NCBI GenBank assembly: GCA_937961455.1
Contig: CALGNN010000071.1
Coordinates: forward strand, 1-39,682
Length of the DNA: 39,682 nucleotides
DNA from: an uncultured Saprospiraceae bacterium
Lineage (GTDB): Bacteria > Bacteroidota > Bacteroidia > Chitinophagales > Saprospiraceae
Direction of reading: 5' to 3'
A program made the translations under genes and the position numbers. Every line of letters begins with the position of its first letter. Positions within the stretch are counted from its first letter, which is position 1. This document shows, piece after piece, positions 1-39,682 of the stretch. The notes under the pieces were generated by a model. The model searched no databases, had not been told where the DNA came from, and saw nothing but the letters and a program-made list of their open reading frames with translations.

Positions 1-3000
1 ACGCCTGATCCACCTTGTGGCGGAACTTCAAGTCCAAATTTTTGTGGGGGAAATACCTTATTAGATAATCCGCAGTATTACATCTTAATCATTGAGGATT
101 TTCCAGTAAATATTAGTGTAGTAGTAAATAACTGCAGCTCTGGAAACGGCGGACTCCAAATGGCAACACTTACTGCTTGTCCTATGAACGGTGGTAACAA
201 TGTCATAGATTGTAATGGCACAGGAACTTTCAATTGGACCTCTACCATAGCGTCCACAGATGGCTTTAATATTGGAGACCAACTTTATTTGATGATAGAT
301 GGATTAACAGGTTCTATTTGTGATTATGTTTTAAATGTTACCAATGTATTTGAACCAGGCTTGGAAGGAAATGATCCAAATGCAACAGGACTATTGGTAG
401 ATGCAGATATAATGTTTGATCCTTCACCTGACTTTTGTGCTGGACAAAGTAATGTTACATTTTCTGTTGACCTCACGAATATTCCACTTGCAACAAATTT
501 GGACTGGTCTTTTTCATGGGATTTTTCGGAAACCATTACCAGCTCAGTTGATGGTCTAACAATAGATCTACCAACCGACCTTGCTCCAGGAACTTATATG
601 GCTTGTGTAATAGCCTCTAACAGTTGTACTGACATTCCTGAGGTGTGTCTTCCCTTTGATATTTTTATACTCCCTCCTGAGGATGGAGGTGATATTGAAG
701 AATGCAGTGATGCAGAGGTGTTTTTTGAAAATCCTTTAGATGGACCGGATATTCAATTTGTCAATCCATATACTGTTGATACTATTGTCCGAATGCAAAA
801 TGCTAATAGTTGCGCTTTTGATGTATCCTTTAGCGTGCTAATTCATCCTGCTTATGTTGATCCGATAATTTTAGATCCAGTATTACTCTGCCAAAATGAA
901 AGCTATTTTTATCCAGGAAATGGTGTTACTTATGATAATGATTTTGCAGGAGAGATTGCATTGCAAACCGTGCAAGGATGTGATAGTATAGTTTTTCTCG
1001 AAGTGGTAAATACAGATGTGATTCTTGGTCAAGAAACCATTGATTGCAATAACTTTCCTCCGTATGGAGGATTGTACATAGAATTTACTGATACAACATT
1101 TATCCCAGCTTCAGCCAGTTATCAATTTCTTTGGAACAATCCTGTAACTGGTGAAAATTACATTGGCAACCCTTTGGTGTTTTTTCCAGCCGAGACGGGA
1201 ACAGGTGATTGGGACCTTACAGTAGAATTAGTCTTAGGAACAGACACTTGTTTATATGATTTTGGAATATACACACTTGATCATAATGACTTTTATCCCT
1301 TGCAACCCTTAATAGAAGGGCCAAGCACTTTTTGCGAAGATGGTAGTTCAGTTTTTACAGTAGATGATCCTCAATCAGATGAAAATTATCAATGGTCGGT
1401 TGATTTATCCTCAGGCTCTGTAGATCCATTTATAGGAGAAACAACGACTGTTACATGGAATTCTGGTGTTCAAAGTGCATGGGTCTATTTAATTGCTCAA
1501 AATAGCTGCGGGATACGATTGGATAGTATAGAGGTTTTTTCCACTCCAGAACTAGATGTTGAAATTCAAGCTGCCCCTCTTTGTCCTGATGGAGTAGCGA
1601 CATTGGATGCCGTTCAGCAAGGTACATATATATGGAGTACCAATGAAACAACACAAACCATTCAAATTACAGATAGTGGAACCTATTCTGTTACCGTAGA
1701 TCAAAACGGTTGTCAAGGTATTGATGAAATTACCATTACTGAAGAAACAGCTCCTGACCCACAATTGACAACTGGAGGTTTTTGTACAGGATCTACCACC
1801 ACGCTTAATCCTGGAAATTTCGATGCCTACTTATGGAGTACAAGCGAAACTTCTCAAAATATTGAAATAGACACAGAAGGAACTTATTCAGTGACTGTTA
1901 CGGATAGTGATGGATGTACAGGAGTTGATTCAATCTTTGTTCCCGAACTAGACGAGCTAGATACTGGTATAGGCAATCTTGAATACAATGATTGCAATGG
2001 CGTGATTCAAACGATAACAGTTGCTTCAGGATTCGATACGTACATCTGGTCTTCTGACCCTTCAAATAATTCCAATAGTATAGATATTAATCAAAATGGT
2101 ACCTATTCTCTAACAGTATCAGATGGAAGTGGATGTACAGGAGATACTAGTTTTACAGTAAATTTTTATCCATTACCTGAGCCAAGTATAACAGGTTCGG
2201 CAACAATTTGTCCGGGAAATACTGGAACTATTGGTACACAATCGTATACAGAATACTTATGGAGCACCAATGAAACTAGCCAAAGTATTGATGTGAACGC
2301 GGGTGGATTATATGGCCTGACAGTAACTGACTTGAATGGATGTACTGGTGATACCTCATTTTTGGTGACACAAGAAAATGAGCTTTCTCCTGTGATTAGT
2401 GGAGATGCGTTTATTTGCCCTGATCAAAATCAAAGCACCATTTTAGACGCGGGAACAGGATTTGATAATTATATATGGTCGACAGATCCAGACGGGAATG
2501 ATGTAATTGGCACTAACCCCACCTTGCCCGTTGATATGGCAGGGACCTATTATTTAAATGTTAGCATAACGAACAGCTGTGAGGGTGATACCTTTTTCAT
2601 AGTAACTGAGAATACCGCTCCTTTTGCAATCGTAACGCCGGTCGATACCGTTTGCCAACAATCAGCGGATGGAGTTACAACATTAAATTTTGCAACACTT
2701 ATTACAGGAGGAGATCAAGGGGGAGTGTGGTCGGGAGCTTTGCCAGGATCTGGAGATTTTGCAAACGCTGATTTTGAAGGAGTCCCTTTAGGTGATTATA
2801 CTTTTACTTATACCACAGCTTCTGCAATTGCGCCCTGCGCCGACGAACCTTACACAGTGACCATCACAGTATTGGATTGTGGATGTCCAAGTCCTGAATT
2901 CAATGTGCCTGACGCTTTGTGCAATGATGGTGATCAAATAGATTTGGATAATTTAATTATTCCCGGTGTAACTGAAGTTGGAGGATCGTGGGAATTAATA

Positions 3001-4443
3001 CCTCCAGCAGGGGCCACCAATCCAGCTGTTATTGAAGCTGGCAACATAATTAATGCAAATGGTGTTTCTGCCGGAGTCTATACCTTAAGTTATGTTTTGG
3101 CAAATATTCCAAGTGGCTGTGATGCTTCCATTCCACAAAGTTTGATCATTACAGATCCTCCAAATTCTGGAATGGAAGGAGACCCTTTCTCTGTATGTGT
3201 AATGGAAGATCAACTTATTAATCTAGCAGATTTACTAACTGGAGAAGATGTGGGAGGTATGTGGACTGAGACTTCAGCAGTAAGCTCTACTGGCTCAGCA
3301 TTTAATGCTATCGATGGAAGTTTTAATGGAATGAATCAAGTATCCGGAAGCTATAATTTTATGTATGAGGTGATGGGGACAGGGCCATGTGAAAGTCAAA
3401 GCTCTGAAGTGACGGTTGTCATTGAACCACTTCCTATGGCCGATGCTGGAGTAGCCGGAACCTTAACCTGTGACAACCCAGAACTCACCTTGGGAGGAAA
3501 TGGAAATTCTACAGGAGCAAATATTAGTTATTCTTGGAGTAATGGAAATACTAGCTTGAATAATGTAATATCTAATGCGGGTACTTATATACTTACAGTG
3601 ACAAATACGATTACTGGATGTTCAGCGATTTCAGATGTGATCATCGATAGCATGCAAGAAAATCCTAATATAGATGATATAGTCGAAATGGATGTTTCTT
3701 GTGCAGATGGTAATGATGGAATGATTGATATATCAGTCAGTGGAGGTCAGGCTCCATATAGCTATTCGATAGATAATGTAAATTTTGTCAACTCAAACAT
3801 TTTTCAAAATTTAAGTCCAGGAGCATATGTCATAACTGTGATGGATCAAAATGGATGTAGCTCGACAATTGATGCACTTATTGCAGAGCCAGAGCCCCTT
3901 TCTGTAGCTTTTGAATCAGCAAATATTGTTTTACAAGCACAAGAGAGTGCAAGCCTTGTACCCATTATTAATATCGATCCAGCTTCCATAGTAAATTATG
4001 AATGGATGGTTGATGGTGTACCTATCAATTGTCCTAACTGTCCGACATTAGATATTGAGGCAGATACCGAACAGGTCTACAGTCTTACGATTACAGATGA
4101 AAATGGATGTCAGGCCAACGCTACAATTAATGTATTGATCTTGATTGTAAGAAAAGTATACATCCCGAATATATTTTCGCCAAATGATGATGGTATCAAT
4201 GATTGGTTTACGGTATATTCCAATGATGACGTTTCAATGGTCAATGTTTTAAGGGTGTTTAACCGTTGGGGAGCACTCTTGTTTGAAGCCACAGATTTTC
4301 AAGCGAATGTGCCTGAAGCAGGTTGGGATGGAAGTTTTAAATCGCAAAAAATGCAAGCGGCTGTTTTTGTTTACTATGTAGAACTTAGTTACAAAGATGG
4401 GGAATCAGAAGTATTTATTGGAGATATCTCAATTGTAGAATAG
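1..4443 (+). CDS. T9SS type B-sorted giant repeat protein (5' partial)
   Basis: The reading frame is open from base 1, so the N-terminus and any signal peptide lie outside the window; the first in-frame ATG (160) is internal. The 1480 visible codons encode a cysteine-, glycine- and threonine-rich secreted protein. In order there are extracellular beta-sandwich segments, five tandem Ig/PKD-like units with a Y-[IL]-W-S core (about bases 1555-2610), three longer units with a GGxW...GxYxFxY pattern (about 2640-3430), a SprB-type repeat (about 3682-3906), and a C-terminal domain (about 4147-4440) with IPNIFSPNDDGINDWF and RVFNRWG. That last block is the gliding-motility-associated type B sorting signal (TIGR04131-like), which directs outer-membrane export by T9SS and surface attachment. 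The role is probably adhesion or gliding, by family inference. The gene converges on cmk with an 18 bp gap. No catalytic domain is visible. Confidence 0.9.
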   Translation, partial: TPDPPCGGTSSPNFCGGNTLLDNPQYYILIIEDFPVNISVVVNNCSSGNGGLQMATLTACPMNGGNNVIDCNGTGTFNWTSTIASTDGFNIGDQLYLMIDGLTGSICDYVLNVTNVFEPGLEGNDPNATGLLVDADIMFDPSPDFCAGQSNVTFSVDLTNIPLATNLDWSFSWDFSETITSSVDGLTIDLPTDLAPGTYMACVIASNSCTDIPEVCLPFDIFILPPEDGGDIEECSDAEVFFENPLDGPDIQFVNPYTVDTIVRMQNANSCAFDVSFSVLIHPAYVDPIILDPVLLCQNESYFYPGNGVTYDNDFAGEIALQTVQGCDSIVFLEVVNTDVILGQETIDCNNFPPYGGLYIEFTDTTFIPASASYQFLWNNPVTGENYIGNPLVFFPAETGTGDWDLTVELVLGTDTCLYDFGIYTLDHNDFYPLQPLIEGPSTFCEDGSSVFTVDDPQSDENYQWSVDLSSGSVDPFIGETTTVTWNSGVQSAWVYLIAQNSCGIRLDSIEVFSTPELDVEIQAAPLCPDGVATLDAVQQGTYIWSTNETTQTIQITDSGTYSVTVDQNGCQGIDEITITEETAPDPQLTTGGFCTGSTTTLNPGNFDAYLWSTSETSQNIEIDTEGTYSVTVTDSDGCTGVDSIFVPELDELDTGIGNLEYNDCNGVIQTITVASGFDTYIWSSDPSNNSNSIDINQNGTYSLTVSDGSGCTGDTSFTVNFYPLPEPSITGSATICPGNTGTIGTQSYTEYLWSTNETSQSIDVNAGGLYGLTVTDLNGCTGDTSFLVTQENELSPVISGDAFICPDQNQSTILDAGTGFDNYIWSTDPDGNDVIGTNPTLPVDMAGTYYLNVSITNSCEGDTFFIVTENTAPFAIVTPVDTVCQQSADGVTTLNFATLITGGDQGGVWSGALPGSGDFANADFEGVPLGDYTFTYTTASAIAPCADEPYTVTITVLDCGCPSPEFNVPDALCNDGDQIDLDNLIIPGVTEVGGSWELIPPAGATNPAVIEAGNIINANGVSAGVYTLSYVLANIPSGCDASIPQSLIITDPPNSGMEGDPFSVCVMEDQLINLADLLTGEDVGGMWTETSAVSSTGSAFNAIDGSFNGMNQVSGSYNFMYEVMGTGPCESQSSEVTVVIEPLPMADAGVAGTLTCDNPELTLGGNGNSTGANISYSWSNGNTSLNNVISNAGTYILTVTNTITGCSAISDVIIDSMQENPNIDDIVEMDVSCADGNDGMIDISVSGGQAPYSYSIDNVNFVNSNIFQNLSPGAYVITVMDQNGCSSTIDALIAEPEPLSVAFESANIVLQAQESASLVPIINIDPASIVNYEWMVDGVPINCPNCPTLDIEADTEQVYSLTITDENGCQANATINVLILIVRKVYIPNIFSPNDDGINDWFTVYSNDDVSMVNVLRVFNRWGALLFEATDFQANVPEAGWDGSFKSQKMQAAVFVYYVELSYKDGESEVFIGDISIVE
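1555..2610 (+). repeat. Five in-frame tandem Ig/PKD-like domain repeats
   Basis: Five coding repeats of about 70 residues each carry the core Y-[IL]-W-S-[ST] near bases 1627, 1846, 2042, 2254 and 2470. Each core is followed by a G-[TL]-Y-x-[LV]-x-V strand and most end in a Gly-Cys-x-Gly-Asp/Ile turn. Bases are diverged while the protein pattern is kept, so these are old domain duplications rather than a recent DNA expansion. Confidence 0.75.
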
Positions 4444-4461
4444 GCTGCTAAAGTTTTCTTT

Positions 4462-5160
4462 TCAGCTTTTTAGACTTTGCATTTTCTCTTTTGCCCATTT
4501 ATAGCAAATGTTGAGTTGCTCTTCTAAATCAATATCGTCATTTTTAAGAACTAGAGCATCTGTTGCTTTAAATAGGGGACTGTCCTCCCTATTTGAATCT
4601 ATGAAATCTCTCAGTTGAAGGTTTTGTTTGACATCTTCCATAGTTTGATTCATCCCTTTAGCTAGTTGCTCTTTAAATCTTCGTTCAGCACGGATTTCGA
4701 ATGAAGCTTGAAGAAAGATCTTTAATTGTGCCTCAGGAAAGACCACAGTGCCAATATCTCTTCCGTCCATGACAAGTCCTCCATTCTGTCCCATAGCTTG
4801 CTGAGACTTTACGAGAAAGCTTCGCACAGGACTTAATGCAGCCACCAAGCTTACATGCTCATTCACTTCGGCAGAGCGAATTAATTCACTTACATCTTCT
4901 TGATTTAGAAGGATCTTATTTACATCTTGATCAAGCTGGAAATCCAAATGAATTTCATTTTCAAGAAAATCCCAATTGTTTGTTTCTTGATAAGATACTT
5001 CTTGACGCAGAAGATATAAGGTGACGGCACGATACATAGCGCCTGAATCAATATATCTGTATGAAAGTTTTTTAGCTAAGTCTTTAGCAAGGGTACTTTT
5101 GCCAGATGAGGATGGGCCATCAATTGCAATAATAATATCGAAATTTTTGAGGTCCGGCAT
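4462..5160 (-). CDS. cmk: Cytidylate kinase
   Basis: This cytosolic enzyme phosphorylates CMP and dCMP with ATP to give CDP and dCDP in pyrimidine salvage and recycling. The 232 residues match the usual length of about 225. The P-loop GPSSSGKST is at residues 15-23, followed by the YIDSGAMYRAVT substrate segment around residue 36-47. The central DGRDIGTVVFPEA motif and the RRFKEQLAKG arginine-rich lid are typical of bacterial Cmk. The ATG start sits 45 bp downstream of the DUF2795 gene on the same strand, so the two may be co-transcribed. The 3' end faces the T9SS protein gene. Confidence 0.95.
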   Translation of the reverse strand: MPDLKNFDIIIAIDGPSSSGKSTLAKDLAKKLSYRYIDSGAMYRAVTLYLLRQEVSYQETNNWDFLENEIHLDFQLDQDVNKILLNQEDVSELIRSAEVNEHVSLVAALSPVRSFLVKSQQAMGQNGGLVMDGRDIGTVVFPEAQLKIFLQASFEIRAERRFKEQLAKGMNQTMEDVKQNLQLRDFIDSNREDSPLFKATDALVLKNDDIDLEEQLNICYKWAKEKMQSLKS

Positions 5161-5205
5161 AAAGTAATGATGTCTATTTACACCAATAGCGTAGTTTATA
5201 TTTTG

Positions 5206-5427
5206 TTAGTACTCGTCTTCGTTAAAAAGGAAATCATCCTTTCTTGGATAGTCAGGCCAAATATCAACCATGGTTTCGTAAATTTCCCCCTCATCTTCAA
5301 TCGCTTGTAAATTTTCCATTACTTCCAATGGAGCTCCAGAGCGTATTGCGTAGTCAATCAATTCGTCACGTGTAGCCGGCCAAGGACCGTCTTCTAGATG
5401 ATGAGCTAATTCTAATGTCCAATACAT
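5206..5427 (-). CDS. DUF2795 family small acidic protein
   Basis: This 73-residue, strongly acidic cytosolic protein starts MYWTLELAHHLEDGPWPATRDELIDYA and ends in a tail rich in Asp, Glu and Tyr. That pattern matches the Bacteroidota DUF2795 proteins, which are conserved in the phylum but have no established function. The PWPATRDELIDYAIRSGAP segment is the conserved core of the family and looks like a small helical domain. The next gene downstream is cmk. A possible promoter and a GGGG/CCCC hairpin lie upstream (5458-5523). Confidence 0.85.
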   Translation of the reverse strand: MYWTLELAHHLEDGPWPATRDELIDYAIRSGAPLEVMENLQAIEDEGEIYETMVDIWPDYPRKDDFLFNEDEY

Positions 5428-5494
5428 AAAATAAATGTTTAATTATTTACACTAACTGAAAAGGGGGCGATTTTGTTCCCCTTTAATTATGCTG

Positions 5495-5523
5495 CGAAAC
5501 TAAAAAAGAAAATAATAGTCCAA
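5495..5523 (-). promoter_or_regulatory. Candidate promoter of the DUF2795-cmk genes
   Basis: Read on the minus strand, TTG (5523-5521), an 18-base spacer and TAGTTTCG (5502-5495) follow the Bacteroidota TTG/TAnnTTTG arrangement with one mismatch in the -7 box. The predicted leader of roughly 60 bases would contain the AAAGGGG/CCCCTTT inverted repeat at about 5458-5482. Confidence 0.35.
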
Positions 5524-5623
5524 TATTCCTATTCAATTAAATAAAATGATTGAATTAAAAAAATATTAAGAATAATTTCATAGATAAAATATCTTTCGCA
5601 CGGATATTTTAAATGCTTTTTTA

Positions 5624-6688
5624 TTATAAAATGAGCATAGCATCACCATAGCTGAAAAACTTATATTTATTCTTTATGGCTTTCTTGTATGCATCTTTTA
5701 ATAAATCTTGACCAGCAAAAGCAGATGCCATAATCATAAGACTTGATTTTGGCAAATGGAAATTGGTGATCATACAATTGGCTATTTGAAATTCATAAGG
5801 AGGGAAGATAAATTTGTTAGTCCACCCTTGACTCGCTTTCAAATTACCAGTAGCTGAAACAGATGATTCAATACTTCTCATGGAGGTAGTTCCAACTCCA
5901 CAAACTCTGCGCTTAGCTGCCTTAGCCTTATTTACCGTAGCTGCTGCTTCTTCATCTATATTATAGTACTCCGCTTCCATCTTGTGTTTAGAGAGATCTT
6001 CTACATCAATGCTTCTAAACGTACCTAAACCTACGTGAAGTGTAACCTCAGCAAATTCAATTCCTTTAATCTCACATCTCTTCAACAGCTCTCTGCTAAA
6101 GTGAAGGCCTGCAGTTGGTGCTGCAACCGCACCAATCTCTTTTGCATATACAGTTTGATATCTCTCAATATCAATGGGTTCTGGTTTTCTATCAATGTAG
6201 TCTGGAAGAGGTGTAGTTCCGAGCCCTTTCAATAAATCCATAAATTCATTATGGCTACCCTCAAAAAAGAATCTAATAGTTCTTCCTCTAGAAGTAGTGT
6301 TATCTACAACTTCAGCAATCAGAACTTCATTCCCTTCTTCATCATTAAAATAGAGTTTGTTACCAACTCTGATTTTTCTCGCCGGATCTACTAATACATC
6401 CCAAAGTCTTGACTCCTGATTTAATTCTCTTAATAAGAAAACTTCAATGCTCGCGCCCGTCTTTTCTTTTCTTCCATACAGTCTTGCAGGAAAAACCTTG
6501 GTATTATTAAATATTAAAGAATCACCTTCATCAAAATAATCAATGACATCTTTAAAGACCTTGTGTTCAATTTCTCCTGTTTCTCTGTGTATCACCATCA
6601 GTTTAGATTCGTCTCTATTCTTAGGTGGATATTGTGAAATTCGACCTTTTGGCAGGTCATAATCAAATTGTGAAAGTTTCGTTCGCAT
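5624..6688 (-). CDS. queA: tRNA S-adenosylmethionine ribosyltransferase-isomerase
   Basis: QueA transfers and isomerises the ribosyl part of S-adenosylmethionine onto 7-aminomethyl-7-deazaguanine at the wobble position of tRNA, giving epoxyqueuosine in queuosine synthesis. The 354 residues match the family length. Diagnostic segments are the N-terminal [15 protein letters not shown], the [15 protein letters not shown] block, [13 protein letters not shown], the [12 protein letters not shown] block and C-terminal [19 protein letters not shown]. The start is an ATG directly after a perfect -7 element (6711-6718). It lies divergent to the permease gene. No other queuosine gene is in the window. 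Confidence 0.96.
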
Positions 6689-6710
6689 TAAAGATGTATT
6701 AATTGAGCCG

Positions 6711-6718
6711 CAAAAATA
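6711..6718 (-). promoter_or_regulatory. queA promoter -7 element
   Basis: The minus strand reads TATTTTTG, a perfect match to the Bacteroidota -7 consensus TAnnTTTG, 22 bp before the queA ATG. I see no clear TTG -33 box at the expected distance, so the call rests on one element. Confidence 0.45.
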
Positions 6719-6843
6719 AAAATTATCATGACATTATAAAGTATTAATGTGTCAATAGAAAATAAGTTCATGTTAATAGTTGTTTTTATGCAATCAATCT
6801 AAAAGCAACTAGAAGACCATATATTTAGCGTAATTTAGAAACA

Positions 6844-8097
6844 GTGTTACTAAATAAGATCATCATAGAGAGTTTTAGACAGGCCACACATCAGCTTGTT
6901 TCCAATAAATTAAGGACCTTTCTTTCCTTGCTCGGTATTATGATAGGCATATTTTGCATCATTACCGTTAAGTCTGCAGTAGATTCTTTAAAATTAAATA
7001 TCGAGAGCAGCTTAAATGAAATGGGTAATGACGTGGTATATGTGGAAAAACAACCTTGGAATGAAGATCCTGGTACTTCTTGGTGGAAGTATATCAAAAA
7101 TCCAACCCCCGATGAGAGTGATCTTAATGCCATTAAGTCAAAGGTCAAATCTGCAGACAAAGCTTCATTGGCTGTGTTTTTACCCAGTGGTACGATTAAG
7201 TATAAATCTTCAAATGTGCAAAATGCATATATACTGGGTGGGACACATGATTTTGGTTACATGTTTAATTTCAAATTTGATAAAGGAAGGTACTTTACTA
7301 ATCTTGAATCATTCAACGGTCATGATCGTGTTATACTTGGAAATGTGATTGCAGAAGAATTGTTTGGCAATATTGAACCACTTGGTAAGAGTATAAAAGT
7401 GAGGGGGCGGAGTTATACTGTCATCGGAGTAATGGAAAAAGAAGGGAGTTCTTTAATTAATCCACTAGATTTTGATGAGGCTTTGATTATGCCCTATGAA
7501 GCCATCAAAAAGTTTGTCAATGTAAAAACAGGTAAAACCTATGGGAGTCTTTTGAATGCTAAGGCTGCAACTAATGTTAGTAATGAAGCTCTTACAGATG
7601 AAGTGATTGGAGTATTAAGATCTCACAGAAAACTAAAGCCTAAGGAAAAAAATAATTTTTATATCAATGAGGTTTCAATGTTTTCAAAAATGATGGAACC
7701 TGTATTTACAGTTCTTAATTCAGTTGGATTCGTAATTGGGATGTTTGCGATCCTAGTAGGTATTTTCAGTGTTGCCAATATTTTATTTGTTTCGGTGAAA
7801 GAACGAACCAACATCATCGGAATCAAGAAAGCCATGGGTGCAAGAAAATCTGTAATACTCATTGAATTTTTAATAGAGTCCGTTTTACTATGTCTTATTG
7901 GAGGCTTGTTTGGACTTGTAGCGGTCTTCTCCGTATTAAAAATCATCACAGTAGTCTTTGACTATGAAATGTATCTTTCTTCCACAAATATCATCATTGC
8001 CATTATCCTTGCTGTGGTAATTGGAATCTTATCAGGAATTATTCCAGCTTCTCAGGCGGCACGTCTTGATCCAGTAGAAGCGATCAGAAGTAAATAA
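6844..8097 (+). CDS. MacB/FtsX-type ABC transporter permease
   Basis: This 417-residue inner-membrane protein has the MacB topology: one N-terminal membrane segment (about residues 24-48), a large periplasmic MacB_PCD domain (about 50-275), and three C-terminal membrane segments with the FtsX fold (about 285-312, 335-362, 380-405). KERTNIIGIKKAMGARK and the final IIPASQAARLDPVEAIRSK are the classic cytoplasmic motifs that contact the ATPase. Such proteins are mechanotransmission subunits used for export of peptides, lipoproteins or small molecules. The start is GTG at 6844, because an in-frame TAG lies at 6826 with no ATG between. No ATPase or periplasmic adaptor gene is adjacent, so its partners must be encoded elsewhere. 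Confidence 0.9.
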   Translation: MLLNKIIIESFRQATHQLVSNKLRTFLSLLGIMIGIFCIITVKSAVDSLKLNIESSLNEMGNDVVYVEKQPWNEDPGTSWWKYIKNPTPDESDLNAIKSKVKSADKASLAVFLPSGTIKYKSSNVQNAYILGGTHDFGYMFNFKFDKGRYFTNLESFNGHDRVILGNVIAEELFGNIEPLGKSIKVRGRSYTVIGVMEKEGSSLINPLDFDEALIMPYEAIKKFVNVKTGKTYGSLLNAKAATNVSNEALTDEVIGVLRSHRKLKPKEKNNFYINEVSMFSKMMEPVFTVLNSVGFVIGMFAILVGIFSVANILFVSVKERTNIIGIKKAMGARKSVILIEFLIESVLLCLIGGLFGLVAVFSVLKIITVVFDYEMYLSSTNIIIAIILAVVIGILSGIIPASQAARLDPVEAIRSK

Positions 8098-8109
8098 ACT
8101 TAATTGGTC

Positions 8110-8158
8110 TATAATGAAATGTCGAGGAGTTACAACTTGTGTAACTTGTATCATTATA
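8110..8158. repeat. Nested inverted repeats between convergent genes
   Basis: TATAATGA (8110-8117) pairs with TCATTATA (8151-8158). Inside it, AGTTAC (8128-8133) pairs with GTAACT (8141-8146) around a 7-base loop. The structure starts 12 bp after the permease stop. There is no T tract, so it is not a typical terminator. The rest of the 211 bp gap to rplT (8159-8308) shows no gene that I can support. Confidence 0.4.
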
Positions 8159-8308
8159 TCGAAAAGAGCTATAGGTTTAAAATGCGCTCTAGCTTGAGAG
8201 AATACCTAACTAGGAATGTGAAAGTACTTCCATAACTATGGTCTGGGTACTAGATTAGGAACTAATAAAACTAGCTTCTAAAAATTCAAATATACGTACG
8301 GAAAATTT

Positions 8309-8653
8309 TTAAGATACTTCCTTTACTACCGCCTTGAATGCATCAGGATGATTCATCGCTAAGTCAGCTAGGACTTTTCTGTTAAGCGCGATGTCATTGG
8401 TGTTGAGCTTATGCATCAATTGAGAATAACTAATTCCTTCTTGACGAGCAGCTGCATTAATTCTTGCAATCCAAAGTCTTCTGAAGGTTCTTTTCTTATT
8501 CCTTCTATCACGATAAGCATATCCTAGACCTTTTTCAACAGCATTTTTTGCTACGGTATATACATTACTTCTCGCACCAAAATAACCTTTGGCTTGCTTT
8601 AGTATTTTCTTTCTTCTTGCTCTGGATGCTACTGCATTTACTGACCTTGGCAT
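8309..8653 (-). CDS. rplT: 50S ribosomal protein L20
   Basis: L20 binds 23S rRNA and is needed early in assembly of the large subunit. The 114 residues match the family length. [29 protein letters not shown] and the [24 protein letters not shown] segment are highly conserved. The N-terminal half is a basic extension and the C-terminal half is the globular domain. It is the last gene of the infC-rpmI-rplT cluster, 20 bp after rpmI. In other bacteria L20 represses this operon by binding its own mRNA; I cannot confirm an L20 site here. Confidence 0.98.
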
Positions 8654-8673
8654 AATAATAAAAATTATAAGAT

Positions 8674-8868
8674 TTAAATACCCAAAAGAGCTTTGATTCT
8701 TTTCTCGTCTGCTTTTGCAACTAATGTTGAACCTCTCAGCTTCAACTTTTGTTTCTTCGTCTTATTACGCATCATGTGAGATGTATATGCTTGAAAACGC
8801 TTGATCTTTCCAGATCCGGTTCTCTTAAATCTCTTCTTAGCGCTAGAATGTGTTTTTACTTTTGGCAT
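8674..8868 (-). CDS. rpmI: 50S ribosomal protein L35
   Basis: L35 is a small, very basic component of the large ribosomal subunit. The 64 residues begin [21 protein letters not shown], and the middle carries the conserved [16 protein letters not shown] stretch. The gene lies between infC and rplT, the standard order. A perfect -7 element 21 bp upstream suggests an additional promoter inside the cluster. Confidence 0.98.
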
Positions 8869-8889
8869 AGCTTTAATTTAAAGCGAGCA

Positions 8890-8897
8890 CAAAAGTA
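8890..8897 (-). promoter_or_regulatory. Candidate internal promoter for rpmI-rplT (-7 element)
   Basis: The minus strand reads TACTTTTG, a perfect TAnnTTTG match, in the 65 bp gap between infC and rpmI. The -33 box is not recognisable. An internal promoter would let L35/L20 be made independently of IF-3. Confidence 0.4.
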
Positions 8898-8933
8898 TAA
8901 AAAACTTTAATAAAGACTTATATTTTGAAAAAT

Positions 8934-9542
8934 TTATTCGGACTTTTTCTTCTTAGATCCCTGCTTCTTTGGAGCGATCATAACCGTCATCCGACGTTTT
9001 TCAAGTCTTGGAAGTTCTTCTGCAGAACCAAGCTCTTCCAATTCTTTCATAAGCTTAAGCAATAAAAGTTCTCCTCGATCCTTGTAAACAATAGATCTTC
9101 CTCGAAAATGGACATAAGCTTTCACTTTAGATCCTTCTTCTAAGAACTTAATGGCATGTCTTAATTTGAATTGAAAATCGTGATCATCAGTATTTGGTCC
9201 GAAGCGGATCTCCTTGATCACTGTTTTTTGTGTATTGGATTTTATTTCCTTTTCTTTCTTTTTCTTTAGATAAAGAAATTTGTTGTAGTCTATAATTTTG
9301 CAAACTGGTGGGTGAGCTTTCGGTGAAATCTCTACAAGGTCCAATCCGAGATCAAAAGCCCAAGATAAAGCGTCTTTGGTATTATATACTCCAGGACCAA
9401 TGGTTCTATTTGCTACTTCAGAGATTTCTTCTAAGTTGTCTCCTACTAATCTTATTTCAGGGATTCCGATTTGTTCATTGATTCTAAATTGAGATTTAGG
9501 ATCATTGTAAGGGGTTCGGGTTCTTTTTCTTCTTATTGCCAA
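8934..9542 (-). CDS. infC: Translation initiation factor IF-3
   Basis: IF-3 binds the 30S subunit, prevents premature joining of 50S and proofreads the start codon and initiator tRNA. The 202 residues hold the N-terminal domain (about 15-85, FRINEQIGIPEIRLVGDN and YNTKDALSWAFDLGLDLVEISP), a lysine-rich linker and the C-terminal domain (about 95-180, KEIRFGPNTDDHDFQFKLRHAIKFLEEG). The coding frame opens with TTG (9542-9540). Upstream there is one codon, then an in-frame TAA, and no ATG exists near the N-terminus. A rare start fits the known habit of infC, where IF-3 represses its own non-AUG start. It follows clpC (125 bp gap) rather than the usual thrS. Confidence 0.96.
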   Translation of the reverse strand: MAIRRKRTRTPYNDPKSQFRINEQIGIPEIRLVGDNLEEISEVANRTIGPGVYNTKDALSWAFDLGLDLVEISPKAHPPVCKIIDYNKFLYLKKKKEKEIKSNTQKTVIKEIRFGPNTDDHDFQFKLRHAIKFLEEGSKVKAYVHFRGRSIVYKDRGELLLLKLMKELEELGSAEELPRLEKRRMTVMIAPKKQGSKKKKSE

Positions 9543-9667
9543 ATATTATTGTTTTTATTTATTTAAATATATCAATTCACTTTCAATTAATCACCAAATG
9601 CCATTGAAAGTTTGCATTTAGTGAAATTGAAAAATCAATTTGATTTAGGTGTTTGTATTTCTAATGA

Positions 9668-12202
9668 TTATTTAACGTTGCTTACTTTCTTTGATAGCTT
9701 CACTTTTAGCTCATCACCTTCTTTATTGAGTGTAACATCAAAAATACTTCCTTCCACTGGATTTTCACCAAGAATAAACTCTGCTAATGGGTCTTCCAGA
9801 TATTTTTGAATCGCTCTATGCAATGGACGTGCTCCAAATGCAGGATCGAATCCTTTCTCTGCTAGGAATTTTTTCGCCTTTTCTCCTAAGTTAAGGCTGA
9901 ATCCCATCTCATTAAGTCTTTTGTGTTGAGAAGCAAGTGCAATATCAATGATACTAAAGATGTGTTCTTGCTCCAAGCTATTAAATACTACGACATCATC
10001 AATTCTATTTAAAAACTCTGGTGAGAATGTTTTCTTTAGCGCATTTTGAATAACGCCTTTTGAATCATCGTTGCGATTGTCTTTTCTGGCTTTTGTGTCA
10101 AATCCAACACCTTGGCCAAAATCTTTCAATTGCCTTGCTCCAATATTAGAGGTCATGATGATCAAGGTATTTTTGAAATCTACCTTTCTTCCTAGACCAT
10201 CTGTCAATTGTCCATCATCAAGCACCTGCAATAGGATGTTGTAAACATCAGGATGTGCTTTTTCAATCTCATCAAGAAGGATTACTGAATAAGGTTTTCT
10301 TCTAACTTTTTCTGTCAATTGACCCCCTTCTTCATATCCAACATATCCCGGAGGCGCTCCAATCAATCTACTGATTGAAAACTTCTCCATGTACTCTGTC
10401 ATGTCTATTCTAATCAATGCATCCTCAGAGTCAAATAAATATCTTGATAAGGCTTTTGCCAATTCTGTTTTTCCAACACCTGTAGGACCAAGGAAAATGA
10501 ATGAACCAACTGGTTTAGATGGGTCTTTAAGTCCTACACGATTACGCTGTATGGCCTTAACTACTTTTACGATAGCTTCACTCTGTCCAATTACTTCTTC
10601 TTCAAGATCATCCTTCATAGTGACCAGCTTATTAGATTCACTCTGTGCCACTCGATTAACAGGTATGCCTGTCATCATAGCAACTACCTCTGCAATGTCT
10701 TCTTCAACAACTGGATATCTTTTTGTTTTGGTCTCTTCTTCCCAAGCCACTTTTGCTTCCTCTAATTTGCGCATCAATTTTGATTCCTGATCTCTTAAGT
10801 CTGCGGCTTTTTCATATTGCTGAGATTTTACTGCTTGATTTTTCTTTTCTCTTAATTCCTCAATTTCTTGTTCTAGTTCTTCAATATGCTCAGGTACATT
10901 AATATTTTTCAAATGCACTCTAGCTCCAACTTCATCTAATATATCAATGGCCTTGTCTGGCAGAAAACGATCACTGATGTATCTATCACTCAATGAGACG
11001 CATGCTTTCACCGCATCATCTGAATAGCTCACATTGTGATACTCTTCATATTTTGATTTAATATTTTCTAGAATATTGACCGCCTCCTCAGCTGAAGGTG
11101 GCTCAACCAATACCTTCTGGAATCTTCGATCTAAAGCGCCATCTTTTTCAATATGCTGACGATACTCGTCTAGTGTGGAAGCTCCGATAGCTTGTAATTC
11201 ACCTCTTGCCAAGGCTGGCTTGAAAATGTTACTTGCGTCAAGAGAGCCTGTAGCTCCTCCTGCACCAACGATGGTATGTATTTCATCAATGAAAAGGATC
11301 ACATCATCCGTCTTTTCCAATTCGTTCATGATGGCCTTCATTCTTTCTTCAAACTGACCTCTATATTTGGTGCCAGCTACTAAAGCAGCAAGATCTAACA
11401 TGACAACTCTTTTGTCAAATAATACTCTTGAAACTTTCTTCTCAACGATTCGAAGTGCTAAGCCTTCTACTATGGCAGTTTTACCCACACCCGGCTCTCC
11501 TATAAGGATAGGGTTATTCTTTTTTCTTTTGCTTAATATCTGCGAAACTCTTTCTATCTCAGCTTCCCTTCCAATGATTGGATCTAATTTGCCTTCTTCC
11601 GCTAACTTTGAAACATCTCGTCCAAAATTATCTAGAACAGGTGTCTTTGATTTAGAATTTCCTTTTCTTGAATATTGCGAACTACTTCCTTCTTCTTCTA
11701 AAGGTAAATCACCATCTGAAGGTGTTTGATCATATATATCAGAGTAAGATCCGTCCATTTCTTGTTTTACATATTCTAATTCGGCTTTGAATGATTCGTA
11801 ATCAATATCAAAGTCATTTAATATTTGTGCAGCTAGGTTATCCTTGTGCTTTAAGATGCAGAGCAGCAAATGCTCTGTTTCAATTTTATCGTTTTTATAG
11901 TACTTAGCTTCAAGGAAAGTGAATTGAAAAACCTTTTCTGCATGTTTGTTTAAAGGGATTTTACCTAATTCTACAGATGCTTTTTCAACTGAAAGGCTTT
12001 CATTTTCTTTTTCAATCTTATATTTTAAGTCATTAAAATCAATTTCCAAAGAATCCAAAACTTGCATAGCAAGTGATTCTGGATGATGCATCATCCCTAA
12101 CAATAAATGCTCTGTTCCTATATAGTGGCTTCCCATCCGCTCTGCTTCATTCCGGCTTACAGATAAGATCTTTTTTACCTCTTGTGAAAATCTTCTATTC
12201 AT
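9668..12202 (-). CDS. clpC: ATP-dependent Clp protease unfoldase subunit ClpC
   Basis: ClpC is a hexameric AAA+ unfoldase that threads proteins into the ClpP protease for stress and regulatory proteolysis. The 844 residues carry two N-terminal Clp_N repeats (about 5-145), the first AAA+ module with Walker A GEPGVGKT near residue 234 and [11 protein letters not shown], a middle region with a UVR-like motif ([20 protein letters not shown], about 455-475), and the second AAA+ module with GPTGVGKT near 571 and [16 protein letters not shown] tripeptide near 698 fits the ClpP-docking loop, and the C-terminal ClpB_D2-small domain is complete. The middle UVR segment in place of a long ClpB coiled-coil separates it from ClpB. 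The gene stands alone before infC. Confidence 0.96.
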
Positions 12203-12405
12203 GTATCTAATGTTCCATTATTAAAATGAGCACTTTGCTCTTTGTAATGTATTATAGTCGAAAATAGTACCATTTATTAATATAGGTAATATTGTCACTT
12301 TTTAATTAAATAAACAACATCTGCACAATATGTTCTAACAGAAACTGTCATTTAACACATTCTTAAACGGAAAATTTGGCAGCTTATTTATAATATTACA
12401 CACCT

Positions 12406-12419
12406 TATCTTTAAAGATA
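12406..12419. promoter_or_regulatory. 14 bp perfect palindrome, possible operator
   Basis: TATCTTTAAAGATA is fully self-complementary and lies between the divergent clpC and STAS genes. Symmetry of this length fits a dimeric regulator site, but AT-rich DNA produces such palindromes by chance and no second copy was found nearby. Confidence 0.3.
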
Positions 12420-12498
12420 TTAGATTTATTTATATATGTCATCTTTCTATTGAAAAAATAAAGCTTTCTAATAATCTATGTTTTATGAGCAAAAAAGA

Positions 12499-12506
12499 TA
12501 TTTTTG
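12499..12506 (+). promoter_or_regulatory. STAS gene promoter -7 element
   Basis: TATTTTTG matches TAnnTTTG exactly and ends 24 bp before the ATG at 12531. The -33 region (about 12477) lacks a TTG. Confidence 0.45.
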
Positions 12507-12530
12507 CACTCCTTAATTAAAACATTATAG

Positions 12531-12908
12531 ATGAAATATTCTGTAGATAAGCAAGCTGACCATTCCCATTTTATCCTTGAAGAAGATAATTTGAACTCTA
12601 TCATCGCACCAGATTTAAAATCTGAATTTGTTTTTTTGCGAAATGAAGGTGTTCAAAATCTGGTATTTGATTTATCTGAAGTTAAATATGTTGACTCTTC
12701 AGGCTTGAGTGCGATTTTGACCGCAAATCGGATCTGGAAAGACTATGGCTTATTTATCCTTACGGGTATTAAACATGATAGTGTAAAGAAGCTCATAGAA
12801 ATTTCTAGGTTAGAAACCATTCTTACCATTATTGGTACCGTAGAAGAGAGCCGTGACTATGTCAAGATGCAAACTCTTGAGAACACACTGTCTACAGAAG
12901 AAGAATAA
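12531..12908 (+). CDS. STAS-domain anti-anti-sigma-like protein
   Basis: The 125-residue cytosolic protein is a single STAS domain of the SpoIIAA/RsbV type with a short acidic tail. VKYVDSSGLSAILTANRIWK (about 51-70) contains the DSSGL loop whose serine is phosphorylated by partner kinases in the family; Ser56 and Ser57 are the candidates. In well-studied bacteria such proteins bind an anti-sigma factor kinase to release a sigma factor. No anti-sigma kinase, PP2C phosphatase or alternative sigma gene is adjacent, so the partner is unknown. The gene is monocistronic as seen here, with its own -7 element. Confidence 0.85.
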   Translation: MKYSVDKQADHSHFILEEDNLNSIIAPDLKSEFVFLRNEGVQNLVFDLSEVKYVDSSGLSAILTANRIWKDYGLFILTGIKHDSVKKLIEISRLETILTIIGTVEESRDYVKMQTLENTLSTEEE

Positions 12909-13134
12909 TTTCAATTTCAATTTTCTTTTTATTTATTACGTAATCTATTAGATATCAATCAATTGCATTGGTATTTAATTTTTTTAGATCGCCCTACAAA
13001 ATTGCTACAGGCATATTTTGGAGCGAACTTTAGTCTCTTGTTCTGCTTAATAGTGTTGTAAATGGTACGGATTTACAATGACTAAACACCCTCGCTTCGT
13101 TTAACCATTTTTAACACCAAACCACATTTAACCA

Positions 13135-16100
13135 ATGAAGAAGCTGTTCATTATAGCTATAGGATTGCTATGGCTACAATCTACAAATTCACTATTCGCT
13201 CAAACAAGAATTACTACAACCAAAAAAGCACTAAGCCAGCAAAAGACGCTGGATGAAAACTTCAAAAAATATGACCTTTTTGAAGTAAAGACAAAAGAAC
13301 TTGTTTCTAAAATTACTGCAGATGATTACAATGGTAAAATACTATTTGAATTTCAGGAAAATCTTAATTGGGACCTAAGTCTTTTTCCAAATTCAACCCT
13401 TGCATCTGAGTATACTGTTAAGGTAGCCACTGAAAGCGGCGATCAAATTGTTCACCCAACAAATAATATTACATATGTTGGTTACCTTAACAACGAGTCT
13501 GATAGCGATGTCAGATTAACAATCACAGACGGTTTTATTTACGGCTTTGTCAGAGAAAAGACAAGAACCTATTACATAGAACCTGCTAGGCATTTTGAAT
13601 CTCTTGCGGAACGAGACATGCATGTTATTTACAGTAGCAATGATGTGATTGAAAATCCTAATATCACTTGCGCACATGAGGATGCAGATGACTTTGCAAA
13701 AAAAGTCGATCATGAAGCACTTGCTGAAAATGATGATAATTGCATCACACTTAAAATTGCTCTTGCCTCAGATTATTTAATGTACCAAAAGTATAATAGC
13801 AGCGTCGATGATGTTATCGCTAGAAATATCGGAGTACTTAATAATGTACAGGCCAATTTCATCAATGAATTTGATTTGGACATTGAGTTTGAAATAGCAA
13901 CGCAATTTGTATCCTCATGTAGCACATGTGATCCATGGTCTAACACTACAAGCCCTGGAGGACTTTTATACGAGGTTCGTGACTGGGGAGAGAATGGTGG
14001 TTTCGGTACACAAGATTTTGCCATTGCTCAGTTTTGGACAAACAGAGATTTTGACGGTACAGTTGTCGGGTATGCATTTGTAAATGGCTTATGCATCAAT
14101 AAGAGATATCACTTACTGCAAGATTTTGTGGATGATGCCGAACAAATAAGAGTAATGACCACGCACGAAATGGGTCATAACATGGGATCTGGTCATGATA
14201 CATATGGTGAATTTGCCATCATGGCTCCCAATCTTACAACATTTACCAATTGGTCTGAATCAAGTAAGGGTCATATTAATAACGCCATTGCTTTGAAAAT
14301 AGCAGACCATCCGACTTGTATGCCTACTTGTGCGCCTGTTGATGTACCGACAGTTAATTTTAATACGGAGGGCTCGTCGCAACTTTGTGTAGGTGAAACG
14401 GTAGTATTTAAAGATAGATCTTTAGGTGCAGTTGATGGATGGTCATGGAGTTTTCCTGGAGGATATCCAAGTTCTTCTTATGATCAAAATGTAGCAGTGA
14501 CCTATAATCAACCTGGAACTTACGAAGTAACACTTGTAGCTTCAAATAGCCTAGGTAGCAGCATGCCGATGACAAAAACTTCATACATAAAAGTATATGA
14601 TGAAGCACCAGAACCTGCGAATTGTATTCCAGGAGGAAATCCAGGAACAGGAGGGATCAAGAAATTCGTCTTAAACGAAATTAATCATGCCTCTTCATTA
14701 GCAAACGTTGATGATATTGTCTATACAGATCACAGTTGTAACTATACAACTGATTTACTACCAAATAAAGAATATCCAATTTACCTCTATATCGGTTATT
14801 GTTTTGGGACTCAGAGTTTTCCAGAATATTTCAAAGTGTTTATTGATTATAATAATGATGGAGATTTTGATGACGAAGATGAATTAGTAGCAGATTCAGG
14901 AAATGAAGCTTATTGTGGAGTTGCTCCGATGCAGTTGTTTACCACACCTTCAAACCCTGTATTTGACAACTTTTTAAGAGTTAGGGTAATATCAGATGTT
15001 AATCCATTTAGTGATGCATGTTATGTGCCTATAGAAGGACAGGTAGAAGACTATGGAGTACGATTTAAAAAACCTGATGTTTTTGCTTATCAACCATCTA
15101 GTTGTCAAACAGAAACTGTACAAGATGCATCAGGAAATGAATGGATCAATATTTTTACAAATCACCAGCTCGTGGCTTCTGTCAATCCAAATGGAAATGA
15201 CTTAGGGAATTTAAGTGTAGACTTTGATGTCCTGCCTTCAATACCACAGTCAAACGGAGTTAGCTTTTTACCAAGGAATTTTAATTTTTCTTGTGATGGG
15301 CCAGATTGTAATGGAGCTTATTTTCCAAGTCCTGTTTCAGTAAAATTATATTACCTAGAGCAGGAGCTGATAAACTATAATATTGAGACAGGTTTATATG
15401 TTGATTTTAACAACATGAACATATCTCATTATTCAGGACCAAATGAAGATTGCGACCCTTTAAATAATGGGGGAGGTTCAACAGAAATTATATTTGCTAG
15501 TGATATTAACAACTATCAATATATTTCTGAGAATAGTCAAGCCCATGTCTTAGAGTTTGATATGAACCACTTCTCGGAAGCCAGTGCTACAGGCACGCTG
15601 AATGTTCTATCAATTGCCATAGAAAATTTTAAAGCTCAATATGATGGTGAGAAGGTAAACTTAAATTGGGACCTAGAAGAGGTAAACGATCAAGGAAAAT
15701 TTACCATCGAAAGATTGACTTCAGGATCATGGATGGCGTTAGGAAGTATCAATGCCAAGCAAGGTGTAAAAACATATTCCTATGCTGACATAAATCCTAT
15801 TAATGGTTCAAATTCATATAGAATAAGATTCGACAATAATGGAGAAAGTAATCATTCTCAAATTCAAATTGTTTCAATCGAATCGAGTGAAAACATTAAA
15901 ATACTATCAAATCCAGTTATTGATGAATCATTAAGACTCACAATAAATGCAAATAGCGATGAGCTTCGAGTATTAACATTACTTGATGCGAGTGGTAAAG
16001 TTATCCAATCAAATACGCAGCAAATAACTGTGGGAGCAAACGAATATAGCATGGATTTACAAGACATAACATCTGGAATTTATTTTATAAATGTCCAAGG

Positions 16101-16140
16101 TGCATCTCACAGAAATACAATAAAATTTGTAAAGATTTAA
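13135..16140 (+). CDS. Secreted M12B-like zinc metalloprotease with T9SS type A signal
   Basis: This 1001-residue protein starts with a signal peptide (MKKLFIIAIGLLWLQSTNSLFAQ). A prodomain-like region (about 25-190) precedes the catalytic domain (about 200-400), which contains the metzincin zinc motif HEMGHNMGSGHD at residues 344-355 and a Met-turn candidate (IMAP) shortly after. A PKD domain (about 407-486), a GEVED domain (about 545-645, with FIDYNNDGDFDDEDE and VEDYGVRF) and a beta-rich stretch follow. The C-terminus (about 920-1001) is a type A sorting domain ending SGIYFINVQGASHRNTIKFVKI. It should be exported through T9SS and anchored to the surface or released, where it cleaves protein substrates. 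A strong terminator follows. The pro/catalytic boundary is approximate. Confidence 0.9.
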   Translation: MKKLFIIAIGLLWLQSTNSLFAQTRITTTKKALSQQKTLDENFKKYDLFEVKTKELVSKITADDYNGKILFEFQENLNWDLSLFPNSTLASEYTVKVATESGDQIVHPTNNITYVGYLNNESDSDVRLTITDGFIYGFVREKTRTYYIEPARHFESLAERDMHVIYSSNDVIENPNITCAHEDADDFAKKVDHEALAENDDNCITLKIALASDYLMYQKYNSSVDDVIARNIGVLNNVQANFINEFDLDIEFEIATQFVSSCSTCDPWSNTTSPGGLLYEVRDWGENGGFGTQDFAIAQFWTNRDFDGTVVGYAFVNGLCINKRYHLLQDFVDDAEQIRVMTTHEMGHNMGSGHDTYGEFAIMAPNLTTFTNWSESSKGHINNAIALKIADHPTCMPTCAPVDVPTVNFNTEGSSQLCVGETVVFKDRSLGAVDGWSWSFPGGYPSSSYDQNVAVTYNQPGTYEVTLVASNSLGSSMPMTKTSYIKVYDEAPEPANCIPGGNPGTGGIKKFVLNEINHASSLANVDDIVYTDHSCNYTTDLLPNKEYPIYLYIGYCFGTQSFPEYFKVFIDYNNDGDFDDEDELVADSGNEAYCGVAPMQLFTTPSNPVFDNFLRVRVISDVNPFSDACYVPIEGQVEDYGVRFKKPDVFAYQPSSCQTETVQDASGNEWINIFTNHQLVASVNPNGNDLGNLSVDFDVLPSIPQSNGVSFLPRNFNFSCDGPDCNGAYFPSPVSVKLYYLEQELINYNIETGLYVDFNNMNISHYSGPNEDCDPLNNGGGSTEIIFASDINNYQYISENSQAHVLEFDMNHFSEASATGTLNVLSIAIENFKAQYDGEKVNLNWDLEEVNDQGKFTIERLTSGSWMALGSINAKQGVKTYSYADINPINGSNSYRIRFDNNGESNHSQIQIVSIESSENIKILSNPVIDESLRLTINANSDELRVLTLLDASGKVIQSNTQQITVGANEYSMDLQDITSGIYFINVQGASHRNTIKFVKI

Positions 16141-16165
16141 TTCTTACTCTCAAATTGGTTAAACT

Positions 16166-16202
16166 AGGCCGACTGAATTCTTCAGTTGGCCTTTTGTTTT
16201 TT
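16166..16202 (+). terminator. Rho-independent terminator after the metalloprotease
   Basis: A 12 bp stem (16166-16177 with 16181-16192, one G-U pair) closes a 3-base loop and is followed by a T-rich run (TTTTGTTTTTT). Confidence 0.85.
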
Positions 16203-16212
16203 CCTTGGAAAG

Positions 16213-16242
16213 TTGCTTAGAATAAAATGAGTTGTATATTTG
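16213..16242 (+). promoter_or_regulatory. tRNA-Lys promoter
   Basis: TTG (16213-16215), a 19-base spacer and TATATTTG (16235-16242) match the Bacteroidota TTG/TAnnTTTG promoter exactly. It ends 25 bp before the tRNA. Confidence 0.75.
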
Positions 16243-16267
16243 CGGAGCTTTTTACAAAAAAGTTTGG

Positions 16268-16340
16268 GATCGCTTAGCTCAGCTGGTAGAGCAACGCCCT
16301 TTTAAGGCGTGGGTCCTGGGTTCGAGCCCCAGAGCGATCA
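16268..16340 (+). tRNA. tRNA-Lys (anticodon TTT)
   Basis: The 73-base cloverleaf folds cleanly. The acceptor stem pairs GATCGCT (16268-16274) with AGCGATC (16333-16339), discriminator A. The D stem is GCTC/GAGC, the anticodon stem ACGCC/GGCGT encloses C-T-TTT-A-A (anticodon 16301-16303 region), and the T stem CTGGG/CCCAG encloses TTCGAGC. The UUU anticodon reads lysine codons AAA and AAG. CCA is not encoded. It has its own promoter and terminator, so it is an independent unit between two secreted-protein genes. No integrase or att-like repeat is evident. Confidence 0.97.
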
Positions 16341-16346
16341 CGATGA

Positions 16347-16388
16347 AAGAAAGCCAATCAAATTCTATTTGATTGGCTTTCTTCTTTT
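16347..16388 (+). terminator. Terminator of tRNA-Lys
   Basis: A 17 bp perfect stem (16347-16363 with 16367-16383) around a TCT loop is followed by CTTTTAT-type T-rich sequence. Its near-perfect symmetry means it could act in both directions. Confidence 0.85.
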
Positions 16389-16614
16389 ATAGCATTTATG
16401 CATCATTAACATGCTTTTTAAATCCAATTATCATTTATTTCTATTCAATAAAATTAACAAGTTTTCTTCCTTTGGCTAGAAATTTGATCCTAATTAGGGG
16501 AATTGTCTTATGAAACGTGCAAAAAATCGAGGATATCGTTTAGAATATATTTTTTAATAGTATTTTAGCGCTGCCCTTTTAATCGAAATCAAATAAAATA
16601 AACAAGTAATACGT

Positions 16615-17454
16615 ATGAAAAGCTTATTTCAAATAGCATTTTTAGTTTGTGCAACATGTGTTGTTAGTTTCGGGCAAATAAAAACACCAGCAGCTAGCCC
16701 AGCATGCAAAATGACACAAACAGTAGGATTGACAGATGTAACTATTGAATATTCAAGACCTAGTGTAAAAGGAAGAACCATTTTCGGTGACTTAGTACCT
16801 TACGATAAGATTTGGAGATTTGGGGCGAATCAAGCTACCAAAATGTCTTTCTCAACGGATGTTAATCTTGGAGGTCAAGATTTAGAAAAAGGAACATATG
16901 CAGTTTTAGCTACTCCTTCAAAAGGAAGTTGGAATATTATGTTTTACCCTTTTGAAGCAAGTGGTTTTGGTGGATATGTTGAAAAAACACCTGCTGCAAC
17001 AGCTGTTGCAAAAACAGTTTCAATGAATCAATCTGTGGAGAGTTTCATGATTACCATTGATAACTTAAGAGATAACAGTGCAGACCTCATTATCATATGG
17101 GATAAGACAATGGCTATGCTACCGATCAAAGTTAATGCTAGAGATATGGTACAGGCTAACATTGATAAAGTTATGGCGGGACCTTCTGCTGGAGACTTTT
17201 ATAATGCTGCTGGCTTTTACTTAAATGAAGGAAAGAATCTTGATAAAGCCTTAGAATGGATGAATAAATCTATTGAAATGGGTAACGACAGATTTTGGAC
17301 TCAAAGAAGAAAATCTGAAATATTAGCAGGTTTAGGAAAATACAGAGAAGCTATTGCAGCGGCAAAAGTTTCACTAAAAATGGCTACTGAAGCTGGAAAT
17401 AATGACTATGTTAAGATTAACAATAATAACATAGCCAAGTGGACTAAAATGTAA
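16615..17454 (+). CDS. Exported DUF2911 protein with TPR-like C-terminus
   Basis: The 279 residues start with a signal peptide (MKSLFQIAFLVCATCVVSFGQ). The body (about 30-175) is a DUF2911 domain, recognisable by VTIEYSRPSVKGRTIFG, LVPYDKIWRFGANQATK and the KGTYAVLATPSKGSWNIMFYP block. This family is common in Bacteroidota and predicted to be periplasmic; its function is not established. The C-terminal part (about 192-270) forms helical TPR-like hairpins. It lacks a T9SS sorting domain and a lipobox, so it is probably periplasmic. It stands alone, followed by a terminator. Confidence 0.88.
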   Translation: MKSLFQIAFLVCATCVVSFGQIKTPAASPACKMTQTVGLTDVTIEYSRPSVKGRTIFGDLVPYDKIWRFGANQATKMSFSTDVNLGGQDLEKGTYAVLATPSKGSWNIMFYPFEASGFGGYVEKTPAATAVAKTVSMNQSVESFMITIDNLRDNSADLIIIWDKTMAMLPIKVNARDMVQANIDKVMAGPSAGDFYNAAGFYLNEGKNLDKALEWMNKSIEMGNDRFWTQRRKSEILAGLGKYREAIAAAKVSLKMATEAGNNDYVKINNNNIAKWTKM

Positions 17455-17490
17455 GAATCAAAACTGGATTTAACTTACCTAGTTTTTGTT

Positions 17491-17526
17491 GAATCTGTGG
17501 CTGTTAAGCCACGGATTCTTTTTTTT
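17491..17526 (+). terminator. Rho-independent terminator after the DUF2911 gene
   Basis: A 12 bp stem (17491-17502 with 17507-17518, one wobble pair) with a GTTA loop is followed by eight T residues. Confidence 0.9.
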
Positions 17527-17574
17527 ACACCAAGTTCTAAGCATTCTTTTTTTTACTATTAAATCGACTTAATA

Positions 17575-20500
17575 ATGATTGAAAATGCATTGTCTAAGAA
17601 GCTTATTAAGCTTATCCCCCCTTTAATATTTACTTTTTTCTTTACATTATCTGGCCTCTATGCTCAAAAGGCTCAAAAAAGATATGTAAACCCTGATGTT
17701 ATAGAAGGCACTTTAGTTAAAGAAACAGTTCCACTAAGAGATTTTGTTGAACCACCTTTTGATGGTGTAATCGTCAAAGGAGAAAAATTGGGTTATCACC
17801 CAAAATCAGATTGGGTCTTAAATGATAGTATCAATCCAAATGCAAAACCTGCAGGGATGGATCCAGCATGGCAGACAAAGTATGCTGCTCCAAACTTAAA
17901 CAAAGCTTTAGATAAAAGTTTTGAAGGATTAGGCTATTCAGGGGTAAATCCTCCTGATCCAGCTGTAGACGTTGGACCTAATCATGTAATCCAAATGATT
18001 AACGGAAGTGGTGGAGCTTTCTTTATTATTTATGATAAAGATGGCAATGTACTCCAAGGTCAAACCTATTTTGATTCCTTTACAGGAATAGGGGGACTTG
18101 GTGATCCAATCGTATTGTACGATCAGGGTGCTGATAGATGGATGATGAGTGAATTTTCTGCTTCTGGTAATTTATTAGTTGTAGCTATTTCACAAACTCC
18201 TGATCCAGAGGGTGCATGGTATGTATATAGTTATCAAGCTACTAATTTCCCTGATTATCCAAAGTATGGAATTTGGAATGATGCTTACATTGTCACCTCT
18301 AATGAAAATAGTCCTGCTATTTATGCTTTAGATAGAACACAAATGCTTGCAGGAACTGCTGGTTCAGCCCAAAGATTTACAGCTCCATCATATGGTACCA
18401 TTGGTTTTCAAGCTCTAACACCAGTTGATGTCGATGGAGACAATATGCCAGATGCAAACTCCCCTGCATTAGTCATGAGAATGGCTGATGATGCTTGGGA
18501 TACGAATCTAAGTCAAGATCAATTAGAAATCTTTGAACTTGATATTGATTTTGCCACTCCTAGCAATACCACTTTTACAGAAGTGCAAAATATCGCTACT
18601 GATCCATTTGATACACATTTATGTGGATATACTTCTTTCTCTTGTATTGAGCAATCTGGAAGTGGAACTACACTTGATCCACTTAGAGAAGTATTGATGA
18701 ATAGAATCATGTACAGAAGATTTGGTTCTTATGAAGCAATGGTAATGAGTCACGTAACTGATGTAACTGGTGGTGATGATGCTGGAATCAGATGGTATGA
18801 ATTGAGAAGAAGCACACCTTCAAGCAACTGGACGATTTATCAACAAGGTACATATGCTCCAGACTCAGAATCAAGATGGATGTCTGCTATTGGTATCAAT
18901 GCTGATGGAAGTATCGGCTTGGCTTACAGCACTTCAAGTTCTTCTACATTCCCAAGTTTAAAATATACAGGTAGAAAAGAATGTGATCCGCTTGGAACCA
19001 TGACTGAACCTGAAACAACCATCGTTGCAGGAACATCTCCAAATGGTAGTAATAGATATGGTGATTATGCCGCAATGGGTGTGGATCCTTCCGATGGATC
19101 TTTTTGGTTTACGGGAGAATACAATCCAGCTTCAAATTGGAGTACGAGAGTAGCTCAGTTTAGCATTGGACTTTGCACTCCTGTAGTTTCTTTTTCAGGT
19201 AATCAAGCCGATGTAAACGAGCAAGATGCTTCAGTTAACAATAATTGTCTTCCTTACCAAGAAGTGACAGTTACCATTGGTATTGGTCAGGCAGCTTCAG
19301 TAGACCCAACGGTGACGCTTAGTCTAGCAGGTTCAGCTACACAAGGGTTAGATTACGCAGCTCCTGCAAATTTATCTGCTACCTTGACTGCAGCTAATCC
19401 AACAGCAGACTTCGTATTCCAAATTTACAATGATGCAGTAGTAGAAACAGTAGAAGATATTATTGTAAACTATACGCTTAATGCAAATGGGGGTGATGCA
19501 ACGACGGGTTCAAACAATCAAAGTTTTACAATTAATATCACCAGTGAAGATATTGCTCCAATCAATGCAGGCGGCTCTGTAGTTTCTGTTTTTTTAGAAG
19601 ATTTCGAGTCAAACAGCTTAGGGCAATTTACCACGACTAATCCTTCAGGAGATACTCCATGGGCGGTTGGTACGGCTGCTTCTGCTAGTTCAGATGCTAT
19701 CACTATACCGAGTCCTCCATCAGGAAGCATCTTTGCATTTATCAATGATGATGCTTGCGATTGTGTTCAAAATGATGTTATCATGGAAAGTAATAGTATT
19801 GATTTGAGCGCCGCTACAGCAGCAAGTTTGAGTTTTGATTATTACTATGAAGACAATACATATCAGGGTGATCAAGAAGATTTGGATGTAGAAATATCTA
19901 TAGATGGAGGAAGCACATATACATTGCTTCAAGACTTAGGAGGTGTGACAGCATGGACAGCTGTAACTATTGATCTTACGCCTTATATAGGACAATCAAA
20001 TGTCACAATTGCTTTTAGATATAGTGATGGAACAGGTTGGTTGTACGCTGCCGCTGTTGATAGGGTAGAAGTAGAAATAAACTTGAATGTAGAAGTTCAA
20101 TCAACAGTAAATACAAGCGTAGCTGCTGAAGAATATTTAGGTGCAAATTCTACCGTACATTTTTATGATCCTACTTCTGGAAACATTATGCTAAGTATCA
20201 ACAATACCAGCTCGCATGATTACGGATGTACAACGGTTGAAGTAGATAGGGCAGGGGTGTCTGCACTACAATTTTCAAGTGCGACAACATCAGACTTCGT
20301 TTCTTCTAAAACTTTTAAAATTACACCAACCAATGCAAGTTCGAGTGGAACTTATGATTTAGAACTGTATTACACAGACGCTGAAATTACAGGTTGGGAG
20401 ACTGCAACTTCAAATAATAGAACAGATATAGAAATTGTAAAAGTGGCGGGTAACAATCAAATAAGTGATGTGACGCCTTCAAACGCTTCATCCTATACCA

Positions 20501-20853
20501 TTTCTTATAATCCAGCTAGCTTAAGCAATTTTAATGCAGATATCATTGTGTCGGCCAGCATTTCATCTGGGTTTTCAGGCTTTGCCTTAGGAATACCTAA
20601 TGGACCTTGTAGTGCCATTCTGACGAATACTTGGGTTGGACCGGCTTCAGGAAACTGGCATGACAATGCCAGTAATTGGAGTTTAGGAATTTTACCTGAT
20701 TATTGTCATCATGTAATTATCCCGGCTACAAAAGATGTAACCGTCCAATCTGGTCTACTAGGAAAAGGATATAGATTGACAGTTGATGTGAATGCTAATT
20801 TTGAAGTAGTGCCAGGAGGCTTACTTGATATCATTGCACCGAATCAACAGTAA
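17575..20853 (+). CDS. Large secreted multidomain protein without a recognisable T9SS tail
   Basis: The 1092-residue protein begins with a signal peptide (about 1-31, ending GLYAQ). Residues about 110-530 form a propeller-like region with VNPPDPAVDVGPNHVIQM, DPIVLYDQGADRWMMSEF and RYGDYAAMGVDPSDGSFWFTGEY. A Calx-beta-like domain follows (about 537-662), then a jelly-roll of the choice-of-anchor J type (about 671-837, FLEDFESNSLGQF). A CARDB-like sandwich comes next, and finally a WVGPASGNWHDNASNWSLGILPD unit (about 1017-1092). No enzyme motif is clear. The C-terminus does not look like either known T9SS sorting domain, unlike the other secreted proteins here, so it may be cut short or use another anchor. 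A strong terminator immediately follows the stop. Confidence 0.8.
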   Translation: MIENALSKKLIKLIPPLIFTFFFTLSGLYAQKAQKRYVNPDVIEGTLVKETVPLRDFVEPPFDGVIVKGEKLGYHPKSDWVLNDSINPNAKPAGMDPAWQTKYAAPNLNKALDKSFEGLGYSGVNPPDPAVDVGPNHVIQMINGSGGAFFIIYDKDGNVLQGQTYFDSFTGIGGLGDPIVLYDQGADRWMMSEFSASGNLLVVAISQTPDPEGAWYVYSYQATNFPDYPKYGIWNDAYIVTSNENSPAIYALDRTQMLAGTAGSAQRFTAPSYGTIGFQALTPVDVDGDNMPDANSPALVMRMADDAWDTNLSQDQLEIFELDIDFATPSNTTFTEVQNIATDPFDTHLCGYTSFSCIEQSGSGTTLDPLREVLMNRIMYRRFGSYEAMVMSHVTDVTGGDDAGIRWYELRRSTPSSNWTIYQQGTYAPDSESRWMSAIGINADGSIGLAYSTSSSSTFPSLKYTGRKECDPLGTMTEPETTIVAGTSPNGSNRYGDYAAMGVDPSDGSFWFTGEYNPASNWSTRVAQFSIGLCTPVVSFSGNQADVNEQDASVNNNCLPYQEVTVTIGIGQAASVDPTVTLSLAGSATQGLDYAAPANLSATLTAANPTADFVFQIYNDAVVETVEDIIVNYTLNANGGDATTGSNNQSFTINITSEDIAPINAGGSVVSVFLEDFESNSLGQFTTTNPSGDTPWAVGTAASASSDAITIPSPPSGSIFAFINDDACDCVQNDVIMESNSIDLSAATAASLSFDYYYEDNTYQGDQEDLDVEISIDGGSTYTLLQDLGGVTAWTAVTIDLTPYIGQSNVTIAFRYSDGTGWLYAAAVDRVEVEINLNVEVQSTVNTSVAAEEYLGANSTVHFYDPTSGNIMLSINNTSSHDYGCTTVEVDRAGVSALQFSSATTSDFVSSKTFKITPTNASSSGTYDLELYYTDAEITGWETATSNNRTDIEIVKVAGNNQISDVTPSNASSYTISYNPASLSNFNADIIVSASISSGFSGFALGIPNGPCSAILTNTWVGPASGNWHDNASNWSLGILPDYCHHVIIPATKDVTVQSGLLGKGYRLTVDVNANFEVVPGGLLDIIAPNQQ

Positions 20854-20872
20854 AAGAATTATTATCGATTTT

Positions 20873-20905
20873 AAAGAGCTGCCCATTTATGGGCGGCTCT
20901 TTTTA
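20873..20905. terminator. Bidirectional terminator between convergent genes
   Basis: A 13 bp stem (20873-20885 with 20890-20902, one wobble pair) with a TTTA loop is flanked by A residues on the left and T residues on the right. It serves the secreted-protein gene and possibly the response-regulator gene that ends at 20907. Confidence 0.85.
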
Positions 20906-20906
20906 T

Positions 20907-21659
20907 TTAAAAATTAAAATTCTCTAAAGCCTCAAAAAGTTGTTCTTTCCTTCTTCTAGAAATGGGTATTTCTGTTTGATCCTTTAAAATAATTCTTACA
21001 CCATCGTTTGCAGCAATGCGCTTAATTGCAGAAAGATTGACCGTATACGATTTGTGCACCCGAAGAAACAAGTTTTGGTTTAGCAATTTCTCTACGCCAG
21101 CTAGTGTTTTGCTTACGATTATTTTCTTAGCAGAATTGGTAAACACATAGGTGTAGTTTGAGTCAGCTTGACAATAGTTAATTTCATTTTGATCTAGGAT
21201 TTCAATCCCTTCCATAGAATGCAAGAGGATTCGCTTTAAGGTGATGGGCTTGTTCATCTCCTTGGTGAGTTCAGATAGTTGTTCAGAACTAAAATGACTG
21301 ATGGCGCCTTTCAATCTGGAGTAAGTAGCGACTAGATCATCTTTATCAACAGGTTTTAAAAGATAGTCCAAGGCCTTAGATTTGAAAGCCCTAATGGCAT
21401 ATTGGTCATATGCTGTAACAAAAATAACTTCAAAATTTATATTGTTGCCCAAACAATCTAACATCTCAAAGCCGTTCATCCAAGGCATTTCAATATCAAG
21501 GAAAACCACATCAGGTTGATGTTCCTTTATAGCCAAAAGTCCAGATTTGGATGAATCACAAGTTGCCTTAATGTCAATATCTGGACAATACATCTTTATC
21601 TTAGTCTCTAAAGCTTGCAATGCGGCTTGTTCGTCATCAATGATAATGGCACTAATCAT
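20907..21659 (-). CDS. LytTR-family response regulator
   Basis: This 250-residue cytosolic transcription factor has a receiver domain (1-125) with acidic pair Asp8-Asp9, phosphoacceptor Asp55 in VVFLDIEMPWMNG, the TAYDQYAIRAFKSKALDYLLKP block with the conserved lysine, and a C-terminal LytTR DNA-binding domain (about 150-245, FLRVHKSYTVNLSAIKRI). The start overlaps the kinase stop by 8 bp (ATGATTAG), so the pair is translationally coupled and almost certainly cognate. LytTR regulators bind direct repeats upstream of targets; no such site could be assigned here. Confidence 0.95.
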   Translation of the reverse strand: MISAIIIDDEQAALQALETKIKMYCPDIDIKATCDSSKSGLLAIKEHQPDVVFLDIEMPWMNGFEMLDCLGNNINFEVIFVTAYDQYAIRAFKSKALDYLLKPVDKDDLVATYSRLKGAISHFSSEQLSELTKEMNKPITLKRILLHSMEGIEILDQNEINYCQADSNYTYVFTNSAKKIIVSKTLAGVEKLLNQNLFLRVHKSYTVNLSAIKRIAANDGVRIILKDQTEIPISRRRKEQLFEALENFNF

Positions 21660-24600
21660 ATTGGTATTGTTTAGGGATTTTAATAATTACTTTCGTTCCA
21701 GCGGATCCTCCGAATGCATCAAGTTTGTCAATGGTTTGAATTGCACCACCCATCCCATAGAGTTCATTGTTAAGACGAATTCTTTCTTCAGTAATTTTCA
21801 TGCCATGGGATTTTTTTAAAGTAGCAGACTTAGTTTTAATCTTTTGAGCTTTTTCCCGTCCGATTCCATTATCGTCTATTTCGAAGTACAAATTATTTTC
21901 ATTCTCCTTGACGTTTATATCTAGTTGTCCTTCATGGGGAGCGTGCATGATTCCATGCCATATGGCGTTTTCAACAAATGGTTGTAAAATCATAGGAGGC
22001 ACATGAACTTCTTCTAGCGAGATTTCTTTTTCAATATCAAATTGGTAATTAAACCGATTACTAAATCTCATTTTTTCTAAATCAACATAAAGCTTAAGTA
22101 GGTTAAGTTCATCCTTAAGACTAATTCTATTTTCTGTAGAATAGTCTAATATTCTTCTGACTAATTTTGAAAATTTTGATAAATATTCCGAAGCTTCTTT
22201 AGGCTTATGATTCAATATATAATTGTCAATTGAATTTAAACTATTAAATAAAAAATGTGGATTCATTTGTGCCCTTAAGGCAACAGCCTCGGATAGTTTA
22301 ATTTTTTGATCTAGTAAGGTTTTCCTTTTGGTTTCTCTGGAGACATACCATGATATTAGATATACAAGAGCTAAAAGCAAGAGTAATGCTATGATTTTAA
22401 ATATGAGGGTTTGCCAAAATGCAGGTATAATTTCAAAGGAAAAATCTGAGCTTTTTTCAATCCAAGCGTTGTGATGGTCCGTTGCCTTCACTCTGAAGGT
22501 GTAGGCTCCTGGTTCTATGTTCGTAAAGCTGGCTATTTGATTATTGCTATTATATACCCACTCTTCTTGAATGGGATCTAATTTATATTGATACTCACTC
22601 TTCTCATTGCTAGGAAAGTCTAATATGGAATAAGAAATTTGAAAGTCCTTTTGATGGTGTTTGAGTTGAATGTCCTGATTGATCGTCAAATTAATATTAC
22701 TAGTATTGGTACCATCTTGAAGAATCATTTCTTCAAATACAATCCTAGCGTTTTGTTCTTTCTTAGCCAAGCTACTTGGGTGAAACCAATTTACACCCTC
22801 AAGTCCCCCAAAGAATAAATTGCCTTGACTGTCTGTGGTAAAAGCTCCTGTATTGAATTCAGAACTGACTAAGCCATTTTTTTTGGTTAAATGCATATTG
22901 ACAATTGGGATTTCTCCTTTCACTAAGTGATCATAATTTAATTGACATATCCCTTTATTCGTGCTGATCCAGAAATTGCCCTTAGCATCTTCAAGGATGG
23001 CATAGACTACATTATTAGGTAGTCCAGATTCTGTATTAAAAACCTTACTCACATGAGTTTTCTCATCATAGGATATCAATCCATACTTTTGAGTCCCCAG
23101 CCACAATTGATCATTCTTTTTAATTAGACACTTAATAGGTCCTGATATGCTATGACCATTGGGCAACTTAATTGGTATTTCTGTGATTTTATCTGAGCTT
23201 ACATCAAGTTTGAAAATAGCCCCGTCTTCAAAGGCGACATAGCTTATCGAATCTGAATCAACAAATACATCTCTGACATTTTTTTTGGTTTGTCCTTCTT
23301 TTCCTTCAAGTGTAATAGCAGTCCATTTTAAAGTTTTTTTATGGAGACTAAAAAGACCTTCGTCCCTGCTCCCAATCCATAATTGATTTTTATTTTTTGA
23401 TTTAATGGTCCAAACAGTTTGTACCGGAATATCAAGTCGACTTGATAATTTATGTTTTTTTGTATCATAATTATACAAGCCTCCCCCTTGAGTCCCAATC
23501 CATAATATTTTATCATTTGGCTCAAAGTACAGACTCACAATGCGGTCTGTGCTAATGTAACTGTTGTCGCTATTGATGTTTATGCTTTTACTGAGGTCAT
23601 GGTCAATCATCGATAAGCCATGCCCTGAGGTACCTACCCATATCCTGTTCTGATCATCAATCGCAATAGATCGCGGAACATCCACAAATACATTTTTCGG
23701 GGTTTGATAATTTGTGATGGTTTTTACAGAATTGAATTCATGGTTAAAAAATGATACTCCGCCACCATCAGTCCCTAACCAAATATCTTGATTACTGTCT
23801 TGGTATAAGCTGAGAATGTCTTTGTAGTTGATGGAGTAAATGTTGGCCGCATCATACTGAAAATGTCTCATTTCATTATTAGCTTGAAGCACGTAAGCTC
23901 CATCTTTAAAGCAAGCAAACCAGATATTTCGTAGATGATCTTCTAACACATCCATGACAATCAAGTCCTTCGGTAAATTATCTATCTTTTCACCTTCAAC
24001 TGAAATCTTAGTACTCTTATAAACTCCTTCACCATAAGAGCAGACCATAAATTGATCATCCCTTGTCGCAAGTATTTTACTTATGGGGATATCTTTATAA
24101 ATATGAAAGTTTCTATCAAGTGCATTTAATTTAGGATCAAATCTTTTCAATCCAGAAGCGGTAGCCAGATAAATGAACTTTTCTTGTTTTTGTAAATGAT
24201 AAATCGACTTGAAATAATCCAGTTTTGTTACTTTCCATTCGTCTTCGAGCTTATCTATTCTATAAAGAAAACCATCATAACTTCCAGCAAAGATCACTGG
24301 GCCATAATCAACCATTGAGCTTATTTGGCTGAGCCCTTCTAGGGTAATGAATTCATCTGTAGATTCTCTATAAAATTTTAGATCTCCTTGGGATGTGCTT
24401 ATCCAAAGTACTTGATCATGGTCGAGAAAAATGAATCCTAATTGAGCGTGATTATTTTTAGTGATATCAATAAAATATTCTTGATAGCTTTGAAAACTTC
24501 TGCCATTGTATTTATTGAGACCATCTTGAGTAGCAAACCACATATATCCATTATGATCCTCTACAATATCAAGTACACTATTTTGAGATAAGCCTTGCTC

Positions 24601-24690
24601 GGTTGTAATATGCTGAAATCTACTATCCTGTGAATTCAAGCTGTTACAAAAACCAATAAGCAAAAACAATAAAGCTGTTATTCTCATCAT
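21652..24690 (-). CDS. Sensor histidine kinase with Reg_prop propellers, Y_Y_Y domain and LytS-type kinase
   Basis: The 1012-residue membrane sensor starts with a signal peptide (about 1-20). Repeated blades with QNSVLDIVEDHNGYMWFATQDGLNKY, DSNQDIWLGTDGGG and NRIWVGTSGHG (about 25-650) make two-component-regulator propellers in the periplasm. A Y_Y_Y domain (about 683-750) and one membrane helix (about 756-783) follow. The cytoplasmic part is a LytS/His_kinase module with the phosphoacceptor His812 in MNPHFLFNSLN and an ATPase domain (about 900-1005, LQPFVENAIWHGI and DDNGIGREKA). Sensors of this build often detect saccharides or their breakdown products. It is not a hybrid kinase; its partner is the overlapping LytTR regulator. 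The gap to the upstream LuxR-type gene is 94 bp. Confidence 0.95.
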   Translation of the reverse strand: MMRITALLFLLIGFCNSLNSQDSRFQHITTEQGLSQNSVLDIVEDHNGYMWFATQDGLNKYNGRSFQSYQEYFIDITKNNHAQLGFIFLDHDQVLWISTSQGDLKFYRESTDEFITLEGLSQISSMVDYGPVIFAGSYDGFLYRIDKLEDEWKVTKLDYFKSIYHLQKQEKFIYLATASGLKRFDPKLNALDRNFHIYKDIPISKILATRDDQFMVCSYGEGVYKSTKISVEGEKIDNLPKDLIVMDVLEDHLRNIWFACFKDGAYVLQANNEMRHFQYDAANIYSINYKDILSLYQDSNQDIWLGTDGGGVSFFNHEFNSVKTITNYQTPKNVFVDVPRSIAIDDQNRIWVGTSGHGLSMIDHDLSKSININSDNSYISTDRIVSLYFEPNDKILWIGTQGGGLYNYDTKKHKLSSRLDIPVQTVWTIKSKNKNQLWIGSRDEGLFSLHKKTLKWTAITLEGKEGQTKKNVRDVFVDSDSISYVAFEDGAIFKLDVSSDKITEIPIKLPNGHSISGPIKCLIKKNDQLWLGTQKYGLISYDEKTHVSKVFNTESGLPNNVVYAILEDAKGNFWISTNKGICQLNYDHLVKGEIPIVNMHLTKKNGLVSSEFNTGAFTTDSQGNLFFGGLEGVNWFHPSSLAKKEQNARIVFEEMILQDGTNTSNINLTINQDIQLKHHQKDFQISYSILDFPSNEKSEYQYKLDPIQEEWVYNSNNQIASFTNIEPGAYTFRVKATDHHNAWIEKSSDFSFEIIPAFWQTLIFKIIALLLLLALVYLISWYVSRETKRKTLLDQKIKLSEAVALRAQMNPHFLFNSLNSIDNYILNHKPKEASEYLSKFSKLVRRILDYSTENRISLKDELNLLKLYVDLEKMRFSNRFNYQFDIEKEISLEEVHVPPMILQPFVENAIWHGIMHAPHEGQLDINVKENENNLYFEIDDNGIGREKAQKIKTKSATLKKSHGMKITEERIRLNNELYGMGGAIQTIDKLDAFGGSAGTKVIIKIPKQYQYD

Positions 24691-24784
24691 CTCAATGAAA
24701 GGATCTTTACAAGAAGATTATTTAATATGCAAAAAGACCACGAGAATATCTATACCTGAACTCAGATTTTCTGTGAATGGTGAA

Positions 24785-25096
24785 TCAGCTTGCTCTTGTT
24801 ATTTTAATTAATTCCAATTCAATACCTCTTCTAACTAGACCGGCAGCATTTGATACCATAAGTTTAGCAAGTAAGTTTTTTCTATGAGTTTTGACAGTAT
24901 CAATACTAATGTATAAACGCTGAGCAATTTCCTTATTGGTATGTTCTTGAGCGATCAAATTGATGATCTCAGATTCTCTCTCTGTTATTTTGCGGTAAAA
25001 TTTAATATTAATGTAAGACATAGACTTTGTTTTTCTTACCATCAAAATAGGATAGATAAAGAGCAAATTCTTTTGGATTTTGCGTGCGAATGACAT
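24785..25096 (-). CDS. Small LuxR-type HTH regulator without receiver domain
   Basis: The 103 residues are almost only a GerE/LuxR helix-turn-helix: ITERESEIINLIAQEHTNKEIAQRLYISIDTVKTHRKNLLAKL (about 37-79). ITERE, the NKEIA turn and VKTHRKNLLAKL are the conserved DNA-binding and dimer segments. No receiver or ligand domain is present. The 5' part (residues 1-25) is not conserved-looking, and the true start may be one of the internal ATGs (MVRK or MSYI), giving a protein of about 78-85 residues. It lies 37 bp after the symporter and 94 bp before the kinase on the same strand, so it may control this array or the kinase pathway. Confidence 0.82.
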   Translation of the reverse strand: MSFARKIQKNLLFIYPILMVRKTKSMSYINIKFYRKITERESEIINLIAQEHTNKEIAQRLYISIDTVKTHRKNLLAKLMVSNAAGLVRRGIELELIKITRAS

Positions 25097-25133
25097 TCTT
25101 ATGTGAATGGTATAAATCTTTGAGTATGCGGTT

Positions 25134-26807
25134 TTACTTCAAAAATTTTAAAATATGAGAAAAGCCAATAACGCCTATTACACCTATTAAATTTAGCCAT
25201 AGATAGGGCAGGATGTCTGCATAATAGATGGCGATTACAATTCCTTCTGTGAGAAGAGCAGCATAAAAAACTGCATTCCCTTTTATTTTCTTGAAATAAA
25301 AAGCCACCAAAAAAATACCTAAAATAGTACCATAGAATATGGACCCAATGATATTCACAAATTGAATAAGATTTTCATGCAAGCTGCCATTTGCGGCAAA
25401 TAGAATGGCAAAAATTCCCCATCCAGCTGTCCAACACTTAGAGATGAAAACATAATGAGAGTCAGATGCATCTGGCACAAAATTTCTTTTATAAATGTCA
25501 ATCGTCGTTGTAGAGGCTAATGCATTTAATTCAGATGCAGTCGAAGACATTGCAGCAAAAAAGATTACAGCAAATAGCAAACCTATCAAACCTTTGGGAA
25601 GATAATTTTGAATAAAATTTAAGAATACATAATCTTTGTCATTGGTTTCTGCTGCTGGATCAATGGAAGAGATTATTTCTTTTGTTGCATTTCTCAGTTC
25701 AAACTCGCGTGTTGAAAGAGCTTGAATTTTTTCGATTTGTGAGTTTATGCTTGCTTCATCTTGATTTCTGCGAGCTTCGATTAAGAGATCATTTTCCTTG
25801 AGTCTTTGATTAAATAAGCCATCGTATTCTTCTTCCAGATTTTCATATGCATCTGCATAGGAAGATTCAGTGACTTTCTCAATTACAGATTGGTTGAAAA
25901 ATAAGGGAGCCTTTGTTGTTTGGAAAAATAAGAAAACGAGCACCCCAATTAATAAAATAAAAAACTGCAAAGGGACTTTGAGTATACCGTTCATGATCAG
26001 GCCGATGCGGCTTTCTGATATGGACTTACCACTTATATATCTTTGTACTTGACTTTGATCTGTACCGAAATAGGAGAGAAATAAAAACAATGCGGCCATG
26101 CTCGACCAGATATTATAGCGCTCATTCCAATCAAAACTTAGATCAACGATATCTAGCTTGTCATTGGCTTTAGCTATGGATAGGCATTCGGATAAACTAT
26201 AGTCTTGAGTTAAATGATTAATTAAAATGAAAAAGATGATAAACAAACCAGTCAGGATGACAATCATCTGATATTTATGCGTAACATGAACTGCATTTGT
26301 GCCTCCGCTTACCGTATAAAGAATAGCAATGAAGCCAATAATAATTGCAGTAAAATTTAAATTCCAACCTAAAACAGACGATAGGATAATGGCAGGTGCA
26401 TAAATGGTAATACCAGCAGCTAATCCCCTTTGCACCAAGAATAAAAGACTTGTTAGTGATCTTGTTTTTAGATCAAACCGCCCTTCTAAAAACTCATATG
26501 CCGTATATACCTTGAGTTTGTAATACAAAGGAATAAAAGTGATACAAATTATAATCATAGCCACAGGCAACATGAAATAGAACTGGGCAAAACCCATCCC
26601 ATCATTGTATGCTTGGCCAGGCGTAGAAAGAAAAGTAATTGCACTCGCCTGTGTTGCCATTACAGATAATCCAACAGTCCACCATTTTGCTTCATTGTTT
26701 CCAAGAAGATAGGCTTCGATATTTTTAGAACCTCTTGTTTTCCATATACCGTAACCGATGATTAACAATATGGTCGATACTAAAACAATCCAATCTATAT
26801 TACTCAT
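25134..26807 (-). CDS. Sodium:solute symporter (SSS family)
   Basis: This 557-residue inner-membrane transporter has about 13 predicted membrane helices. Family marks are the N-terminal SKNIEAYLLGNNEAKWWTVGLSVMATQASAITFL, AYEFLEGRFDLKTRSL, and the sodium-site segment AVIFFAAMSSTASELNALAST (about 413-432). A hydrophilic, charged, coiled-coil-like stretch of about 85 residues (305-390) interrupts the loop before that helix; the usual loop is far shorter. Substrate cannot be read from sequence; the family takes up sugars, sialic acid, amino acids, acetate and more. It starts 6 bp after the 45-residue membrane protein and shares the strand with the PIG-L gene, so a deacetylated product or acetate is a plausible but unproven cargo. 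Confidence 0.93.
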   Translation of the reverse strand: MSNIDWIVLVSTILLIIGYGIWKTRGSKNIEAYLLGNNEAKWWTVGLSVMATQASAITFLSTPGQAYNDGMGFAQFYFMLPVAMIIICITFIPLYYKLKVYTAYEFLEGRFDLKTRSLTSLLFLVQRGLAAGITIYAPAIILSSVLGWNLNFTAIIIGFIAILYTVSGGTNAVHVTHKYQMIVILTGLFIIFFILINHLTQDYSLSECLSIAKANDKLDIVDLSFDWNERYNIWSSMAALFLFLSYFGTDQSQVQRYISGKSISESRIGLIMNGILKVPLQFFILLIGVLVFLFFQTTKAPLFFNQSVIEKVTESSYADAYENLEEEYDGLFNQRLKENDLLIEARRNQDEASINSQIEKIQALSTREFELRNATKEIISSIDPAAETNDKDYVFLNFIQNYLPKGLIGLLFAVIFFAAMSSTASELNALASTTTIDIYKRNFVPDASDSHYVFISKCWTAGWGIFAILFAANGSLHENLIQFVNIIGSIFYGTILGIFLVAFYFKKIKGNAVFYAALLTEGIVIAIYYADILPYLWLNLIGVIGVIGFSHILKFLK

Positions 26808-26813
26808 ACAACT

Positions 26814-26951
26814 TTATATGGATTGAAAGTAAAAATAGATCGTTGCAACAAAAATGATGTTAGCAACGACGCATATCAAATACCAAATATTCCAAGAAGA
26901 AAATAATGGAACCTTGCTGTCTAGTGTGTTTTTAATAGGTTTAGTTTCCAC
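26814..26951 (-). CDS. 45-residue single-span membrane protein between PIG-L and symporter genes
   Basis: A GTG-started frame overlaps the end of the PIG-L gene by 11 bp and stops 6 bp before the symporter ATG. The product begins METKPIKNTLDSKVPLFSSW, continues with aromatic residues (NIWYL) and then one hydrophobic helix (about residues 23-42), ending FYFQSI. The frame uses nearly all of the 133 bp gap, and its overlap and spacing are those of a translated operon gene. Small one- or two-helix proteins encoded next to SSS transporters are known in other subfamilies (YhdT beside PanF, DUF4212 beside acetate-type carriers), so an accessory subunit role is a fair inference. I do not recognise the family. 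No ATG is available; GTG is the only in-frame start upstream. Confidence 0.72.
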   Translation of the reverse strand: METKPIKNTLDSKVPLFSSWNIWYLICVVANIIFVATIYFYFQSI

Positions 26952-29688
26952 CTTTCTTCTTTTTTTTATCTTTTTTAAGGACTTCTTCAATCTTACGTTG
27001 CATCTCTTCTCCTTCTTTTATTACTTCATCGCTTTTCTTAAGAATTTCTTCTGGATTTGTTTTTGCTTTATCTGAACCTTCTGGTTCCTTTTTAATTGGA
27101 ACTTCTCCATTTTCAGACGGATCTACTTTTAATTCTTCTTCAAGTTTCTGTTCAGGCGTGTTTTTAATGGGACTTGGTTCATTTTGGACTTTTTCTTTTG
27201 CAGATAAAGAAACCAAGTTCGCAAAAATTCTGTAGGCTCCTGGAATTCCCGCTGGCAATTGTCTAAACCAACTATAGCCCGTATAAACAAAATATCCTTC
27301 GCCGTATTTACCAACTAACAAGCCACCTTTTCTACTATTTTCTCCAGGATCATTTGAAGCCAAAACTGCATCATACCTTGTGTCCCATTTATCAGCAAAA
27401 TACAATCCACGTTCTTGCACCCAATTTTCAAAATCAGCAGAGCTAATAGTATTAGGTCCTGACAGCACAGGATGATCTTTTTGAAGGAAACTGATTTCGG
27501 CTTCCTCGACAGAGACTCGATCTCTTGAAATATTTAATTCATAAGGACCGATATCATCTACAGCCAATCCTCTGTTAGTATTGTATTGTACAATGTAAGT
27601 TCCTCCATTATTTACATAATTCATCAAGGCCTTTTGGTGGACCTTTAAGCGCTTGTTGGTATTATAGGCTCTGATACCAGCAACAATCGCGTCACATGCT
27701 GAAAGGCCTTCTTCAGTAAAGTCTGCATCTGATAAATATTTAACCTGATATCCCATTTGCATGAGTGATTGAGGAATCGCGTCACCAGCACCTTCAATGT
27801 ATCCAACAAGTTGGCCTCGTTTTTTTAGATTAATTTTGACAAACTTTGACTCAGCCTTTCTCAATACTTTTTGTGTAGGAATATGCTCATAGGATATCTC
27901 TATCAGCTCATGATCATATTTTTTATTGCCAACGACTGCATGTGCTTTTAACTGAATTTCGGATTGATCTTCTGGAGGCCAAACATCAAACTCAAAAACT
28001 TTTTCTTCCCCTCTGAATTTTAGATCAAAGGTCGCATTATCAATATCTGATTTCCAACCATTGCTTCCATCTAACCTTACCATTCCTTTGACTTCGTCGG
28101 TGCCAGCCTTCACCACTACTTGAACTTTTTTAGGTTCGTTATCTGTAAAGATTATGACACGCTCACTAATCTTGGTATACACAGGAGGTAGCACTTCAAA
28201 TGGTTGATAAATTTCTCCCTTTGCAGGATCAGTATATTTGTAGCTAACAGGTATGATGTAATCAAGCTTTTGACCACCAATGGTAAATGTAAAATTTATT
28301 TTTACCGGCCTTGGAGTTTCAGGCTTTCCAATCAATGATTGTTCTTTTACAGAATACATGCCATCTGTTCCTTTGGATTTTAACCAATAAGGAGCTGAGT
28401 AGCCTTCGTTTGCATTGATTTTTACGTTGGTCTTTATTTTGTAATCTTTATTGTTCACCAACTCTTTTTCCAAGGTAGAATCTCTAAATGAAGGAAGTAT
28501 GGTAAAGCTGTTTAGGATTACTTCCAAATTTGATCTGTTGATTACTTCCAAAGTAATGGGCACGTTCTCACCTGGACTCGCTGTATCATTTATAGCATCT
28601 GCTTCGATATAAAGGCCCAAACAGTGTTTGATGATTTCCTTTATCTCTCCAGATTTTATTTTCTTCCAATGCAGATCATCAATCTTTTGAATCATCTGGT
28701 ATGCTTGTATGAGTTTAGGTACAGAGGCTGAGGGATTCTTAAATGAAAATTCATTTTCAATCTGTTTTATCAATGCGCCAATAGGTGCACCATCAGTCAC
28801 TCGGGTCCAAGTTGTATTGATACCTTCAAATGGATCTGACATATCTTCTGGCATGTCTCCTTTCAAAAGTTCTAAGTATTCCATGCTGCTACCTCTGGTC
28901 AAGCTGGCTCCAAATCCCTGACACTTATGCATACTTCGAGACATCGCTGCAATTTCAGAATTTGAAAGACCTAAAGTAGGATAGTAAGAACCAAGATCTA
29001 CTGAAAGTAAATTTGACTTGTCAGCTTCTTTAAACTTCTCTCTACTACCATAAAACCACCATGAAGTATTGAAGAATAATCTTTTGGTAGTCCAAGTATC
29101 TGTTCTTCTTAATTGATCACTGAAGGCTTCTTTTTGTCGTGCAGCATCAAATGCTTTCACTGAAAGGAGTGCACTTGCTGTGTGATGACCATGCGTCTTT
29201 CTTTCTTTATCAGCTTGAAATCTATTAATTATAATATCGGGTTTGAAGTTTCTTATTGTCCATACTAAGTCAGAAAGTACCTCACCTTCATTCCATTTTT
29301 CTAGTGTTTCTTCTGGGTTTTTAGAATATCCGAAATCATTAGCCCTGGAGAAAAATTGCTCTCCACCATCAGTTCTTCTGGCTGCCAGCAATTCCTGTGT
29401 TCTTATGACACCTAAAAGTTCTTTAAGTTCTGGCCCAATGAGATTCTGGCCACCATCACCTCTAGTTAAAGATATATAGGCGGTTCGCACCTTTTTTTCA
29501 TTAGCTAGGTAAGAAATAAATCTTGTGTTTTCATCGTCGGGATGTGCTGCCACATATAAGGCAGTACCAAGAACACTCAATTTTTCAATATCATGAAATA
29601 TCTCAGCAGCATTAGCACGCTTAGATTGACCGTTTGCGATAGAACTTAGGGTGAAAATCAGTATAAAACTTAAAATTAGATTTTTCAT
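26941..29688 (-). CDS. Secreted PIG-L/LmbE deacetylase with glutamine-amidotransferase-like domain
   Basis: The 915-residue protein begins with a signal peptide cut near residue 20 (IANG/Q). The PIG-L domain (about 30-270) carries the zinc motif AHPDDE at 48-53, SLTRGDGGQN and the second metal/active-site segment THGHHTAS. Family members remove N-acetyl groups from GlcNAc-containing molecules. A central beta-rich region (about 370-600) and a class I glutamine-amidotransferase-like domain follow (about 615-830, GYIEGAGDAIPQSLMQMGYQVKYL; no obvious catalytic Cys). The last 85 residues are Pro/Glu/Lys-rich and end in a lysine run. No T9SS signal or lipobox is seen, so it is probably periplasmic. 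It is the first gene of the array that continues with the small membrane protein and symporter. Confidence 0.9.
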   Translation of the reverse strand: MKNLILSFILIFTLSSIANGQSKRANAAEIFHDIEKLSVLGTALYVAAHPDDENTRFISYLANEKKVRTAYISLTRGDGGQNLIGPELKELLGVIRTQELLAARRTDGGEQFFSRANDFGYSKNPEETLEKWNEGEVLSDLVWTIRNFKPDIIINRFQADKERKTHGHHTASALLSVKAFDAARQKEAFSDQLRRTDTWTTKRLFFNTSWWFYGSREKFKEADKSNLLSVDLGSYYPTLGLSNSEIAAMSRSMHKCQGFGASLTRGSSMEYLELLKGDMPEDMSDPFEGINTTWTRVTDGAPIGALIKQIENEFSFKNPSASVPKLIQAYQMIQKIDDLHWKKIKSGEIKEIIKHCLGLYIEADAINDTASPGENVPITLEVINRSNLEVILNSFTILPSFRDSTLEKELVNNKDYKIKTNVKINANEGYSAPYWLKSKGTDGMYSVKEQSLIGKPETPRPVKINFTFTIGGQKLDYIIPVSYKYTDPAKGEIYQPFEVLPPVYTKISERVIIFTDNEPKKVQVVVKAGTDEVKGMVRLDGSNGWKSDIDNATFDLKFRGEEKVFEFDVWPPEDQSEIQLKAHAVVGNKKYDHELIEISYEHIPTQKVLRKAESKFVKINLKKRGQLVGYIEGAGDAIPQSLMQMGYQVKYLSDADFTEEGLSACDAIVAGIRAYNTNKRLKVHQKALMNYVNNGGTYIVQYNTNRGLAVDDIGPYELNISRDRVSVEEAEISFLQKDHPVLSGPNTISSADFENWVQERGLYFADKWDTRYDAVLASNDPGENSRKGGLLVGKYGEGYFVYTGYSWFRQLPAGIPGAYRIFANLVSLSAKEKVQNEPSPIKNTPEQKLEEELKVDPSENGEVPIKKEPEGSDKAKTNPEEILKKSDEVIKEGEEMQRKIEEVLKKDKKKKKGGN

Positions 29689-29849
29689 AAGGTTTGTATT
29701 AATGAAGCGCCAAACACAAATAAAGAATTTTCAATTCTCTAATTGTATAAAGATAAGGATGTATTAAGGAAAATTTAGATATATTTTGTGAAAAGCTCAA
29801 ATGCAATAGTCCTCATTTTCTAACAGGAGACTTGCATCGAGCCATTTAT

Positions 29850-30365
29850 CTATTCATAAGTGGGTCTCAGTCGGGCAATAAAATAGGAGTTTTCTCCATA
29901 GGTTGTAGTAAACATTTCTTTCTTACTTTTTGTATAAGATTTGAGGTAACACTTCTTTGGGTCTTCGATTTTAGTGTATAATTCATCAATAATGTAATGT
30001 GGATACCGCAGGGTTTTTAATGGAAAGTTGATTTTCTGTTCTTCTTCAAATTGAAAGCCTACAAGGAAAATATCATCTTCATGATATAAAGCAATTAATC
30101 GAATGTTTTCATCCTTTTCCTCTAATACCTCAGTTTTATCCCATTCAGAAGGGAGACCTAGAATCATGTCTTTGGCTCTTGAGCCATCAAAATCTACTAT
30201 GGGAAATTTGCGTTTTACATTTTGAGGCTTTTCAAAAGCAAGTGTCTGCGCTAATTCGTAACCCATACTATCATCATCATTGGTATAAGATTGTCTTTGT
30301 AGAACACATGAGCTGCATAAAACAATTACCATCAAACTAAAAATTAAAGGAAAACTTTTCATCAT
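29850..30365 (-). CDS. Hypothetical lipoprotein
   Basis: The 171-residue protein has a hydrophobic leader (FPLIFSLMVIVLCSS) ending at Cys20, which fits a lipoprotein signal, although Cys at -3 is a weak lipobox residue. The mature part is charged, with VDFDGSRAKDMILGLPSEWDKTEVLEEKDENIRLIALYHEDDIFLVGFQF, and looks like a small alpha/beta domain. I do not recognise the family. The start may be either of the two adjacent ATGs. It is upstream of the PIG-L gene on the same strand with a 161 bp gap, so a link to that array is possible but weak. Confidence 0.7.
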   Translation of the reverse strand: MMKSFPLIFSLMVIVLCSSCVLQRQSYTNDDDSMGYELAQTLAFEKPQNVKRKFPIVDFDGSRAKDMILGLPSEWDKTEVLEEKDENIRLIALYHEDDIFLVGFQFEEEQKINFPLKTLRYPHYIIDELYTKIEDPKKCYLKSYTKSKKEMFTTTYGENSYFIARLRPTYE

Positions 30366-30659
30366 TAGACTTCTTGCTATTACATATTAAATAATATATG
30401 TATTGGTTAAATTAAAATATTAAATTTTATTATAGGTAAATTGGTATTAATTTACAATTTTGTCATATTACATCTCCACCGCAGAAATCAAATTAGAAAA
30501 CACATTTTTTAGATTAATTAATTTTAGTAGATGTTAATAATTTACGTTGTAACGGGTGTTTTTGTATTAAGTTGTGTTTACTTTTTTGGGATGAAATCTC
30601 TCGCAAGTAAAAAATAATTTTCAAGGATTAGTTCTTTTCTTAAGTCTTCTCAAGCGTCT
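30366..30659. other. AT-rich intergenic region with an inverted repeat
   Basis: This 294 bp gap between ribA and the lipoprotein gene has no supportable ORF or RNA gene. It contains a 7 bp inverted repeat, GTAAATT (30436-30442) and AATTTAC (30449-30455) with a 6-base loop, and a shorter one at about 30382-30401. Either could be an operator of the lipoprotein gene. I find no perfect TAnnTTTG on the minus strand. Confidence 0.5.
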
Positions 30660-31235
30660 TTATCCAAGCAGATGACCCATGTGGTCGCGCTTAGTCTTCA
30701 TGTATGCTTCGCTTTCTTCTTTAATTTCTGTTACCAATGGAATTCTATTCCTTAAGATAATACTGTCTTGTAAAAAGCTTTCCAACTTCTTTGGATTATT
30801 TGTCAGTAAATCTATTTCGGTTACATCAAGTTCGTGAAGGATATCTAAGGCGATCGAATAATTCCTTTCATCACTGGCAAAGCCAAGTTGGTGATTAGCT
30901 TCAATGGTGTCCATACCCTCATCTTGGAGATTGTAAGCTTTTAACTTATTGATCAAACCAATACCTCGTCCTTCTTGCCTAAGATAAATCATCATGCCTT
31001 TGCGTTCAGCGATCAATTCCATAGATTTCGAAAATTGATCCCCACAATCACATCTTTTAGATTGGAGCAAATCTCCAGTAAAACATTCGGAGTGGATTCT
31101 CAAAAGAACCGTTCGCTTTACATCTATACTTTCATGGAGAAAGGCCAAATGAGGATGTTCAGCACTTTGAGCGTTTTCAAAAGCGATTACTTGAAAATTG
31201 CCCCATTTTGTAGGAAGTAAACTCTTTACAATCAT
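30660..31235 (-). CDS. ribA: GTP cyclohydrolase II
   Basis: RibA opens GTP to formate, pyrophosphate and 2,5-diamino-6-ribosylamino-4(3H)-pyrimidinone phosphate, the first step of riboflavin synthesis. The 191 residues match stand-alone RibA (about 196 in E. coli). Zinc ligands Cys51, Cys62 and Cys64 lie in RIHSECFTGDLLQSKRCDCG, and the catalytic YLRQEGRGIGLINKLKAYNLQDEGMDTIEAN and LLTNNPKKL segments are intact. There is no fused RibB domain, so 3,4-dihydroxy-2-butanone-phosphate synthase must come from another gene. It lies 27 bp after the four-cysteine membrane protein gene on the same strand. Confidence 0.95.
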   Translation of the reverse strand: MIVKSLLPTKWGNFQVIAFENAQSAEHPHLAFLHESIDVKRTVLLRIHSECFTGDLLQSKRCDCGDQFSKSMELIAERKGMMIYLRQEGRGIGLINKLKAYNLQDEGMDTIEANHQLGFASDERNYSIALDILHELDVTEIDLLTNNPKKLESFLQDSIILRNRIPLVTEIKEESEAYMKTKRDHMGHLLG

Positions 31236-31262
31236 TTGAATCTAGTTTTATAATTGCAAAGC

Positions 31263-31472
31263 CTAGCTGGTTGCTGGGTCACCTTTACATTCTTCACCTG
31301 GTTTTTTTCCACATACGGTACAATCACCGATTTGATTTTTAAGCATCGGATTATTCGTAGCACATGTGCCTACAAACTCTTTACCCGTGATAATGTGTTT
31401 TATATTGATGAGTGCAAAACTGAGAAGGAAAGCACCAAAAATAATTATCAAAGTATATACAAATTCGCTCAT
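31263..31472 (-). CDS. Small NqrM-like membrane protein with four cysteines
   Basis: The 69 residues form one N-terminal membrane helix (about 4-26) followed by a short domain with Cys37, Cys51, Cys54 and Cys62 in the pattern GTCATNNP...GDCTVCGKKPGEEC. The layout of one helix plus a GxC...CxxCG motif resembles NqrM (DUF539), which supports maturation of the Na+-translocating NADH:quinone reductase in other bacteria, and small Bacteroidota proteins often annotated only as membrane or secreted protein. Homology to NqrM is an inference. No nqr gene is in the window. It has a promoter divergent from mazG and probably leads a transcript into ribA. Confidence 0.72.
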   Translation of the reverse strand: MSEFVYTLIIIFGAFLLSFALINIKHIITGKEFVGTCATNNPMLKNQIGDCTVCGKKPGEECKGDPATS

Positions 31473-31483
31473 ATCTAATTACG

Positions 31484-31510
31484 TACCTTTGTTATTTATT
31501 AACAAAAGTA
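31484..31510. promoter_or_regulatory. Palindromic divergent promoter of mazG and the NqrM-like gene
   Basis: TACCTTTG on the plus strand (31484-31491) and TACTTTTG on the minus strand (31510-31503) both match TAnnTTTG. They lie in an 11 bp inverted repeat with one mismatch around a 5-base centre. Predicted transcripts start about 20-30 bp before each gene, so the two polymerase sites overlap. -33 boxes are poor. Confidence 0.6.
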
Positions 31511-31527
31511 AGACTTTAAAAGTTGAC

Positions 31528-32307
31528 ATGCTAAATACTAAAGAAAAGAGATTGGAATCCTTTTCCAAATTGTTGGACATAATGGATGATCTAAGAGCAA
31601 AATGTCCTTGGGATGCTAAGCAAACAATGGAATCACTGAGAAATCTTACAATTGAAGAAACGTATGAGCTAGCTGATGCCATTTTAGAAAAAGATCTGAA
31701 AGGTGTGCAAGAAGAGATTGGAGACATCATGTTACATATGGTCTTCTATGCTAAAATTGCTGAAGAAAAAGGGGCTTTTGATATCGCTGATGCGCTTGAT
31801 GGAATTTCAGAAAAATTGATTAATCGACATCCACATGTTTATGGCAATTTGGAGTTAAATAATGAAGAGGAAGTAAAAGAAAATTGGGAGAAATTAAAAC
31901 TAAAAGAAGGTAAAAAGTCTGTATTGGAAGGAGTGCCTTTGTCTTTACCAGCCATGGTGAAAGCCTATAGAATGCAAGAGAAAACCAAGCAAGTAGGGTT
32001 TGAATGGAAAAATAAAGAAGATGTGTGGGCAAAGGTGAAAGAAGAAATGATAGAATTTGAACAGGTATCGAACAGCGAAGCAGATAAAGCGCATCGGGAA
32101 GAAGAATTTGGTGATATCCTATTTTCTCTCATTAATTATGGTAGGTATATCGGCATTGAAGCTGAGACAGCACTAGAAAAGGTAAACCGGAAATTCAAAA
32201 GTCGTTTTCAGTATATTGAGGAAAATGCTCCAAAAGATTTAGAAGAAATGAGCCTAGAGGAGATGGATGTACTTTGGAATGAAGCTAAAAAAATTGCTAA
32301 AACATAG
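31528..32307 (+). CDS. mazG: Nucleoside triphosphate pyrophosphohydrolase MazG
   Basis: MazG hydrolyses nucleoside triphosphates to monophosphates and pyrophosphate, cleaning the nucleotide pool and influencing ppGpp levels in some bacteria. The ATG at 31528 gives 259 residues, the usual length (263 in E. coli). CPWDAKQTMESLRNLTIEETYELADAI (about 24-50), the EEIGDIMLHMVFYAKIAEE metal-binding block, NRHPHVYG and a second EEFGDILFSLINYGRY block show the paired MazG folds. An in-frame ATG at 31366 would add 54 residues, but that region is antisense to the NqrM-like gene and upstream of the promoter, so it was not used. rpsO follows after 61 bp. Confidence 0.95.
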   Translation: MLNTKEKRLESFSKLLDIMDDLRAKCPWDAKQTMESLRNLTIEETYELADAILEKDLKGVQEEIGDIMLHMVFYAKIAEEKGAFDIADALDGISEKLINRHPHVYGNLELNNEEEVKENWEKLKLKEGKKSVLEGVPLSLPAMVKAYRMQEKTKQVGFEWKNKEDVWAKVKEEMIEFEQVSNSEADKAHREEEFGDILFSLINYGRYIGIEAETALEKVNRKFKSRFQYIEENAPKDLEEMSLEEMDVLWNEAKKIAKT

Positions 32308-32330
32308 TAGGGTTTTACATTATTATTATT

Positions 32331-32338
32331 TACCTTTG
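32331..32338 (+). promoter_or_regulatory. rpsO promoter -7 element
   Basis: TACCTTTG matches TAnnTTTG exactly, 30 bp before the rpsO ATG. The same octamer serves mazG. An AGAGGA purine run about 12-17 bp before the ATG could act as a weak ribosome-binding site. Confidence 0.55.
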
Positions 32339-32368
32339 CAGCGCTAAAAAAGAGGATAAAAAATAAAT

Positions 32369-32644
32369 ATGGCATCTTATTTAACAAAAGAGAAAAAATC
32401 AGAGATCTTCAAAGAATTTGGAGGTGCCGATAAGAACACGGGCTCAACTGAAGCTCAGGTTGCATTATTTACTGAACGAATTAAAGGTCTTTCAGCACAT
32501 TTGTTAGTAAATAAAAAAGACCATTCTACAAGGAGGTCACTATTGACACTTGTAGGAAAGAGAAAGAAACTTTTGCAATATCTTGCAAAAAAGGACATCA
32601 CAAAGTATAGAGCGCTCATCGAAAAGCTTGGCTTAAGAAAATAA
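32369..32644 (+). CDS. rpsO: 30S ribosomal protein S15
   Basis: S15 binds the central domain of 16S rRNA and helps form bridges to the large subunit. The 91 residues fit the family (about 89). FKEFGGADKNTGSTEAQVALFTERI, HLLVNKKDHSTRRSLLTLVGKRKKLLQYL and the terminal RYRALIEKLGLR-like segment are conserved. Its pairing with pnp 101 bp downstream is the classic rpsO-pnp arrangement. Confidence 0.98.
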   Translation: MASYLTKEKKSEIFKEFGGADKNTGSTEAQVALFTERIKGLSAHLLVNKKDHSTRRSLLTLVGKRKKLLQYLAKKDITKYRALIEKLGLRK

Positions 32645-32690
32645 TTCTTAAAGTACTTTACATCTTTCCAGTTTATATTCCTCTATTGAG

Positions 32691-32714
32691 TAGGTATTCA
32701 CAGTTGAATACTTG
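32691..32714 (+). promoter_or_regulatory. Hairpin in the rpsO-pnp intergenic region
   Basis: GTATTCA (32694-32700) pairs perfectly with TGAATAC (32705-32711) around CAGT, extended by three more pairs including G-U. No T tract follows, so it is not a standard terminator. The place corresponds to the RNase III-cleaved, PNPase-autoregulated leader hairpin of pnp known from E. coli; the same role here is an inference. Confidence 0.5.
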
Positions 32715-32745
32715 TTTATGTATTGAAATTGAATAAATAAAATAA

Positions 32746-34950
32746 ATGGGAAGTCAAACACCAATTAGTACTAGTTTTACTTTACAAGACGGAAGAGAAG
32801 TTGTATTAGAAACCGGTAAACTAGCCACTCAAGCACATGGATCTTGTGTTGTCAAAATGGGAGATACCATGCTTTTTGCATCAGTCGTATCTGCACACGA
32901 ACCAAAAGAAGGTCAATCCTTTTTTCCACTATCTGTGGATTATCAAGAAAAATTTGCTGCCGCAGGACGAATTCCTGGTAATTTTTTCAAAAGAGAAGCC
33001 AGACTTTCTGATTATGAAATCTTAACCTGTAGATTGGTAGATAGAGCCATCAGACCTCTATTTCCTGATGGATATATGAATGAGACACAGGTCTTAATCA
33101 ATCTAATATCTGGCGAAGAAGATACTTTGCCAGACGCCTTAGCCGCTTTAGCTGCTTCAACAGCCTTATCTGTATCAAATATTCCATGGGCAGGACCTAT
33201 ATCTGAAGTCAGAGTTGCCAAAATAGAAGGGGAATTTGTAATCAACCCTGGAAGAGCAGCTTTAGAAACTGCAGAATTAGAAATTATTGTGGCTGCTACG
33301 ATTGATAATGTGATGATGGTTGAAGGAGAGGCTGATGAATGTTCAGAACAAGATTTAATTGAAGCTATCAAATTTGGTCATGAAGCTATTAAGATTCAAT
33401 GTCAAGCTCAATTAGATTTAGCTCAAAAAGTAGGAGAAAAAGCAACAGTTAAAAGAGTCTTTGAAATGCCTGAGCCGGATGCTGATCTTGTAACTTATGT
33501 TAAAGATTCAGTAAAGGATGGTGTGTATAAAGTGGTGAAAGGATCGCTTTCTAAGTTTGACAGAAAGGATCAATTCACTGAAGTATATGACAACTTCAAA
33601 GAAAAAGCCTTAGAAGAAAAAGGAGAGGAGTTTATGGATGAGAATGGCTCTGCCATGAAAGAAATCTTCGATAAGTTGAAAAAAGAGGTCATTAGAAGGG
33701 TCATCCTAGATGAGGAAGTGAGATTGGATGGAAGAAAATTAGATGAAGTAAGACCTATTTGGACTGAGGTGAATTATTTGCCTTCAGCACACGGATCAGC
33801 AATATTCAATAGAGGCGAAACACAGGCTCTTGCAAGTTTGACACTTGGTACAAAGCAAGATTCTCAAATGATTGATACCGCCTTAAACTTCGGATATGAA
33901 AAATTCATTTTGCATTATAACTTCCCTGCATACTCTGTAGGTGAAGCAAGACCAATGAGAGGTCCAGGAAGAAGAGAGGTTGGTCATGCAAATCTTGCTG
34001 CAAGATCAATTAAAAAAGTAATGCCGGAGGAATATCCTTACACGGTTAGAATAGTGTCAGATATTATGGAGTCCAATGGTTCTTCATCAATGGCAACTGT
34101 TTGTGCAGGCTCACTAGCCTTGATGGATGGAGGTGTCCCTTTAAGTGCACCAATCTCTGGAATCGCAATGGGTTTAGTATCAGATGGTGAAAAAACAGCG
34201 GTCTTATCAGATATCTTAGGTGATGAAGATGCAGTAGGAGATATGGACTTTAAAGTTACGGGTACAAGTAAAGGTATTTGTGGCTGTCAAATGGATATTA
34301 AGATCGATGGCTTGCCATATGAAATTCTTGAGAAAGCATTAGTCCAAGCAAAGGAGGGCAGAATCGGAATTCTGAATAGAATGAATGATACCCTAAATTC
34401 AAGCAGAGAAGAATTGAAACCACATGCACCTCGAATCGAAGAAGTAATTATCGATAAAAGTTTCATTGGAGCAGTTATTGGACCTGGAGGAAAGGTTATC
34501 CAAGAAATGCAAAAAGAAACAGGCACCACTATCAACATTGAAGAAGTTGATGAAAAAGGTGTAATCAGTATCTTTTCAAATAACAAAGAAGGCATTGAAG
34601 ATGCTTTAAAGAGAATCAATCAAATAACTTATGTACCTCAAGTAGGTGATGAGTATGATGCTAAAGTCGCTTCTCTTGCACCCTATGGTGTATTTGTAGA
34701 ATTCATGGGTAAAAAAGGATTACTGCATATCTCTGAGATATCACATTCAAGAATTGAAAAAGTCGAAGACGTATTCAAGGAAGGAGATAGTGTAAAAGTA
34801 AAACTCATTGGAATTGACGTGAGATCAGGCAAATTCAAACTTTCTAGAAAAGCACTTATGCCAAGACCTCCAAGAGATGAAAATAGAGGTAGAGGTGGTG
34901 ATAATGGCAACAGATCTGAACGCTCAAATGAGGATAGAGGTCGCGATTAG
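32746..34950 (+). CDS. pnp: Polyribonucleotide nucleotidyltransferase (PNPase)
   Basis: PNPase is a trimeric 3'-5' phosphorolytic exoribonuclease in mRNA decay and small-RNA turnover. The 734 residues contain the first RNase PH domain (about 10-230), the helical linker, the second RNase PH domain (about 320-545, with NFPAYSVGEARPMRGPGRREVGHA and DILGDEDAVGDMDFKV), a KH domain (about 569-625, IGAVIGPGGKVIQEMQ) and an S1 domain (about 635-702, GVFVEFMGKKGLLHISEIS). The tail is an Arg/Gly/Asp/Asn-rich low-complexity segment, which may contact RNA or partners. It follows rpsO in the same direction. Confidence 0.98.
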   Translation: MGSQTPISTSFTLQDGREVVLETGKLATQAHGSCVVKMGDTMLFASVVSAHEPKEGQSFFPLSVDYQEKFAAAGRIPGNFFKREARLSDYEILTCRLVDRAIRPLFPDGYMNETQVLINLISGEEDTLPDALAALAASTALSVSNIPWAGPISEVRVAKIEGEFVINPGRAALETAELEIIVAATIDNVMMVEGEADECSEQDLIEAIKFGHEAIKIQCQAQLDLAQKVGEKATVKRVFEMPEPDADLVTYVKDSVKDGVYKVVKGSLSKFDRKDQFTEVYDNFKEKALEEKGEEFMDENGSAMKEIFDKLKKEVIRRVILDEEVRLDGRKLDEVRPIWTEVNYLPSAHGSAIFNRGETQALASLTLGTKQDSQMIDTALNFGYEKFILHYNFPAYSVGEARPMRGPGRREVGHANLAARSIKKVMPEEYPYTVRIVSDIMESNGSSSMATVCAGSLALMDGGVPLSAPISGIAMGLVSDGEKTAVLSDILGDEDAVGDMDFKVTGTSKGICGCQMDIKIDGLPYEILEKALVQAKEGRIGILNRMNDTLNSSREELKPHAPRIEEVIIDKSFIGAVIGPGGKVIQEMQKETGTTINIEEVDEKGVISIFSNNKEGIEDALKRINQITYVPQVGDEYDAKVASLAPYGVFVEFMGKKGLLHISEISHSRIEKVEDVFKEGDSVKVKLIGIDVRSGKFKLSRKALMPRPPRDENRGRGGDNGNRSERSNEDRGRD

Positions 34951-35100
34951 CCAAAATAAAATCACTTATTAAGAACAAAAGAGAAAGACTTGACGTTAAC
35001 TTTTTAGGGAATGTTATACGATAAGAAGCATATTACTACTTTATATGGCTCTTATTTAGTACATTAAGAATACCAATAAGCTAATAGCCAAAGAAAGCAA

Positions 35101-35967
35101 ATGCGTCAACTTAGAATAACAAATAAGATAACTTCAAGAGATAGTGTATCTCTAGATAAATATCTTAATGATATTTCTAAAATTGATTTGCTATCCGCAG
35201 AGCAAGAAGCTGAGCTCGCACGCAGAATTAGAGCTGGAGATCAAGCAGCTTTAGAAATTCTAACAAAATCTAATTTGAGATTTGTAGTTTCGGTTGCTAA
35301 GCAATATCAAAATCAAGGCTTATCTCTCGACGATCTTATCAATGAAGGTAATGTTGGGCTTATGAAAGCTGCCAAGCGTTTTGATGAAACCAAGGGATTC
35401 AAATTCATCTCTTATGCTGTTTGGTGGATTCGTCAAAGCATTTTACAAGCCATTGTTGAATATAGCAGATTAGTCAGACTACCCCTAAATAAAGTAGGAT
35501 CCTACAATAAAGTCAACGAAGCATATTTATCATTTGTCCAAGAATTTGAAAGAGAGCCTTCGCATGAAGAACTCGGAGAATTGTTAGGAATGACTCCTAA
35601 AGAAATTGGAAATGTGCTTCAAGGTGGTAAACGGCACCTGTCTTTTGATGCACCCGTCAGTAGTGATGAGGGTGATGCAACTATGTTGGATCTCGTATCT
35701 GATGCACAAGGTGGTCAGCCAGATCTAAAGCTCATGGACGAATCCCTTAAGTCAGATTTAGCAAGTGGATTGTCTGTACTATCACCTAGAGAGGTTGAAG
35801 TATTGTCTGCTTACTTTGGATTAAATGGTCATAAATCTTATACACTTGAGGAGATAGGAGATATGTACGGATTGACCAGAGAAAGAGTGCGACAAATAAA
35901 AGAACGTGCAATTCGTAGACTGCGAAAGTCCTTTAATCGAAATTCACTAAAATCCTACTTGGGTTAA
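35101..35967 (+). CDS. rpoD: Primary RNA polymerase sigma factor (RpoD/SigA type)
   Basis: This 288-residue sigma-70 protein directs RNA polymerase to the TTG/TAnnTTTG promoters seen in this window. It starts at region 1.2 (about 12-50, DSVSLDKYLNDISKIDLLSAEQEAELARRI) with no region 1.1, as in Bacteroidota. Region 2 (about 50-125) contains NLRFVVSVAKQYQNQGLSLDDLINEGNVGLMKAAKRFD and YAVWWIRQSI. Region 3 spans about 130-210, and region 4 (about 220-280) has TLEEIGDMYGLTRERVRQIKERAIRRLRKS. It is 150 bp after pnp. The lack of ECF features and the full region 3 support the housekeeping role. Confidence 0.96.
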   Translation: MRQLRITNKITSRDSVSLDKYLNDISKIDLLSAEQEAELARRIRAGDQAALEILTKSNLRFVVSVAKQYQNQGLSLDDLINEGNVGLMKAAKRFDETKGFKFISYAVWWIRQSILQAIVEYSRLVRLPLNKVGSYNKVNEAYLSFVQEFEREPSHEELGELLGMTPKEIGNVLQGGKRHLSFDAPVSSDEGDATMLDLVSDAQGGQPDLKLMDESLKSDLASGLSVLSPREVEVLSAYFGLNGHKSYTLEEIGDMYGLTRERVRQIKERAIRRLRKSFNRNSLKSYLG

Positions 35968-36023
35968 TTTCTTCTTTTGATTATAAATGCTTAATTATAA
36001 CTGGTAATTCTTAATGTAACATA

Positions 36024-36659
36024 GTGAGTAGTATTGCCAGACAAATATTAAATAAGATTTTTGGTTTTAAAGTAAGTGCGGCTGAAATCAAAAAAGACTT
36101 GTACCAGATGAATCTTGAGTTAAAAGATTGGGAAAAAAACCTAATCGAGTGGGATAAAAAAGAACTCAATATTTTTTCCCTAAATTCTAAAAATAAGGTA
36201 TTCAAATCGCCCATTGGAAAATTGCTAAAAGGCTTCTTCACTTCCATCTATGAAGAACCGCTCATGATATTCGCTGCAAAGAAGTACGACAAGGAAGGAC
36301 ACCATGCGCTCGTACTTTGCAAAACAACGGATTACCTTTTCAAATTTCGTAAAAAAGAAAACATCGTTTGGGTCATTTGCAACGAATCTGCAATAGGAGC
36401 TATAGAAGGAGGTGATAAACTCATGAGTACCAAAGACCATGTATTAGCCTCTTTCCAGAAGCACAGAAATGAAAGCGGAAAATACTTTATCAATGTTGGA
36501 GAAAGGCAAATTGGTACCATCAAATTGGAGCAAGAATCCACCAAACATGTACAAAGAGCATTTGAATACTTAGATGAAATGGATGAGAAAGAGGAAATTC
36601 ACTTTCTTGCCCTTGTATTTTATAAAATCATTAGTAATTACTTCGCAAAACTTGCTTAG
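36024..36659 (+). CDS. Hypothetical protein, 211 residues
   Basis: A GTG-started frame 56 bp after rpoD encodes a cytosolic-looking protein with no signal peptide or membrane helix. The N-terminal third is helical and charged (ELKDWEKNLIEWDKKE). The middle (about 75-170) alternates beta strands such as EEPLMIFAAKKYD, HHALVLCKTTDYLFKF and NIVWVICNESAIGAIEGG, and the end is helical. I do not recognise the family and see no catalytic motif. The composition fits the neighbouring genes, so recent transfer is unlikely. No ATG lies near enough to replace the GTG without losing the conserved-looking start. Confidence 0.65.
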   Translation: MSSIARQILNKIFGFKVSAAEIKKDLYQMNLELKDWEKNLIEWDKKELNIFSLNSKNKVFKSPIGKLLKGFFTSIYEEPLMIFAAKKYDKEGHHALVLCKTTDYLFKFRKKENIVWVICNESAIGAIEGGDKLMSTKDHVLASFQKHRNESGKYFINVGERQIGTIKLEQESTKHVQRAFEYLDEMDEKEEIHFLALVFYKIISNYFAKLA

Positions 36660-36750
36660 CAAAATTCAAGCTGAATAATTGATGAATTCGGGAACCCTCT
36701 AGATTCTTGAGGCGTTATTTTCTATAGTTTAACATTTAATACATTTTATC

Positions 36751-37173
36751 ATGAAACTGGGACACCTTTTTCTTTTTCTCGGATGCTTTTCTATTTCAAT
36801 TTGCAATGCTCAAACTTCACAAAATGAGGCTATCATTACCGAAAGTATTGATAAATTGGAAGAAGAATTGGGACAAATAAGTGAAGATTTAGATAAATAT
36901 CAAGAAGAAATATTCGAAGAATTAAAGCAGGCAGATATTCCTTTTTTGGATGCTGAAGAGCTTGAAAAGTATTTGAAGGAGAAAATTTTGAATAAAGAAA
37001 ATAAAGAGAAAATAGAAGATTCTATAGAGTCTGGAATCGAACTTATGAGAACTTTGGATTTTCAAAAAGTCTTCGACAAGATGGAAGAGCTAATTGAAGA
37101 AATTGATTCAACAATGGATCAGTCGAAGACTTCTGACAAAAAAGATCTACGAACAACAACGGTTAAGGTGTGA
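36751..37173 (+). CDS. Exported coiled-coil-like acidic protein
   Basis: The 140 residues begin with a clear signal peptide (MKLGHLFLFLGCFSISICNA/Q). The mature part is almost entirely Glu/Lys/Asp-rich helix, with IDKLEEELGQISEDLDKYQEEIFEELKQ and MEELIEEIDSTMDQ in heptad-like spacing, so one or two coiled coils are expected. No lipobox or T9SS domain is present, and it is probably periplasmic. I do not recognise the family. It lies 91 bp after the 211-residue hypothetical gene. Confidence 0.65.
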   Translation: MKLGHLFLFLGCFSISICNAQTSQNEAIITESIDKLEEELGQISEDLDKYQEEIFEELKQADIPFLDAEELEKYLKEKILNKENKEKIEDSIESGIELMRTLDFQKVFDKMEELIEEIDSTMDQSKTSDKKDLRTTTVKV

Positions 37174-37283
37174 AAGCCCTTGAAAAACCTAGCTTTTCAA
37201 AATAATTTTATTTCCAAAACAACTTTTAGGGCACTTTAGTTATTATATATTTTAATATCTTTAGAATAGATTAATAGTGTATA

Positions 37284-37715
37284 ATGAGCGTATTTGATCA
37301 GGCGAGGATAATTGTTTATCGATGCCATGAAAAAGGATTAGAAGTTTTATTACTAAATACTGGAAGGTCCCCCGAAGATTGGTGTATACCAAACACAGAA
37401 ATTCCCAACAAGACACACAACTTAGATTCTCAGCATTCTATAATTGAGTTGGAACCTACGACAAATGAAGATGGCACTGCCACAAGAACATTTGCCATTG
37501 AAGGTGATTTTCATGATATTCCTTCTATTAGAAAGATGATCAAAAACGATGTCGCCATTGTCAAATACAAGATCAAAAACAAAATTCCTGAATTAGAGAA
37601 AGGCAGCTACTTTGCCATGAAAGAAGCATTTAAAAAGATCTTACCTAATGAGTATGAAATGCTTCATGAACTTAAGGAAATCATCATGGATCGCAACTTG
37701 ATCCGCAATATCTAG
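37284..37715 (+). CDS. Nudix-fold-like protein lacking a Nudix box
   Basis: The 143-residue protein opens with QARIIVYRCHEKGLEVLLLN and EDWCIPN, the strand pattern and W-x-[IL]-P that lead into the Nudix box in Nudix hydrolases. The box itself (G-x5-E-x7-R-E-U-x-E-E) is absent: instead there is an Asn/Thr/Glu-rich linker and no REUxEE helix. Downstream, FAIEGDFHDIPSIRKMIKNDVAIVKYKIK and YFAMKEAFKKILPNEYEMLHELKEII could form the rest of the fold. If the fold call is right, it is catalytically dead and may bind a nucleotide or act as a regulator. It lies 90 bp before purC. A near-match -7 (TATCTTTA, 37256-37263) sits 20 bp upstream. Confidence 0.6.
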   Translation: MSVFDQARIIVYRCHEKGLEVLLLNTGRSPEDWCIPNTEIPNKTHNLDSQHSIIELEPTTNEDGTATRTFAIEGDFHDIPSIRKMIKNDVAIVKYKIKNKIPELEKGSYFAMKEAFKKILPNEYEMLHELKEIIMDRNLIRNI

Positions 37716-37747
37716 AAGCTTTATTTCCGTATTTCTTTTTATCGTTT

Positions 37748-37799
37748 TTCAACTTATGTTGAAGCTATATTTCATATTTAAATTATATATATATAATTT
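37748..37799. promoter_or_regulatory. Hairpin and 20 bp palindrome upstream of purC
   Basis: TTCAAC/GTTGAA (37748-37753, 37758-37763, TTAT loop) is a small hairpin that may end the preceding gene. A perfect 20 bp A/T palindrome (37780-37799) ends 6 bp before the purC ATG, with a near-match -7 (TATATTTC, 37766-37773) between them. Either palindrome could be an operator or affect translation of purC. Confidence 0.35.
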
Positions 37800-37805
37800 T
37801 ATACT

Positions 37806-38750
37806 ATGAGTACAATAGCAGGAACCCAATTCAATTTCCCAAATCAAACTGGCTTCTATAAAGGTAAGGTTAGAGACGTTTATTATTTTGATAAAAAGAT
37901 GGCAGTCGTGGTGTCTGATCGAATCTCTGCCTTTGATCATATTTTGCCAGCTCCGATTCCCTATAAAGGGCAAGTACTCAATCAGCTTGCTAAATTTTTT
38001 CTTGACGCCACAGAGGATATCGTACCCAATTGGATCGAATCATCACCAGACCCAAATGTGACCATTGGTCAAATCTGTGAGCCCATTAAGTTAGAGATGG
38101 TAATTCGTGGATATTTGGCTGGGCATGCTTCTAGAGAATATCAAGCGGGTAAAAGAATCCTGTGTGGAGTTACCATGCCAGAAGGAATGAGAGAAAGTGA
38201 CCCATTTCCAGAGCCTATTATAACACCTGCGACGAAAGCAGAGGAAGGTCATGATGAAGATATTTCTAGAGAAGAGATTCTTCAAAGAGGGATCGTTACA
38301 GAAAGCGAACTAGATCAATTAGAAAAGTATACCAGAGCACTTTTTAATAGAGGCTCAGAAATGGCAGAAGCTCAAGGATTAATTCTAGTAGATACGAAGT
38401 ACGAATTTGGGAAAATAGACGGCAAGATCTATCTAATCGATGAAGTACATACACCAGATAGCAGTCGCTACTTTTATAAAGAAGGATATCAAGAAAGACA
38501 AAATGAAGGAGTAAGACAAAAACAACTTTCTAAAGAGTTTGTGAGAGAGTGGCTCATGTCTCAAGGTTTTCAAGGTAAAGAAGGACAGACCATGCCCACA
38601 ATGCCTGAAGATTTTATTGAAGTAGTAAGTTCTAGATACATAGAACTTTTTGAAATCCTTACAGGAACTCCTTTTGAAAAATCACCAGATGACTCACGTT
38701 TGGATCGTATAGAAAAATCCATCAATGATTACTTTAGCCAAAGTCTTTAA
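37806..38750 (+). CDS. purC: Phosphoribosylaminoimidazole-succinocarboxamide synthase
   Basis: PurC joins CAIR and aspartate with ATP to give SAICAR in de novo purine synthesis. The 314 residues fit the longer SAICAR synthetase form. [12 protein letters not shown] and [25 protein letters not shown] (about 13-60) form the ATP site. The signatures [47 protein letters not shown] and KEFVREWL are intact. The stop codon region overlaps the metX 3' end by 17 bp on the opposite strand. No other pur gene is in the window. Confidence 0.97.
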
Positions 38751-39682
38751 TTATCTGGCTGATCTTCTCTACTTCTGTTAAAAACCCATCATGACCCATA
38801 TCGGAATGAATGATGCTTAATTGAGCATTTGGAATGAGTTTTTGCAATTGCTTTTGTTCTTTAACTGGAAAAAGTACATCAGAAGAAATACCAATAATTT
38901 TGGTTCGCGCTTTTATCAAGGACAATGCTTTTTCAATCCCCCCTTTGCCTCTACCAACATCATGTGCGTCCATCATTTTTGAAATGTACCAATAGGAAAA
39001 ACTATTAAATCTGTCTACCAGTTTTTTGCCTTGATATTGTTGATAGCTGCTGGCTTTGAATTGGTCTAATTTTTCGTCTTCTTCGGATTGGGTCCTTAAA
39101 TAAGTATCGTAGTTGCGGTAGCTTAATAATGCAATGGATCTTGCGGCTTTAAGTCCATCTTGCCCCGCATCTTCTTTACGTTCACTCCAAGTCTTATCCG
39201 CTTCGATTGCCAAGCGCTGACTTTCATTAAAGGCAATTCCCCAAGGGGAATGCTTAGCATTTGCGGCTAAGACGATGAGTCTTTCAAATACGGAAGGTTT
39301 TTCAATACACCACTCTAATGATTGTTGTCCACCCATCGACCCACCTATGATGGTATGGATTTTAGATAATCCCAAATGAAGCCTCAGCTTATCAAACGCC
39401 TTTACAACATCTCTATTGGTAATAAGAGGGAAGTCATGGTAGTATGCCTGATGAGTGTTTGGATTTAAAGATAGCGGATTGGTCGACCCATAGTGCGATG
39501 CAAGCATATTAGCGCACACGATGAAATGTTGATCTGGATTAAAGTGGTCATTTTTTCCGACAAGACCAGGCCACCATTCAAATGGATCTGCATTAGCCGA
39601 AAGGGCGTGAACGATCCAGATGACATTATCCCGATTTTCGTTTAACGTTCCTCTGGTGGTATAAGCCAATTGGAATCCAGCG
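38734..39682 (-). CDS. metX: Homoserine O-acetyltransferase (5' partial)
   Basis: MetX acetylates homoserine with acetyl-CoA in methionine synthesis. The frame stays open to the right edge ([13 protein letters not shown] reads as the usual LAYxTYGxLN), so the true N-terminus is outside and a TTG at 39669 is internal. Visible marks are the alpha/beta-hydrolase [18 protein letters not shown], the nucleophile elbow [31 protein letters not shown], and the acid/base pair in SSDVLFPV and DMGHDGF. The length of the visible part (about 315 residues) means only a short N-terminus is missing. Convergent with purC, overlapping by 17 bp. Confidence 0.93.

Follow-up and report, generated by a model that had tools for sequence, protein, structure and literature searches.

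A one-helix protein family encoded between a secreted PIG-L deacetylase and an SSS symporter in Bacteroidota, a candidate symporter partner

The window, that is, the whole stretch of 39,682 nucleotides that was analyzed, contains a run of six open reading frames on the minus strand. Their coordinates, their spacings of −11, +6, +37, +94 and −8 bp and the gene identities assigned in a first-pass annotation agree with the list of open reading frames and with the Pfam families found in the products, as follows:

26941..29688, minus strand: secreted PIG-L/LmbE-type deacetylase, 915 aa (Pfam PF02585, motif, fold)
26814..26951, minus strand: 45-aa single-helix membrane protein with a GTG start, candidate SSS partner (conservation, gene linkage, pN/pS)
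25134..26807, minus strand: SSS/SLC5-type sodium symporter, 557 aa (PF00474, TIGR00813, SiaT as the best PDB match)
24785..25096, minus strand: solo LuxR-type HTH protein, in an apparently separate regulatory module (PF00196)
21652..24690, minus strand: propeller histidine kinase (Pfam: Reg_prop, Y_Y_Y, His_kinase, HATPase_c)
20907..21659, minus strand: LytTR response regulator (Pfam: Response_reg + LytTR), its gene and that of the kinase sharing 8 bp

The PIG-L protein matches PF02585 at 56.3 bits, the Pfam cut-off being 28.2, and its domain carries the HXD1D2 + H metal motif, as this is defined for LmbE-like deacetylases in the part of PMC4101496 consulted. H49, D51, D52, H166 and H169 are invariant in all 29 of the 29 aligned orthologs, H49-P50-D51-D52 forming the HPDD sequence. 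The protein consists of a signal peptide (recognized by eye), the PIG-L domain, a beta-sandwich middle part and a charged tail after about residue 833, and its AlphaFold model has a mean pLDDT of 85.9. A sequence search of the PDB gave no match at E ≤ 0.01. A Foldseek search with the model returned the Pyrococcus diacetylchitobiose deacetylase from rank 12 down and the ThuA-like structure 1t0b as a weak match at rank 23; the C-terminal domain of the model is possibly ThuA-like. The catalytic-domain fold and the HXDD + H motif are common to this protein and the N,N'-diacetylchitobiose deacetylase/LmbE-like superfamily, whereas its length of 915 aa, its signal peptide and its extra domains distinguish it from diacetylchitobiose deacetylase, with 16–20% identity in the listed fold matches. 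It is most likely a metal-dependent deacetylase, with a predicted substrate of the GlcNAc type.

The symporter scores above the cut-offs of both PF00474 and TIGR00813 and shows the SSS fold by Foldseek, and thus has the SSF domain and fold of the family. In the PDB it is matched best, both in sequence (E 1e-37) and in fold (target TM 0.84), by SiaT (5NV9, 5NVA), with which it shares the Na2-site serines of TM8: S421 and S422 align with Ser342 and Ser343 of SiaT. However, Arg135, the substrate arginine of SiaT, aligns with A130, Asp182 of the Na3 site is replaced by H177 and Ser345 by A424, and therefore there is no sign of SiaT orthology.

The small open reading frame between these two genes overlaps the 3′ end of the PIG-L gene by 11 bp and stops 6 bp before the symporter gene. 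It has no match in Pfam and NCBIfam at E ≤ 0.001, and the small proteins as a group belong to no family of either database. The proteins, 35–55 aa in length, have one hydrophobic stretch, and the distribution of charge suggests that the N-terminus is inside. The gene is under purifying selection, with a pN/pS of 0.205 in frame vs 1.09 and 1.08 off frame. Because both its place and its sequence are conserved, with this low pN/pS, the small open reading frame is regarded as a real gene. Could it nevertheless be translated only as a leader through which symporter translation is coupled to that of PIG-L, with a product that has no role? The stop and start codons do overlap or nearly touch, but the in-frame constraint just described, conservation of the amino-acid sequence across several classes, with W20 and Y24 kept at at least 90%, and retention of the small gene where PIG-L is not upstream make this highly improbable.

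The genes of the secreted PIG-L protein, the small protein and the SSS symporter belong together as a unit conserved in Bacteroidota. Of the best 80 named genomes, 79 have the small open reading frame ahead of the symporter gene and 71 have PIG-L no more than 2.5 kb away; to this extent the single sense, process and import module proposed in the first-pass annotation holds. Six-frame translations of 295 genomes, the source genome included, were searched with a small-protein profile, which matched at 128 places; among the matches listed, 111 of the 128 lie directly upstream of an SSS ortholog and eight at the 3′ end of PIG-L. These placements rest on 147 of the 148 genomes with the symporter and 150 of the 159 with PIG-L, the candidates scored per genome being at most 4 for the symporter, 24 for the small-protein profile and 3 for PIG-L. 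The gap between the small gene and the symporter gene is +2 in 36 of the 111 cases, −1 in 34 and at most 30 bases in 105. The profile also has matches in 22 of 32 genomes of other classes, 19 of them directly upstream of the symporter gene; in three genomes (G371, G380 and G392) the small gene is about 15 kb away from it. In the first set of relatives, 40 SSS loci were inspected by pattern and five showed no candidate small gene, and several clades with both the symporter and PIG-L, above all the clade f29/g73, have no small gene detectable by the profile search. In another group of 23 loci, a short PIG-L gene lies beside the symporter gene in five, four of which lack the small gene, and nagB lies beside it in four. 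DUF2911, MscS-like, HAD-like and oxidoreductase genes also occur as neighbours and give no functional clue.

With which of its two neighbours is the small protein associated? Instead of a symporter subunit it might be an independent membrane protein with a helper role for the PIG-L enzyme or in assembling both proteins, and three genomes (G257, G166 and G263) indeed keep the small gene at the 3′ end of PIG-L, their symporter gene being elsewhere without one. The other five of the eight matches at PIG-L are, however, explained by contig breaks: in four genomes (G342, G281, G130 and G280) the small gene is followed immediately by the beginning of a symporter gene that the end of the contig truncates, and in G139 the small gene and the symporter gene are each at a contig end. 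Among the matches listed, moreover, the small gene accompanies the symporter gene in 21 of the 38 places where the latter is apart from PIG-L. The source genome has one small-protein profile match vs 13 SSS matches (pieces, not all of them separate genes), which also speaks against a free helper, and we regard this explanation as improbable. The first-pass annotation had guessed at a possible small subunit of the symporter, and the tie of the small gene to the symporter gene agrees with this. The likeliest reading is that the small protein is a putative one-helix partner dedicated to the SLC5-type symporter, in the manner of MAP17 or YjcH. In a pseudo-fusion model of the small protein and the symporter, the SSS fold is well formed, and the block of the small helix has a pLDDT of 52–67, its position being uncertain. 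The top covarying pairs between the small protein and the symporter, calculated from 137 sequence pairs, are scattered over the symporter, and the covariation thus looks like a reflection of shared ancestry.

MAP17 (PDZK1IP1) is a one-helix auxiliary protein of a human SLC5/SSS symporter, SGLT2 (SLC5A2), and in this respect the small protein may be its analog. MAP17 is longer than about 45 aa, the length of the small protein, which in addition is bacterial and is encoded by a gene adjoining that of its putative symporter partner. According to the part of PMC10803289 consulted, the MAP17 helix interacts with TM13 and has been proposed to help localisation and folding. Foldseek with the symporter model returned SGLT2–MAP17 entries, the match being to the transporter chain. 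YjcH and LvaF (DUF485) are likewise small proteins encoded beside an SSS symporter, of the ActP type for acetate or organic acids. DUF485 proteins have two helices, whereas the present protein has one and its partner belongs to another SSS subfamily. DUF485 was not among the 20 Pfam families matched by the 35 small proteins at E ≤ 1, a search in which HMMER filters can drop weak matches.

The three remaining genes look like a separate local module. The sensor has Reg_prop/Y_Y_Y and His_kinase domains and is followed by the LytTR regulator as a predicted cognate pair, which also occurs in G033. Homologs of the kinase (E ≤ 1e-60) are present in 32 of 59 relatives, 26 of which also have PIG-L, and among the best 13 candidates per genome, inspected by eye, none is listed on a contig with a PIG-L or SSS ortholog. 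The first-pass annotation had linked the kinase pair with the PIG-L and symporter genes and had named their separation in relatives as one half of what would count against its module; this separation is what gene order among the listed matches reveals, and it gives no support to the regulators as part of the unit. The six genes as a conserved module were rejected on this ground. Among the matches listed, the closest relative of the kinase, in G019, directly follows a LuxR-HTH gene, which itself comes after an ABC permease gene, and the next (G033), which has neither a PIG-L nor an SSS ortholog, has directly downstream a LytTR gene whose product is a 54% homolog of the present regulator. The G019 LuxR-HTH protein, 73 aa and 57% identical, is the closest homolog seen; because it begins at the internal ATG at 25021, this is probably the true start, giving a protein of 78 aa and a gap after the symporter gene of 112 bp instead of 37.

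In the source lineage, all the same, the kinase might sense a periplasmic signal and, together with the LytTR regulator and the LuxR-HTH protein, control PIG-L and the symporter. The six genes follow one another closely in the same orientation, and no terminator-like site was found between 24600 and 25250, the region of the symporter and LuxR-HTH genes, where promoter-like sites are not above those in shuffled sequences (by a sigma-70 consensus that may not fit Bacteroidota). This explanation is kept because in eight of ten loci of the clade f29/g73 a different LytTR kinase pair stands ahead of PIG-L in the same orientation, and LytTR control of PIG-L and the symporter may thus have arisen more than once. 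That clade is, however, by its label a single genus. Among 58 loci around PIG-L or the symporter in relatives, kinase and LytTR matches occur only in L071, where they are near an SSS paralog, and a LuxR match only in L094; among the best 80 named loci, a kinase match occurs only in L203, 23–25% identical and 5–7 kb away. L293 also has regulators beside the unit. With the closest kinase relatives encoded elsewhere, control by these regulators seems unlikely.

We therefore favor, as rather probable, two adjoining units, the first of which would deacetylate and then import its substrate with the aid of a helix partner, and the second of which would consist of separate regulators. In the periplasm, the exported metal-dependent deacetylase would N-deacetylate a sugar or glycoconjugate of the GlcNAc type. 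The resulting product, probably an amino sugar, would then enter the cell by way of the Na+ symporter, the imported substrate being a guess. The single helix of the small protein would sit against the symporter and may help it to fold, to remain stable or to be active, as MAP17 does for SGLT2. The LuxR-HTH/propeller kinase/LytTR unit lies next door in the source genome, and action on the first unit is not part of this proposal. An amino sugar is plausible as the substrate of the unit in view of the diacetylchitobiose deacetylase-like fold and of nagB beside the symporter gene in four of the 23 loci mentioned above. Alternatively, it could be the acetate freed by the deacetylase that is imported: besides SiaT, the symporter is similar to SMCT1 and NIS, and the acetate symporter ActP of the SSS family is likewise accompanied by a small protein, a 72-aa DUF485 protein encoded beside it according to the part of PMC6692424 consulted. 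Against this, nagB points to glucosamine metabolism, and no acetate gene is found among the recurring neighbours identified by Pfam, which are a minority of the neighbour families; uptake of acetate accordingly has a rather low probability.

Searched by titles and the beginnings of abstracts, open-licence papers gave no description of a deacetylase–symporter unit, and the small regulators of transporters listed in the part of PMC10710835 consulted include none of the present kind. More tentatively, at somewhat less than an even chance, the one-helix family, widespread in Bacteroidota, would be a dedicated SSS subunit, a counterpart of MAP17 in its pairing with SGLT2, and would act with the secreted deacetylase in a route in which amino sugars are deacetylated and then imported. 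If so, it would give a function to a widespread deacetylase–symporter pair of Bacteroidota and provide a simple, genetically tractable bacterial system for the role of an auxiliary helix in SLC5-type transporters, a role that is still under debate for SGLT2–MAP17 according to the part of PMC10803289 consulted. Proteins of 35–55 residues are easily missed by annotation.

As a description, the first-pass annotation of the six-gene array is accurate: all six minus-strand reading frames are present in the window, the spacings between them are -11, +6, +37, +94 and -8, and the gene identities agree with Pfam. The genes are as follows:

26941-29688, minus strand, secreted PIG-L deacetylase (long form, 915 aa)
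26814-26951, minus strand, small gene for a 45-aa single-helix membrane protein
25134-26807, minus strand, SSS sodium symporter
24785-25096, minus strand, LuxR-HTH protein
21652-24690, minus strand, propeller kinase
20907-21659, minus strand, LytTR regulator

The true start of the LuxR-HTH gene is probably 25021, judging from the start in the closest homolog seen, and the SSS-to-LuxR-HTH gap would thus be 112 bp. The joint function proposed for the array, a single module for sensing, processing and import, is not supported.

Among the genome of the window and 59 relatives, a PIG-L match was found in 43 of 60 and SSS matches in all 60, with close orthologs set off from paralogs among the matches listed. 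PIG-L and SSS stand together on one strand in 26 of the 58 loci read around either gene in the relatives. The bases 5′ of SSS hold a short hydrophobic reading frame with a W...Y core, even when PIG-L is far off; by pattern it was recognized in 35 of 40 SSS loci. A profile of these 35 proteins (A1) was searched in six frames, alongside SSS and PIG-L searches, in 295 genomes of the class, giving 128 matches at E ≤ 0.01, of which 111 lie directly upstream of an SSS ortholog (three genomes with matches, G000 of the window, G028 and G055, had themselves given sequences to A1). The gap from these matches to SSS is +2 in 36/111, -1 in 34/111 and at most 30 bases in 105/111. Eight further matches lie at the 3′ end of PIG-L. 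Five of them are contig breaks: SSS begins immediately past the match in four genomes (G342, G281, G130 and G280); in the fifth, G139, each of the two genes sits at a contig end. The other three (G257, G166 and G263) are true separations, with SSS elsewhere. Of the nine matches left, found in other places, eight are weak (E 0.0028-0.0085); the ninth, at G182:C141:709, is stronger (E 5e-6). For genomes that carry both genes, 144 SSS places were listed: 106 have PIG-L no more than 2.5 kb upstream, 88 of these with an A1 match; 21 of the 38 places lacking PIG-L within 2.5 kb, three of which are second SSS copies, also have one. The G182 match named above (L137:709-774) is partial, the second small-protein match of its genome, and lies about 1.6 kb before the small gene. 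In the window, the 3′ end of PIG-L overlaps the start of the small gene. The last 80 or so residues of this PIG-L, past residue 833 (26941-27193), form a charged tail, and most orthologous matches stop near residue 833.

The same arrangement is seen in named genomes. The best 80 of at least 576 confirmed relatives, and hence the closest ones, come from Saprospiraceae, Flavobacterium, Tenacibaculum, Maribacter, Pontibacter, Algoriphagus and others. Saprospiraceae MAGs hold the nearest named relatives of the SSS, which makes it probable that the window belongs to this family. The 200 bp in front of SSS contain a small reading frame in 79 of these 80 loci, the 80th (L220) having a look-alike (E 0.31); 71 loci have PIG-L at a distance of up to 2.5 kb.

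Across 247 genomes, SSS was found at E ≤ 1e-70 in 96, of which 41 are labelled as same phylum only. A broader profile (A5), run on 32 of these 41, matched in 22, in 19 of them directly upstream of SSS; in the other three, G371, G380 and G392, about 15 kb separate the small gene from SSS. A5 was also run on 31 same-class genomes that have SSS and gave no A1 match: it matched directly upstream of SSS in nine, elsewhere in one and nowhere in 21. The small gene was undetected in all tested genomes of f29/g73 (family and genus labels) and f117, and in part of f70, f31, f73, f49, f65, f26, f23, f104, f96, f103, f112 and f113. Twelve loci of other classes were read; in seven, the small gene sits between SSS and an adjacent long PIG-L.

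The small reading frame matched no Pfam or NCBIfam family at E ≤ 0.001, and 35 relatives scanned singly at E ≤ 1 gave best values of 0.0089 (Pfam) and 0.004 (NCBIfam), each for one member. The family has a single hydrophobic segment; W and Y are conserved at ≥90%. Over the core 26 codons, in 236 non-independent pairs from 71 loci with DNA 70-97% identical, pN/pS is 0.205 in frame versus 1.09 and 1.08 off frame, and third positions hold 2511 of 4332 differences. The small protein is the notable part of the locus: conserved and unnamed, it is probably the dedicated partner of one SSS subfamily, itself linked to a secreted deacetylase. SSS symporters with small companions are already known, as described for YjcH/DUF485 (PMC6692424) and MAP17-SGLT2 (PMC10803289).

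As for the regulators, 32 of the 59 relatives carry kinase homologs (E ≤ 1e-60), and PIG-L is found in 26 of these 32. With up to 13 candidates scored per genome, by-eye comparison of these fragmented drafts placed none of the matches listed on a contig with a PIG-L or SSS ortholog. Among the 58 PIG-L/SSS loci, kinase and LytTR matches occur in L071 alone, at an SSS paralog, and a LuxR match in L094 alone; the best 80 named loci have no LytTR or LuxR match and one weak kinase match, 5-7 kb off (L203). Such regulators recur apart from PIG-L/SSS: G019 has LuxR-HTH and kinase, then a second kinase, with no LytTR match in the stretch read, and G033, in which no PIG-L or SSS ortholog was found, has kinase and LytTR with no LuxR-HTH match. 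As neither genome carries the complete trio, these genes recur as pairs without PIG-L/SSS, and LuxR-HTH, kinase and LytTR would form a module of their own in the window. Evidence on the other side comes from f29/g73, the clade without the small gene: in 8 of 10 loci (L138, L306, L307, L308, L310, L311, L312 and L314), PIG-L is preceded on its own strand by other genes for a kinase and a LytTR regulator (29-34% over conserved domains).

In a fusion model that joins the small gene and SSS by reading through the stop (42 in-frame relatives), the SSS portion has the SSS transporter fold (mean pLDDT 79.7), its best PDB matches being SiaT, NIS, SGLT2-MAP17 and SMCT1; the small helix has pLDDT 52-67 by blocks of ten. 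Compared with SiaT, as set out in PMC5931594, the window SSS keeps the Na2 serines but not the sialate-binding arginine or the Na3 aspartate. The catalytic domain of the PIG-L model (mean pLDDT 85.9) matches diacetylchitobiose deacetylases from rank 12 onward (E about 3e-6), with a ThuA-like protein as a weak match at rank 23; all matches listed cover the model partially and have query TM-scores under 0.2.

The survey of neighbours covered 23 loci of other classes, of which 20 were taken for this purpose and three earlier. In five, SSS has beside it a short PIG-L whose N-terminus is signal-like, and in four it has nagB, L272, the query source, being counted in both; the small gene is present in 16 and a long PIG-L in none. 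The small gene is absent beside SSS in four of the five short-PIG-L loci. In another class of the phylum, nagB and short PIG-L are divergent beside SSS (L272:5502-7176, L271, L282 and L291). The L272 nagB product scores above the cut-off for TIGR00502 and below it for NF002557 (glucosamine-6-phosphate deaminase-like), and nagB also occurs in the genome of the window, away from the window (G000:C149:38718-39443). On these gene-content grounds, an amino-sugar route for the PIG-L/SSS unit is plausible. This nagB and a second PIG-L (G000:C11:3003-3524), in L303/L305, each reach a contig end and may be pieces of an NF002557-type NagB-PIG-L fusion. Downstream of SSS lies a gene family with DUF2911 as its representative (L071:4925-6037 and 61 further loci), on the strand opposite SSS in 62 of 63 cases, and a family of about 800 aa (L092:3925-6330) occurs in eight compared loci.
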